DNA of 54,036 bases, from assembly GCA_903839855.1 (NCBI GenBank), contig CAIMEB010000250.1, positions 1-54,036 on the forward strand. The letters are read 5' to 3'. The notes below the pieces were generated by a model that had not been told where the DNA came from, ran no database searches, and saw only the letters and a list, made by a program, of their open reading frames with translations. A program made the translations under genes and the position numbers. This stretch comes from an uncultured Methylococcaceae bacterium (GTDB lineage: Bacteria; Pseudomonadota; Gammaproteobacteria; Methylococcales; Methylomonadaceae). Shown here one piece after another: positions 1 through 54,036 of this stretch (the stretch's first letter is position 1; every line of letters begins with the position of its first letter).

Positions 1-1
1 A

Positions 2-133
2 ACATTTTCTGAATTTAAGGAAGCTATTGACGATTGTCTCAACAAGGTGAAATCGACTTATAAGGATCAGGTGAAAACGCTTTTGAATCCAAAGTTTCAG
101 CTTTTTACAAAATCCGCATCTATGCCCGCGTGA
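2..133 (+). CDS. 3' end of a CDS, probably an IS630-type transposase
   Basis: An open frame enters from the left edge and gives 43 residues (begins TFSEFKEAID, ends SASMPA) before a TGA stop. The pattern 'F.EF..AI' followed by about 20 residues and 'YKDQV..LL.P.FQLF' resembles the extreme C-terminus of IS630-family transposases, beyond the DDE catalytic core. The catalytic part would lie outside the window, so the assignment rests on a weak tail motif. The gene points toward the polysaccharide block that starts 30 bases later. It could instead be the end of an unrelated hypothetical protein. Confidence 0.45.
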   Translation, partial: TFSEFKEAIDDCLNKVKSTYKDQVKTLLNPKFQLFTKSASMPA

Positions 134-163
134 AGTATAAATTTAAAAGGAATTCTTTTTGTA

Positions 164-1222
164 ATGTTTGCCGTGAAGTGGGTCTCTATTTTTGTAGTAG
201 CGGGTGTTGTTTCAGCTTTCTTAACGGGTGTGTTGCGTCGATATGCTTTAGCCCGGCAGTTACTGGATAGACCCAATAGCCGTAGTTCTCATAGTGTGCC
301 TACCCCTAGAGGCGGTGGGGTCGCTATTGTGAGTGTATTTGTATTAGGCTTGGGCTTGTTAAGCCTTTCAAAAGTATTAGACAGTTCTCCTGGGACATTA
401 TGGGCGCTGTGCGGTGCGGGAACTTGGGTCGCGTTGATTGGTTTCTTGGATGATCATGGACATGTTGCCGCTCGGTGGCGGTTGTTGGCTCATTTTACTG
501 GAGCCGCCTTAGGATTGTATGGATTGGGGGGCTTTCCTCCGATTCTTTATACCCTGTCTTTGGGTACAACAGAGCCTTTGTTGATTAATTTGGGCTGGAT
601 AGGCCAGTTCATAGGCTTATTTTATTTAGTGTGGTTATTGAACCTGTATAACTTTATGGATGGTATCGATGGGCTAGCGGGTATTGAAGCGATTAGCGTG
701 TCTTTGGGTGGTGCGGTACTATTATTTTTAAAGCATCAAGCGATAACCAATGAGGGTTTAACTCTGATTTTATTAGCCGTGACGGTGCTGGGTTTTTTAT
801 GCTGGAACTTCCCCCCAGCAAAGATTTTTATGGGGGATGCGGGTAGTGGTTTTTTAGGCATTATCTTAGGATTACTGTCTCTTCAAGGGGCGTGGATAGC
901 GCCTCAATTCTTTTGGAGTTGGTTGATTTTGTTGGGCGTCTTTATTGTGGATGCCACTTGGACTTTGGGTCGACGTTTTATTCAGGGTGAAAAGGTTTAT
1001 GAGGCACATCGAAGTCATGCCTATCAATATGCGGCACGGTATTATGGATCACATCAAAAGGTTTCATTAATGGTGGCGCTAATCAATGTCATTTGGTTGT
1101 TGCCATGGGCTTTAGTTGTGGGATTAGCCGACTTAAATGCGTATGTCGGATTAATAGTTGCTTATACACCCTTGTTAGTTTTAGTTATTTATTTTGATGC
1201 GGGAAAACGAGAGTTAGGATGA
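164..1222 (+). CDS. WecA/WbpL-like undecaprenyl-phosphate glycosyl-1-phosphate transferase
   Basis: This 352-residue polytopic inner-membrane protein belongs to the MraY/WecA family (glycosyltransferase family 4 in common annotation). The family moves a sugar-1-phosphate, usually an N-acetylhexosamine type, from a UDP-sugar to undecaprenyl phosphate, the first step of O-antigen assembly. Visible motifs are the DD pair at 96-97, the NLYNFMDGIDG loop at 160-170, FMGDAGS at 222-228, and a cytoplasmic HRSHAYQ near 285. About ten hydrophobic segments are present. An AAGGA lies about 10 bases before the ATG. The stop overlaps the start of the WbpM-like gene by four bases, so the two are co-translated, as in the wbpL/wbpM pair of Pseudomonas. 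The exact sugar cannot be read from sequence. Confidence 0.9.
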   Translation: MFAVKWVSIFVVAGVVSAFLTGVLRRYALARQLLDRPNSRSSHSVPTPRGGGVAIVSVFVLGLGLLSLSKVLDSSPGTLWALCGAGTWVALIGFLDDHGHVAARWRLLAHFTGAALGLYGLGGFPPILYTLSLGTTEPLLINLGWIGQFIGLFYLVWLLNLYNFMDGIDGLAGIEAISVSLGGAVLLFLKHQAITNEGLTLILLAVTVLGFLCWNFPPAKIFMGDAGSGFLGIILGLLSLQGAWIAPQFFWSWLILLGVFIVDATWTLGRRFIQGEKVYEAHRSHAYQYAARYYGSHQKVSLMVALINVIWLLPWALVVGLADLNAYVGLIVAYTPLLVLVIYFDAGKRELG

Positions 1223-3180
1223 TACAGACAAAAATAGCCTATTGGTTTGTGGGGTTATCCCGTAAAATGAAAGCCGTTATTCTAATCAGTATGGATGTAT
1301 TGTTTGTATTACTGGCGTTATGGATGTCTTTTTCATTACGCTGGGGTGTTTGGTATATTCCAAAGAATAACGAATGGTATTTGTTTGCTTCGGCACCGTT
1401 TATTGCTATTCCTATTTTTGCCCGTTTAGGCCTGTATCGGGCCATTATTCGCTATATTGAAATTCGAGCCTTATGGCTTATAGTGCAGGCGACTGCGTTA
1501 TATGCACTGGTATTTGCTTTCGTGATATATGAGTCCGATATTCATGTTATTCCACGCACTGTATCTCCGCTGAATGGGTTGTTGATCATGCTATTCATTG
1601 GCAGTAGCCGGTTTTGTGCCCGATCCTGGTTAGGTGAGATTTATTTTCGACTAGGAGGCAGTCGGATAAATAAGGCATTAAGTAAAAAAAATGTCGTTAT
1701 TTATGGTGCGGGAAGTGCAGGAGCACAATTAGCATCTGCCTTGGAGCAAGGGCGTGAATTTAAAGCCGTTGCTTTTATTGATGACGATGCTTTAATCCAG
1801 GATATGAAAATCAATAGCTTAAGGATTTATGCCTTAAGCGCTCTAAAATCTCTCATTGATCGTTATCAGGTTTCACACGTGTTATTAGCGATGCCATCCG
1901 TGTCGCGGGCGCGTATCAGTGAGTTAATTCGGATGTTGGAGCCGTATAAAATTCATGTGATGTCTATGCCGGGTCTGTCCGATATTGCTCAAGGTCGAGT
2001 CACTGTGGATACCTTGCAAGAAATTGATATCGGAGACTTGCTGGGGAGAGATGCGGTATCACCAAATCCCACCTTGCTTGCAACTAATATTAGTGGAAAG
2101 GTGGTGATGGTGACCGGTGCGGGTGGGTCTATTGGCGCGGAGTTGTGTCGGCAAATTATCCAATTGCAACCCAGTGCGTTGGTGTTATATGAAATGTGTG
2201 AATTTGGCTTATATACCATTGAAAAGGAATTAATGCTCTCCTTAAGTAAAGTGAATCAGTCTTTAACACCCCCGATTGAGTTGATCACTATTCTAGGATC
2301 TGTTACTGATGCAGTACGGGTAGAAAGAGTGTGTCACACGTTTAAAGTACAAACGATTTACCATGCCGCTGCTTATAAACACGTTCCGATGGTTGAAAAA
2401 AACCCGGGGCAAGGGATTTGGAATAATATTTTTGGCACTTTACACACGGCTCAGGCGGCTCTTAATGCCGGTGTTGCATTATTTGTATTAATTTCCACCG
2501 ATAAAGCGGTTAGGCCAACCAATACAATGGGTGCAACCAAGCGTTTTGCAGAGCTTATTTTACAGGCGCTGAGCTTACAAAATACCCAAGCCAGTTCGAC
2601 ACGCTTTACGATGGTGCGTTTTGGTAATGTGTTGGGTTCCTCGGGATCTGTCGTGCCTTTATTTAGGGAGCAAATTGCACGAGGTGGTCCCGTTACTGTA
2701 ACTGATGCAAGAGTCATTCGATACTTTATGACCATCCCGGAGGCCGCTCAATTAGTAATTCAAGCGGGTGCTTTAGCTGAGGGGGGGGATGTGTTTGTTT
2801 TAGATATGGGCGAGCCGATTCGAATTTTGGATTTAGCAAAGCGCATGATTCATTTGAGTGGCTTACAAATTAAAGATGAGCATCATCCTGCGGGTGAAAT
2901 TGAGATCAGTTACACTGGTTTAAGGCCGGGTGAAAAATTGTATGAAGAGTTGTTGATTGGCGATAATGTCACTGATACCTGTCATTCTCGAATTATGAGA
3001 GCGGAAGAGCAGGTGATACCCTGGAACACTTTGGAGAAGATATTGTCTGACCTAGAGTCGGCTTCGCGTAACGATGACTTTATCCGGGTAAGAGAAATAT
3101 TAACGCAAGTGGTTACGGGGTTTGTGCCGCAATGTGGTATTGATGATTTAGTCTGGAAGCAAGACCGTAGTCAAGTATAA
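1219..3180 (+). CDS. WbpM/FlaA1-family nucleotide-sugar 4,6-dehydratase (membrane-bound)
   Basis: This 653-residue protein has four N-terminal membrane helices (about 20-130), a first nucleotide-binding fold with GAGSAG at 163-168, and a second Rossmann domain with TGAGGSIG at 299-306. It is full length for the large WbpM/CapD class. This class converts UDP-GlcNAc to the 4-keto-6-deoxy sugar that feeds QuiNAc/FucNAc-type residues. The usual SYK triad is replaced by S426, M437 and K441, the Met variant typical of the large subgroup. It overlaps the upstream WecA-like gene as ATGA. A 7-bp inverted repeat (CACTGAA/TTCAGTG) lies at 3194-3209 just after the stop but has no T-run, so it may not terminate. 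Confidence 0.92.
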   Translation: MIQTKIAYWFVGLSRKMKAVILISMDVLFVLLALWMSFSLRWGVWYIPKNNEWYLFASAPFIAIPIFARLGLYRAIIRYIEIRALWLIVQATALYALVFAFVIYESDIHVIPRTVSPLNGLLIMLFIGSSRFCARSWLGEIYFRLGGSRINKALSKKNVVIYGAGSAGAQLASALEQGREFKAVAFIDDDALIQDMKINSLRIYALSALKSLIDRYQVSHVLLAMPSVSRARISELIRMLEPYKIHVMSMPGLSDIAQGRVTVDTLQEIDIGDLLGRDAVSPNPTLLATNISGKVVMVTGAGGSIGAELCRQIIQLQPSALVLYEMCEFGLYTIEKELMLSLSKVNQSLTPPIELITILGSVTDAVRVERVCHTFKVQTIYHAAAYKHVPMVEKNPGQGIWNNIFGTLHTAQAALNAGVALFVLISTDKAVRPTNTMGATKRFAELILQALSLQNTQASSTRFTMVRFGNVLGSSGSVVPLFREQIARGGPVTVTDARVIRYFMTIPEAAQLVIQAGALAEGGDVFVLDMGEPIRILDLAKRMIHLSGLQIKDEHHPAGEIEISYTGLRPGEKLYEELLIGDNVTDTCHSRIMRAEEQVIPWNTLEKILSDLESASRNDDFIRVREILTQVVTGFVPQCGIDDLVWKQDRSQV

Positions 3181-3264
3181 ACAGAGAGTAGGACACTGAA
3201 AATTCAGTGGTATCCACTAAGATGTCAGATAATCAATTATTAACTTTAATCAAGAGGAAATGCA

Positions 3265-3693
3265 ATGGAACGTCGTGATTTTATTCGTTTAGGTGCCTTA
3301 GGTGTGACTGTCGGTTTGGTGATACCGACCCTGGCAACGGCTAACGCTGAATTGTCAATAAAGGGTGCCAGTGATATTTATTTTACCAAGGACAACCCAG
3401 GTCGATGGAGTGGTAAAGTCGCCACGCATTTGCCTACTATTGAAGTAGAAAAAGCGGCAGGTACTGTAACTATAAAAGTAGTGACACCTCATGAGGTTAA
3501 AGGTTATGAACACTATATTGTCAAGCATGTTTTATTAGATCAAAACTATAAATTTATTGAAGAGCATTTATTTGACCCTACTAAAGATACGGCGGCTATT
3601 TCAACATTTAAGTTAAACGATTATAGCGGCCCTATTTATGCGTTAAGTTTATGTAATAAACATGATCTTTGGTTACACGGTACTCTCGTTTAA
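3265..3693 (+). CDS. Tat-exported desulfoferrodoxin/superoxide-reductase-like protein
   Basis: This 142-residue protein opens with a twin-arginine leader (RRDFIRLG at 3-10, hydrophobic stretch, cleavage probably after ATANA near 28), so it should be folded before export to the periplasm. The mature part resembles the iron domain of desulfoferrodoxin/neelaredoxin: HLPTIE with H55, a PH..KGYEHYI segment with H76 and H83, and CNKHDLW with C130 and H133. These five residues match the four-His/one-Cys iron site that reduces superoxide. The PH order and the 7-residue His spacing differ from the usual HPM...HYI, so ligand assignment is inferred. No N-terminal desulforedoxin iron site is present. SD-like AAGAGGAAA precedes the ATG. 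It sits between sugar genes with no obvious link to them. Confidence 0.75.
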   Translation: MERRDFIRLGALGVTVGLVIPTLATANAELSIKGASDIYFTKDNPGRWSGKVATHLPTIEVEKAAGTVTIKVVTPHEVKGYEHYIVKHVLLDQNYKFIEEHLFDPTKDTAAISTFKLNDYSGPIYALSLCNKHDLWLHGTLV

Positions 3694-3725
3694 GCACCTT
3701 CGTTTGACTGATTGAATAATAATGC

Positions 3726-4589
3726 ATGAGAATTAGTTGTTTTACTTTCATTCGTAATGGCACTTTACTGGGCTATCCTTTCATAGAAAGTATTGTGTCT
3801 GCGTTGCCGCTCTGTGATGAATTTGTGATTGCGGTGGGGGATAGTGAAGACGATACGTTAGAAAGAATTCAAGCCCTTCAATCAGATAAAGTTGTTATTA
3901 TTCAAACCCATTGGAATGAAAGTATGCAAGACCGTGGGTTTGTGTATGCACAGCAAAAAATGATTGCTCATTACAACTGTACCGGAGATTGGGCTTTTTA
4001 TCTGGAAGGAGATGAAGTGCTTCATGAGCAGGATTTGCCAAAGATTCGTCTTGCCATGGAGCAATCCTTTCATAATCCTGAAGTAGAAGCACTAGCTTTT
4101 GATTATTATCATTTTTTTGGTAGTCCAACGTGGTTGGCAAACAGTCCGGCGTGGTATCGACAAGAGTGTCGAATTATCCGTAATACGATTCGGGTCTGGG
4201 CGCCTGATGGTTTGTATTTTGTGGTGATGACTAAAAATAAACAAGGTCGCCATCCAAAGGCCAAGTTAGTTAATGCGCCTATTTATCATTATGGTCATGT
4301 TCGCAATATTGCCGCCATGCGTGAAAAGAATAAACGTGTCGGTAAGTATTGGCAACATGATCATCCGCTTTTTAACGGCTATCAAATTGACCCTCAAGCG
4401 TTAAGTACTTTTAAGGGGCAGCATCCCGCTATTGTGAGTACTTGGTTAAAGACTGAAGCAGAGCAGGATTTTTCTCCTGATATAAGTTATCAGCCTAATC
4501 GACGTGAGATTAAGCATCGCTGGGCGATGAAATTAGAACGCTTCCTGGGTGTTGAGTTAAGTAAGAAGCATTTTACCTTGGTTAAATAA
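3726..4589 (+). CDS. Glycosyltransferase family 2-like protein
   Basis: This 287-residue soluble protein starts with a GT-A fold pattern (RISCFTFIRNG...., then DEFVIAVGDSEDDT at 31-44) and has an acidic EGDE at 94-97 in the place of the metal-binding DXD motif. It probably adds one sugar to a lipid-linked or core oligosaccharide on the cytoplasmic face of the inner membrane. The acceptor and sugar are unknown. The C-terminal half is rich in aromatic and basic residues but has no membrane helix. An overlapping ATG four bases upstream reads into an early stop, which supports the start given. Seven bases separate its stop from the WaaL-like gene. Confidence 0.8.
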   Translation: MRISCFTFIRNGTLLGYPFIESIVSALPLCDEFVIAVGDSEDDTLERIQALQSDKVVIIQTHWNESMQDRGFVYAQQKMIAHYNCTGDWAFYLEGDEVLHEQDLPKIRLAMEQSFHNPEVEALAFDYYHFFGSPTWLANSPAWYRQECRIIRNTIRVWAPDGLYFVVMTKNKQGRHPKAKLVNAPIYHYGHVRNIAAMREKNKRVGKYWQHDHPLFNGYQIDPQALSTFKGQHPAIVSTWLKTEAEQDFSPDISYQPNRREIKHRWAMKLERFLGVELSKKHFTLVK

Positions 4590-4596
4590 TTCATTA

Positions 4597-5799
4597 ATGA
4601 AAGCTAACTATTTAGAAGTGACCCAAAATATCAACTTATGGCTGATTATTTTTGCCTGTTTTAGTATTGCCTTACCCACTGCCTTGATGAGTATTTCTAC
4701 GGTAGCGTTTATCGTTTTCTGGGTGATTTCGGGTGATTACAAGATTAAGTTTACACGAATTGTTCATAATCCAGCGGCACTAATGGCTTTGGCGTTATTC
4801 GGCTTTTATATAATAGGGGTTTTTTATTCAAGTGCAGAGTGGCATGAGCGTTTGATGTATTTAGGCAAGTATCAAAAACTGTTGTTTATTCCGTTAATTA
4901 TTGGGGTGATGAAAACCGATGAAATGCGCGGGTATGCGCTCAATGCTTTTTTGTTGAGCATGATTTTTGTGTTATTGGTTTCTTATTTAAAGTGGTTCGG
5001 GTGGGTGTTTCATAAGGATATTGGTGAGGGTTACTTTGTTTTTAAAGGTAGGATTGCTCACGGCATCTTTATGTCTTTTGCGCTGTATTTAATGATGCAT
5101 AAGGCATTAAAATCAATCGGCATTTTGAGAGTTGTATGGATAATACTTTCTTTGTTAGCGGTGTTTAATGTCATGGTTTTGGTCAATGGCCGAACCGGTC
5201 AGATTATTGTGGTGGCTTTAATGATTTGGTTTGCCTTTGAAATTTGGGGGCTTAAGTCGATTAAATATTGGCTGGGTATATTGTTAGTTGGTTTTATTGT
5301 TGTTCAAACATTGCCTGATTTTCTCCCACATCCGAGACTCTTAGATACACAAAAAGAATTAGCAGAACATCAGTCTAATGGTTTTCAAACAGCCGCTGGT
5401 CAGAGAATGGAGATGTATAAAAATACGCTGTCTTTAATTAAACAGCATCCGATACTGGGGGGGGGGACAGGTAGCATTGTGAATGAATATGCACAATTAG
5501 CAAAAAGTAATAATTTGACGATGCATGTGACTAATCCTCATAATCAATTTTTATTAACCACGCAGGAATTGGGTGGGATTGGACTTATCGCATTAGTTTT
5601 AATGTGGTTAGTGACGTGGAAAACCTCTTATCATTTAAGTTCTATTGATGGTGGAATTTTATTACGTGGCCTAATACTAACGATGGTTATAGGGTCGATA
5701 TTTAATTCCTTATTATTAGATGCTGGTGAAGGTAAGTTTTATTGTTTACTTGCTGGGGTGTTTTTAAGTGCCTATAAACTGGATAAAGTTCTCGTTTAA
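4597..5799 (+). CDS. O-antigen ligase/polymerase family protein (WaaL-like)
   Basis: This 400-residue protein has about ten to twelve membrane helices and the Wzy_C/O-antigen ligase signature. NGRTG stands at 197-201, and a large periplasmic loop carries GGGTGSI at 288-293 and NPHNQF with H315. The Arg in the first motif and the His in the second correspond to residues needed in WaaL enzymes. The family joins undecaprenyl-linked glycan to lipid A-core, or polymerises O-units (Wzy). The nearby heptosyltransferase, WaaE-like enzyme and MsbA favour the ligase reading, but the sequence alone cannot exclude a polymerase. Its TAA shares one base with the next ATG (TAATG), indicating coupled translation. 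Confidence 0.82.
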   Translation: MKANYLEVTQNINLWLIIFACFSIALPTALMSISTVAFIVFWVISGDYKIKFTRIVHNPAALMALALFGFYIIGVFYSSAEWHERLMYLGKYQKLLFIPLIIGVMKTDEMRGYALNAFLLSMIFVLLVSYLKWFGWVFHKDIGEGYFVFKGRIAHGIFMSFALYLMMHKALKSIGILRVVWIILSLLAVFNVMVLVNGRTGQIIVVALMIWFAFEIWGLKSIKYWLGILLVGFIVVQTLPDFLPHPRLLDTQKELAEHQSNGFQTAAGQRMEMYKNTLSLIKQHPILGGGTGSIVNEYAQLAKSNNLTMHVTNPHNQFLLTTQELGGIGLIALVLMWLVTWKTSYHLSSIDGGILLRGLILTMVIGSIFNSLLLDAGEGKFYCLLAGVFLSAYKLDKVLV

Positions 5800-6536
5800 T
5801 GCTTTCCGTTATTATTATTACCAAGAATGAAGTGGACAATATTCGAGACTGTTTGGCTTCTGTGGCATGGGCAGATGAAATTATTGTGGTTGATTCAGGG
5901 AGTGGGGATGAGACTGTCGCTATTTGTCGCGAATATACAGATAAAATTTATGAGACAGATTGGCCTGGCTTTGGTATTCAAAAGCAGCGAGCATTGAATA
6001 GAGCTACGGGTGACTGGATTTTATCTATTGATGCCGATGAGTGTGTGACACCTTTACTGCGCGAAGAAATTGAACGTGTTATAGCTAATCCAGGTGCTTG
6101 TGTGGCTTGGAAGATTCCTAGACTGTCACGTTTTTGTGGTCGTTATATGAGGCATTCTGGTTGGTGGCCTGATTACGTAGTTCGTTTGTTTGCAAAAGAT
6201 CAAGCAAGATTCTCTGACGATGTGGTACATGAGCAAGTCCTTGTCAATGGATCAGTAGGTACTTTAACAGGACATTTCATACATGAGAGTATTGAAAGTT
6301 TTGAAGATTTATTATCAAAAATGAATCAGTATACGAGTGCTGGCGCTTTAATGGCCTCTCAAAAAGGTAAAAAGGGATCTTTAAGAAAAGCGATTGGACA
6401 TGGCGTTTGGGCTTTTTTTCGGAGCTATGTGCTTCGTGCAGGTTTTCTTGATGGGCGAGAGGGGGTTATCCTGGCAGTATCAACAGCCGAAAGTTCTTAC
6501 TATCGTTATCTTAAGCTTATGTTCATGCAAAAGTAA
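5799..6536 (+). CDS. GT2 glycosyltransferase of the WaaE/KdtX (LgtF-like) type
   Basis: This 245-residue protein shows the classic GT2 start (SVIIITKNE at 3-11), DEIIVVDSGSGDET at 26-39, and the catalytic DAD at 78-80 followed by E81. The segment with GRYMRHSGWWPDYVVRLF and a VHE motif is typical of WaaE/KdtX enzymes, which put a beta-1,4-linked glucose on the first heptose of the LPS inner core. The heptosyltransferase-like and WaaL-like neighbours fit that role. It is full length for the family. Translation is coupled to the upstream gene through TAATG. The sugar transferred is inferred from family only. Confidence 0.85.
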   Translation: MLSVIIITKNEVDNIRDCLASVAWADEIIVVDSGSGDETVAICREYTDKIYETDWPGFGIQKQRALNRATGDWILSIDADECVTPLLREEIERVIANPGACVAWKIPRLSRFCGRYMRHSGWWPDYVVRLFAKDQARFSDDVVHEQVLVNGSVGTLTGHFIHESIESFEDLLSKMNQYTSAGALMASQKGKKGSLRKAIGHGVWAFFRSYVLRAGFLDGREGVILAVSTAESSYYRYLKLMFMQK

Positions 6537-6544
6537 TAGCTAAC

Positions 6545-7621
6545 ATGTCTCAGACTATTAATATTATTGAACCCACTTTAACAACTGAAACGGGGCATTG
6601 TTTTAGTTTCATAGAGTCTTTATGCAGTGCTAATCCTGCCATGCGCTTTTCGGTATGGATGAATTATGCGGCATCATTAGATTTTTCTTCAAAAAACACA
6701 GTCATTAACAAGTATTTTTTTCGAAAGATGCGTAAGTTGCAATGTGTGTTTCTATATAGAAAGCTATTAAATACGTCTGATAAAATCTTAATTGCTACTG
6801 CGGGTCGTTTTGATTTAGTGATATTTGATTGGATATCAAGAAAAACTATTCCACCCAATAAAGTGTATTTTTATTTTCATTGGATGAATGAAAGTCATAA
6901 AAAACTCGCGTATTTAAAAAAGTTGGCGATTAAACAACCCAATTTAGTGATGTTAGGGCCGACTCCATCGATTATTAAAATCTTTGAAACGGCGGGATTT
7001 AAGCAGGCTCATGTGGTTCCTTATCCAATTGCAAAAATAACTTCGGAGGAGCAACCCGTTCCTCAGACGTTTAAAAATATCTTATTCGCGGGTGTCGCTC
7101 GTCAAGATAAAGGTTTTGGTCATGTGGTTGATTTGATTCAGCAGGCAAGTCAACAGAATCTTACCTTGCCTTTTACCTTGCAGGTTTCTCCTGATCATCA
7201 CGGTCAATATGATGTTAAAACTAAAGCCGATATTGTCCGTTTGTCTACTATTCAGTATGACTATTTAGAAAGGCTGAATGATACGTTATCAAAGGAATGG
7301 TATGCGAAGATATTTTTAGGTGCTATTTGTTTGCAACCCTATAACGAAGTAGATTTTTCTGATCGAATTAGTGGCGTTACTTTAGATGCGTTGTCCTTTG
7401 GTAGTCCTATTGTTACAACGGGTGGAACCTGGATAGCCCGACAAGTTGAAAGGTTTGATGCAGGCATTGTTGCAAAATCAACTGCGCCTACCGATTTGCT
7501 TTTAGCGATTGAAAAGGTGATTGCTGAGTATTCCTATTATAATCATAACGCCTTACAAGCCAGTCAGATATTACAAGATGAACATAATGCCAATCATTTG
7601 GCGTGTGTTTTTGAAGGATAA
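6545..7621 (+). CDS. Putative GT-B (GT1/GT4-like) glycosyltransferase
   Basis: This 358-residue protein lacks membrane helices. Its C-terminal half resembles a GT-B donor domain: NILFAGVARQDKGFG near 180-195, where such enzymes often read 'G....KG', then a QPYNEVDFSDRISGVTLDALSFGSPIVTTGGTW stretch spread over roughly 270-300 that matches the acidic EX7E-like region and a 'G.P.V.T' loop. The N-terminal half is poorly conserved and rich in Phe/Lys. It lies 8 bases after the WaaE-like gene and ends 3 bases before the GTG start of the GT9 gene, so it belongs to the same operon. The donor and acceptor are not predictable; core or O-antigen decoration is likely. Confidence 0.7.
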   Translation: MSQTINIIEPTLTTETGHCFSFIESLCSANPAMRFSVWMNYAASLDFSSKNTVINKYFFRKMRKLQCVFLYRKLLNTSDKILIATAGRFDLVIFDWISRKTIPPNKVYFYFHWMNESHKKLAYLKKLAIKQPNLVMLGPTPSIIKIFETAGFKQAHVVPYPIAKITSEEQPVPQTFKNILFAGVARQDKGFGHVVDLIQQASQQNLTLPFTLQVSPDHHGQYDVKTKADIVRLSTIQYDYLERLNDTLSKEWYAKIFLGAICLQPYNEVDFSDRISGVTLDALSFGSPIVTTGGTWIARQVERFDAGIVAKSTAPTDLLLAIEKVIAEYSYYNHNALQASQILQDEHNANHLACVFEG

Positions 7622-7624
7622 GCA

Positions 7625-8659
7625 GTGAGTAATTTTATTAAGCCTCAAAAGATTCTAGCCATCCAATTTAAGTATTTGGGTGATGCGGTGTTTATTACGC
7701 CGGCTTTATTAGCTTTAAAAGCCCAATACCCTGAAGCAGAATTGCACGTTTTAGTCGCTAAAGAAGTGGCGCCTTTGTTTGAGCATCTCAGTTGGATAAC
7801 CAAAGTATGGGCGTTTCCACGTTCTCGTGGTAAGGCTAAAATCTCCGAATCATGGCCTTTTATAAAAGCCTTACGGGCAGAGCGTTATGATCGTTCAGTG
7901 GATTTTGGTGGGAATGATAGGGGGGCTATTTTAAGTCGATTAATAAGTGCAAAGGTACGGGTTGCCGCTTTAGATGCAAAGCCTAAATTTATAAAAAGAA
8001 TCGCTTATACCAATACTGTGAGAGTGGATAGTTTACCGGATGCTTGGGTAGCACGGCATTTACAGTTGTTGGCTAGGGTGTGGCAAACACCAAGCCCCGA
8101 ATTAGTTCGTATGACAATTGAAGCAGACTCTGCCTTGGCACAAAAAGCTAAGGCTATTTTAAAAGAACAGACAATAATTTGTCATTTGGGGACATCACAG
8201 CCCAAAAAAGAATGGCCTGTTATTCGGTGGTATGAGTTTTATCAGTTAGCGAATGCAGCAGGTTATCATTTAGCTTTTTCAGTAGGTACTAATGAACGAG
8301 AGCAAGCTTTGTTGGCTGAGTTCAAGTTATTGGCGCCCGAGTGTGTGGCTTTACCTGTTTTAGACAATCTTGCGGAGTATTTAGCGGTATTAAAACAGGC
8401 CGAGTTAGTTATTTCAGGTGATACTGGGCCGCTTCATTTTGCGAGTGGACTCGGTGTAAAGGTCATTGGTTTATTTGGTACAGCGGATTCAGAAAAGTAC
8501 GCGGCTCCTATTTATCACATAGAAGAACGGGTTCATAGTGAGGCGTGTGTTTGTGTCAATGAGTTAGCGCATTTTTCAACCTGTCAACATAAGTCACCTT
8601 GTATGGCGTCAATTTCTGCGGAGTCTGTGTTTAATAAAATGAGGCAAGTGTTGCTCTAA
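7625..8659 (+). CDS. Glycosyltransferase family 9 (LPS heptosyltransferase-like)
   Basis: This 344-residue protein has the GT9 layout. The N-terminus reads ILAIQFKYLGDAVFITPALLALKAQYP, split across about 9-36, where family members carry 'R.GDvi.t.P.l..lk..yP'. The C-terminal donor site includes SGDTGPLHFASGLGVKVIGLFG near 268-290, equivalent to the 'D(S/T)G..H.A' motif that binds ADP-heptose. It probably adds an L,D-heptose to the LPS inner core in the cytoplasm. The start is GTG with GGATAA just upstream, where the previous stop codon forms part of the ribosome-binding region. Which heptose is added (I, II or III) cannot be decided. Confidence 0.87.
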   Translation: MSNFIKPQKILAIQFKYLGDAVFITPALLALKAQYPEAELHVLVAKEVAPLFEHLSWITKVWAFPRSRGKAKISESWPFIKALRAERYDRSVDFGGNDRGAILSRLISAKVRVAALDAKPKFIKRIAYTNTVRVDSLPDAWVARHLQLLARVWQTPSPELVRMTIEADSALAQKAKAILKEQTIICHLGTSQPKKEWPVIRWYEFYQLANAAGYHLAFSVGTNEREQALLAEFKLLAPECVALPVLDNLAEYLAVLKQAELVISGDTGPLHFASGLGVKVIGLFGTADSEKYAAPIYHIEERVHSEACVCVNELAHFSTCQHKSPCMASISAESVFNKMRQVLL

Positions 8660-8720
8660 TTACCTCATCTGACTTAACGCACGGTACAATAGCGTTATCA
8701 GTTAATCAATTTTTAAGTCT

Positions 8721-10475
8721 ATGAATAAAACCTCCCTGCCCAGTACGCATATTTATAAGCGTCTTATTACCTATGTAAAGCCTTATACAGGTTTGTTTGT
8801 GATCAGTATTCTTGGCTTCTTATTGTATTCGGGAACGCAAACTTTATTTGCGGCTTTAATTAAGCATATTATTGATACCTTGCAAACCGAAACCCGAGAG
8901 GGTATGAATTACTTGCCGCTTTTATTTAGTGGTTTGATTATAGTCCATGGGATTGGTGCTTATTTTGGTAATTATTACCTGGCAAAGGTCTCGGTTAATG
9001 TAGTGCATGCTTTACGCTGTGAGATTTTTGATCATTATACCCGCTTACCCACGAGTTATTTTGATTCCAATAATAGTGGTTATATGATTTCAAGAATCAC
9101 TAATAATGTGGGGCAAGTGACTCAAGCAACCAGTGATGCGGTAAGAACAATTGTGCGTGAAGGCTTTACTGCGATAGGGTTACTTATTTATCTGTTTTAT
9201 TCTAATTGGATGTTGTCGTTAGTTTTTGTGGCAATTACACCGGTCATCGTAGTTTTGGTTGGTTATGTTAGTAAACGTCTTCGCACTATCAGTAAACGTA
9301 TCCAGGAATCAATTGGGGATATGACCCATATTACGTCAGAATTGGTGGGCGGTCATCGTGTCGTGCGTAGTTATGGTGGTGAAGATTATGAGAAGCAGCG
9401 TTTTCTAGATAGCAGTTTATACAACCGTAGACAATCTTTAAAGTTAGCCACCACGATGGCTATTCATAACCCCATCATGCAATTTATTATTGCCATTGCC
9501 TTGTCTTTTTTGATGTATATGGCATTGTTTTTTATGAAACAATCCAGTGTGGGTGAGTTTGTTGGATATTTGACGGCAGCCTTTTTATTACCTAGGCCTA
9601 TTCGTCAATTAAGCGATGCAAATGGTGATATTCAAAAAGGCATTGCGGCGGCAGAATCTTTATTTGAAATCTTAGATGAAGCGCCAGAAGTGGATGGCGG
9701 TGATTATCAAGTCGATAGATGTAAAGGTTTGTTAGAGTTTAGAAACTTAACTTTTCAATATGAAACTGCGAATGAACCCGCTTTAACTGATATTAATTTT
9801 ATTGCTCAGCCTGGACAAACAATTGCCCTAGTGGGAGCATCAGGGGGTGGAAAAAGTACTTTGGCTAATTTAGTGTCTCGGTTTTATCCGCATCATCAAG
9901 GTCAGATACTCTTGGACGGTGTGGAAATTAATGATTATCAATTAGCTAATTTAAGAAAGCAAATTGCGTTAGTGAATCAACAAGTCACTTTGTTCAATGA
10001 TACTATATTAAGAAATATTGCTTATGGTTCACTGGCTACGGCTACCCGTGAAGAGATAACGACCGCAGCAACAGATGCTTATGCCATGGAATTTGTTGCT
10101 AAATTAGATCAAGGTCTGGATACTGAAATAGGTGAAAATGGGGTTAAATTATCAGGTGGTCAACGCCAACGTTTAGCTTTGGCGCGTGCACTATTAAAGG
10201 ATGCACCTATTTTGATATTGGATGAAGCAACCTCAGCCTTGGATACCGAATCAGAACGCTACATTCAGGCGGCTTTGCAAAAAGTAATGCAAAATAGAAC
10301 AACGCTAGTGATTGCGCATCGCTTATCGACGATTGAAAGTGCAGATGTCATTTTAGTGATTGATCATGGACGTATTGTTGAAAGAGGCTCACATAAAGAG
10401 CTGCTTGCAAAGAATGGTGCTTATGCGCGTTTGCATTCTATGCAGTTTATTAGAAATATTAAAGCCACCACTTAA
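8721..10475 (+). CDS. msbA: Lipid A export ABC transporter MsbA
   Basis: This 584-residue half-transporter has an N-terminal six-helix ABC membrane domain (about 25-300) fused to an ATPase: Walker A GASGGGKST at 372-380, signature LSGGQ at 477-481, and Walker B/D-loop ILDEATSALD at 499-508. Length and domain order match MsbA, which flips lipid A-core across the inner membrane as a homodimer. It follows the heptosyltransferase by 61 bases and closes the LPS block, which supports lipid A rather than drug export. The stop codon lies in the loop of a short terminator hairpin. Confidence 0.93.
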   Translation: MNKTSLPSTHIYKRLITYVKPYTGLFVISILGFLLYSGTQTLFAALIKHIIDTLQTETREGMNYLPLLFSGLIIVHGIGAYFGNYYLAKVSVNVVHALRCEIFDHYTRLPTSYFDSNNSGYMISRITNNVGQVTQATSDAVRTIVREGFTAIGLLIYLFYSNWMLSLVFVAITPVIVVLVGYVSKRLRTISKRIQESIGDMTHITSELVGGHRVVRSYGGEDYEKQRFLDSSLYNRRQSLKLATTMAIHNPIMQFIIAIALSFLMYMALFFMKQSSVGEFVGYLTAAFLLPRPIRQLSDANGDIQKGIAAAESLFEILDEAPEVDGGDYQVDRCKGLLEFRNLTFQYETANEPALTDINFIAQPGQTIALVGASGGGKSTLANLVSRFYPHHQGQILLDGVEINDYQLANLRKQIALVNQQVTLFNDTILRNIAYGSLATATREEITTAATDAYAMEFVAKLDQGLDTEIGENGVKLSGGQRQRLALARALLKDAPILILDEATSALDTESERYIQAALQKVMQNRTTLVIAHRLSTIESADVILVIDHGRIVERGSHKELLAKNGAYARLHSMQFIRNIKATT

Positions 10476-10511
10476 AATAGTGGTTTTATTTTTAAAATAG
10501 TGGTTTTATTT
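10467..10511 (+). terminator. Terminator after msbA, with a 20-bp tandem duplication
   Basis: A stem ACCACT/AGTGGT (10467-10472 with 10479-10484) is followed by TTTATTTTT. The msbA TAA at 10473-10475 sits in the loop. A 20-base unit at 10472-10491 is repeated exactly at 10492-10511, so the right arm and T-rich tail occur twice. The tandem copy looks like a slippage duplication that gives an alternative right arm. Confidence 0.6.
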
Positions 10512-10616
10512 CCATTAAAACAAAAAACTAACAATAGCTTTTAATCGATCTTGTTCAATGACCGGTATTGCCAGAATCTTACTTAGATTATCGAGTTCAG
10601 GATTGTATAGGAGTGT

Positions 10617-10820
10617 TCAAATTCTGTTAAGCCTTTTTTGTTCAAAGTCATCTACTATTAAGGCACACACATCGGCTTTAATCGCCTGGTTTATAGTGCC
10701 AACATGACTGATAAACATAATGATCTGTAACGCGGATTGATGATTAAGCGTTTGCAGCTCAGCGAAAGGGGCGTTGGAGAGGATATCCAGATTAAAAATA
10801 ATAACATTGGGTTTGTTCAT
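10617..10820 (-). pseudogene. Relic of a NasT-like (ANTAR-type) response-regulator receiver domain
   Basis: The 67-residue frame keeps the middle of a NasT/AmiR-type receiver: PNVIIFNLDI, then ELQTLN, then QIIMFISH, then INQAIKADVCALIVDDF and ERL-like EQKRLN. NasT proteins read 'P.VII..L', 'I.MF', 'AI.AGVSAYIVDG....RL' in the same order. The first ~45 residues of the receiver and the whole RNA-binding ANTAR domain are missing, so it cannot work as an antiterminator. A short in-phase stretch further along the same strand (about 10515-10614) reads like a GAF-domain strand pattern (LAIPVIEQDRLKAIV) but is too short to assign. The remainder of 10512-10833 holds nothing else I can support. Confidence 0.6.
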
Positions 10821-10833
10821 TCATCGGGTTGTT

Positions 10834-11748
10834 TTATTGATGCGGCTTGGGGAGTATTTTGTAGTTAACCGATAGTGTCACTGAGTTGTCAGGCTGAATA
10901 TCAAGGATATCAGTCGCTACGTTACCTGCTTCCAGACAAACAAAACGTTTATAATCCTCTGGCTCTAAATCAGCGATATGAGCAGAGACATAACGCCAGG
11001 GATTCCAGACAATGGCTGTTTTGTGATGACTGGAGGTTACTTGAATAGTGCGATTGAATACGGGGTCGGTAATGGTTAATTCGCTTTTGACATCTTTGTA
11101 GATTCGGTCAACCTCAAAGGGGATTGTGACAGTATTAGACTGGTGTTTTTGTTGACCGTTATCTAATTTGTCTAGATAATCGGTTTTCTCTAAACCCAAA
11201 ATAGTGATTTTGTGGATATCGCCAATATTAAAATAAGCATGCAATGCTTGAGTAATATAGAGTATTTTACGACTTGTATTATGCGTTGATAAGTTGAGTG
11301 TTAATGACTCACCTACATAAATATCAAGTTCTAATATAAATGTCTGTGGCCAATGGTCTGCCCGGTGTGGATTATATTTGAAGCGTAATTTAATACGGGT
11401 TTCTGTTTCAGAAACGGCAGCTGTTTTGACAACAGTCCACACGCTATTTCGTACAAAGCCATGGTCTGGTAAGTCAATGCCCGACAGGTTAGGACCAAAC
11501 CAAGGCCAGCAAATAGGGATTCCCCCCCTTATGGCTCTGCCATCTTCATAGAATGCTTTCCGACTAAGAAACAAGAGATCTTCCGGTTCAGACGTTCGCT
11601 TAAACGAGAGTACTTGCGCAGCGTATAAGGAAATAATCGCGGAGGCACTTTTATTTTGAATGGAAATAAATGGAAATTCACCTTTACCTTTGATAAACGT
11701 CAATTGGCCCGCCAGGCTATGCTCGCTATTTAATCGGTTAATTTCCAT
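10834..11748 (-). CDS. D-hexose-6-phosphate mutarotase (YeaD-like aldose 1-epimerase)
   Basis: From the preferred start this is 304 residues. It shows the YeaD signature: LSRKAFYEDGRAIRGG, then GIPICWPWFGP, then LPDHGFVRN, followed by a beta-rich galactose-mutarotase fold with a conserved LHAYFNIGD segment. The family equilibrates alpha and beta anomers of glucose-6-phosphate and related sugars in the cytoplasm. An upstream ATG at 11790 exists, but the start at 11748 (MEINRLNSE) has GATAAGG eight bases before it and fits family length, so I prefer it. It follows glgX on the same strand, which links it to glycogen turnover. Confidence 0.88.
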   Translation of the reverse strand: MEINRLNSEHSLAGQLTFIKGKGEFPFISIQNKSASAIISLYAAQVLSFKRTSEPEDLLFLSRKAFYEDGRAIRGGIPICWPWFGPNLSGIDLPDHGFVRNSVWTVVKTAAVSETETRIKLRFKYNPHRADHWPQTFILELDIYVGESLTLNLSTHNTSRKILYITQALHAYFNIGDIHKITILGLEKTDYLDKLDNGQQKHQSNTVTIPFEVDRIYKDVKSELTITDPVFNRTIQVTSSHHKTAIVWNPWRYVSAHIADLEPEDYKRFVCLEAGNVATDILDIQPDNSVTLSVNYKILPKPHQ

Positions 11749-11832
11749 GTTATTTACCTTATCAGCATCTGCATGATAATCAGGAAACATAATTTAAAGC
11801 ACTTTCCACAACGCAATTAAATTCCTGGGGTG

Positions 11833-13947
11833 CTAAAGTAAGCCTAACAATTCCTGATGCTTAGTACTAACATTTTCGAAAACGACCACCGATTTACCAT
11901 TGACATCATAGTGAGTTTGATCATAAGGTTTTTGATCCTCTGGAAGAAAAATGTCGTTCGGGGATTGTTGTGATGTATCAAGTGCTACACACCACTTTTT
12001 AGCCTCTATTTCAGGGAGTTCTACGGGTGTGAGTTCATTTGACATGTTCATAATGATATGAAGATCGGCCTCATCTTCTTCAATACCTGCTAAGGTAAAA
12101 GAGAGTATTCTGGCTTCTGAATCAAACCATAACGGCTTATTAACGTCAACGCCGTGCCATGCAACATCCGTTAAGTTTTTTTCTTCGTTTATTTGGCCGG
12201 TCAAAAAACGACGTCGCATAACAGATGGATGTCTCTTACGAAGTGCGATCATCTGTTGCACAAAACGGAGTGTGTCAGCATTCTTTTCTGCCAACGTCCA
12301 ATCTATCCAGCTTAATTCGTTATCTTGGCAGTAACCATTATTATTGCCCTGTTGGCTGTGTAACATTTCGTCACCGGCCAGTAACATGGGTACGCCTTGG
12401 CTGAACAGTAAAATAGAAAAGACATTTTTTGCCTGTTGTTTTCGTAACGCTAAAATACGTTCGTCAGTGGTGTTGCCCTCAATTCCACAGTTATAGCTTA
12501 TATTATTGCTACAGCCATCCCGGTTATCTTCCCCATTAGCTTCATTATGTTTTTGATTGTAGCTAAATAAATCATATAAGGTAAAACCATCGTGACAGGT
12601 TACAAAGTTAACACTATTGATGGGGAGTCTACCCTGGTATTCGTAAAGATCACTGCTGCCACTAATTCGGGTTGCGACTTCTGATAAAATTCCTTTATCG
12701 CCACGCACAAATTGGCGGATGATGTCACGGTATCGACCATTCCACTCGGCCCAACGGTAACCGGGAAAGCTGCCTACCTGATACAGGCCGGCAGCATCCC
12801 AGGCTTCTGCAATCAGTTTGGTTTTTATGAGTTGTTCTGAAAGTTCGATTCCCCACAATACCGGAGGATCCTGTAATACTTCGCCATTTTCACCGCGTGC
12901 CATTGCGCTGGCAAGATCAAAGCGGAAGCCGTCCACATGCATTTCCCTAACCCAGTACTCAAGACAACTAATGATGAAACGGGCAACCAGGGGGTGGTTG
13001 GCATTGACAGTATTTCCGCAGCCGGTGTAATCTCTCAGGATACTTTTGTCTACTTTATCGACATGATAAAAAGATTTACCGCCAATGCCTCTGAAATTAA
13101 TGACCGGGCCGTCTGTGCCAGCTTCGGCTGTATGATTAAAAACCACGTCCATAATGACACCGATTCCGGCCTTGTGCAGGGCTTTGACTAAATCTCTAAA
13201 CTCTTGAACATGGGTGCCTTGTTCAGGTGTGACACAATAGCCAGGGTGTGGACTAAAAAAGCTGTGAGTACTGTACCCCCAGTAATTCTTTAAGCCCAAG
13301 TCAGCGGTTTTGCCAGGTACATCCTGTTCATCAAAAGCCATAATGGGCAATAATTCAACATGGCTGATACCGAGTTTTTGGAGATAAGGTATTTTTTCAA
13401 TCAGACCTGAAAAAGTGCCTGGATTATTGACATTTGATGACGGGTGGCGAGTAAATCCGCCCACATGCAGTTCATAAACAATGGCCTTTTCACTTCTGAT
13501 GGCGAGTGGCGTGTCGCCTTCCCAGTTATAATGATCATCTGTTACCATGCAACGCATAGCGGTGAGGACATTATCACCGGGTATACAGGCATCTTTACGA
13601 TTCCAGCGTTTATGGCTTACAGCATAGGCCCAAGGGTCAAGTAAATGTTTATCTTTTTCGAAACGAAAGCTGGAATCACGCGCTTGTTCTGGACCATCCA
13701 TACGCCATGTATACCAAGTGCCTGCAGGCAATTTAGAAACATAGACATGCCAAGAGAAAAAGGTTCGGTTGATTTCTTTTTTTAGTTTTATGATTTGAAA
13801 AGGTTCATCGCTCTCTGCGCTTGAGAAAAGCAAAAGATCCACTTGTTCAGCATAGCGACTAAAAATAGAGAAATTAACGCCTTTAGCGCTGTATTTAGAG
13901 CCTGAGGGGTAGGGTTTTCCATGTTTTAAATGGTATTCTTGTTTCAT
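11833..13947 (-). CDS. glgX: Glycogen debranching enzyme GlgX (GH13 isoamylase type)
   Basis: This is 704 residues from the preferred start. An N-terminal CBM48 domain (about 10-110) precedes a GH13 barrel with DVVFNH at 267-272, the nucleophile D344 in GFRFDLAS, the acid/base E381 in LIAEAWDA, and H452-D453 in FVTCHDGFT. These are the complete catalytic residues. GlgX removes alpha-1,6 branches from phosphorylase-trimmed glycogen in the cytoplasm. An ATG 27 bases upstream (13974) lacks a ribosome site, whereas AAAGAAG precedes the ATG at 13947. It forms a unit with the mutarotase gene downstream. No glgA, glgB or glgP is in view. Confidence 0.92.
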   Translation of the reverse strand: MKQEYHLKHGKPYPSGSKYSAKGVNFSIFSRYAEQVDLLLFSSAESDEPFQIIKLKKEINRTFFSWHVYVSKLPAGTWYTWRMDGPEQARDSSFRFEKDKHLLDPWAYAVSHKRWNRKDACIPGDNVLTAMRCMVTDDHYNWEGDTPLAIRSEKAIVYELHVGGFTRHPSSNVNNPGTFSGLIEKIPYLQKLGISHVELLPIMAFDEQDVPGKTADLGLKNYWGYSTHSFFSPHPGYCVTPEQGTHVQEFRDLVKALHKAGIGVIMDVVFNHTAEAGTDGPVINFRGIGGKSFYHVDKVDKSILRDYTGCGNTVNANHPLVARFIISCLEYWVREMHVDGFRFDLASAMARGENGEVLQDPPVLWGIELSEQLIKTKLIAEAWDAAGLYQVGSFPGYRWAEWNGRYRDIIRQFVRGDKGILSEVATRISGSSDLYEYQGRLPINSVNFVTCHDGFTLYDLFSYNQKHNEANGEDNRDGCSNNISYNCGIEGNTTDERILALRKQQAKNVFSILLFSQGVPMLLAGDEMLHSQQGNNNGYCQDNELSWIDWTLAEKNADTLRFVQQMIALRKRHPSVMRRRFLTGQINEEKNLTDVAWHGVDVNKPLWFDSEARILSFTLAGIEEDEADLHIIMNMSNELTPVELPEIEAKKWCVALDTSQQSPNDIFLPEDQKPYDQTHYDVNGKSVVVFENVSTKHQELLGLL

Positions 13948-14181
13948 ATTGGCTTCTTTATGTGGTGTAACCATACATCATAACAACCTATTTTCTAGTT
14001 ATTTCTGGAGTATAAGCAAAAAACAAACCATCTGTTAAAGTTCTTTGTTTTTTAATGGGTTAATCAAGGACAATGATCAAAAAAAGATAGGTAGGCATTA
14101 ATATGGTGCAGCATTTGTGCCAATGTGGTGCGCCTCTCTTTATGCTCTCCTATGCCTTACTGATTCGAGTTGTATTGAGAC

Positions 14182-14208
14182 ATGTGGGGTCGTTACTAAA
14201 CCCCACAT
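14182..14208 (-). terminator. Hairpin downstream of the membrane cytochrome gene
   Basis: A perfect 9-bp stem ATGTGGGGT/ACCCCACAT (14182-14190 with 14200-14208) has a nine-base loop and lies 26 bases after the stop of the minus-strand cytochrome gene. No strong T-run follows in the minus direction. It may end or stabilise that transcript. Confidence 0.45.
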
Positions 14209-14233
14209 TAATTTGTGAATAACCTTGAAGGTA

Positions 14234-14959
14234 TTATTTTTGAGTCCAGCGAGGAAGCCACATTTGCGCGAATGATACGCCAAACATAACCAGTGCGGCA
14301 AGACTGTACCCCAAGCCACCTATCATGGTAAACCAGGCGAACCCCGGCCAGAATTTAGTTAACCACCAGGAGGCAACGTCTAAAACTAAAAAGGCAAAAG
14401 GCGTTGTTATTAAAATGATCTTCCAAAACCGATCAAATTCTGCCATCGCAAAAATTAAACCTACAAATAAGAAGATAAAACTAATACCAAATAGATGGAT
14501 ATGTGAGACTCGGGTTAATGAACCAATACTGGCACCGTGATCTACGGCAGCCAGGCTTTTTGCCACGTCCAACTTAGTAACTTCAGGTAAACCTGACTCA
14601 GCATCGTGGCATTTTCCACAGTTTTGTTCAAGTAAAGGGCCTACTGTTTTCCACTCTGCTTCTGGTGCATCATTACGTACCCATTTTATGAGGGTGATGT
14701 TAACGCCTGGGGGGGCTTTGTCTTTCATTTTTCCGGTCAGAGCGGCTTCCATTTTAGAGCCAGAACGATTACCGTAGTAGCTATAGACAATATCGTCCAT
14801 CGATAATCCCGCCTTACCATCAGCCATCCCATGTGTGAGCATGATTTGAGCGCCCGCCATACACAATCCTAAGCCCACTACCAATAAAAAGCTAGTGAAT
14901 AAAAATCGGTAGGTTAAAGGAAGCTTACCTAAGGTTAGTCTGTTCAATATGTCAGTCAT
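14234..14959 (-). CDS. Four-helix membrane protein with a single c-type haem motif (copy 1)
   Basis: This 241-residue protein has a first membrane helix at about 18-42, a periplasmic domain of some 105 residues, and three more helices (about 153-175, 180-200, 207-233). The periplasmic part has HGMADGKAGLS at 43-53, DDIVYSYYGNRSG at 55-67, and CGKCH at 114-118, one covalent haem site. SLTRVSHIHLFGIS at 147-160 enters helix 2 with H153 and H155, which could bind a haem or quinone. Relatives in methylotrophs are sometimes labelled 'elongation factor-1 alpha', which nothing here supports. A paralogue lies at 52363-53277. It is downstream of the mtrB-like gene but separated by a strong terminator, so it is likely transcribed alone. 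An electron-transfer role is inferred. Confidence 0.72.
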   Translation of the reverse strand: MTDILNRLTLGKLPLTYRFLFTSFLLVVGLGLCMAGAQIMLTHGMADGKAGLSMDDIVYSYYGNRSGSKMEAALTGKMKDKAPPGVNITLIKWVRNDAPEAEWKTVGPLLEQNCGKCHDAESGLPEVTKLDVAKSLAAVDHGASIGSLTRVSHIHLFGISFIFLFVGLIFAMAEFDRFWKIILITTPFAFLVLDVASWWLTKFWPGFAWFTMIGGLGYSLAALVMFGVSFAQMWLPRWTQK

Positions 14960-15172
14960 CTTTCTATTCCTAAAGCTATCGTTATAAGACGAGGTAACTG
15001 GATGAGTTATTTTGTAAATGGACTCACAGTTGTCAAAGGTGCTTATTTTACGATAAATTTTAGGGATTTTGTTTCTAATTTAACGATTATGATTAAAGTT
15101 AGGTCGAGATTTGGTGTCAATGGCTCAGTTTAGTTGATCATTAACATGCGAGGGGAACAGGATGGGGGCTTA

Positions 15173-15216
15173 CAAAAAAGCCCAGTAAAAGCCTTTTGAT
15201 GTGCTTTTACTGGGCT
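15173..15216 (-). terminator. Strong rho-independent terminator after the MtrB-like gene
   Basis: A perfect 14-bp stem AGCCCAGTAAAAGC/GCTTTTACTGGGCT (15179-15192 with 15203-15216) is followed in the minus direction by TTTTTTG. It lies 17 bases after the stop of the outer-membrane barrel gene. It ends the small cytochrome/decahaem/barrel operon. Confidence 0.9.
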
Positions 15217-15232
15217 GGGTGTACCTTATCTA

Positions 15233-17647
15233 TTAAAAGCTATGGTTGTAAGTTAAGCCAATTACACTGACGGCATAGTTTTGCATTTGTAAGTTGGTTG
15301 GCATTAAAGCGCTGGGTGTATAACCAGTCTGTTGACCATTGTAATAATAGTCATTGCTGTTTAACTTTTGATACATATAAGTTAAAGACAATTTACCATT
15401 TTTGTAGAGCTGATAATTGCTGGTTAACTTTAAACTCCACATCTCATTCTTAATGGGTGACAACGCGCCACAAGATAGTGTATTTGTTGCACCACAGGTG
15501 GCACCTGAAGGGATACCAGCTGAATTTGTTAAGGTATAAGGCACTTGAGTAGAATAACTCGTAGTATCTATGGTATACGATAAATCACCAATAAACTCTA
15601 ACTTATTGTTAAATAGCCCGCCATGACGACCCATTATGCCCACAGTTTGGCTATTATCGTCGAGTTGGTTAGTCCAAATATCTCTGGGGAAGTTCGTTTG
15701 ATTTCCCAATAATGGATTATATGTGGCACTACTGGTTTGATTAATGCCACTTCTTAGGTTTCTTTGGCCGTTTTGCCAGTTCCAATAGGCAGATACATTA
15801 CTCTTTTCGGTAAAATTGTAGGTGGTATCTACGTTAACACCTGTCGATTTGCCATTTTGAACACCTAACGAGACATCGTAATTATCGTAGGTATAACGAC
15901 CATTGACACCTACATCTAATTTTTGGGTGACTTGCCAATTAACGCCCGCTTTACCTATATTCTGGTTGCGGTTAGCGTAGGGATAAGCGATGTAGCCGAG
16001 ATAGTTTCCGGCATTAAGCGCTGAGCTAGAGACCGCAGTGGTTGATGCGTAGTTTCCTGCATTCGCCAAGAAACTTGGGTCGTTATCAGCCCGACGGTTA
16101 GCATAGGTATAACCTGCATTAAAGTTGACGTTATCAAGTGCTTTTAACCGGTAGGCCAAATTCATCTTATCTTCATTACTGGCTGGGCTCGAAACACATT
16201 GCGCTCCACCGACTACACCATTACACCAACGCTTAATACTTTCGTGTTCATAACCAAAATTTACATTTTGAGCATTGGTGATGCGATAAGCGGCTGTTGC
16301 TTCATATTGCATCTTACGGTTGCTGTAGGGTGTGTTGATTCCAGTATAATAAGAAGCGCTTCCTGGAGTTTGAGCGATATTGTAATATTTATAGGTATTC
16401 GAGTCGGTGTTGTTATCACGTTCGTTGATTTTATAACCAGCGGTCAAGGTAAGATCTTTGATGCTTTGGTTGGTGAGTTTAATATCCCCATGTTTGGTTT
16501 CTACCACACCGTTCAGCGACGAAGTGCTTAGGCCATTGGCCGCCATCATATTATAGGCACCCCCACTGACACTGGCTTGAGGAATTAAGGTCGGTGCAAA
16601 GCTGGAGTTCTGCTGGTTATAACCATAAGAAAAACCACCGGCTATTTTGGTGTCATAGCCGAAGTTATAGCCACCCGTCAGATTCGCCTGATGCAAGCTG
16701 TTGCTGGGTGCAGTGCTCATAGTGTTATTGGAATAGCAGTTAACACCAATACACCTGCTCGCACCAGATGCCATTGGGCTTTGCCAGCTTAAGCTATTAT
16801 AGTCATCATGAAAAATTGATCCGTAATATCCACCTGTTAAATGTCCTTTGTCGCCTTTCCAATTCAAGGCAGCATTGACGTTATCCGTTTGATAGCTAGT
16901 GGGATTTAAAATGATCATGTTGCCCTCAGCTCTACCCGTAGAGCCTCCAATCAAACCGATACCACCTTGCGAACCCGTACCAATGAGCTTGGCTCCCGAT
17001 TGATCTAAATGTTTATAATCAATCTGAGCACTAAATTGTGGGTTAAAGGTATAAGTCGTGCTAAACGAACCCGTTTTGCGATTGACTGATTCGTTTACAC
17101 CCTGAAAGTCAGAAGATTGAGTCGGTGTTAAGCTTCTCGTTCCACCATTAGGTGACGCCGTATTGATTGAACCAAAGTTTGATGGCAAGGTGAAATTATT
17201 ATCACCTGGATTGCCTTGCAAGGGTGTTTGGTAGCTATTAGTGATGTTGTGTTGCAATTCATCATAGCCAAGATTGATTTTCCATTTACCTTGATCGCTG
17301 GCAGAGCCATCGAGCTCTCTAGACGTTGTTCCAAGGTTAGAGCCGCCTAACTTCCAGCGAAGTCCGCTACCGCTATTTTGATCGTAGCCGTTACCGCCCC
17401 GGATATCAAAGCCTCCTAAGCCATAGGCACCCTGGCTATTCAAGCCATTATATTGACCAAATCTGGCAGACGATTGATCAGCATACAACGCCCCGAAATT
17501 AACCGTATTTGAGGGTTTTGTCAGCTCATCAGTCGAATCATCGGCGATTGCATAAGCCCCAAAAGGGAGTGTGGTAGTTGCCAATAATGCGCAGCGTATA
17601 GCTAACGCCATGATACTGACTTTCATTTCTTCTTTACGAATTTTCAT
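15233..17647 (-). CDS. MtrB/PioB-family decahaem-associated outer-membrane beta-barrel
   Basis: This 804-residue protein has a signal peptide (hydrophobic run ending FGAYA near 33), then long alternating aromatic/Asn/Gly-rich strands typical of a large barrel, ending in Phe (TYNHSF), the usual outer-membrane assembly signal. SGLRWKLGGSNLGTTSREL and KINLGYDELQHNI near the N-terminus match the MtrB/PioB/DmsF family. Such barrels sheath a decahaem cytochrome and let electrons cross the outer membrane. No CxxC is seen in the N-terminal region, where Shewanella MtrB has one; cysteines occur only in three later pairs. GGAGA precedes the ATG by five bases. It starts 18 bases after the decahaem gene, so the two are one operon. 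Confidence 0.85.
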   Translation of the reverse strand: MKIRKEEMKVSIMALAIRCALLATTTLPFGAYAIADDSTDELTKPSNTVNFGALYADQSSARFGQYNGLNSQGAYGLGGFDIRGGNGYDQNSGSGLRWKLGGSNLGTTSRELDGSASDQGKWKINLGYDELQHNITNSYQTPLQGNPGDNNFTLPSNFGSINTASPNGGTRSLTPTQSSDFQGVNESVNRKTGSFSTTYTFNPQFSAQIDYKHLDQSGAKLIGTGSQGGIGLIGGSTGRAEGNMIILNPTSYQTDNVNAALNWKGDKGHLTGGYYGSIFHDDYNSLSWQSPMASGASRCIGVNCYSNNTMSTAPSNSLHQANLTGGYNFGYDTKIAGGFSYGYNQQNSSFAPTLIPQASVSGGAYNMMAANGLSTSSLNGVVETKHGDIKLTNQSIKDLTLTAGYKINERDNNTDSNTYKYYNIAQTPGSASYYTGINTPYSNRKMQYEATAAYRITNAQNVNFGYEHESIKRWCNGVVGGAQCVSSPASNEDKMNLAYRLKALDNVNFNAGYTYANRRADNDPSFLANAGNYASTTAVSSSALNAGNYLGYIAYPYANRNQNIGKAGVNWQVTQKLDVGVNGRYTYDNYDVSLGVQNGKSTGVNVDTTYNFTEKSNVSAYWNWQNGQRNLRSGINQTSSATYNPLLGNQTNFPRDIWTNQLDDNSQTVGIMGRHGGLFNNKLEFIGDLSYTIDTTSYSTQVPYTLTNSAGIPSGATCGATNTLSCGALSPIKNEMWSLKLTSNYQLYKNGKLSLTYMYQKLNSNDYYYNGQQTGYTPSALMPTNLQMQNYAVSVIGLTYNHSF

Positions 17648-17665
17648 GACTGTCTCCGATGTGGG

Positions 17666-18616
17666 TTAGCGTTGCAATAGGGCGCCAGCTGGATCATTTG
17701 ATCCATGCACCATACTGTGGCAATTCATACAGGCACGACCTGTATAGCTGCTGCTTGGATTAGCGCCAGTATATCCACCCTGTGTCCCCGCAGCATTTTC
17801 AGCAACTGGACTTTTACTCGCATGTGGACCATCGTGACATTCATCACACAAGAACGGTGGACGTGATTTTAATAAAGGAGTCACGTTAGAGCCATGGGGT
17901 GTGTGGCAGTTAGTACAATCTTCAGTCACTGGCTGATGTTCCCATAAGAGGGGGCCGCGTTTTTCTGCATGACATGTATAGCAAGTTTCGGTCACGGTAC
18001 TTTTTACAAGTAATTTTGGACCTGCAGAGCCGTGTGGATTATGGCAATCTGAACAGGCAATTTTGCCTTCAGGAATCGGATGATGTGAAAACTTGTTTGC
18101 CTGGTTCTTTTGGTCCTTATGGCAAGTAAAGCATACATCTTTTTGGGTTATTTTTTCGCGTACTTTATCATGTGCATTATGAACAACATGGCATGAAGTA
18201 CAAGCTAAATCGGCTGCCTGGTGAGCTCCCCCTTGCCAATGCGTGCGGGTTGGGTCTTTTTCGTGACAAGATAAACAGGCTGTGTTTTGCTCTTTAGCTT
18301 GATTGGGTGAAAAAGCTCCTGTTGTTTTTGCACCAAAAATGACGTCCGGTGCGGAACTTTTACTGCTTAGGTGTTTCTCACTTTGACCATGACAAGATTG
18401 GCATGAGGGTGTCCGAGAATCCGCCTTGTTGCCGTGCGCGGTTTGATAAATAGATAGAATGGGTTTGGCTTCATTCTCATCATGGCAAGTGGTACACACT
18501 GAATCTCTGTCCAATGCTTGAGCAGGTGATTTAGCAGTAGTCGTCGTGGTATTTTCAGCATAGGCAGATCCAACGAGGAGCCCGCACAGCATGATTATTT
18601 TAATTAATGTGTTCAT
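17666..18616 (-). CDS. MtrA/DmsE-family periplasmic decahaem cytochrome c
   Basis: This 316-residue protein has a signal peptide (1-20, ending GSAYA) and exactly ten CxxCH motifs, starting at residues 41, 72, 114, 139, 162, 188, 212, 234, 257 and 296. Length, haem count and the repeated CxxCHxxHG pattern match MtrA, DmsE and PioA. These proteins sit inside the partner barrel as a haem wire through the outer membrane. Many extra His residues can supply the distal ligands. The adjacent barrel gene strongly supports the pairing. No outer-surface cytochrome (MtrC/OmcA) and no DMSO-reductase subunits are nearby, so the terminal partner is unknown. Confidence 0.93.
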   Translation of the reverse strand: MNTLIKIIMLCGLLVGSAYAENTTTTTAKSPAQALDRDSVCTTCHDENEAKPILSIYQTAHGNKADSRTPSCQSCHGQSEKHLSSKSSAPDVIFGAKTTGAFSPNQAKEQNTACLSCHEKDPTRTHWQGGAHQAADLACTSCHVVHNAHDKVREKITQKDVCFTCHKDQKNQANKFSHHPIPEGKIACSDCHNPHGSAGPKLLVKSTVTETCYTCHAEKRGPLLWEHQPVTEDCTNCHTPHGSNVTPLLKSRPPFLCDECHDGPHASKSPVAENAAGTQGGYTGANPSSSYTGRACMNCHSMVHGSNDPAGALLQR

Positions 18617-18734
18617 TAGTATTAAAGTTCCTGCAAGGTTTAAGAGCTACATCGTTTTCACGCAGCTAATCTTTGTATGTGGTGAAATGAAAATCTGGAT
18701 CCCCAGTGTCATTCAGTCACCACAACTGGGTCAG

Positions 18735-19085
18735 TTATTTTAAAGAAAGTATGAAATCAACTAGATTGCTAGCGGCTTTAGGATCTTCTGCCTTCAAGAT
18801 TGTGTGTGCTTCTTCATGCCCATCAGCAAATTTGACGTTTTTTCCAGAAGCAAGATGTTGCAAGAGTTTTTCTTGTGCTTTAGCGTCGCCTTTATATTTT
18901 GCCGATACTTTGTTCCAAGCTGGGCCATCTTTGTCTTTATCAGTGCCATGGCATCTAAAACAACCGTTTTCTTTAGCTAAAGCTTTAGCTGCATCGACAT
19001 CAACTTCAGCGTGTGCAGAAAAACAAAAAGCAGCAACAGTTATAGCGAAACAGGCTTTAAGGCTCGATTTACGTGAGAGTTTCAT
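18735..19085 (-). CDS. Small monohaem class I-like cytochrome c lacking methionine
   Basis: From the ATG at 19085 this is 116 residues: signal peptide to about residue 26 (ends FSAHA), one haem site CFRCH at 42-46, the GPAWNKVSAKYKG segment of cytochrome c551/c552-like proteins, and a C-terminal helix ending FILSLK. After the initiator there is no Met anywhere in the protein, so the usual Met distal ligand is absent. H90 and H94 in the DGHEEAH stretch that replaces the Met loop are the best candidates, with H77 also possible. It is probably a soluble periplasmic carrier. It is the first gene of the run leading to the decahaem cytochrome (118-base gap). A longer frame from a TTG at 19097 has no support. 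Confidence 0.85.
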   Translation of the reverse strand: MKLSRKSSLKACFAITVAAFCFSAHAEVDVDAAKALAKENGCFRCHGTDKDKDGPAWNKVSAKYKGDAKAQEKLLQHLASGKNVKFADGHEEAHTILKAEDPKAASNLVDFILSLK

Positions 19086-19226
19086 GGAAAATACCAAAAG
19101 TAATGTGAAAAATTAGAAATGTTACAAATATCAAGTGTAATTTAAGAATAGTTTATAACCATCAAGCTTGTCAAATGAAATTATTGTGATATGTTGAGGC
19201 GTTTTGAATGTTATTCGGGATAAATC

Positions 19227-21074
19227 GTGGTTCTTGAAGAATCTGTCAATGATTTTAATATAGCGTCATTTTTAAAGAATTTAACATCGCGCCCTGGTAT
19301 ATATAAGATGCTAAGTGATAAGGGCGAAATTATTTATATTGGTAAAGCAAAGAATCTTAAAAATCGCGTATCTAGCTATTTTAAAACGCAAAGTGCTTCA
19401 ATAAAGCAGCAAGTGATGGTCGCTAAGGTAACCGCTATTGAAGTAACGGTAACCCATACTGAAGGCGAAGCATTATTACTTGAGTCTCAGCAAATCAAGT
19501 TGCACAAACCTCGTTATAATATCTGTTTACGAGATGATCGTTCATTTCCTTATGTGTTTTTGTCTAATGAACATGATTTTCCTCAAATCACCTATCATCG
19601 CGGAGCGAAACGTAAAAAAGGCCGCTACTTTGGGCCTTATCCTAGCTCTGGTGCAGTTAAAGAAAGTTTAAAGCTATTACAGCGTTTGTTTCCAGTTCGT
19701 CAATGTGAGGATGTAATTTATAATAATCGTACCCGACCTTGTTTGCAGTTTCAAATCGAAAGGTGCACTGCACCTTGTGTCGGATTTATTGATAAATCCA
19801 GATATGCCTTAGATGTAGAAAGCACAGTGATGTTTCTGGAAGGAAAAGGCAGTTTGTTGATTGATCAGTTAATTGTTAAGATGGAGCAGGCTTCTGCTAA
19901 ACTTAATTTTGAAGAAGCAGCGGGTTATAGAGATCAAATTACAAAGTTGCGCTCTGTGCTAGAAAAGTATTTTGTTTCTGGAGAGAAGGGTGATGTGGAT
20001 ATTATTGCTTGTGCCAGCAAAGGAAATATAGCTTGTGTACAAGTATTTTTTATTCGTAATGGGCAGCATTTAGGTAACAAAGTTTTTTTTCCGGGAATTA
20101 ATAGTGAGCAAGATCCTGCTTTAATTATACAAGCGTTTATTCCCCAATATTACCTTGATAAGCCAATTCCTTATGAATTGATCGTCAGTCATGAGCTGGA
20201 AGAAGTACCTTTGTTAGTTGAAGTATTATCTAGTGAGGCAAAACATTCAGTTGTTATCTCTGCTAATGTTAGGGGGGAGCGTTTAAAATGGCTTCAAATG
20301 GCTACTACTAACGCTGAAAACTCATTACTCAGTAAATTAGCGGATAAACAGGGTGTTTATGCTCGTTTCTTGAGTTTACAAGAGGAGTTAGGTTGTATTG
20401 AGGTGCCTAAGCGCTTGGAATGTTTTGATATTAGTCATACGCAAGGTGACCAAACAGTTGCATCATGCGTGGTTTTTGATAGGGAGGGGCCCGTTAAATC
20501 TGCGTATCGACGATTTAATATTACTAATATTACTGGTGGTGATGATTACGCGGCGATTTATCAGGCTGTATTTCGACGCTTTAAGCGGCTCAAACAAGGT
20601 GAACATGTGGCGCCAGACATATTATTTATTGACGGAGGCAAAGGTCAGGTGCGTGAAGCGCAAAAGGCATTAGCTGAATTGGAGATAAACAATGTTATGA
20701 TAGTCGGCGTTTCGAAGGGACCCGATAGAAAGCCTGGCATGGAAAAACTGATTATAGTTGATCAGGAGCAGCCTTTGGATATTGTACCGAGCGCTAGTGG
20801 TTTGCTGTTGATTCAGCATATTCGTGATGAAGCTCATCGGTTTGCAATTACAGGACATAGAGCTCGTCGTGGTAAGGCCTCAAAGCAATCCATATTGGAA
20901 GGTATTTCTGGATTAGGGGCTAAGCGACGGCAGTTATTATTAAAACAGTTTGGGGGGCTGCAGGGCATTAGATGCGCAGGCGTAGATGCACTTTGCAGCG
21001 TAGACGGCATAAGTCGGCAGTTGGCAGAGCGAATTTACGAACTATTTCATCATCAAGATGGCGATTCAATTTAA
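19227..21074 (+). CDS. uvrC: Excinuclease ABC subunit C
   Basis: This 615-residue protein has the full UvrC layout: GIY-YIG nuclease domain at about 18-100 (PGIYKM...IIYIGKAKNL), a Cys-rich RPCLQFQIERCTAPC segment, a UVR domain (ASAKLNFEEAAGYRDQI) near 225, the RNase H-like nuclease (LECFDISHTQG) near 395, and C-terminal helix-hairpin-helix motifs. UvrC makes both incisions around a DNA lesion bound by UvrB. The start is GTG with CGGGA about 7 bases upstream. The last 17 bases overlap pgsA, an arrangement common in Gammaproteobacteria. Its promoter shares the gap with the divergent small cytochrome gene. Confidence 0.96.
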   Translation: MVLEESVNDFNIASFLKNLTSRPGIYKMLSDKGEIIYIGKAKNLKNRVSSYFKTQSASIKQQVMVAKVTAIEVTVTHTEGEALLLESQQIKLHKPRYNICLRDDRSFPYVFLSNEHDFPQITYHRGAKRKKGRYFGPYPSSGAVKESLKLLQRLFPVRQCEDVIYNNRTRPCLQFQIERCTAPCVGFIDKSRYALDVESTVMFLEGKGSLLIDQLIVKMEQASAKLNFEEAAGYRDQITKLRSVLEKYFVSGEKGDVDIIACASKGNIACVQVFFIRNGQHLGNKVFFPGINSEQDPALIIQAFIPQYYLDKPIPYELIVSHELEEVPLLVEVLSSEAKHSVVISANVRGERLKWLQMATTNAENSLLSKLADKQGVYARFLSLQEELGCIEVPKRLECFDISHTQGDQTVASCVVFDREGPVKSAYRRFNITNITGGDDYAAIYQAVFRRFKRLKQGEHVAPDILFIDGGKGQVREAQKALAELEINNVMIVGVSKGPDRKPGMEKLIIVDQEQPLDIVPSASGLLLIQHIRDEAHRFAITGHRARRGKASKQSILEGISGLGAKRRQLLLKQFGGLQGIRCAGVDALCSVDGISRQLAERIYELFHHQDGDSI

Positions 21075-21621
21075 TATACCTACAAACCTTACATTGCTAA
21101 GAATCGCGTTAATTCCTTTATTAGCCGTGGTTTTTTATTTACCTTGGCAGTATTCTAATGTTGTCTGCACGTTGATCTTTTTTATGGCGGGTGTGACAGA
21201 CTGGCTGGATGGTTACTTAGCTAGAAAATTACAATTGGAAACGCCTTTTGGGGCTTTTTTAGACCCAGTCGCTGATAAGCTTATGGTGGCGATCGTGCTG
21301 GTTTTAATTGTTCAACAGCAGGGGTCAGTTTATTTGGCAATCCCTTCGGCGATTATTATTGGCCGTGAGATTACGATTGCCTCTTTAAGAGAATGGATGG
21401 CTGAAATTGGTCAGCGAGCCAAAGTCAAGGTTTCCCAATTAGGTAAATGGAAAACAAGTGCACAAATGTTGGCTATTGGTTTTTTATTATACCGTGAGGA
21501 CTTATTTGGATTGCCTATTAACATGATGGGGTATGTTCTGTTATATGTGGCTTCTGTACTGACGTTATGGTCAATGATGAGTTACTTAAATGCTGCTTTA
21601 GTGGTTATTAAAGAACAATAA
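21058..21621 (+). CDS. pgsA: CDP-diacylglycerol--glycerol-3-phosphate 3-phosphatidyltransferase
   Basis: This 187-residue inner-membrane protein carries the CDP-alcohol phosphotransferase motif, DWLDGYLAR followed by FGAFLDPVADK (roughly residues 43-70), with the three essential aspartates. Several hydrophobic helices flank it. It makes phosphatidylglycerol phosphate, the committed step to phosphatidylglycerol and cardiolipin. The ATG lies inside the end of uvrC, so translation is probably coupled. Length is normal for the family. Confidence 0.95.
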   Translation: MAIQFNIPTNLTLLRIALIPLLAVVFYLPWQYSNVVCTLIFFMAGVTDWLDGYLARKLQLETPFGAFLDPVADKLMVAIVLVLIVQQQGSVYLAIPSAIIIGREITIASLREWMAEIGQRAKVKVSQLGKWKTSAQMLAIGFLLYREDLFGLPINMMGYVLLYVASVLTLWSMMSYLNAALVVIKEQ

Positions 21622-21791
21622 ACAGATTTAAATTGGCTCGCGGTAGCTATACCAAACCGCTGTGAACTTTTTGGCTTTCAATTTGAGTTGCTTCAACAGA
21701 AAGGTTTCCTTGATAGTTGAGTGAACTTTCAGTAAGCTATCTTTTTAACACCAATAGATACAGTGTATTGAAGCGCTGCGGCATAACAAAA

Positions 21792-22394
21792 ATGGATCAG
21801 GAAATAGAGGAAAGTATACAAGTGAAAGCAGTCACCAAAGACGAGATTTTATTGGCAGCTTTAAAGTTATTTACCAGCAAAGGTTATTTTAAAACATCGT
21901 TAACCGATATTGCCGAGCTATTAGGCTTACAAAATACTAGCACTATCTATCATCACTTTAAGGATAAGCAGATGATGGCTACAGAGATATATATTAATAT
22001 CTTTGATAGCTTAAGTATTTCTATTGATGAAATCAGGCGTAAGAATCAAAGGTCATCCGAGCAATTAAAGAGCATTACCGAGTTGCTTTTTAGGCTAACT
22101 GATGAAGCGCCCGATGTGATTCGTTTTTTATTTGTTTTAAAGCTGGATGAGTTTTTACCCGATGAAAAGCCGGCTTTAGAAACGGCAGCCTTTGTAAAAG
22201 TATTTAAAATTATTCAGTCGGGCATTAGAAACGGTGAGATTCGTGATATCGATCCACAATTAATTAACGCTTATTTCTTTGGTGTGATTACGCACACCTT
22301 ATGTTCTGTATTGACTGGGGTTTTGAGTAAAAAGGCTGATGCGTATCTGAATCAATCATGGTCAGCAGCTTGGCAAACCATCGCTAAAAGATAA
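21792..22394 (+). CDS. TetR-family transcriptional regulator
   Basis: This is 200 residues from the ATG at 21792; a TTG 75 bases further upstream would extend it but has no family support. The N-terminus has the TetR helix-turn-helix: ILLAALKLFTSKGYFKTS, then LTDIAELLG, then STIYHHFKDK at about 51-60. The C-terminal helical domain would bind a ligand that cannot be named. Its partner promoter is not evident; the 170-base gap before it, after pgsA, shows no clear palindrome. The small zinc-ribbon-like gene follows by 17 bases and may share its transcript. Confidence 0.88.
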   Translation: MDQEIEESIQVKAVTKDEILLAALKLFTSKGYFKTSLTDIAELLGLQNTSTIYHHFKDKQMMATEIYINIFDSLSISIDEIRRKNQRSSEQLKSITELLFRLTDEAPDVIRFLFVLKLDEFLPDEKPALETAAFVKVFKIIQSGIRNGEIRDIDPQLINAYFFGVITHTLCSVLTGVLSKKADAYLNQSWSAAWQTIAKR

Positions 22395-22411
22395 GGTATA
22401 ACTCAATAAGC

Positions 22412-22597
22412 ATGGGTGAACTCGTCCAATTTAAGAAGCCGTCAGTTGCTGAACGACATAAGGGCAAAACCCTTTGTCAGAGTGGCTTTCACAAATGGAA
22501 AATTCTTCAAGAAAAGCAGTTTGACGTAAAGCAGGGAAAGCTGGTGACTCTTTATCAATGTAGTCGTTGTGCAAAAATAAACTCTAAAGCACTGTAG
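22412..22597 (+). CDS. Small conserved zinc-ribbon-like protein
   Basis: This 61-residue protein starts MGELVQFKKPSVAERHKGKT and has C22, H27, C50 and C53 (LCQSGFHKW ... YQCSRC), a spacing that could bind one zinc ion. Proteins with the same layout occur as hypothetical proteins in other Gammaproteobacteria; no function is known to me. It follows the TetR gene by 17 bases on the same strand. Base composition and codon use look like the neighbours. Confidence 0.72.
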   Translation: MGELVQFKKPSVAERHKGKTLCQSGFHKWKILQEKQFDVKQGKLVTLYQCSRCAKINSKAL

Positions 22598-22615
22598 TTA
22601 GTGGGTATTCAATTC

Positions 22616-22638
22616 GCCCCTCTTTGAAAAAGAGGGGC
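22616..22638. terminator. 10-bp GC-rich hairpin after the TetR/zinc-ribbon pair
   Basis: GCCCCTCTTT and AAAGAGGGGC form a perfect 10-bp stem with a GAA loop, 18 bases after the stop of the small protein. No T-run follows on either side, so it is a likely but not classical terminator. Confidence 0.5.
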
Positions 22639-22739
22639 TAGTGGTGGCGATTGAAATATAACTAATTTAAACTAAAAAATTTATCGGCTTTAGGTTTTCG
22701 CTGTAGCCGCGTGCAACCTAATTTAATCGACAACAATAT

Positions 22740-23066
22740 CTACCAGCCTTCACCTGATTTTTTCAATATATAAGCCGCTACATTTTCAATATCGGGAGCC
22801 GATATAACGCCTAGTTTACCAAAAGCTGGCATGGGGCCTTTGCCATTGGTGATTAGCTCAATAATAGCCGCTGCTGAATTTACTTTATTGGTTTCTAAAT
22901 CCTCTTTGCTTAAAGATTTGCCGGGTGCCATGATATTTTTACCACCCGCATGACACGCTGTGCAATTTGAAAAGAATATGTCCTTCCCTAGCTCTGCATT
23001 TGCTGCTATAGCAGAACTGGCAAAGCCGCTAATGGTTAAGGCGATTACTGAGATAATAGTTTTCAT
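22740..23066 (-). CDS. Cytochrome c6/c553-like monohaem protein
   Basis: From the ATG at 23066 this is 108 residues: signal peptide to about 22 (ends SSAIAA), haem site CTACH at 35-39, the N-I-M-A-P-G-K-S-L motif, and the distal ligand Met79 in GPMPAFG. It ends in an EGW tail. These features are those of photosynthetic cytochrome c6 and its bacterial c553 relatives, small soluble periplasmic electron carriers. A longer frame from 23153 adds a Pro/Lys-rich stretch before the signal peptide and is unlikely. It stands alone, facing away from the broken yigZ. Its donor and acceptor are unknown; a terminal oxidase is plausible. Confidence 0.85.
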   Translation of the reverse strand: MKTIISVIALTISGFASSAIAANAELGKDIFFSNCTACHAGGKNIMAPGKSLSKEDLETNKVNSAAAIIELITNGKGPMPAFGKLGVISAPDIENVAAYILKKSGEGW

Positions 23067-23169
23067 TTGTTTTTCTGTTGGTTGATTATGGGGTTTGTAT
23101 GTGACAGGTAACGGTTTAAAAAGTTTCTTCACTAATACAGGATTGGTCATCATTGGTCATCGATATCCA

Positions 23170-23546
23170 AGTATGAATACCTACTGTGGTCGAGTATTTA
23201 TAGTTCTGTGCGTATGCAGGATTCTGATTCGCATTATTAATGTACTCCTTGTCGTGATCCGCTATTTTGGTGGCGTTAAGTTGGGAGCCGGTGGACTTAA
23301 CAGAGCTTATGGTCAAATGGCGAAACAGGTGATTGACGCATCGGTATTACAACCTTTATAGAAATGGCAACACTTCAATTCACGTTTGATTATGAAAAGT
23401 TTCTGTCTTTTGATTACGCATTGAAAAAAGTGAATGGGCAAATTACAGAGCAAGTCTTCGCCGGACAAATTCATATAACTGTTAGCGTACCTATTGAAAA
23501 GCAATGTGATCTGGAAAGCCAGTTTACTTCTGAAATAACCGCCTAA
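23170..23546 (+). pseudogene. yigZ: Broken YigZ/IMPACT-family gene
   Basis: From about 23238 the frame reads NVLLVVIRYFGGVKLGAGG and on to LNRAYGQMAKQVID, the hallmark of the YigZ/IMPACT domain. It stops at 23361, and the rest of the protein (LQFTFDYEKF..., a DUF1949-like C-terminal domain) continues in another frame from 23364. One missing base between them explains the break. Upstream, a 'YP...YC' fragment near 23170-23200 resembles the domain start, but the conserved DDGEP.GTAG core is missing, so there is an internal deletion too. The gene cannot give an intact product. YigZ-type proteins are thought to act in translation or stress control. Confidence 0.8.
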
Positions 23547-23623
23547 ATAATAAGTTCAATAATAAGTTCGTAATCCGCTGAAATATTTTAATATACTGGT
23601 TTAAGCAGGTAGCCTTATAAGGG

Positions 23624-23959
23624 TTATATGAGAAGCTCAACGGCAAGGTTGAGCAAGGTAAGCACTAAACTTCCTATCAATGCCGAGCCAAAACCCTGAA
23701 CACGAATGCCCGACACAATCGCTGCTACCAACCACAGCATGAGTGCGTTGATCACCAGAAGAAAGAATCCAAAGGTAACAATCGTAAAAGGTAAGGTCAG
23801 GAGTATCATCATTGGTTTCACAATGGCATTCACGAAACCGAGAACTAGTGCGCCGACGAGCGCAGACCCAAAATCCCGCACATAAACGCCACTGACGAGG
23901 TTGGACACCAGCAGCAATAATACGGCTGTTAAAATGAGATGTTCAAGGAAGACAAGCAT
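23624..23959 (-). CDS. Small four-helix membrane protein, phage-holin-4-like (PF04020-type)
   Basis: This 111-residue protein consists of four hydrophobic helices (about 4-24, 30-50, 53-76, 85-110) linked by short loops, with repeated 'FGSALVGALVLGFVNA' and 'FGSALIGSLVLTLLN' segments and a KP in the second loop. This pattern matches the 'membrane protein of unknown function / phage holin family 4' group found in many bacteria that carry no phage nearby. Despite the name there is no evidence for lysis activity. It is a lone gene between the yigZ relic and rnd. Confidence 0.75.
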   Translation of the reverse strand: MLVFLEHLILTAVLLLLVSNLVSGVYVRDFGSALVGALVLGFVNAIVKPMMILLTLPFTIVTFGFFLLVINALMLWLVAAIVSGIRVQGFGSALIGSLVLTLLNLAVELLI

Positions 23960-24104
23960 AAATACTCCTATTGAGTTGATAGTGTTGAATCGCTTAAACA
24001 GATGTTTAAGTGGTCGGGATTAATTATATTGTAAGCGCTCAATAAAACGTATACTTCCCCTACCCAGAAGAATCGGTATTTTTAATATTCCTAAGATATT
24101 AATA

Positions 24105-25259
24105 CTACCTCTCAACTATAGCTAATCTATCGGCCTCAATACCCAGTAAAAACTGGCCTTTCAACAAACCCACCAGTTCCTTACCCGCCATGGTATACCG
24201 CCAACCATGTAGCAAGGGAGATTCATCGTTGATATTAAACAGAAGCTCTTCAAGGTCTTTTCGTGTCGCAAGAATACTTGGATTCAGTGCATTTTCTTCG
24301 GCACGAATTCTTACCAGAGCCGTTAAAATATCCAGAATAGCTTCTTCTTGCTGAGTCTTTTTAGCAGAGCGATCTTTCTCATTCAGCGGTAGAGGTGGAC
24401 GATTCTTCGCTGCGGTAATTAATTGACATAACTCTCTACCATAACGGTTAACCGAGCGTTCATTAATCCCCCGCACATTAGCCAATTCTTGAACCGATTC
24501 CGGCTGTAATTTAGCCAGATCAAATAACAATTCGTCTCGTAGTAACCAGCTCTTGGGGCGATCTTCAGCCTGTGCGGTTTTTTCTCGCCATTGCGCCAGC
24601 GTTTGAATAATAGATAACTGCTTGCCTGTCAGCTTGTTTTTACCTTTTATTCTAAACCAAGCCTTATCAGGATCAACCTTGTACAGTTCAGGATTCGTCA
24701 ATTCCGCAAAATCATGTTTTAACCAGTCAATTCTGCCTAAGTCAGTCAGTTTTCTTACCATCATCTGATAAATCTGACATAAATAAATGACGTCATCAGC
24801 GGCATAGTCCAATTCGGCTTCAGTCAAGGGACGCTTACTCCAATCTGCCCGAGTGTGCGCCTTGTTGAGATTAATACTTAATAAGCTGGACACCAACATG
24901 GCATAGCCAGGGTTATCCTGAAAACCTAATAACGGAGCAGCAATTTGAGTATCAAAAATCGGCGAAGGTAATTTACCGGTCGCCTGAAAGAAGATCTCTA
25001 AATCTTGTCGACACGAGTGAAAAACTTTAACGATGGCAGGATCATACAAGACGTCAAATAAGATCTCCAGATTCGGTAAGGCAATCGGATCAACACAGGC
25101 GACCCATTCCGGTGTTGCAATTTGCAAGAGGCAAAACTTCGGATAATAGGTTTTTTCACGCAGGAACTCTGTATCCAGCGCCACCCAGGATTCTTTCTTT
25201 ATCTGTTCACACAGTTGAGCTAACTGAGCAGGGGTGTCAATATATTGTAGGATTGTCAT
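24105..25259 (-). CDS. rnd: Ribonuclease D
   Basis: This is 384 residues from the ATG at 25259. The DEDD exonuclease domain shows DTEF at 29-32, D85 in HSCRQDLEIF, and YAADDVIYL near 170, followed by an HRDC domain (WREKTAQAEDRPKSWLLRDE) and a second helical repeat to the end. RNase D trims the 3' ends of tRNA precursors and other small RNAs. A longer frame from 25331 adds residues without family support. It lies 143 bases after ttcA on the same strand; both act on tRNA. Confidence 0.93.
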   Translation of the reverse strand: MTILQYIDTPAQLAQLCEQIKKESWVALDTEFLREKTYYPKFCLLQIATPEWVACVDPIALPNLEILFDVLYDPAIVKVFHSCRQDLEIFFQATGKLPSPIFDTQIAAPLLGFQDNPGYAMLVSSLLSINLNKAHTRADWSKRPLTEAELDYAADDVIYLCQIYQMMVRKLTDLGRIDWLKHDFAELTNPELYKVDPDKAWFRIKGKNKLTGKQLSIIQTLAQWREKTAQAEDRPKSWLLRDELLFDLAKLQPESVQELANVRGINERSVNRYGRELCQLITAAKNRPPLPLNEKDRSAKKTQQEEAILDILTALVRIRAEENALNPSILATRKDLEELLFNINDESPLLHGWRYTMAGKELVGLLKGQFLLGIEADRLAIVER

Positions 25260-25402
25260 AGGTGTAAACGAGCAATTATTTAAAGTTATCCAAAAACCAA
25301 AGGAATGCTCATCACTAATGAACAAGGGCAATCAGGCATTTCGGTTAGGCTAAAAGGTTTAATCTGGATAGTGTCCGCAATTTGTTTAAGTGTATCACCT
25401 TC

Positions 25403-26260
25403 TTACAGGGCTAATACGTCTAAACCAGCATCCTCTGAGAAAGAGACTGCTTCTCCCGTTGGCAATTCTTGCATCAAACCGACAAAATCAAATAATTGCC
25501 GATCAGCTAATTGTGAGGGTGCAACATTCTGCAAGCTGGTGAATATCGTTTCAAGCCGTCCAGGAAATTGTTTATCCCAACTCTTTAACATCACCTTCAT
25601 AGCCTGTCTTTGCAGGTTTTCTTGAGAGCCACAGAGATTACAAGGAATAACAGGAAAGTTTTTAAAAGCAGCAAAACGCTCTATGTCTTTCTCCCGGGTA
25701 TAGGCCAGCGGCCTGATCACTATATTCTTTTTATCGTCACTCAATAATTTGGGTGGCATCGCCTTAAGCTTACCCCCATAGAAAATATTCAGGAAAAAGG
25801 TCTCGAGAATATCATCACGATGATGCCCCAAGGCTATTTTTGTAACGCCATTGGCTTCAGCATAACCATATAAAGTTCCTCGACGTAATCGCGAACACAA
25901 CCCACAGGTGGTATTGCCTTCGGGAATAACACGCTTGACGACACTGTAGGTATCTTTTTCGATAATATGATAGGGAACCCCCAATGACTCCAGATAATTG
26001 GGCAATACATGCTCAGGAAAACCGGGTTGCTTTTGATCCAGATTAACCGCTACTAATTCAAAATTGACGGGCGCGGTTTTCTGCAAGTTCATCAGGATAT
26101 CCAGTAAGGTATAAGAATCCTTACCTCCCGATAAACAAACCATGACCTTATCGCCCTCTTCGATCATGTTATAGTCCGCAATCGCATCACCGACAGTGTG
26201 CCGCAAACGCTTTTGTAATTTATTAAATTGGTATCTGGATTTTTGTGTTGAATCTGACAT
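25403..26260 (-). CDS. ttcA: tRNA 2-thiocytidine (s2C32) synthetase TtcA
   Basis: This 285-residue protein has the PP-loop CLSGGKDS (SGGKDS at 44-49), the C119-x-x-C122 pair and C207, which together bind the iron-sulphur cluster of Ttc[16 protein letters not shown] near 144-158 is typical of the family. The enzyme activates C32 of certain tRNAs with ATP and inserts sulphur. Size and motifs are complete. It is transcribed toward rnd. Confidence 0.94.
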
Positions 26261-26296
26261 GGTCAGAAGAATATTGAATGATAAGGTGGGGGAAAT

Positions 26297-26325
26297 TCGG
26301 GGTTCATCTTTAGAATGAACCCCGA
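26297..26325 (-). terminator. Hairpin after fabB
   Basis: TCGGGGTTCAT pairs with ATGAACCCCGA (26297-26307 with 26315-26325), an 11-bp stem with a 7-base loop. It lies 12 bases past the fabB stop. The minus-strand tail (ATTTCCCC) has only a short T-run. Confidence 0.65.
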
Positions 26326-26336
26326 CAAGAAAAATC

Positions 26337-27557
26337 TTAACCGTTATATCGCTGGAAAATTAATGTGGCGTTTGTGCCACCAAAACCGAAGCTATTAGAC
26401 ATAATGGTGTTTAAGGTGATGTCATCCTGACGCTCCAGCACAATTGGAATGCCTTCAGCACCTGGATCAAGGTGGGTAATATTCGCTGATGCACTCAAGA
26501 AGTTTTCTTGCTGCATCAACAATGAATAAATGGCTTCATTAACGCCAGCGGCACCTAAGGCATGACCGGTCAATGATTTTGTTGAACTGACCCAAGGCAC
26601 GTTACTTTCACCAAATACCATACGTAATGCTTCCAATTCTTTGGTGTCACCGACTGGAGTGCTGGTGCCATGCGCATTGATATAATCAATTTTTCCATCG
26701 ACTGTGGCCATCGCTTGTTGCATACAGCGTACTGCACCTTCTCCAGACGGTTGAACCATATCATAGCCATCAGAAGTTGCACCGTAACCCACTAACTCGG
26801 CATATATTTTAGCACCGCGTGCTTTAGCGTGTTCCAGCTCTTCAATGACTAAAACACCACCACCACCGGAAATAACAAAACCATCACGGTTTGCGTCATA
26901 GGCTCTTGATGCTGTGGTAGGAGTATCATTATATTTTGACGATAAGGCACCCATCGCATCAAACAATACCGACATAGTCCAGTGCAATTCTTCACCGCCA
27001 CCCGCAAAAACCACATCCTGCTTGCCCATTTGGATTAATTCCATGGCATGACCAATACAATGCGCGCTAGTTGCACAGGCAGAACTTATAGAATAATTAA
27101 CTCCTTTTATTTTGAAGGGCGTCGCAAGACAGGCTGTATTAGTACTAGACATCGTTCTAGGCACCATGTACGGGCCTACTTTTTTGACGCCTTTTGAACG
27201 GAGAATATCAGCGGCCTCAACAATGTTAGACGTTGAAGGACCACCCGAACCCATCACCAGGCCTGTTCTAAAATTTGATATTTCTGACTCTTCAAGACCC
27301 GAATCGGTAATGGCCTGTTGCATGGCAATATAATTAAAGGCCGCACCATCACCCATAAAGCGCTTGACCTTACGATCGATAAATTCATCTAAATCGATGT
27401 TAATAGCGCCATGCACGTGGCTACGGAAACCCAAGTCTGAATAAACTTGTGCGAAACTAATCCCTGAACGCCCTTGCTTAAGAGATTCAACGACTTCTTC
27501 CGTGTTGTTTCCTATGCTGGAGACAATCCCTAAACCGGTTACTACGACTCTTTTCAT
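26337..27557 (-). CDS. fabB: 3-oxoacyl-ACP synthase I
   Basis: This 406-residue protein has the full KAS I catalytic set: nucleophile C161 in [12 protein letters not shown]296 in [12 protein letters not shown]327, and H332 in [11 protein letters not shown]. FabB extends acyl-ACP chains and, with FabA, makes unsaturated fatty acids in Gammaproteobacteria. It begins 11 bases after fabA, so the two form the classical fabAB operon. A terminator-like hairpin follows. Nothing unusual is seen. Confidence 0.96.
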
Positions 27558-27568
27558 TGTTCTAGTCT

Positions 27569-28084
27569 CTAAAAATCTGCTGTAGATGTAAACAAACCGA
27601 CCCGTAAATCAGTCGCTTCATAGATAACCTTTCCATCAACTTCCATGGTGGCATCGGCAATACCCATTACCAGTTTACGCAGAATTAAGCGCTTTAAATT
27701 AATTCGGTAGATGACTTTTTTGGCGGTAGGTAACACTTGACCAGTGAATTTAACTTCACCCACACCCAACGCCCGACCTTTTCCAGGGCCGCCCATCCAG
27801 CATAAATAGAAACCCACCAATTGCCACATCGCATCTAAGCCTAAGCAACCTGGCATAACAGGGTCACCTTGAAAGTGACAGGCAAAAAACCATAAATCAG
27901 GATTAACGTCCAATTCTGCGATAATCTCACCTTTACCATAAGTACCGCCTTCATCAGAGATATACGTGATACGATCCATCATCAGCATATTAGGTAAGGG
28001 CAGTTGCGCATTCTTAGGCCCGTAAAGTTCACCCCTACCAGACATTAATAGTTCTTCGCGCGTAAAACTATGCTGTTTTTCCAT
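27569..28084 (-). CDS. fabA: 3-hydroxydecanoyl-ACP dehydratase/isomerase
   Basis: This 171-residue protein matches E. coli FabA in length and register: catalytic H70 in [14 protein letters not shown] and D84 in [11 protein letters not shown]. FabA dehydrates 3-hydroxydecanoyl-ACP and isomerises the product to the cis-3 form, the branch point to unsaturated fatty acids. It is first in the fabA-fabB operon. A FabR or FadR operator was not identified in the 76-base upstream gap. Confidence 0.97.
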
Positions 28085-28160
28085 GCTATTCGTATACCTT
28101 AGTAATTATTATAGTAATTTCATATTATCTAACAGACACTAAAAAAAATCAGCTCAATTT

Positions 28161-30080
28161 TTAACGAGAACGCACATCAAATAAAAATCCGGTGATTTTC
28201 AAGGTCTCTTTTTGCATTCTTTGTTGATAAATTAAAGCATAACTTAAGACGGACATGACATACTTTCTGGTTTCTTTATAAGGTATCATTTCAATCCATA
28301 TATCCGCTGGAATTGTTCTCTGGGTAGGTAGCCATTTAATCACTTTATTTGGCCCCGCATTATATGCCGCAGTCGCTAAGGCAAAATGCCCATCAAACTG
28401 ACCTAGTAGCTGTTTATAATAATAAGTGCCGTATTTTATATTGACCTCCGGCTTTAACAAACCATTATCTGAATACCCGGTTTCATTTAAGTTACGTGCT
28501 ATCTGTTTCCCTGTTTCTGGCATAATTTGCATTAAACCCAATGCCCCCACTGCTGACCTGGCATGCTCATCCAGCATACTTTCCTGACGGATTAAGCCGA
28601 ATATAACCGCTGGATTAAGCGTCTGCCATTCCGCATTATCCTGGACTTGCTGCAAATAGTTTAAAGGAAATCGAATATCTAAATCATCCCAATAGTCAGC
28701 CTTAACCAGAGTAATAATGGCTAATTGATACCATTCCCACTGCTGGGCTAATTTAGCGGCTATTTTGAGTTTGTCTTTTGAAAGTTTTTTTGTAATAAAA
28801 GCCCATTGTCTTTTTGCCTCAGTCTCACGACCTAACAACTTAAACTCTTGAACGATCTTAAAGTCAGGCGTTTCAGCTAAGGACTCCAACTCATTCCCAG
28901 CCATGTTGACCGGATTATTTGAAAAAGCATAGGATTTATTTACTTGGTCTGCTGCCATAAAACCATAATAACTTCTATCTTCAGCAAGTTGGTTATAAAC
29001 AACCTGCCCCAGCACAATATTTCCTGTTGCCATTAAAGATCGAGCTTGCCAGTATTGCCATTGAGGTGTTTTTTGCTCTTCAGGGGGTGATCCCGCTAAT
29101 GCTTCTGCGACATGTTGCCAGTTTTGTTCTAACAATGCGGCTCTAAGACTCCATTCCCTAACATCTGCATCGATTGTTATTAAAGGCTTCAACCGTTCAT
29201 AAGCTCTTGCATCACGCTCATAAGCTAAAGCCAGGGCTAATTTTCGCTCAAGTTTTTGCACTGTTTCAATATCTATGGCAAACGCAGACTTTTTGCTATC
29301 CCATATCAGCAATGCCGTGTTTAGATCTGATTTTACTAAGCGGTCAACACCATGTGCAAAAATATGCCCTTGTAAATCGTTGCCCGATAGAAATTCATTG
29401 CCCTGAATGATCAGAGGATCTTTATGAACCTGTAACCAACGATCTGCAATAGGCTGATCCGGCTCACTCAATAATTGCCGAATCACTCCAGCCAATCCGG
29501 TATTATTTTCTTTCAACGCCAACTCAAAACGCTTCCAAACCAAATCAGTTGTTAATAACGGAGTATGCGTGAAGGTTGAAAACAGTTTATCACATTCTTT
29601 GGGCTGCTCATGACCCACTAACCATAGCCGTTTTGCCTGAGTCAGCGCTAATTGCTCATTACCTGTCTTATAATTCGCCCAATAATACTGACACTCAAGG
29701 GCAATACTATCTGTCGCTTGGTAATTATTAATATAATCTAGCCAGCGTTCATTTTTTGCAAGGTATGGCAGCCATTTAGCCCGGAGTAACTCGGCAAAAC
29801 GTGAATCTTTATAAGCCAATAAGAAGCCTTGAATTTTATCCGTTTGCTGTAAGTTATCTTTTAACCACAGGTACTGTAGATAAGGATAAAGCGGATAATC
29901 AATCAGGGTTTCCGTTAGTTTTAAAAATTCCGATTCGTTCCCTTGCTCAAGCAATCGCTCAGCCGATACAAAATCTTTTCTTTGCTGATTTAAGCCATTA
30001 ATAGCAAATGAATTTGAATAACAAACAATAACAAGCATTAAAAGGCATCTGAAAATAGCTTTTAGGTTAATACTAGCCAC
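28161..30080 (-). CDS. slt: Soluble lytic murein transglycosylase (Slt70-like)
   Basis: This 639-residue periplasmic protein has a signal-like N-terminus (hydrophobic stretch at about 10-26), a long alpha-superhelical region of helical pairs (about 30-450), and a C-terminal lysozyme-like domain with catalytic E500 in GLIRQES, then AVGALGLMQIMPETG and ATAAYNAGPNKV. This is the Slt70 ring plus catalytic domain. It cleaves peptidoglycan glycan strands to 1,6-anhydro products. Length is normal. A relic of another transglycosylase (mltB) lies just upstream. Confidence 0.92.
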   Translation of the reverse strand: MASINLKAIFRCLLMLVIVCYSNSFAINGLNQQRKDFVSAERLLEQGNESEFLKLTETLIDYPLYPYLQYLWLKDNLQQTDKIQGFLLAYKDSRFAELLRAKWLPYLAKNERWLDYINNYQATDSIALECQYYWANYKTGNEQLALTQAKRLWLVGHEQPKECDKLFSTFTHTPLLTTDLVWKRFELALKENNTGLAGVIRQLLSEPDQPIADRWLQVHKDPLIIQGNEFLSGNDLQGHIFAHGVDRLVKSDLNTALLIWDSKKSAFAIDIETVQKLERKLALALAYERDARAYERLKPLITIDADVREWSLRAALLEQNWQHVAEALAGSPPEEQKTPQWQYWQARSLMATGNIVLGQVVYNQLAEDRSYYGFMAADQVNKSYAFSNNPVNMAGNELESLAETPDFKIVQEFKLLGRETEAKRQWAFITKKLSKDKLKIAAKLAQQWEWYQLAIITLVKADYWDDLDIRFPLNYLQQVQDNAEWQTLNPAVIFGLIRQESMLDEHARSAVGALGLMQIMPETGKQIARNLNETGYSDNGLLKPEVNIKYGTYYYKQLLGQFDGHFALATAAYNAGPNKVIKWLPTQRTIPADIWIEMIPYKETRKYVMSVLSYALIYQQRMQKETLKITGFLFDVRSR

Positions 30081-30134
30081 CGTATAAAAATTTAATTACT
30101 AAAGGGTTGCTGATACTATAGTAACTGATCTTCG

Positions 30135-30188
30135 AAAACTACTCGGCATAAATTGACCATAGCCCACAGCGCATGCCTAGGAACCTTG
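30135..30188 (-). pseudogene. Short relic of an MltB-type lytic transglycosylase
   Basis: On the minus strand eighteen codons read QGS, a TAG stop, then ACAVGYGQFMPSSF. MltB enzymes carry 'GSYAGAMGYGQFMPSS(F/Y)' around their active-site fold, so ten residues in a row match and the neighbours fit after one nonsense change. No frame with family similarity continues on either side, and the following frame soon ends. A plausible SD (AGGAG) and ATG at about 30250 open the same frame but lead only to this stop. The fragment is far too short to work. The rest of 30081-30345 shows no gene. Confidence 0.5.
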
Positions 30189-30292
30189 GGGTTGCAATAC
30201 GACCAAAGTCCATTTGAATAAGCATTTACTGTGTACTAAGTTTGCCATAAAAATCTCCTGTTATTTATTTCTTTGTGAAGGATTGCCCAACC

Positions 30293-30310
30293 AAAATCAT
30301 GGATGATTTT
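30293..30310 (-). terminator. Possible terminator downstream of murJ
   Basis: AAAATCAT and ATGATTTT form an 8-bp stem with a GG loop, 36 bases past the murJ stop. In the minus direction the right arm itself ends in TTTT. Weak but well placed. Confidence 0.4.
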
Positions 30311-30345
30311 ACCCGAATTAGTTATCAATTGCTCCGAATGATGAG

Positions 30346-31911
30346 TTATTCAACTTTTTGTTTATTGTCATCATTATCTTGAACAATAGACAGATCGCGG
30401 AGTTTTAAGCCGGTCAATATCAGTGTCACAGTGTAGGTTAATAAACCTATCAAAATCCATTTAAATAAATTGATAACCCTGTCCACGGAGTGCCATTGAT
30501 TCCACCAATTAGCATCTACAAAATAATACAAAACCATCGACATAGCCGCACTGGCTAAAAGTACCCGAATAAAAAACACCCACCATCCTTTAACAGGTCG
30601 ATATATATTTTTCTTTAATAACTGATATAACAACAATGCTGCGTTAAAAAAAGCTCCTAACGAAGTCGCTAAAGCCAACCCAGCATGAGCTAAGGGAAAT
30701 ACCAACACCACATCCAGCCCTAGACTAACTAACATAGCATAAACCCCATAACAAACCGGCGTTTTCATATCTTTTCGAGCCGTAAAGCCCGGCACTAGCA
30801 CCTTGATCAAGAGATAGCCCAATAAACCAACCGCATAAGCTCTTAGACTCAAACCCGCATAATGCACATCATCCCAACTAAACTCCTTATATTGGAATAA
30901 CGTCGATAACATAGGCTCAGCTAATAGAATTAGTCCAATGGTTGCAGGCATTCCTATCAGAAGGGCGAGTCGTAACCCCCAATCCAATGAGTAAGAAAAA
31001 ACCTTTTTATCTTCACTCGCGTAATCCTTCGCCAATTTTGGCAGAATAACGGTTCCCAAGGCTAAGCCCAGCATTCCCAAGGGGAACTCGACTAAGCGAT
31101 CCGAATAATACAACCACGAAACACTGCCCACAGTTAAAAATGAAGCAACCAAAGTATCCAGCAACAGATTGATCTGAGTGACTGATACACTAAAAATAGC
31201 TGGTAACATAAGGCTTATGGTTTTTTTAACACCTGGATCACTATAGCCCCACCTAAACCTAGGCAATAACCTCAAGCGCATTAAAGCTGGAATTTGAAAA
31301 CACACTTGTATAATACCCGCCGCAAAAACACCCCAAGCTAAGACGACAATAGGCTGCTCCATTGAGGGCGCAAACCAGATTGCCGCAAAAATCATGCTAA
31401 TATTCAAAAAAATGGGCGTTAAAGCAGGGATTGCAAACTTATTGTGCGCATTTAAAATAGCACCCGCAAAAGCAACCAGACTAATAAAAAGTAGATAGGG
31501 AAAAGTAATTTTCAACAACAATACGGCAAGATCATATTGCGACCCTTGCCAAGCAAAACCAGGTGCCAATAACAAAATAAGCACAGGCGCTACGACGACT
31601 CCAATCAAGGTCAATAACGTCAAAATACCCGTCAGAGTCCCTGCCATGTTATCGACAAACAACTTTAGATCGGCTTTACTCCCTTGTTCTTTATAATCTG
31701 CTAAAACTGGTATAAAAGCATGAGCAAACGCCCCTTCTGCAAAGAGTCGTCGGAAGAAATTGGGAATTTTAAAAGCGACAAAAAAGGCATCCGTCGCTAG
31801 ATCAACACCAAAAATACGCGCAATTAACATATCCCGGGCAAAACCAAAAATACGGGAAATTAAAGTCATACCACTAACAATAACAGTTGACTTAAAAAGC
31901 TGACGACTCAA
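30346..31911 (-). CDS. murJ: Lipid II flippase MurJ (MviN)
   Basis: This 521-residue protein has about 14 membrane helices and the MurJ start (TLISRIFGFARDMLIARIFG, then TDAFFVAFKIPNFFRRLFAEGAF). Conserved Arg and Asp/Glu residues in the first two helices line the central cavity. MurJ flips lipid II for peptidoglycan synthesis. It is divergent from rpsT, a placement common in Gammaproteobacteria, and the two promoters share 31912-32007. Length is full. Confidence 0.95.
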   Translation of the reverse strand: MSRQLFKSTVIVSGMTLISRIFGFARDMLIARIFGVDLATDAFFVAFKIPNFFRRLFAEGAFAHAFIPVLADYKEQGSKADLKLFVDNMAGTLTGILTLLTLIGVVVAPVLILLLAPGFAWQGSQYDLAVLLLKITFPYLLFISLVAFAGAILNAHNKFAIPALTPIFLNISMIFAAIWFAPSMEQPIVVLAWGVFAAGIIQVCFQIPALMRLRLLPRFRWGYSDPGVKKTISLMLPAIFSVSVTQINLLLDTLVASFLTVGSVSWLYYSDRLVEFPLGMLGLALGTVILPKLAKDYASEDKKVFSYSLDWGLRLALLIGMPATIGLILLAEPMLSTLFQYKEFSWDDVHYAGLSLRAYAVGLLGYLLIKVLVPGFTARKDMKTPVCYGVYAMLVSLGLDVVLVFPLAHAGLALATSLGAFFNAALLLYQLLKKNIYRPVKGWWVFFIRVLLASAAMSMVLYYFVDANWWNQWHSVDRVINLFKWILIGLLTYTVTLILTGLKLRDLSIVQDNDDNKQKVE

Positions 31912-32007
31912 GATTAGTTCCTTTTTAAAACGATTATGTTGACAATAATATCATTTAAAAACATAATACGCGGCTATTTAACTCACTCATCAACGCACCG
32001 AGACACT

Positions 32008-32271
32008 ATGGCTAATACAGCACAAGCTAAAAAGCGCGCGAAACAAGCGGAAAAAAGCCGTATTCGCAACGCAGGACAACGTAGCAATCTACGTACATTC
32101 GTAAAAAAAGTCATCGCAGCGGTTAATGCTGGCGATAAAGAAAAAGCACAAGCCGCTTATCAAATTGTAGTCCCTATCATTGATTCTGCTGTCAATAAAG
32201 GCATTATCCATAAAAACAAAGCAGCACGCGGCAAAAGCAGACTGAATTCAAAAGTAAAAGCTATCGCTTAA
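32008..32271 (+). CDS. rpsT: 30S ribosomal protein S20
   Basis: From the ATG at 32008 this gives 87 residues, very basic, starting [18 protein letters not shown] and ending SKVKAIA, which is S20. A longer frame opens 72 bases upstream but is not part of the protein. S20 binds 16S rRNA early in 30S assembly. A strong terminator follows within 25 bases. Confidence 0.96.
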
Positions 32272-32293
32272 ATTGCTTTAGACTTTGTAATAT

Positions 32294-32325
32294 AAAAAGC
32301 CGGACTCATTGAGTTCCGGCTTTTT
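32294..32325 (+). terminator. Rho-independent terminator of rpsT
   Basis: AAAAAGCCGG (32294-32303) pairs with CCGGCTTTTT (32316-32325); ACTC/GAGT can extend the stem with one bulged T. The A-run and T-run on the two flanks make it able to work in both directions, but rpsT is the obvious user. Confidence 0.93.
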
Positions 32326-32411
32326 GCCCTCATGAAGGACTTAAAACGATCTTTAAGCCCAATAACTTATTAAAACCTTGGTAAAAAAGGGTGGTTTATT
32401 TCGGCGTGGAT

Positions 32412-33386
32412 TCAAGCTACATTGGCAATAAATATAGCCCGCCTAGGTGCAGGAAGACCTTCACAGGTTAGTAACGGAGTTTCTTCATCCAGGAAGTCTT
32501 TGAGTGAATGAAATTGCATCCATTCAGTGCTGCGTTGCTCATCAGTGCTGGTAGTAGTCACATCGACCAAACGAATATTTTTAAAACCACAGCGCTTCAT
32601 CCAACTCATTAATGTATCACAGGTCGGTAAAAACCAAACATTACGCATCTTAGCATAACGACCTTCTGGCACTAACACCTCACCTAATTTACCCTCAATC
32701 ACCAAAGTTTCTAGCACCAACTCGCCCCCAGACTGTAAACAATCACGCAGTTCCATTAGATGATCAATCGGTGAGCGACGATGATAAAGCACTCCCATCG
32801 AGAAGACCGTATCAAACGCTTTTAAGCCATAAGGCAAATCTTCTATACCTAGAGGGAGTACATAAACCGGTGCAGCACCGTATAGTTTTCTAATCACCTG
32901 AAATTGCAAAACATTTAGGATCATAGGATCAATCCCAACGACTATTTTTGCATTTGCGCCCAGCATACGCCAACAATGATAACCATTGCCACAGCCTACA
33001 TCTAGCACTAAGCGATTCTTCAAGGGTGCAATATGATCTTTTAAGCGCCTCCATTTCCAATCCGAACGCCATTCTGTATCTATCTTAATGCCAAATAAAT
33101 CATAAGGGCCTTTTCGCCAGGGATGTAAACCTTTAAGTTGCTGCTCAAGTAATATTCGATCAGCGACTAATAAGTCACTCGCCTGACCAATTTCAACAGC
33201 ATTCGTTGTCAATAAACGATGTGTCGTTGTTAGATTAGGTAAACTATCTATAATGGGAAGCCATTCAGACAATGTACCATGCTTGTCTAAATCAAAAGCA
33301 TCGGAAATTTGTTGAGGTAACAGCTCGACCCATACCGCTGCTTTTACATCAAGCAGAGCATCATAGAGCGGTTGATAATCAATCAT
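32412..33386 (-). CDS. cmoB: tRNA U34 carboxymethyltransferase
   Basis: This 324-residue protein has the CmoB core: HPWRKGPYDLFGIKIDTEWRSD split over about 88-110, and the SAM fold motif VLDVGCGNGYHCWRM at 127-141, then GIDP. CmoB uses carboxy-SAM to turn 5-hydroxyuridine at tRNA wobble position 34 into 5-carboxymethoxyuridine. The usual partner cmoA, which makes carboxy-SAM, is not in the window. It stands alone between the rpsT terminator and a REP-like palindrome. Confidence 0.94.
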   Translation of the reverse strand: MIDYQPLYDALLDVKAAVWVELLPQQISDAFDLDKHGTLSEWLPIIDSLPNLTTTHRLLTTNAVEIGQASDLLVADRILLEQQLKGLHPWRKGPYDLFGIKIDTEWRSDWKWRRLKDHIAPLKNRLVLDVGCGNGYHCWRMLGANAKIVVGIDPMILNVLQFQVIRKLYGAAPVYVLPLGIEDLPYGLKAFDTVFSMGVLYHRRSPIDHLMELRDCLQSGGELVLETLVIEGKLGEVLVPEGRYAKMRNVWFLPTCDTLMSWMKRCGFKNIRLVDVTTTSTDEQRSTEWMQFHSLKDFLDEETPLLTCEGLPAPRRAIFIANVA

Positions 33387-33450
33387 TTAAGGTAGGGTCT
33401 TTTATGATTTAAAGAAGTGTCCGATGTCATTAGGTTAAGATTTTTTATAG

Positions 33451-33485
33451 CGCTGTGGGAGTGGCTAAAGCCACTCCTGCTACAG
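33451..33485. repeat. REP-like palindrome
   Basis: GGAGTGGCT (33458-33466) and AGCCACTCC (33469-33477) form a perfect 9-bp stem around AA. The flanks (CGCTGTG on one side, TGCTACAG on the other) continue an imperfect inverted pattern. Core and flanks resemble the short extragenic palindromes of pseudomonads and related bacteria that RAYT transposases (IS200/IS605-like) mobilise. It fills most of the gap between cmoB and the mlaC-like gene. No RAYT gene is in the window. Confidence 0.7.
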
Positions 33486-33531
33486 ACTAAACTCCCTTAA
33501 CTTAAGGAAATAAAAAAACTTAGATCATCGT

Positions 33532-34167
33532 TTAGGAGTTTTTTGCAGCCAGTGCTTCAACATTACGCTTTGCAAGACTATCAATCACTGCGTTCAACGA
33601 ACCCTTGGATTGAACCTCAGTGGAAAAGGTAGTGCGGTAATTTGTGACCAGACTCACGCCTTCGATCAAAATATCGTAAGCTTTCCAATCGCCATCAGTC
33701 TGCAACATACGATAATCTACCGCAACTGGCTTTAGACCCGGCTGTAATACTTCTGTTTTTACAATAACTTTTGTGGCTTCAGCTTCCATCTCAATCGGTA
33801 AATAACGAATCGACCAATCTTTAAACTCGACGAAAGCACGAGAATAGGTTCTTACTAATAACGTTTGAAATTCTTTCTTAAAACGCTCACGTTCATCAGG
33901 GGTTGCTGTTTTCCATAACTTACCTAACACTAATGAAGAAATTTTTTCAAAGTCAGTACTGGGTAAAATAGCTTCGTTAACGAACTGATTTACCTTTGCA
34001 AAATCCTTGATAAAAGTTTTATCCTTCATCTTTGCCTGCAATTTGTTGGATGCTGTTTCAATCGCTAATTGCGGTGGCAACAAATCATCAGCCATTACCT
34101 GAGTGTTAGACATTAAAATCATTAATACCGCAAAAAAACTGAACAATGTGTAACGCTTAACGTTCAT
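33532..34167 (-). CDS. MlaC/Ttg2D-family periplasmic phospholipid-binding protein
   Basis: From the ATG at 34167 (AGAGGA four bases upstream) this is 211 residues: a signal peptide ending near ANTQVMA-D, then the MlaC fold with FERF-like DERERFKKEFQTLLVRTYSRAF near 100-125 and a DWKAYDILIEGVSLVTNYR segment. MlaC shuttles phospholipid between the outer-membrane MlaA complex and the inner-membrane MlaFEDB transporter. Here it is an orphan, without mlaFEDB beside it, so another MlaC-domain role (such as hopanoid or toluene-tolerance transport) is possible. Confidence 0.85.
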   Translation of the reverse strand: MNVKRYTLFSFFAVLMILMSNTQVMADDLLPPQLAIETASNKLQAKMKDKTFIKDFAKVNQFVNEAILPSTDFEKISSLVLGKLWKTATPDERERFKKEFQTLLVRTYSRAFVEFKDWSIRYLPIEMEAEATKVIVKTEVLQPGLKPVAVDYRMLQTDGDWKAYDILIEGVSLVTNYRTTFSTEVQSKGSLNAVIDSLAKRNVEALAAKNS

Positions 34168-34225
34168 ACAATCCTCTAAAATTAAACTCATGGTTACGTG
34201 CTATGTTTTACAAATATCAGTCTAG

Positions 34226-36156
<1,931 letters not shown>

Positions 36157-36208
36157 CTCGCAAGTTATTTAAAATTCAGAAGTGCAATAGCTTCAACTAT
36201 AGTCTTTA

Positions 36209-36228
36209 AAAACAGCTAAAGCTGTTTT
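36209..36228. terminator. Terminator between convergent aroE and the carbonic anhydrase-like gene
   Basis: AAAACAGCT (36209-36217) pairs with AGCTGTTTT (36220-36228) around AA. The A- and T-rich ends allow use from both strands. A second stem, 36238-36247 with 36258-36267, closes over the stop codon of the minus-strand gene. Confidence 0.6.
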
Positions 36229-36251
36229 ACTCCAATTAGTAAAGACGTGAT

Positions 36252-36788
36252 TTATCGCGTCTTTGCTAAATGTTCATTTTTCAAATGCACATAATGCTCA
36301 GCAGAATATTCTAAAAATGCTTTTTCAGACTCTTTTAAAGGCCGAGCCTGTTTAGCAGGTGAGCCTACATATAAATAACCACTCTCCAATCGCTTTCCAG
36401 AAGACACCAGAGCGCCAGCGCCCAACATCACATAATCTTCAAGAACGGCACCATCCAAAATAATAGCGCCAATACCCACCAGACAATAATCACCTACCGT
36501 ACAGGCATGAACAACAGCCCGATGTCCAATAGTAACCCCTTTACCAATCGTTAATGGTTGTGATTCTGGAGAAAAAGGCCCGGCATGTGAAACATGTAAT
36601 ACTGCACCATCCTGCACATTGGTACCCGCTCCAATTTTTATGCTTTCTACGTCTCCCCGAATAACGGTCGTGGGCCATACTGACACATCATCACCTAAGG
36701 TTACATCACCAATGACAACGGCACTGTCATCAATATAAACGGAATTCCCTATAATCGGTTTTTTATCATCAAATTGCCTAATTGACAT
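36252..36788 (-). CDS. Gamma-class carbonic anhydrase-like hexapeptide protein (YrdA family)
   Basis: This 178-residue protein is a left-handed beta-helix of hexapeptide repeats (I-G-D-V-T-L-G-D-D pattern from about residue 27). The His residues in HVSHAGPF, IGHRAVVHACTVGD are those that bind metal between subunits in the gamma-carbonic anhydrase/YrdA trimer. Catalytic activity is proven only for some members; YrdA itself is of uncertain function. It begins 86 bases from the divergent YgjP-type gene. It ends inside the loop of a hairpin. Confidence 0.9.
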   Translation of the reverse strand: MSIRQFDDKKPIIGNSVYIDDSAVVIGDVTLGDDVSVWPTTVIRGDVESIKIGAGTNVQDGAVLHVSHAGPFSPESQPLTIGKGVTIGHRAVVHACTVGDYCLVGIGAIILDGAVLEDYVMLGAGALVSSGKRLESGYLYVGSPAKQARPLKESEKAFLEYSAEHYVHLKNEHLAKTR

Positions 36789-36873
36789 CGTTTACTTCCT
36801 TAATTATTAGATAACGACAAAAATGCGGGTCATTGCCTCAGTAACTTAACCAAGAACTACTGGTCATTATATA

Positions 36874-37626
36874 ATGACTTATCAATTCCATACAGACTCA
36901 AGATTTTTAATGCTTAATATGAATGTTATCCAAGGAGATGGTTTTACTGCCGAGATTATTCGCTCATCTAAACGCAACTCCGTGGCCATTAAAATAAGCA
37001 AGGGTACTGTATATGTCATGGTGCCTGAAAGTTTAAAAAAAACGATAATTGAAACACTGGTTGCTAAAAAAAGTCGCTGGATTAAAGAAAAGCTAGCCAG
37101 ACAACGCGAGGTTATTGCGGTTAAACCCAAAGAATTTATAACTGGCGATGTCTTTTCATATTTGGGGAAAGAGTATGTTTTAAACATTGAATCAGGGAAT
37201 AGCTACTCGCTTACTTTGCATAAAGATGACTATAATTTCGTCATTTCAGTGATAGACAAAACCACTGATAATTCTAAAATGATTAAACAATTGCTGGTTA
37301 AATGGTACCAACAGCAAGCTCAATTCACTATGACAGAAAAGACTCAGCATTATGCAAAAATAATCGGAGTGAACCCCTCTTCCGTGAGTATTAAAACCTT
37401 TAGGTCTCGCTGGGGCAGTTGTAGCGTTAAAGGCGTCATCCAATATAACTGGAAGATAATGATGGCACCTGAACCGATTATTAATTATTTAGTGGTTCAT
37501 GAATTAAGCCATATCCTGCATCATAACCATTCACCCGCATTTTGGGAAACGGTCGCTAAATATTGTCCCAACTACAAAGAACAAGGCGCGTGGCTAAAAC
37601 TTAATGGGGCGAGACTGGAAATTTAA
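36874..37626 (+). CDS. YgjP/SprT-type M48-like zinc metallopeptidase (DUF45)
   Basis: This 250-residue soluble protein ends in a zinc-protease motif: VVHELSHILHHNHSPAFW, with HELSH giving H209, E210 and H213 and a third His downstream (H219). The N-terminal half has IRSSKRNSVAIKISKGTVYVMVP, the beta-rich part of the DUF45/YgjP family, and RSRWGSCS precedes the active site. Substrates are unknown. It may begin at an internal Met (MLNMNV), since the first dozen residues are not typical. It converges with the MJ1255-type gene with 24 bases between. Confidence 0.85.
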   Translation: MTYQFHTDSRFLMLNMNVIQGDGFTAEIIRSSKRNSVAIKISKGTVYVMVPESLKKTIIETLVAKKSRWIKEKLARQREVIAVKPKEFITGDVFSYLGKEYVLNIESGNSYSLTLHKDDYNFVISVIDKTTDNSKMIKQLLVKWYQQQAQFTMTEKTQHYAKIIGVNPSSVSIKTFRSRWGSCSVKGVIQYNWKIMMAPEPIINYLVVHELSHILHHNHSPAFWETVAKYCPNYKEQGAWLKLNGARLEI

Positions 37627-37650
37627 CCGACTTATCTGGCTATTTTTACA

Positions 37651-38691
37651 TCAGTGGGTTATATGTTGAACCTCCACTGTTTTCCAAACGGATTCAATAA
37701 AGTCAGCATTCATTTCAGGCATGCCTTCTCGTATCCATTTAACTAATACAGCCGCTATATTGGGATAGGTAATTTGAATGGCACGTTCGTCATGTAACCA
37801 TTTTTCAATAATGTTTGCATCCATATCATTCATGGTTTGGCCGTAGCCAAGTTGATGTAAGGCTTTAGCATTCGATATTTGTTCCATTTGTGAATGGAGT
37901 GGCTTGGCAAGAATTTTTTTCCCTAATTGTAGGGCTTCGCTAGCAAGCTCAAACCCGGCATTACTGATAATGCCACCACTATCCATTAAGTTTTCTTGGA
38001 ACTGGGTTCGTGACAATGGGTAACAAATAATATGATCGAATGCAGATTCTGTTAATTCCGGGGAATACAGGTGGAATTCAAACTCTTTAAAAGGAGATAA
38101 CAGTTTGATGACCAGCTGTTGATCTTCAAAAGGCAGATAAACAATAATTTTATTTCTGATGGTACACAGAGGTGTCTCGGGTGTTTCTATGATAGGCGGT
38201 AGGATGGGTTGGTTAAAATGATGCCAATGTAGGCCAACATCTATGTTAGCCGGCGCAAAGTATTTCATGACCTGATTAGCAATCGGATCAGAACCCGCTC
38301 TAGGAATATCATAATTAAAAGCGTATTGATGTCCAATACCCAAAACAGCTTTTTTCTGATTTCTTGCAGCCCAAGCAGTCACTGGTTCAAAATCGCTAAT
38401 GACCAGATCATAGCCACTTAAGTCCAGGCTTTTTATATCTTTGATTAAAGTAAGCGGCTTAGCATCCCACGCTGTTTTAAGATAATTAACATTACCTTTA
38501 TGGGTATTAAAGGTTAGACCTGTTCGTACCTGGTAGCCATTAAATATTTCCATATCAAAATATTTATCAGCTGGACGACCTGTAAATTGAAAAGTCACGT
38601 CTATACCGGCTGCATAAAGCTCCTTTGCCATAACTCTTGCACGGGTGATATGCCCGTTTCCAGTACCCTGTACGCCATAAAAAATCTTCAT
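37651..38691 (-). CDS. MJ1255/VC2487-type glycosyltransferase
   Basis: This 346-residue protein opens with FYGVQGTGNGHITRARVMAKEL, the 'G.G.GH..R' start of the MJ1255/VC2487 family, and has a GT28-like C-terminal half (GGIISNAGFELASEALQLGKKILAKPL near 245-275) with the 'G...L..G.P.' donor loop. DFEPVTAWAA near 96-105 is a family mark. The acceptor and sugar are not known; MurG-like folds suggest a lipid or glycolipid. The gene stands alone. AGGAAAAATATG gives a good ribosome site. Confidence 0.82.
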   Translation of the reverse strand: MKIFYGVQGTGNGHITRARVMAKELYAAGIDVTFQFTGRPADKYFDMEIFNGYQVRTGLTFNTHKGNVNYLKTAWDAKPLTLIKDIKSLDLSGYDLVISDFEPVTAWAARNQKKAVLGIGHQYAFNYDIPRAGSDPIANQVMKYFAPANIDVGLHWHHFNQPILPPIIETPETPLCTIRNKIIVYLPFEDQQLVIKLLSPFKEFEFHLYSPELTESAFDHIICYPLSRTQFQENLMDSGGIISNAGFELASEALQLGKKILAKPLHSQMEQISNAKALHQLGYGQTMNDMDANIIEKWLHDERAIQITYPNIAAVLVKWIREGMPEMNADFIESVWKTVEVQHITH

Positions 38692-38930
38692 ATTTTTCCT
38701 ACATTAATTAAATCTTAATGTGGAAAGAGTAAAGTGCTTCTATGACAGATAAATGAAAGTTTGTTTAAGTTTTTATGACAAGTTAGTTTTAGTTAGATTC
38801 TTTAGTTAACCGTTATGAAAGTCATTTACGCTTATGTGTTAAGATTACTTATTTTTATGTGGGTCTTTTCTTTGAACTTAACGCATGTTTTTAGCTAAAG
38901 ATAGCTCGCCATTAATTTTTCAGGTGAATA

Positions 38931-39608
38931 GTGGCTGATTCAAAAATTAAGTTATCCAAGAAAATCGCAATGTTCATGTTGCTAGTTGTGGTGATTGTTT
39001 GTAGTTATGTTATTTATGCGGTGCCCTTAAAAGAGGTACTTAAGCAAAGTTATGAAATTAAAGCCAGGCTAGCTGAAGCGGGTTATGCCGGGCCTGTTAT
39101 CTTTACCTTGGGCGCTGCTTTTTTAACGGCGATTGGTATGCCACGGTTATTATTATGTACGTTAGCAGGCATTATCTTTGGTTTTAACTGGGGCTTTGCG
39201 CTGAGTCATTTTGGCACTGTACTGGGTGCTTACGGTGCTTTTGTGTTTGCACGCTGGAGTGGTCGGGATTATGTGCACAAGAAGTTCCCCAAGATTATCG
39301 CCTTATCACAGTCTACGCAAGCACAAGGCTGGCAGTCTGTCTTATTTGTAAGGCAACTGCCTATTAGTGGCTTGTATAACGATATTTTGTTAGGGATGAG
39401 TGCGGTGACTCATACCGATTTTTGGATTGGTACGTTTATTGGCTTCTTGCCCTTGGGAGTGACCGCAACCTTAGTAGGCGCAGGTGCAATACAGACTGAC
39501 ATCTCTCATCTTGCACAATATTTAGCTATCGCGGCCTGTGCTTTCTTTGGATTAACGATGGGCTTAAAAAGGCTTATCGCTCATCGTCAACGAAAGAACG
39601 CAACCTAG
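38931..39608 (+). CDS. TVP38/TMEM64 (DedA-like VTT) membrane protein
   Basis: This 225-residue inner-membrane protein has about five to six helices and the VTT/SNARE-associated domain: GYAGPVIFTLGAAFLTAIGMPRLLLCTLAGIIFGFNWG across about 51-90, then FARWSGRD and a conserved QLPISGLYNDILLGMS segment. Related DedA/TVP38 proteins are thought to recycle or scramble lipids, but this one is unproven. The start is GTG with CAGGTGAA just before it. The 239 bases upstream show no other gene. It ends next to a REP-like palindrome shared with asnB. Confidence 0.85.
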   Translation: MADSKIKLSKKIAMFMLLVVVIVCSYVIYAVPLKEVLKQSYEIKARLAEAGYAGPVIFTLGAAFLTAIGMPRLLLCTLAGIIFGFNWGFALSHFGTVLGAYGAFVFARWSGRDYVHKKFPKIIALSQSTQAQGWQSVLFVRQLPISGLYNDILLGMSAVTHTDFWIGTFIGFLPLGVTATLVGAGAIQTDISHLAQYLAIAACAFFGLTMGLKRLIAHRQRKNAT

Positions 39609-39644
39609 AGACCGAATAGGTCGTAACGTACGGACAGGTGCACC

Positions 39645-39672
39645 GTAGGGACAGGTCGCGACCTATCCCTAC
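39645..39672. repeat. 28-bp REP-like palindrome overlapping the asnB stop codon
   Basis: Two 14-base arms meet at a central CGCG (GTAGGGACAGGTCG with CGACCTATCCCTAC); the only mismatch is at 39652/39665. The last four bases include the asnB TAG. A diverged, partial copy of the arm (AGGTCG, then GGACAGGT) lies just left at 39618-39640. It looks like a mobile extragenic palindrome that landed at the ends of two convergent genes and may also end their transcripts. Confidence 0.8.
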
Positions 39673-41507
39673 ACCGATTCTAACCATTCACTGAGCACGC
39701 ATAAAGTCCAGATAGGTCGGGCATGATCCGCTTTTCGTTGAGTATGTTCTTGTAATAATTGAATCGCAACTAATGGATTAACACCAACCCTTTCTAACAG
39801 CGGTGAAGTTAGTTTCTCTTTTGCCCAGTCATATAAAGGCTCCCGTAACCAACTGCTTAACGGAACCGAAAGCCCCCGTTTTTTGCGGTACACGATGTCT
39901 TTGGGTAAATAGCGTAGCGCATATTCCTTTAGAAACACTTTCGTTTTTATCTGCTGAACCCGCTCACTTTCAGGTAGTGTGGCCGCAAATTCCATAACTT
40001 CCTGATCTAAAAAAGGAGCTCTAAGCTCTAAGGCGGACTTCATACTAGCGCGGTCTGCTTTAGTTAATAGACCCTCAGCTAAAGAGGTTTCCAAGTCATG
40101 TTGTTGCAAGCGATTGAGCATCTCTGAAGACGAATAAATCGAATGGGTCATTAACGGTGGGGTGACACCTAAACGCTTTAAAATGGTCGGCGAGATTGAC
40201 GATGTCCAAAGAATATGCCGCCCCAGGAAGTCTAAGTCATCTCCCAAAATAAATCGTTTGAGTAGAAAAGCGAGGGTTACTTTTTTATCACTGGACGGCC
40301 AGCTATCCACAGCACGTCGAATGAGTGTTCTTATGGGCGCTGGCAGTTGTGCATAATAGCCTGCGAATCCGGCGCCAAAATAAGTTGGATAACCTCCAAA
40401 CAGTTCGTCGGCTCCTTCTCCAACCAAAGCCACCCGTACATCTTGAGCCGCCCGTCTAGCAAGTAACGCGCTAGGTACCCAAGCGGGATCGGATAAAGGT
40501 TCACCGACTTGCCGAACCAGTTTAGCAATAGTCGGAGGGAAATCTTCTGGGTGCACCCAGACGGGTACGAAGTTAACGCCAATGGTACTGGCTACTTGTT
40601 CCGCATAATGACCTTCGTCATACGAGGCTTCAGTAAAGCGAAGACTATAGGCCGTGAGGGTTTTTTCAGGGCGAATGTCTTTGGTGACTGCGGTAATTAA
40701 GGAAGAATCAAGACCGCCACTTAAAAATAGACCAAAATCAACATCGACTTCGCTTTGTTTTCTGACGGCATCTCTAAAAACAGTATCAAATGCATCTAAT
40801 GAACCTGATTTTTTAGGTGTTTGTACCGTGTTCCATTGCCAATAGCGCTTACGCTCAATACCGGCTGTGCTAAAGGTGATTATTTCACCGGGTGACACTT
40901 TATGCAGGTTGGAAAAAGGGCTATTGGGCGCAACAAAAAATCCAGACTGTAAGTAACGATGTACGGCGTCTTCGTTGATTTCATAGGTCTGTTCGCTGGT
41001 TGATACCAAGGCTGAGATAAGTGATGCAAATGAAATGATGCCTTCATTAATAGTGAAAAATAAGGGTCGCTCTCCCGCTCGGTCTCGTGCTAATAAAAGC
41101 TTCTTTGAGCGTGGGTCCCAGATGGCGATAGCAAAAGCGCCTTTTAGCTGTTCGACAAAGTTGTCTCCCAGTTCTAAATATAAACCGGGGATAACCGCGA
41201 CATCAGTACTTTGTGGGACAGGTCTGCCGCGACTTAATAACCATTCACGCAATTCTTGGTGGTTGTCAATTTCACCATTACACGCCATCATGACACCGGT
41301 CTCTGTGTCGATAATGGGTTGCTTACCATCACTTAAGCCACGTATGGCTAAGCGGGTCATCCCAAATACGGCGGAAACATCACCATCAATACCGGTATCA
41401 TCAGGGCCTCGATGCATTAAGGTATCAATCATTTTATTAACACGTTCCTGGCTAGCGGGACTGTCCACAAGACCTTCTAGCGCAACTAAACCACAAATAC
41501 CACACAT
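39669..41507 (-). CDS. asnB: Asparagine synthase (glutamine-hydrolysing), class II AsnB type
   Basis: This 612-residue protein starts MCGICG, with the glutaminase nucleophile Cys2, and has the ATP-binding SGGLDSS motif at 263-269. The N-terminal Ntn domain spans about 1-200 and the synthetase domain the remainder. It forms asparagine from aspartate, or amidates another acid in specialised forms. The GT39 gene upstream ends two bases before its start, so they are one unit; this hints at a surface-sugar amidation role as an alternative, but standard AsnB is the safer call. Its stop lies in a REP-like palindrome. Confidence 0.9.
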   Translation of the reverse strand: MCGICGLVALEGLVDSPASQERVNKMIDTLMHRGPDDTGIDGDVSAVFGMTRLAIRGLSDGKQPIIDTETGVMMACNGEIDNHQELREWLLSRGRPVPQSTDVAVIPGLYLELGDNFVEQLKGAFAIAIWDPRSKKLLLARDRAGERPLFFTINEGIISFASLISALVSTSEQTYEINEDAVHRYLQSGFFVAPNSPFSNLHKVSPGEIITFSTAGIERKRYWQWNTVQTPKKSGSLDAFDTVFRDAVRKQSEVDVDFGLFLSGGLDSSLITAVTKDIRPEKTLTAYSLRFTEASYDEGHYAEQVASTIGVNFVPVWVHPEDFPPTIAKLVRQVGEPLSDPAWVPSALLARRAAQDVRVALVGEGADELFGGYPTYFGAGFAGYYAQLPAPIRTLIRRAVDSWPSSDKKVTLAFLLKRFILGDDLDFLGRHILWTSSISPTILKRLGVTPPLMTHSIYSSSEMLNRLQQHDLETSLAEGLLTKADRASMKSALELRAPFLDQEVMEFAATLPESERVQQIKTKVFLKEYALRYLPKDIVYRKKRGLSVPLSSWLREPLYDWAKEKLTSPLLERVGVNPLVAIQLLQEHTQRKADHARPIWTLCVLSEWLESV

Positions 41508-41509
41508 AA

Positions 41510-43279
41510 TTAATGTCCTGTTGGTGTGGGAAGTAAAACCGCTGAATATTTATAGTCGAGCGCTTTGATTTCAACGCCTTGTGCCGTGGCAATGGCTTGT
41601 AGGCTTGGTAGATGGTTACTGTCGGTCATCAGATAAATGGGGTGCTTTCTTGAGGCAAGCCAGCTTTCTTTTTCTGTAAAAGGAATCATCCCTTCAGGCC
41701 AGGGTTTGAGTGTTTTAAGATTAAAGACGACATAATTACTGGTTAATTCACTGCCGTCACGACTGATGACAGTGACCTGATGTTTAAGGTAAAACGGTAA
41801 GCCGTTAGGCATACATTCCAGGCAAACAAGTTCAGCTTCGGGTGGTATGGCCGTGGTAATCTTTTCTGCCAGATGCCGTGCAGAACGGATGTCTGAAAAG
41901 GTAGCTAACACATTAAAGTTGACCGTCATTAACAGGATCGGAAAACTGAGAAATGCAGCAAGTACTATTCGACTATGTCGAGTCCAGAGTGCCGCGATAG
42001 AGAGTAAGGAAACAATACCAAAAGAGATTGCCATAGGCAAAATGGATGGTATAAAAAGATCAAACGCGGCTTGTTTATCCGCAAGTCGGCTGCGGAGTAT
42101 TTCAGGATCTGCTGCAACAACACCCACGGCGATAGCGAGAATTGTGCTTAATAGCAACAGTGGAATAGTCGCATGCCATAAAATTTGTTTAGATCGTCCT
42201 GTTTCGTTATTCAATGCCTGAGCAAAAACACGCGCGGTTAATACGCCCAGTACCATGACTCCTGTGAGAATATAACCGGGTAACTTTGATTTGGAAACAG
42301 AGAAAAATAAAACGACAACAATGACCCAGATGATGAATAAGCGATCTGCTTTAGTCCACTGTGTCCGGTTACGCCAAGCGACAACAGTCGCTTCCGGTAG
42401 GATAAAGCTCCAAGGGAAAAATGTACTGGCGATAATAATAGCATAATAATAAAAAGGCGCGGTTCGATGAAACTCTGTGGTGGTGAATCGCGAAATAGAC
42501 TCTTTCATGATGCCATAATAAGGAAAATCAGGGCAGAGTATCGATAAACCAATAAACCACGGTAATACGATGGCGAAGAAGAGCAGCCAGTTAGGCCAGG
42601 CAAAAACCCGTTTTAGAGCACTTAAACGATGTTCAAAGCCATTAAAAATTGCGACAACCAGAGATGGAATAATAAAGCCAACCGGCCCCTTTACCAAAGT
42701 GGCGCAGCCCGCTAAAAAGGCTGCCAGTAAGTACCAGTATTTACGCTGTTTATCGTCATATTCTTCTGCCAGATAACATGAAAAAATAGTACTGGAGACA
42801 AAGAATGCTAAGGTCATATCAAAAATGACGATCCTTGCAAACGCAATATAAAGCGGTGTCGAAGCAACAATTAGCGTTGCCAGTAGTGCGGTACGCTGAT
42901 CGTATACTTTTCGGCAAAAGAAAAACACCGCAACGACTAATGCAAAGCCAAAGAACGCGGAAGAAAAGCGTGCCGCACCTTCTGTTTCACCGAATAATGA
43001 AAAAGACAGCGCGACCGTCTTAAAATAAAACGCCGGCTTATCAAGATAGGTTAGACCATTATACGTAGGCACTAACCAGGCATGTGACTCACTCATTTCT
43101 CTGGCTACTTCAGCGTTACGGCCTTCATCAGGTGATATTAAAGCCGAACCACCTAAGTGTCCAAACAGCAGATAGGCCGCAATAATGAGAGTAATGAACG
43201 TAATCCATACCGTGGATTTGGAAGAATTTACATCATCATTATGAGCAGGGCCATTTGTTTGAGAATTGAAAAAAGTCAT
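41510..43279 (-). CDS. GT39/ArnT-like membrane glycosyltransferase
   Basis: This 589-residue inner-membrane protein has about 11-12 helices. The first periplasmic loop carries ISPDEGRNAEVAREM near 51-65 and YLDKPAFYFK near 77-86, the Asp/Glu and DKP motifs of the ArnT/PMT (GT39/GT83) superfamily. Such enzymes move a sugar from a polyprenyl-phosphate donor to lipid A or a protein. No other arn genes are nearby, so aminoarabinose is not implied. The C-terminal periplasmic region (about 440-589) is soluble. It is first in a unit with asnB. Confidence 0.85.
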   Translation of the reverse strand: MTFFNSQTNGPAHNDDVNSSKSTVWITFITLIIAAYLLFGHLGGSALISPDEGRNAEVAREMSESHAWLVPTYNGLTYLDKPAFYFKTVALSFSLFGETEGAARFSSAFFGFALVVAVFFFCRKVYDQRTALLATLIVASTPLYIAFARIVIFDMTLAFFVSSTIFSCYLAEEYDDKQRKYWYLLAAFLAGCATLVKGPVGFIIPSLVVAIFNGFEHRLSALKRVFAWPNWLLFFAIVLPWFIGLSILCPDFPYYGIMKESISRFTTTEFHRTAPFYYYAIIIASTFFPWSFILPEATVVAWRNRTQWTKADRLFIIWVIVVVLFFSVSKSKLPGYILTGVMVLGVLTARVFAQALNNETGRSKQILWHATIPLLLLSTILAIAVGVVAADPEILRSRLADKQAAFDLFIPSILPMAISFGIVSLLSIAALWTRHSRIVLAAFLSFPILLMTVNFNVLATFSDIRSARHLAEKITTAIPPEAELVCLECMPNGLPFYLKHQVTVISRDGSELTSNYVVFNLKTLKPWPEGMIPFTEKESWLASRKHPIYLMTDSNHLPSLQAIATAQGVEIKALDYKYSAVLLPTPTGH

Positions 43280-43325
43280 TGTATCTGGATATCTTTATAA
43301 GCGATGGATAAAGGTGCTAATAATA

Positions 43326-45977
43326 TTAGGCTAAGCTCTTGCTGGCAACTTCATAAACATCTTTAGAAACGGCATCGGTGGCGATGATTCTTTCTAACTG
43401 TGTTTTCATCAGTGCTTGTCTACCCACATCATAACGACGCCATGAGGTTAAGGCATTTAACATCCGTGAAGCCACTTGCGGGTTTAAGGTATTAAGCGCA
43501 ATGATGTGGTCACCTAAAAATTGATAACCCTGGCCATTGGCCGCATGGAAGTGTAAAGGGTTCGCCTGGCTAAAGGCACCAATGAGTGAACGCACTCGAT
43601 TGGGGTTTCTTAAGTCAAAAGCAGGGTGTTGCAATAAGCGTTGCACCACACTAAAGGTATCTGGATTAGAACTTGATGCCTGTAAAGAAAACCATTTATC
43701 GATCACCAGGGCTTCGTTCTGCCATTGATCATAAAAGCTGTCTAAGCAAGTTGCTTTAGCCGGGTGTGCGCTATTGACGATAACCGCTAAAGCAGCGATT
43801 TGATCAGTCATATTTTTAGCGGCAGTAAATTGTTGCTCTGCCCATTGCTGAATGTCGGCCTGTTCTAATCGTCCTAAATAAGCGAGGCAGACATTTTTGA
43901 TTCGTCTACTACCAATGGCACCGGCGTCAAATTGACCTGATTCTTCACGATGGTTTTCTAAATACAGCGCTTTAAATTGGGTTTGTAGTTGCTCAGCCAA
44001 AGACACTAAAACAAATTCACGTGCGGTATGAATCGCGTCTACATCAATGACGGTCATTTGTTCTGCCAGATAGGTTTCTGACGGTAGAGTTAATAATAAA
44101 GAAAAATAAGACAAGTCATCCCAAGGTTGTGCAAGGACTTGTTTAAAGGCATTAACAATAATCGGATTTATGTGTAATTCACGACCGGTTTGTACATCAC
44201 TAATCAAGCCGGTAATAATTTGTCCGGCCAGTTGTTGACCTGCTTCCCAGCGGTTAAAGGTATCGGGATCATAACTTAATAAAAAGGCCAGCTCTTCAAG
44301 ACTGCGCTCCATCACTAATTTAACGGGTGCAGAAAAACCTCTTAATATCGAAACGATGGGTTGTTCGGTTAGATTTTCAAATACAAAGCTTTGTTCGGCT
44401 TCGGTTAATTGTAAGATCACTTGATCTGAAGCCGTTACTGCGCCATTTAATTGGCAATTAAGCGTTTCACCGGCTTTATTAATTAATCCGACAGTCACCG
44501 GAATATGCAGCGGTTCTTTTACGTCTTGCCCTGGTGTAGGGGGGCAATATTGTTTAATGGTTAAAGTCAAAGCTTGAGCAGCGGCATCATAAGCTTGTTG
44601 AACCGTCAGAACGGGAGTACCGGCTTGTTCATACCAGCGACGGAATTGACTCAGATCAACGTCATTAGCCGCTTCCATGGCATTAACAAAATCATTACAG
44701 GTGACGGCTTGACCATCGTGACGGGCAAAGTATAAGTCACAGCCTTTTCTAAAGCCTGCTGCCCCTAACAGGGTATAGATCATGCGCACCACTTCGGCGC
44801 CTTTCTCATAAACGGTGAGCGTATAGAAATTATTAATTTCAATGTACGTGTCAGGTCTAATCGGGTGAGCCATTGGGCCGGCATCTTCAGCAAATTGACG
44901 GGTCCGTAAGTTGATTACATCCTCAATGCGTTTAACGGCTTTAGAGGTCCGATCACCGGTAAACTCCTGGTCACGAAAGACCGTAAAGCCTTCTTTTAAG
45001 CTTAATTGAAACCAATCACGACAGGTGACTCGGTTACCTGTCCAGTTATGAAAGTATTCATGACCGATAACGCCTTCTATATGTTCATAATCAAAGTCAG
45101 TGGCGGTATCAGGGCGGGCTAACACAAACTTGGTGTTAAATACGTTTAGGCCTTTGTTTTCCATCGCCCCCATATTAAAGTGTCCTACCGCTACAATCAT
45201 GTATAAATCCAGGTCATATTCCAGACCATAGACTTCTTCATCCCATTTCATGGCGTTTTTAAGTGATTGCATCGCGTGACTGCATTTGTCTAAATCATGC
45301 GCTTCAACAAAGATTTGTAAACTAATCGAGCGGCCTGATTTTGTGATGAAATGATCTTCAATACAGTCTAATTGTCCAGCGACTAAAGCAAATAAGTAGC
45401 AGGGTTTGTTAAATGGATCTTCCCAGGTAACCCAATGCTGATTATTATCCAAGTCACCCGAAGCTATTTTATTACCATTCGATAATAACACCGGATATTG
45501 AGTTTTATCACCTACCAGAGTGGTGGTAAATTGACTCATCACATCCGGCCTATCCAGAAAATAAGTAATTTTTCTAAAGCCTTCCGCTTCGCATTGAGTA
45601 CAAAGCATCCCGTTAGAGAGGTATAAACCTTCTAAAGCGGTATTCGCTTTGGGATTAATGGTGTTTTCGATCGTTAAGATAAATTCACGGTGTTGCGGCA
45701 CAGAGTGAATGATTAATGAATCGGGTGTTAGCTGGTAGTCTGACTCAGAGAGTTCCTCGTCATCATGGATAATAACGCGGATTAGCTTTAGATTTTCGCC
45801 CAATAAAACCAGAGGAGCATCGCCTGTTTGACTGGCAGGATTACGGGTTAAAGTCAGTCGCGAGATAACCCGGGTATTGTCTTCAGTTAAGTTAAAGTTT
45901 AGATCAACGTGACTAATCAGAAATTCAGGAACGGTGTAATCCTTTAAGTATATGGTTTGTGGGTTAGCTTCGCGCAT
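43326..45977 (-). CDS. pepN: Aminopeptidase N (M1 family)
   Basis: From the ATG at 45977 this is 883 residues. The exopeptidase motif GAMEN is at 270-274, the zinc site HEYFH at 306-310 with the third ligand E329, and the long C-terminal helical domain is complete, as in E. coli PepN. It removes N-terminal residues from peptides in the cytoplasm. An ATG 36 bases upstream would overlap the DUF423 gene further; GCAGG eight bases before 45977 supports the start given. The 14-base overlap with the DUF423 gene suggests coupling. Confidence 0.95.
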   Translation of the reverse strand: MREANPQTIYLKDYTVPEFLISHVDLNFNLTEDNTRVISRLTLTRNPASQTGDAPLVLLGENLKLIRVIIHDDEELSESDYQLTPDSLIIHSVPQHREFILTIENTINPKANTALEGLYLSNGMLCTQCEAEGFRKITYFLDRPDVMSQFTTTLVGDKTQYPVLLSNGNKIASGDLDNNQHWVTWEDPFNKPCYLFALVAGQLDCIEDHFITKSGRSISLQIFVEAHDLDKCSHAMQSLKNAMKWDEEVYGLEYDLDLYMIVAVGHFNMGAMENKGLNVFNTKFVLARPDTATDFDYEHIEGVIGHEYFHNWTGNRVTCRDWFQLSLKEGFTVFRDQEFTGDRTSKAVKRIEDVINLRTRQFAEDAGPMAHPIRPDTYIEINNFYTLTVYEKGAEVVRMIYTLLGAAGFRKGCDLYFARHDGQAVTCNDFVNAMEAANDVDLSQFRRWYEQAGTPVLTVQQAYDAAAQALTLTIKQYCPPTPGQDVKEPLHIPVTVGLINKAGETLNCQLNGAVTASDQVILQLTEAEQSFVFENLTEQPIVSILRGFSAPVKLVMERSLEELAFLLSYDPDTFNRWEAGQQLAGQIITGLISDVQTGRELHINPIIVNAFKQVLAQPWDDLSYFSLLLTLPSETYLAEQMTVIDVDAIHTAREFVLVSLAEQLQTQFKALYLENHREESGQFDAGAIGSRRIKNVCLAYLGRLEQADIQQWAEQQFTAAKNMTDQIAALAVIVNSAHPAKATCLDSFYDQWQNEALVIDKWFSLQASSSNPDTFSVVQRLLQHPAFDLRNPNRVRSLIGAFSQANPLHFHAANGQGYQFLGDHIIALNTLNPQVASRMLNALTSWRRYDVGRQALMKTQLERIIATDAVSKDVYEVASKSLA

Positions 45978-46371
45978 TCTTATACCTGCTGTTATGTTGT
46001 TTTTTTGTTGCAAAAATAGCGATTAAAACCCACGCCATGATAAAACTGACTCCACCTATTGGGGTAATGATACCTATCCACTTTAAATTGAGTATGACCA
46101 GGAGGTAGAGACTGCCAGAAAATAAAATAATACCCATAAACATCAACCAACCGGCCCAATAGATTAATTTAGACTCTGGCGATTGTTGGTGTACCAGGGA
46201 AATCCCCATTAATCCCAGTGCGTGCCACATTTGGTAAGTCACGCCGGTTTGATAAACCGTTAGCAGTTCGGGACTCAACACATTTTTCAAGCCATGGGCA
46301 CCAAAAGCTCCCAAGCCAACACCGGTCATCGCGCTGAGTGAGGCTAGCAATAAAAATATAGACTTCATCAT
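45964..46371 (-). CDS. DUF423 family membrane protein (YgdD-like)
   Basis: This 135-residue protein has four helices (about 4-24, 43-62, 66-88, 95-120) and the DUF423 start: GVGLGAFGAHGLKN followed by YQTGVTYQMWHALGL. The family is widespread and its function is unknown. It overlaps moaB by one base upstream and pepN by 14 bases downstream, so the three genes form an operon. Nothing suggests a special role in this window. Confidence 0.92.
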   Translation of the reverse strand: MMKSIFLLLASLSAMTGVGLGAFGAHGLKNVLSPELLTVYQTGVTYQMWHALGLMGISLVHQQSPESKLIYWAGWLMFMGIILFSGSLYLLVILNLKWIGIITPIGGVSFIMAWVLIAIFATKKQHNSRYKNARS

Positions 46372-46889
46372 TATTTTTCCATAAGTCTGGGCATTAGTTG
46401 CACTAAATTACACGGTCGGGTTCGATAATCCAGTTGATCCTTAATTAAAGCATCCCATGCGGTTCTACAGGCACCAGAAGAACCGGGCAGGCAAAAAATA
46501 TAAGTGCCATTAGCAACGCCTGCGAGCGCTCTGGATTGAATCGTTGAGGTTTTAATATCCTGATAGGATAGCCATCTGAAGGTTTCACCAAAACCATCCA
46601 ATGCTTTATCAAGTAAAGGAAAAACGGCCTCGGGTGTACCATCTCTACCGGTGACGCCAGTGCCTCCCGTGCTAATGATCACATTGATGTTATCACGGGC
46701 AATCCATTGTGAAACAACGGCTCTGATTTGATAAATATCATCCGGTACAATGATTTTTTCGTGAACAAGGTGTCCGGCTTCTGTAGCCCGATCAACCAAT
46801 GTTTTTCCTGAGGTATCATCAGCATCTGTGCGGGTGTCTGAAACCACTAATATGGCTATATTTAAGGGAATAAAGTGTCTATCGTTCAT
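46371..46889 (-). CDS. moaB: Molybdenum cofactor biosynthesis protein B
   Basis: This 172-residue protein belongs to the MoaB/MogA family: AILVVSDTRT near 13-22, then ISTGGTGVTGRDGTPE near 84-99 (the molybdopterin-binding loop), and FCLPGSSGACRTAWD near the C-terminus. The family adenylylates molybdopterin or stabilises it. Molybdenum cofactor is needed by the assimilatory nitrate reductase that begins beyond the right edge, but the two are not linked here. It is first in the moaB-DUF423-pepN run. Confidence 0.93.
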   Translation of the reverse strand: MNDRHFIPLNIAILVVSDTRTDADDTSGKTLVDRATEAGHLVHEKIIVPDDIYQIRAVVSQWIARDNINVIISTGGTGVTGRDGTPEAVFPLLDKALDGFGETFRWLSYQDIKTSTIQSRALAGVANGTYIFCLPGSSGACRTAWDALIKDQLDYRTRPCNLVQLMPRLMEK

Positions 46890-46916
46890 ACTTAATTAAA
46901 AAAGACAAAAGGGAAC

Positions 46917-46949
46917 GGCGAAAGGTAACGTGAGTTATGACCTTTCGCC
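46917..46949 (-). terminator. Hairpin between the DegQ-type gene and moaB
   Basis: GGCGAAAGGT (46917-46926) pairs perfectly with ACCTTTCGCC (46940-46949). It lies 11 bases past the stop of the protease gene. The T-run (GTTTTTTT) is on the plus-strand side, while the minus direction shows only CCCTTTTG, so efficiency for the protease transcript is uncertain. Confidence 0.65.
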
Positions 46950-46959
46950 TGTTTTTTTA

Positions 46960-48324
46960 TCATCTTAACACAACAAAGAAGCCTTCTTGATCGCGTTGGA
47001 TATTAATTAGTAAGGCATTAACAGGGTCAACAACCTTTGTTAATTCTTCAAGGTTATTCACCCGATAACGATTGGCTGAAACAATAATATCACCGGGCCG
47101 TAAGCCAACCTTCCAAGCGTAGGATGATGACTGTATCTTTTCAATTAAGACGCCTTCCACTTGATCTTTTTGGGTCGCTGTTAATAGGGTGCCTTTGAGT
47201 AGCGGGTGTAATTTTTCACCGGCTAGTTGAGGGAGTGCTTGTTTGCCTATGGTAGCAACCACTGATTTTTTCTCATTACCACGATAATATTCAATAGTAA
47301 CATGATCACCAATTTGTAATAAACCTACGATATTACGGATATCTTGGCTGGTCTTAACCTGTTTTCCATTGGCGCTGACAATAATATCGCCGGGTTCTAA
47401 GCCGGCTTCTGCAGCAGGCGAATTATTTTCAATACGACTGATAGCCGCACCGTGTTTGTTATCCAGGTTAAAGGCATTCACGAGTTCAGGGGTTAAATCC
47501 TGAGTGGTAACGCCGAGCAAGCCGCGTTTGACTACACCGTGTTTAACCAGTACGTCTTTAATCGGCATAATCATATTGGTGGGTATGGCAAAACCGATGC
47601 CAACGTTACCGCCAGTGGGCGCCAGAATAGCGGTATTCATACCAATCAGTTCGCCCCGCAGATTAACGAGTGCACCACCCGAATTACCTGGGTTAATAGA
47701 AGCGTCAGTTTGAATAAAATCTTCATAACCCTCAATACCCAGGCCTGAACGACCCAAGGCGCTAACAATGCCAGAGGTTACGGTTTGTCCCAAGCCAAAG
47801 GGGTTACCAATAGCAACGACAAAGTCACCGACTTTAAGTTGGCTAGAGTCTGCAATGGCAAGTTGGGTTAAATTTTTAGCAGGTATTTTAATAATCGCTA
47901 TATCGGCTTCTGGGTCAGTGCCTATCAGTTCTGCATTGAGTTGGCGTCCATCCGTTAGGGTAACCAGAATCTTGTCGGCTTTATCAATCACATGATTATT
48001 GGTTAGCACCAAGCCTTGGGCACTGTCGATAATAACACCAGAACCCAAGCTGTTCTTTTGTTGTTGGCGAGACTGATTGGGAACATTAAAAAACTGCCGA
48101 AAATAGGGATCTTGCATTAACGGATTATCGTTAACTTGAATATTGGTTGAGGTCGAAATATTAACCACGGCTGGCATGCTGTGTTCTAGCATAGGGGCCA
48201 ATGAGGGGAGTGCTTGTCCATCCACAAAAGGCGGTAGTCCGGCGGCTATCGATGGTAAGGACACCGATAAACAAACAGAAACGATAGACCTTATCAACAG
48301 TTGTTTTATGAATACGGGTTTCAT
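46960..48324 (-). CDS. Do-family periplasmic serine protease (DegQ/DegP type)
   Basis: This 454-residue protein has a signal peptide (to about 28), a trypsin-like domain with the triad H111 (NNHVID), D141 (ADIAII) and S215 (GNSGGA), and two PDZ domains (about 260-350 and 365-450). It is the size of DegQ/DegS-like Do proteases in bacteria without a separate DegP. It degrades or refolds damaged periplasmic proteins. The LA-loop is short (NVPNQSRQQQ), as in DegQ rather than DegP. Confidence 0.93.
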   Translation of the reverse strand: MKPVFIKQLLIRSIVSVCLSVSLPSIAAGLPPFVDGQALPSLAPMLEHSMPAVVNISTSTNIQVNDNPLMQDPYFRQFFNVPNQSRQQQKNSLGSGVIIDSAQGLVLTNNHVIDKADKILVTLTDGRQLNAELIGTDPEADIAIIKIPAKNLTQLAIADSSQLKVGDFVVAIGNPFGLGQTVTSGIVSALGRSGLGIEGYEDFIQTDASINPGNSGGALVNLRGELIGMNTAILAPTGGNVGIGFAIPTNMIMPIKDVLVKHGVVKRGLLGVTTQDLTPELVNAFNLDNKHGAAISRIENNSPAAEAGLEPGDIIVSANGKQVKTSQDIRNIVGLLQIGDHVTIEYYRGNEKKSVVATIGKQALPQLAGEKLHPLLKGTLLTATQKDQVEGVLIEKIQSSSYAWKVGLRPGDIIVSANRYRVNNLEELTKVVDPVNALLINIQRDQEGFFVVLR

Positions 48325-48465
48325 CAGGAGTTCTCAGAGCTAGTTAAACATGAATGACAGACAATATAAGTATAGAAATGTTTAATACAAGAGTACGCCT
48401 AAGATAACTCGCAAAAAAATAAAATACTCCTCATAGGTTTGACTGTCTACATGTGTAGTTTTTGA

Positions 48466-49998
48466 TCAAACTCTTCTATCCAGCTTGCGATAGCTGATTG
48501 CTTCACTCAAATGATTAATTTCTATGTGCTCGGATTGAGATAAATCAGCGATTGTACGTGCTAGCTTCAATATTCGATGATAAGCTCGGTGTGATAAGCC
48601 AAATTTTTCCATCGCTTGTTCTAATAACTGATGGCTGGGTTCTGATAATTGGCAGAGCTGTTTTACTTCTTTGGCTGTCATTGCTGAGTTTGCTTTGCCG
48701 CTACGCACCAAAGCAATATTACGTGCCACTATTACGCGTGCTCTAATAGTGGCACTGGTTTCTTCACCATTGGGCATACCTTTACGCAGCACCTCAAGAG
48801 AAATGCGTGGAACTTCTAAGTGCATGTCAATTCTGTCCAATAATGGGCCTGATATTTTTGCCCTATAGCGGATGACTTGCTCTGATGAGCAATGACAACG
48901 GCCTGAGGCATCTCCTAAATAGCCACAAGGGCAAGGGTTCATTGCCGCAATCAATTGAAAGCGGGCTGGAAAATCGACTTGTCTAGCCGCGCGGGAAATC
49001 GTTATATGTCCAGTTTCTAAGGGTTCACGCAGGACTTCTAATACTTTCCGATCAAACTCGGGCAACTCATCTAAAAATAACGTACCATTGTGTGCCAGTG
49101 ATATTTCACCAGGCTTGGGATTACTTCCACCACCAACCAGAGCGGCGGCAGAGGCTGTGTGATGAGGTGCCCGATAAGGGGGAATGAGCCAATTTCCCAC
49201 ATTAAGCCCCTGGTCACTAATAGAGGCAATAGCCGCAGTTTCTTGTGCCTGTTGTTCGGTAAGTAACGGTAATATAGTGGGTAAACGCGAGGCAATCATC
49301 GACTTACCCGTGCCTGGTGGCCCGAGCATAATTAAATTATGAGCCCCAGCGGCGGCAATTTCAAAAGCCCGCTTAACATGAAATTGACCATGAACATCAT
49401 AGAAATCCAATGTATAAGAGGGGATGTGCTGTTCCGGTTGTTGGTACTCGCTGGGTATCAGTATTTGACCACTGAGATGAGCACACACCTCTAGTAAATG
49501 ACCTGCCGGAATAATCTCAATCCCTTTGACGAGAGATGCTTCAGCAATGTTTTCTTTAGGTAAGATAAGTTTTCGGTAATTATTCCTGGCTTGTATAGCA
49601 ATAGGAAGTACCCCCCTGATAGGGCGCAGTTCCCCCCCTAACGATAGCTCACCAATACATTCGTATTCTTCTAGATGAGCCATAGGAATTTGACCGGAAG
49701 CAGCGAGAATCCCTAAGGCAATAGCTAAATCAAAGCGCCCACCTTCTTTGGGTAAATCGGCTGGGGCTAAATTAACGGTAATTCGTTGGGCAGGAAATTC
49801 AAATTTAGAATTTAATAAAGCACCACGCACTCGGTCTTTACTTTCTTTAACCGCTGTTTCTGGCAAACCGACGATATTGAGTGCAGGCAGGCCATTAGCA
49901 ACGTGAACTTCAACCATGACCAAAGGGGCTTCAATTCCAGCCCGACCACGGCTAAAGATAACGGCTAAGCCCATGAAAGGAAGGGGCTTACTGGGCAT
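48466..49998 (-). CDS. YifB/ComM-family AAA+ ATPase (Mg-chelatase-like)
   Basis: This 510-residue protein has an N-terminal Lon-like domain (IEAPLVMVEVHVANGLPALNIVGLP spread over 22-46), an AAA+ core with Walker A GPPGTGKS at 226-233 and Walker B LFLDELPEF, a zinc-like CPCGYLGD segment, and a Mg-chelatase C-terminal helical domain. ComM promotes branch migration during natural transformation in Vibrio and others. MGLAVIFSRG at residue 9 (49974) may be the real start, as relatives begin there; neither ATG has a clear ribosome site. Confidence 0.93.
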   Translation of the reverse strand: MPSKPLPFMGLAVIFSRGRAGIEAPLVMVEVHVANGLPALNIVGLPETAVKESKDRVRGALLNSKFEFPAQRITVNLAPADLPKEGGRFDLAIALGILAASGQIPMAHLEEYECIGELSLGGELRPIRGVLPIAIQARNNYRKLILPKENIAEASLVKGIEIIPAGHLLEVCAHLSGQILIPSEYQQPEQHIPSYTLDFYDVHGQFHVKRAFEIAAAGAHNLIMLGPPGTGKSMIASRLPTILPLLTEQQAQETAAIASISDQGLNVGNWLIPPYRAPHHTASAAALVGGGSNPKPGEISLAHNGTLFLDELPEFDRKVLEVLREPLETGHITISRAARQVDFPARFQLIAAMNPCPCGYLGDASGRCHCSSEQVIRYRAKISGPLLDRIDMHLEVPRISLEVLRKGMPNGEETSATIRARVIVARNIALVRSGKANSAMTAKEVKQLCQLSEPSHQLLEQAMEKFGLSHRAYHRILKLARTIADLSQSEHIEINHLSEAISYRKLDRRV

Positions 49999-50090
49999 TT
50001 TGATCTGATCACTGTTTACTCCTCGGGTTCAAGCTCAGATATCCTATCAGGCAAGTCAATCAGATGGGTAGCGCATTTTACAGCAAAAAA

Positions 50091-50118
50091 GGTTAGCGTG
50101 GTTTTAATCACGCCAACC
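50091..50118 (-). terminator. Rho-independent terminator of ubiK
   Basis: GGTTAGCGTG (50091-50100) pairs with CACGCCAACC (50109-50118) with one mismatch. In the minus direction it is followed by TTTTTT. It lies 42 bases past the ubiK stop. Confidence 0.88.
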
Positions 50119-50160
50119 AAAATTACTTGATCTTTGTGGAAAGATCTAAAGATCCGTGAA

Positions 50161-50421
50161 TTAAACTTCCGTATCGCTAATGACTTTACTTTCTATTTCA
50201 GCAACACGTTTTTCAAGATCTTCTAATTTAGAGCGGGTTTTGGCTAAAACCAATTTTTGTACTTCAAACTCTTCTCGGGTAACTAAATCCAGTTTACCTA
50301 GAACACCCTGCAAAATAGCCTGAAAGGTTTTTTCCAAATCATCTTTTATGTTGTTCAAGCCAGGAGGGATAGCTCCTGCCAAACGATTGGCAATATCATC
50401 AATAGCTTTAGGATCAAACAT
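50161..50421 (-). CDS. ubiK: UbiK/BMFP accessory factor (YqiC)
   Basis: This 86-residue protein starts MFDPKAIDDIANRL and has a C-terminal coiled coil (about 48-80, EEFEVQKLVLAKTRSKLEDL), the layout of YqiC/UbiK. It trimerises and helps the cytoplasmic ubiquinone-synthesis complex under aerobic conditions. It lies alone upstream of comM/yifB, with a terminator after it, as in many Gammaproteobacteria. Confidence 0.93.
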   Translation of the reverse strand: MFDPKAIDDIANRLAGAIPPGLNNIKDDLEKTFQAILQGVLGKLDLVTREEFEVQKLVLAKTRSKLEDLEKRVAEIESKVISDTEV

Positions 50422-50691
50422 AGGTACAGTCTCTTTATAAATTCAAGGTATATAGCAATAAGCTACTTATAGACTTTCAGATAAATAAATTCCAATAATG
50501 TACATGACTACCCTTATTTTAAAGGTCTGTAGCAAATGAGTTTGGAAATTTAATTTCTGAACGTCTATAGTTAGCATCTAAATGGGTATTCGTTGCTTAC
50601 ATTATAGTACGATTTGATAAAAACTTTTTAAAGATCGTCAGGTTTGGCAGATTTTGAATTCCCCCCTTTGTTTTAAAGCTATTATAGCTTA

Positions 50692-50934
50692 TCAATAGTG
50701 CGTTGAAGATAAAATAAAGTATCGCCCGTTGTTTAAAAATGTCTTTTGTTCGTTCAGGATAGTCGTTTCATCGCCATCGGCAATTCGATCGACATATTTT
50801 GCAAGCAGAATGAATTTTGCATCAACGACTTTTTCACAATCATTACGACCACCATTGATTACGTAACGTAGGCAATGAGAAAAAAGCGTTGTACGATAGC
50901 AGATGTCGAATAAGATGAAGTATGTTATGGTCAA
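50692..50934 (-). CDS. Doubtful small ORF, unrecognised
   Basis: This 80-codon frame starts at TTG with no clear ribosome site and ends 270 bases before ubiK. The middle (GGRNDCEKVVDAKFILLAKY, DRIADGDETT) has protein-like composition, but I recognise no family. It could be a decayed gene or chance. The remainder of 50422-50964 is AT-rich and holds probably the ubiK promoter and little else. Confidence 0.25.
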   Translation of the reverse strand: MTITYFILFDICYRTTLFSHCLRYVINGGRNDCEKVVDAKFILLAKYVDRIADGDETTILNEQKTFLNNGRYFILSSTHY

Positions 50935-50964
50935 CTAAGAAAGTGTTGACAATTACAACACGTT

Positions 50965-52305
50965 TTATTCGGCACCGTCATTTTTCTTGTCCAAAAACAA
51001 CCGAACACAGTTGTCTAGTTGATCGCTATAAAACACAGCACTGATCCATAAATCACCGACGGCAGCTAGCTTATTATCCAGATAAACTAACGGTATTGTG
51101 TCTCTTTCCCAAGGCGGAATAGCGGCTTCCTGAAACAGGTTTTTCAGTGCATGAGAACCTTGCCGACCGGGCAAGCAAATTTTCTCACCGCCACTGCGAG
51201 GCTTGACTATAATCGATGAGCTTTGCCACAGTGCCATTGAAATACCGGTTGATGAAGGCAGACAAAACAAGCGCTGACCTGACGACAACCTGATAGAATC
51301 GTTTCCTAAAGGCCAATGAGTATCCAATAGCTTCGGTGCTAAGTTACCTTTTAAACAATACAACTTATCTCGATAGCGCCGAACGCAATAGCCTTGCCCT
51401 GATAACATCGGCTCACTATCTATTCTTGCCGAGATCACCTCGGTCTGTAATCGCTCAATAAAAGCCTGTGCTGGCATTTTTAAATTAAGTGCCTGAAACC
51501 ATTCTCTAATAACCAACGCTTGCAATGGAAGCTTATATAAGGGTAACTCGCTTATACACAGTGTTTGCTCAACCTCATTAAACATAGCACTGAATACAGT
51601 GTGAGCCTGCTCAGAAATCAAATCCTGGGCATCGGCGCAATGCTTTGCTGACCGAGTGACTGTTTTATCACACTGAGGCCAACGCTGTTTTAATAACGGA
51701 AAAATCTCATTACGTAAAAAGTTACGATCATACGCATTACTGGCATTACTGGGATCTTCAACCCACTTTAAATCATGCGTTTGAGCATAATCCTTAATAG
51801 CCTGTTTGGATACCTCAAGTAACGGCCTCAATATAACACCTTGCCCAAAAGGTAGACTGTGAGGCATGGCTGATAAACCACGTAAACCGCTACCCCGCAT
51901 TAATTGCAGGAAAAAGGTTTCTAATTGATCTTCACGATGTTGAGCGACTAACAACACATCATTAACCGTCATTAAAGACTTAAAGGCATTATACCGAGCA
52001 TTTCTGGCTGCCTCTTCAGGGCTTTCACCCCGAACGGAATGGGCATTGACCCGTAATACTTTAAAGCCAACCCCCATAGTGTTTGCAACATATTGACAAT
52101 GGCTAGCCCAAGACGCAGCTTCAGATTGCAAGCCATGATCAATATAAACCGCGATAATCTTAACTTTAAGAGCCGCAATAGACGCGCACAAATGCAACAA
52201 CACATGCGAATCAACACCGCCACTGTACCCAATATAGACCAGTGGCGCTTTACTGCATTGATTTAACACAGGCGTAATAGAATGCGCAGAAAGAAATTCT
52301 GTCAT
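50965..52305 (-). CDS. tilS: tRNA(Ile)-lysidine synthetase
   Basis: This 446-residue protein has the PP-loop GYSGGVDS (SGGVDS at 28-33), a middle domain with WVEDPSNASNAYDRNFLRNEIFPLL across about 176-205, and C-terminal domains including the LPGRQGSHALKNLFQEAAIPPWERDTIPLV segment near 393-425. It attaches lysine to C34 of the CAU-anticodon tRNA-Ile, changing its codon from AUG to AUA. It is complete. The membrane cytochrome (copy 2) lies 57 bases upstream on the same strand and may share its transcript. Confidence 0.95.
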   Translation of the reverse strand: MTEFLSAHSITPVLNQCSKAPLVYIGYSGGVDSHVLLHLCASIAALKVKIIAVYIDHGLQSEAASWASHCQYVANTMGVGFKVLRVNAHSVRGESPEEAARNARYNAFKSLMTVNDVLLVAQHREDQLETFFLQLMRGSGLRGLSAMPHSLPFGQGVILRPLLEVSKQAIKDYAQTHDLKWVEDPSNASNAYDRNFLRNEIFPLLKQRWPQCDKTVTRSAKHCADAQDLISEQAHTVFSAMFNEVEQTLCISELPLYKLPLQALVIREWFQALNLKMPAQAFIERLQTEVISARIDSEPMLSGQGYCVRRYRDKLYCLKGNLAPKLLDTHWPLGNDSIRLSSGQRLFCLPSSTGISMALWQSSSIIVKPRSGGEKICLPGRQGSHALKNLFQEAAIPPWERDTIPLVYLDNKLAAVGDLWISAVFYSDQLDNCVRLFLDKKNDGAE

Positions 52306-52362
52306 AACTAAAGTTTAAGACTCAAAGCCTATGATAGCCTTATACAGACTTTGAGTTAATGC

Positions 52363-53277
52363 TTACTTTTTAAGCTTTTTAAACAAGTCCTTAATAACAG
52401 GCCAAGCCTGTATCAACCATTGTTCTTTTACGAACACCGCGATAGGTATAATTTGACGAGCCACTTTTTTAACAACATCCCATATCTGATCAGCAATAGA
52501 TGACTCAGAACTATCCCGCCATTTTATATACTGAGAGCCAAAGCCTTTAACAAATACCGGCTCAAACAACCACATTTCAATAATAGACGTAACCCACATA
52601 AACATAAATGAAATGCCCATGCCCATACCAGCAAAAATAACTAACCAGGCAAAAACAGGATGAATTTTAGTCAGCCACCAAGACATAATATCCGCGATCA
52701 GAAAGACATAAGGCATCCCGATAGCAATACATTTATACTGCATAGTCGGTGTTTCGGCAAAGTTAAAAATTAGTCCCACAAACATAAAGATAAAACTAAT
52801 GCCAAACAAATGAATATGCGATACGCGGGTTAACGATGAAAAAGTCGCCCCAGTATCTTGAGTCGTATATGGCTTTAAACCCTCAAATTCCGCAAAGTTA
52901 GGAACGCCAGAAGCCTCTTTGTTATGACACATAACACAGCGGGTTTGGACTATTTTTTCAATCCCCTTATCTTTATAATCATCAGCATCTGCCCCATCTC
53001 TGACCCACTCCATTATTTTGAAACGCTCTTGTTCGGGCGCATTTTCTTTCATGGAGCCATTCAGCTTTTGTTCAAGCACTGTACCCGAACGGTTACCATA
53101 ATAGCTGTACACAATATCATCGATTGACAAACCGAACTTGCCATCTGCCATACCGTGTGTAAATAAAATCTGGATTAAAGCAAAAAGATAGCCAATGCCA
53201 ACAGCACAGAGATACCCCGTAAACAAAACTTTAATCGGTGTTTCATGATCTTTTAAAGCGGTATATTTTGAAGTCAT
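52363..53277 (-). CDS. Four-helix membrane protein with a single c-type haem motif (copy 2)
   Basis: This 304-residue protein is a paralogue of the one at 14234-14959, with the same order: first helix at about 15-40, HGMADGKFGLS at 41-51, DDIVYSYYGNRSG at 53-65, haem site CVMCH at 114-118, and SLTRVSHIHLFGISFIF at 148-164 opening three more helices. It differs by an extra C-terminal tail of about 65 residues after helix 4 that is basic and amphipathic. Identity in the shared blocks is near complete, so the function is probably the same. It is upstream of tilS, away from any other cytochrome gene. An electron-transfer role is inferred from the haem motif; the partner is unknown. Confidence 0.72.
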   Translation of the reverse strand: MTSKYTALKDHETPIKVLFTGYLCAVGIGYLFALIQILFTHGMADGKFGLSIDDIVYSYYGNRSGTVLEQKLNGSMKENAPEQERFKIMEWVRDGADADDYKDKGIEKIVQTRCVMCHNKEASGVPNFAEFEGLKPYTTQDTGATFSSLTRVSHIHLFGISFIFMFVGLIFNFAETPTMQYKCIAIGMPYVFLIADIMSWWLTKIHPVFAWLVIFAGMGMGISFMFMWVTSIIEMWLFEPVFVKGFGSQYIKWRDSSESSIADQIWDVVKKVARQIIPIAVFVKEQWLIQAWPVIKDLFKKLKK

Positions 53278-53752
53278 AATAGCGTCAATTGATAGATAAA
53301 CAGGAGTAGTTATTAAGCTTTATAGCATATTTCACACCATTATTTAATAATCTTTTAACATGAGTAAAAAACGGACATAAAACCGCCAACTTACTCTAAT
53401 TAAAACATATTAAGCAGCAATTATTTAAAAACCATCAATTCACCCGCTAAGGAAAAAACAAACGCCTTCTCTTATTTTGGTGCAAAAAACACAGTTATGC
53501 ACAAAAAAGTACAGAAAATAGTTAAATTTAGCCAGTTTTAGGATATACACCTGATTTAGTAGAATTGGCATTTTGTAGAATTAGCGTGTATAAAAGGCGC
53601 CAAATATTGTGTATGACCTTACACAACAAAAAGCATTTTCCCGATTGCAACAAGTCAACGGTTGCTATCCACGTATGTCCGCTATTTTGAAAGTAAAGGA
53701 CTAGGCTGTCCCTTCAATTCAATACGTTGGTCGGATAATGGAAACAATGGAT
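53278..53752. other. 475-base gap between the copy 2 cytochrome gene and nasA
   Basis: AT-rich sequence upstream of the cytochrome gene and downstream of nasA, so it should hold the cytochrome promoter and the nasA transcript end. GGTGCA and TGCAC boxes 12 bases apart occur near 53480-53505 but do not fit the spacing of an NtrC site. A plus-strand stretch near 53615-53703 stays open for about 30 codons and looks mildly protein-like, yet I recognise nothing in it and it ends at a TAG. Confidence 0.4.
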
Positions 53753-54036
53753 TTATCCCAACAACGCTTTAATCTCTGGGATACAAGACCCACAATTAGT
53801 CCCCGCTTTTAAACAGTGCCCCACTTCCTGAGGCGTCTTCAACTGCTTATCTTTAATTACCCTGAGCAATGTTTTTTCACCGACGTTAAAGCAGACACAG
53901 ACGGTTTTTCCGGTATCTTCAGTTCCCACTGGTACACGTCCAGTGAGCAGCGCCATGCGTTCTGATAGCTCTAGGCTGTTTTTAGCAAACAAGCCAATCA
54001 ACCAATGACGTTCGGGCAGATGATGATCAGCCGCAA
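53753..54036 (-). CDS. 3' end of assimilatory nitrate reductase large subunit (NasA-like)
   Basis: The frame is open to the right edge and gives about 94 residues. The last 60 form a bacterioferritin-associated-ferredoxin-like [2Fe-2S] domain: VCVCFNVGEKTLL with C-x-C, and HCLKAGTNCGSCIPEIKALL with the C-x-x-C pair. The stretch before it (LPERHWLIGLFAKN..ERMALLTGRVP) matches the tail of NasA molybdoenzymes, which add this domain at the C-terminus. NirB-type proteins also carry such domains, but the flanking pattern fits NasA better. The molybdenum domain is outside the window. Confidence 0.75.
   Translation of the reverse strand, partial: AADHHLPERHWLIGLFAKNSLELSERMALLTGRVPVGTEDTGKTVCVCFNVGEKTLLRVIKDKQLKTPQEVGHCLKAGTNCGSCIPEIKALLG

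Follow-up and report, generated by a model that had tools for sequence, protein, structure and literature searches.

In which direction, and by way of which carriers, do electrons cross the outer membrane of a methanotroph that encodes a porin-cytochrome conduit of the kind that goes without an outer-surface cytochrome? Extracellular electron dumping or uptake by aerobic methanotrophs bears on methane removal in low-oxygen lakes and sediments. The locus lies in a contig of 54,036 nucleotides, analysed over its whole length (the window), from a genome of 3.40 Mb that is 99.98% complete. A PF02461 gene (pMMO/AMO subunit A; 433.3 bits) elsewhere in that genome and the nearest named loci, which are Methylococcaceae, Methylobacter and Crenothrix records, identify the host, by sequence, as a Methylococcales methanotroph, making specific what the original prediction had called a probable methylotroph. 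The core finding, a four-gene methanotroph locus, is already known: a paper of June 2026 (PMC13322032) describes the same locus in a Methylobacter that an anode supplied with methane had enriched. What is added here is the identity of MtoD, the placement of a four-helix cytochrome (TM4) where iron oxidisers have ImoA, the combination of two separately originated MtrAB pairs with similar MtoD and TM4 partners, and the co-occurrence of a UbiE-like methyltransferase.

Table 1. Positions in the window of the conduit genes, the terminator and a TM4 paralog
Feature	Positions	Strand	Remarks
mtoD-like periplasmic monohaem cytochrome c	18735..19085	-	phmmer best PDB match 4xxl
mtrA/mtoA-like decahaem cytochrome	17666..18616	-	316 aa, 10 CxxCH, TIGR03508
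mtrB/mtoB-like outer-membrane barrel	15233..17647	-	804 aa, no CxxC, TIGR03509
intrinsic terminator 3' of mtrB	15173..15216	-	stem + T run
TM4, inner-membrane monohaem cytochrome, four helices	14234..14959	-	one CxxCH, AlphaFold2 model
TM4b, TM4 paralog	52363..53277	-	49% identical to TM4

The small cytochrome (116 aa when started at ATG 19085; TTG 19097 is a second open start), the decahaem cytochrome and the barrel follow one another in a single run, as originally predicted, separated by 118 bp and 18 bp respectively, and the run does end at a strong terminator (-24.8 kcal/mol, z -5.2, although a simple scanner does not list it). The prediction stopped at these three genes and overlooked the fourth, TM4, which begins 273 bp beyond the barrel gene, past the terminator; with so strong a terminator ahead of it, cotranscription of TM4 with mtrB is not required, which tells against the reading favoured below. 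All four frames are intact. Haem-motif DNA is enriched in the window (18 matches, where 100 shuffles gave 3.97 on average and never more than 8), and a promoter scan found 17 promoters, 13.0 being expected from shuffles.

With TIGR03508, whose cut-off is 192.2 bits, the decahaem protein reaches 287.9 bits; it matches 6r2q_A with an E-value of 6.5e-69 and keeps all 10 CxxCH haem sites of MtrA. Its neighbour reaches 445 bits with TIGR03509, well over that model's cut-off of 240.05, and 415.6 bits with Pfam MtrB_PioB, and its predicted single-chain structure (mean pLDDT 65.1) has 6r2q_B as best match (Foldseek E 2.7e-33; next barrel, 3.4e-9), which bears out the predicted MtrB-type barrel. An MtrA/DmsE-family decahaem cytochrome adjoining an MtrB/PioB-family barrel, both above curated cut-offs, is the mark of a porin-cytochrome complex; MtoA and MtoB would form such a complex here, conducting, with the cytochrome inside the barrel. 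The N-terminal CxxC of Shewanella MtrB is absent, as had been pointed out, and absent too from the 24 relatives aligned with the barrel.

The small cytochrome was recognised in the original prediction, but its family was not. Its best PDB match is MtoD (4xxl; phmmer E 1.8e-34, next distinct sequence 1.7e-15), and its gene stands beside mtoA, on the upstream side. The bis-His ligation of the ES-1 protein (His47/His95) appears to be preserved: H98 of the 120-aa TTG form aligns with His95 of MtoD, and this distal haem histidine is kept in 21 of 21 class I rows of the alignment (class I being that of the present locus), 9 of 9 class II rows and 30 of 34 others. By sequence, the protein belongs with the MtoD cytochromes of iron oxidisers, and their unusual second haem histidine is retained. 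The MtoD tree, built on 126 columns, is itself weak, with long branches and open forks.

What, then, stands at the inner membrane? The original prediction saw no CymA; an inner-membrane candidate is present in TM4, a protein with a single CxxCH and four helices, the first two of which flank a haem domain (AlphaFold2 pLDDT 86.3). Neither Pfam nor NCBIfam has a model that matches it at E<=0.01, and Foldseek returns 141 PDB matches at E<=10, none of them at E<=0.001; the top VIA-align Z score is 8.6, against helical bundles, a kind of match that the program's notes grade as uninformative, so that these comparisons neither assign TM4 to a fold family nor rule one out. A NapC/NirT search of the host genome (an E. 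coli control exceeded the cut-off) gives only two matches, both inside mtrA, so that the reported lack of CymA extends beyond the locus to a genome without a recognisable NapC/NirT-family tetrahaem ImoA or CymA. The reported lack of MtrC/OmcA likewise holds genome-wide, in that TIGR03507 finds no outer-surface decahaem at E<=0.001, a search whose reach is unproven, no control genome having attained the model's cut-off; a divergent surface cytochrome could escape it.

The fold matches of TM4 (Foldseek, VIA-align) lend no support to quinone chemistry, and this counts against the reading favoured below.

MtrA exceeds its cut-off in 35 of 201 genomes of the family, a patchy spread. Among 32 methanotroph loci of classes I and II, TM4 lies downstream of mtrB in 29 (in L031 in part only) and the three without it stop at contig ends; MtoD is present in 29, and none of the 32 shows a 3-5-haem protein of 170-240 aa. 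In other bacteria, a tetrahaem protein of 190-229 aa follows mtrB in 12 of 40 loci among those listed. TM4 can accordingly be said, from this conserved linkage, to belong with the locus, in the place held by the tetrahaem ImoA in iron oxidisers. Two family genomes with MtoD-MtrA-MtrB and neither TM4 nor a tetrahaem alongside (G061, G018) count against the favoured reading. TM4 of the close kind (at least 74% identity) occurs in 24 of the 201 genomes, 22 of which have class I or II MtrA; TM4 homologs at large occur in 189, most of which lack a conduit of either class. TM4b is probably not part of the conduit. A third TM4 match in the host genome, C105, is weak (32% identity across 82 residues); its frame contains no CxxCH, and its contig of 9.4 kb yielded no Cyc2 motif. 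Two MtrAB pairs of separate origin have been combined with similar MtoD and TM4 partners. A single clade of class I and II TM4 is borderline (p 0.054, a descriptive value, the classes having been named after MtrA identities were seen), with two additional copies of TM4, one set apart neither in L032 nor in L033, falling among them.

Considered together, the family scores above cut-offs, the barrel match, the MtoD match with its distal histidine, the keeping of TM4 and MtoD in methanotroph loci where other bacteria have a tetrahaem protein, and the lack of NapC/CymA or OmcA/MtrC matches argue for an Mto-type trans-outer-membrane conduit through which electrons most likely move outward; we give this a probability of roughly 55%. 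MtoA would thread the MtoB barrel with its outer haems directly exposed, dispensing with a surface cytochrome; MtoD would be the soluble periplasmic carrier; and TM4, in the inner membrane, would exchange electrons with quinol, presumably oxidising it, in place of a tetrahaem ImoA/CymA. The path that we infer runs from quinol to TM4, thence to MtoD or another periplasmic cytochrome, and through MtoA/MtoB to Fe(III), humics or an electrode: methane-derived electrons would be exported under O2 shortage, and scarce O2 spared for methane monooxygenase. MtoD may not be the link, since the S. lithotrophicus protein (+155 mV) does not interact with MtoA or ImoA in vitro; in favour of the reading, ES-1 MtoD placed in Shewanella could accept electrons from CymA and donate them to MtrA (PMC13390432, in the sections drawn on here).

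The original prediction rightly left the direction open. Export is argued from methane-dependent current at the anoxic anode that enriched a Methylobacter with the same four-gene locus (PMC13322032); in the parts of that report used here, the community is mixed, no gene is tested, and a second Methylobacter, without the locus, is enriched on the same anode. Might the flow instead be inward, with Fe(II), a mineral or reduced humics as the donor and MtoD handing electrons on either to the quinone pool or to a high-potential acceptor (a terminal oxidase), perhaps so as to prime methane monooxygenase? Mto homologs have been proposed to act inward; MtoD, with its bis-His site, belongs to an iron-oxidiser family, and that of Sideroxydans is a proposed donor to an oxidase (PMC13390432, same sections); methanotroph MtrA clades sit among mostly betaproteobacterial loci, Gallionellaceae included; and a Cyc2-motif protein, the mark of an iron oxidase, adjoins mtrA in one class I relative (L036), a homologous fragment lying beside a TM4-like gene in L032. 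Uptake is nevertheless unlikely, given the anode current, a window in which no Cyc2 motif was found and a host genome in which no quinone-reducing NapC/ImoA-type gene was found. A conduit that works both ways as the outside redox state dictates would accommodate an anode current and an Mto kinship that point in opposite directions; we consider it improbable, and it is not distinguishable from sequence. That the genes are transferred passengers of little importance to the host, as patchy spread and separate MtrAB origins could suggest, is very improbable in view of intact frames and haem sites, a gene order conserved across genera and an unlinked methyltransferase that is co-retained.

That methyltransferase bears on the outward Mto-type reading at its quinone end. 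Of the 16 family genomes that have a class I conduit, 14 carry the UbiE-like gene, against 1 of the 185 that do not, statistics that ignore the kinship of the genomes; the gene is often unlinked to the conduit. The co-occurrence suggests a dedicated quinone. Tentatively, the enzyme, gained and kept with the class I conduit even where unlinked to it, might make or tune a special, perhaps low-potential, quinone for TM4; extracellular flow would then be partly separate from ubiquinone, an RquA-like enzyme might take its place in another set of methanotrophs, and MtrAB would be the exchangeable part joined to an inner module of MtoD, TM4 and quinone enzyme. The UbiE-like gene predicts a different quinone in class I conduit strains, absent from sister strains without the conduit. 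Four UbiA-superfamily genes are present in the host genome, one of them MenA-like (109.7 bits; cut-off 277), with no menaquinone genes seen among the sequences neighbouring it. The search for genes downstream covered frames of 230-300 aa among the three that follow TM4. Outside the window, a gene neighbouring the class II conduit of L082 scores 119.5 bits against NF038261 (RquA), below the cut-off of 175, alone among the four scanned.

As a general partner in this family RquA does not hold up: the 201 genomes gave no match at E<=1e-15, and no control genome reached the cut-off.

How does the locus compare with known systems? An MtrAB/PioAB-like conduit that lacks a surface cytochrome had been correctly called in a C1 consumer, but it is nearest to Mto, with mtoD upstream, and not to Mtr or Pio. 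With Shewanella MtrCAB it shares the MtrA and MtrB families; it differs in having no MtrC/OmcA or CymA match and no CxxC in the barrel. PioABC of Rhodopseudomonas palustris likewise has an MtrA/MtrB-family pair and no surface cytochrome (PMC10654088, PMC6344600), as Mto and Pio systems normally do (PMC6344600, both sources in part); PioC is a HiPIP, whereas the small carrier here is a cytochrome c of the MtoD kind. The Methylobacter_1 locus (tags 02045-02048), with those of other Methylococcales, shares a periplasmic monohaem, an MtrA-family decahaem, an MtrB/PioB porin and a four-helix inner-membrane monohaem, in the same order, likewise in a methanotroph and without MtrC/OmcA, a likeness drawn from the published description and not from protein sequences; that report, in the parts used, reads its locus as outward (PMC13322032), and its main text contains no occurrence of MtoA, MtoD, methyltransferase, Cyc2 or NapC. 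Mto of Sideroxydans lithotrophicus ES-1 (mtoD, mtoA, mtoB, imoA) shares the first three gene kinds, the bis-His MtoD and the lack of a surface cytochrome; here the host is a methanotroph, and a monohaem TM4 is found in place of a NapC/ImoA-type gene. The locus can now be assigned to the Mto family, with an inner-membrane end that differs from the iron-oxidiser version.

The original prediction, that a decahaem cytochrome, an outer-membrane barrel and a small cytochrome lie in one minus-strand run ending at a strong terminator, is borne out at exactly the positions it named; with the four-helix, inner-membrane monohaem cytochrome TM4 they make up the conduit locus. The decahaem cytochrome and the barrel have their closest solved relatives in the Mtr complex, 6r2q (chains A and B respectively). 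The host genome (3.40 Mb in 294 contigs, 99.98% complete) has a gene for pMMO/AMO subunit A (433.3 bits), and the nearest named loci by MtrA (23 loci, L031-L052 and L056, 100 to 73% identity) are those of Methylococcaceae, Methylococcales, Methylobacter and Crenothrix; on these sequence grounds the host is a Methylococcales methanotroph.

Features of the window, its genome and compared loci (L, loci or neighbourhoods; G, genomes; C, contigs)
Feature	Location	Strand	Remark
Monohaem cytochrome (MtoD kind), 116 aa	19085-18735	-	first in transcription order
Decahaem cytochrome (mtrA), 316 aa	18616-17666	-	second
Outer-membrane barrel (mtrB), 804 aa	17647-15233	-	third
Strong intrinsic terminator	about 15216-15173	-	after barrel
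TM4 membrane cytochrome, 241 aa	14959-14234	-	273 bp beyond barrel
Further small cytochrome c, Cytochrome_CBB3 family	22740-23153	-	unlinked to conduit locus
Second TM4-family monohaem membrane cytochrome	52363-53277	-	C-terminal extension
UbiE-like methyltransferase copy, 88% identity	window genome (G000), C258:8765-9520 (L154:5760-6542)		then Pfam Polyketide_cyc gene
Tetrahaem gene after mtrB	L055, L058, L059, L063, L064, L065, L070, L074, L075, L094, L101, L103		
Tandem TM4 copies 3' of mtrB	L032:9632-11344; L033:11452-12969		62-65% and 83-90%; close relatives
Cyc2-motif (PMC8406198) cytochrome-porin by mtrA	L036:4387-5844		in MtoD's place; 417 residues from motif
Partial homolog of the L036 Cyc2-motif protein, 72% identity	L032:12185-12952		adjoins TM4-like gene

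The small cytochrome has as its best solved relative 4xxl (E 1.8e-34; the next distinct sequence reaches 1.7e-15), which is MtoD of Sideroxydans lithotrophicus, with His47 and His95 as haem ligands, a pair unusual among class I cytochromes (PMC4412085). His95 corresponds to H98 in a 120-aa form of the window protein (the alignment is free of gaps to that point), and this distal His is kept in 21/21 class I, 9/9 class II and 30/34 other aligned MtoD rows (class I and class II here being two kinds of methanotroph conduit, told apart by MtrA; the window's is class I). Judged by these alignments, the protein is of the MtoD kind.

TM4 carries a single CxxCH in a domain between membrane helices 1 and 2, and C114, C117, H118, H153 and H155 are invariant across 32 aligned sequences. 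Its predicted model (pLDDT 86.3, pTM 0.65) matches no PDB fold at E<=0.001, its sequence matches nothing in Pfam or NCBIfam at E<=0.01, and neither of the two window copies exceeds the cut-off of any model in those collections. Homologs are present in 189 of the 201 genomes of the window's family: the close kind (at least 74% identity) in 24 of them, while the remaining homologs, 46-66% identical among the matches listed, are like the second window copy. Class I or II MtrA occurs in 22 of these 24 genomes (16 class I, six class II). In the other two, TM4 is preceded either by a 39-aa MtrB-like piece (E 3e-4) near a contig end (G034) or by a transposase-like frame, with a contig end soon after (G186).

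What stands in TM4's position elsewhere? Gene order around mtrA was inspected in 80 loci, eight of which (L062, L067, L071, L073, L078, L081, L098 and L099, all outside classes I and II) bear no MtrA label. Among the 32 methanotroph loci (23 class I and nine class II, the latter including L069, L072, L086 and L092), TM4 is found 3' of mtrB in 29, with only its first part present in L031 and two other frames intervening in L033; the three loci in which it was not seen (L036, L045, L056) are cut off by a contig end. MtoD is likewise found in 29, being absent from L036 and from L043 and L048, which begin at contig edges. Proteins of 170-240 aa with 3-5 haems are found in none of the 32; directly after mtrB, 12 of the 40 other loci displayed have a tetrahaem protein of 190-229 aa (the rest lack it there, some of them being incomplete), and TM4-like genes (38-39%) are found in three other loci (L087, L088, L099). 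NapC/NirT finds no match in the window genome except inside mtrA. TM4 therefore occupies a position that in other loci is often taken by a tetrahaem gene; position, size and haem count suggest that the latter is ImoA/CymA. Two genomes of the same family, G061 (L136) and G018 (L144), count against a strict TM4-or-tetrahaem rule: their MtoD-MtrA-MtrB sets (MtrA 50-52%) adjoin neither kind of frame. Other MtrAB kinds also occur in this family, in five genomes with a tetrahaem cytochrome upstream (L117-L121, MtrA 44-49%) and in six more (L145-L150, MtrA 37-40%).

The methanotroph MtrA proteins split into two clades. Class I (24 rows, the window among them; SH-aLRT 99) adjoins a Hydrogenophilales row and a group that includes a record titled Methylobacillus; class II (nine rows, SH-aLRT 99) clusters with rows from Gallionellaceae, Sulfuricella, Comamonadaceae and Acidobacteriota. 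A single class I plus class II clade is rejected for MtrA (33 vs 48 rows, p-AU 1.1e-5) and for MtrB (31 vs 43 rows, p-AU 7e-72, LG+G4); for MtoD the test does not reject it (30 vs 34 rows, p 0.449). Class I as a separate clade is likewise not rejected for MtoD (p 0.526) or TM4 (p 0.423), and the drawn trees of both place some class II rows among class I rows. Identities of the nine class II loci to the window, in classes that were defined after MtrA identities had been seen, are 52-58% for MtrA, 31-34% for MtrB, 46-69% for MtoD and 69-79% for TM4. On the simplest view, the outer MtrAB pair would have been replaced or separately gained, with MtoD and TM4 shared.

A UbiE-like methyltransferase, METHYLTRANSFERASE, accompanies class I conduits. 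It lies 3' of TM4 in 11 of 23 class I loci, at a gap of 33-710 bp, several of the remaining loci being incomplete; the one scanned, that of L035, scores 108.9 bits with Pfam Ubie_methyltran (over cut-off) and 139.7 bits with TIGR01934 (under the cut-off of 158.35). The window's own locus lacks the gene; its genome has the copy on C258, and a second match, on C226 (27%), reads like canonical UbiE. At E<=1e-60 the methyltransferase is found in 15 of the 201 family genomes: 14 of the 16 with class I MtrA (G012 and G180 lack it) and one of the 185 without class I MtrA over cut-off, namely G186, in which TM4 is its neighbour. The gene is near TM4 on the same contig in nine of those 14 and on another contig in five (G000, G007, G118, G160, G178), the G118 copy having an internal stop. 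The association has a Fisher p of 1.4e-18 over all 201 genomes and of 6.9e-5 within the window's genus (7/8 class I genomes vs 0/13 others), relatedness being ignored in both.

Outside the family, a 53-63% identical relative occurs at E<=1e-40 in 15 of 368 other genomes of the class, at 17 places. The neighbourhoods include 1) an eight-haem protein with an MtrA/MtrB pair (L188); 2) a three-haem protein with two frames alike in size (L182, L185, L192), the two frames of L182 belonging by match to NrfD and 4Fe-4S families, a set that we take to be DsrJOP-like; and 3) a flavoprotein with fumarate reductase/succinate dehydrogenase domains (L190). No such redox gene was recognised in the other 12. 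A protein family of about 212 aa adjoins the methyltransferase in eight of the 17 (L178, L179, L181, L183, L184, L186, L187, L190); its L190 member, the one scanned, has no Pfam match. A different methyltransferase lies 3' of TM4 in four class II loci (L080, L082, L093, L097); that of L082, the one scanned, has RquA as its best match (119.5 vs a cut-off of 175 bits). That two distinct quinone-type methyltransferases adjoin the same inner-membrane cytochrome suggests a putative special quinone, and the methyltransferase link is the part worth testing.

Do electrons leave or enter through the conduit? Export is favoured, with a probability of roughly 0.55. Methylobacter with the four-gene locus was enriched on an anoxic anode whose current was lost when methane was removed and regained on its re-addition, in a study of a mixed community that tested no gene and in which a second enriched Methylobacter lacked the locus (PMC13322032). 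Quinol oxidation, and with it export, would be in keeping with a dedicated quinone. Uptake draws on kinship, the MtoD kind and its Mto-like relatives being known from iron oxidisers, and on the Cyc2-motif protein that adjoins mtrA in L036 and its partial copy in L032. MtoD of S. lithotrophicus ES-1 (+155 mV) has been proposed to deliver electrons to a high-potential acceptor and showed no interaction with MtoA or ImoA in vitro, but in Shewanella it could pass electrons from CymA to MtrA (PMC13390432).

A 2019 paper reported homologs of MtrAB/MtoAB/PioAB from Methylobacter MAGs (PMC6344600), and two papers of 2025 list them (PMC12810054, PMC12662621). A paper of June 2026 (PMC13322032) described the four-gene locus together with its synteny and its patchy distribution among Methylococcales. 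The main text of the last of these mentions none of MtoA, MtoD, Cyc2, NapC or methyltransferase; judged by title, nothing was found on MtoD in methanotrophs nor, among the matches listed, on a methyltransferase linked to this locus. The locus is real, correctly seen and mostly known: an Mto-type conduit in a methanotroph, to which are added here the identity of MtoD, TM4 in place of ImoA, the probable exchange of the outer pair and the methyltransferase link.
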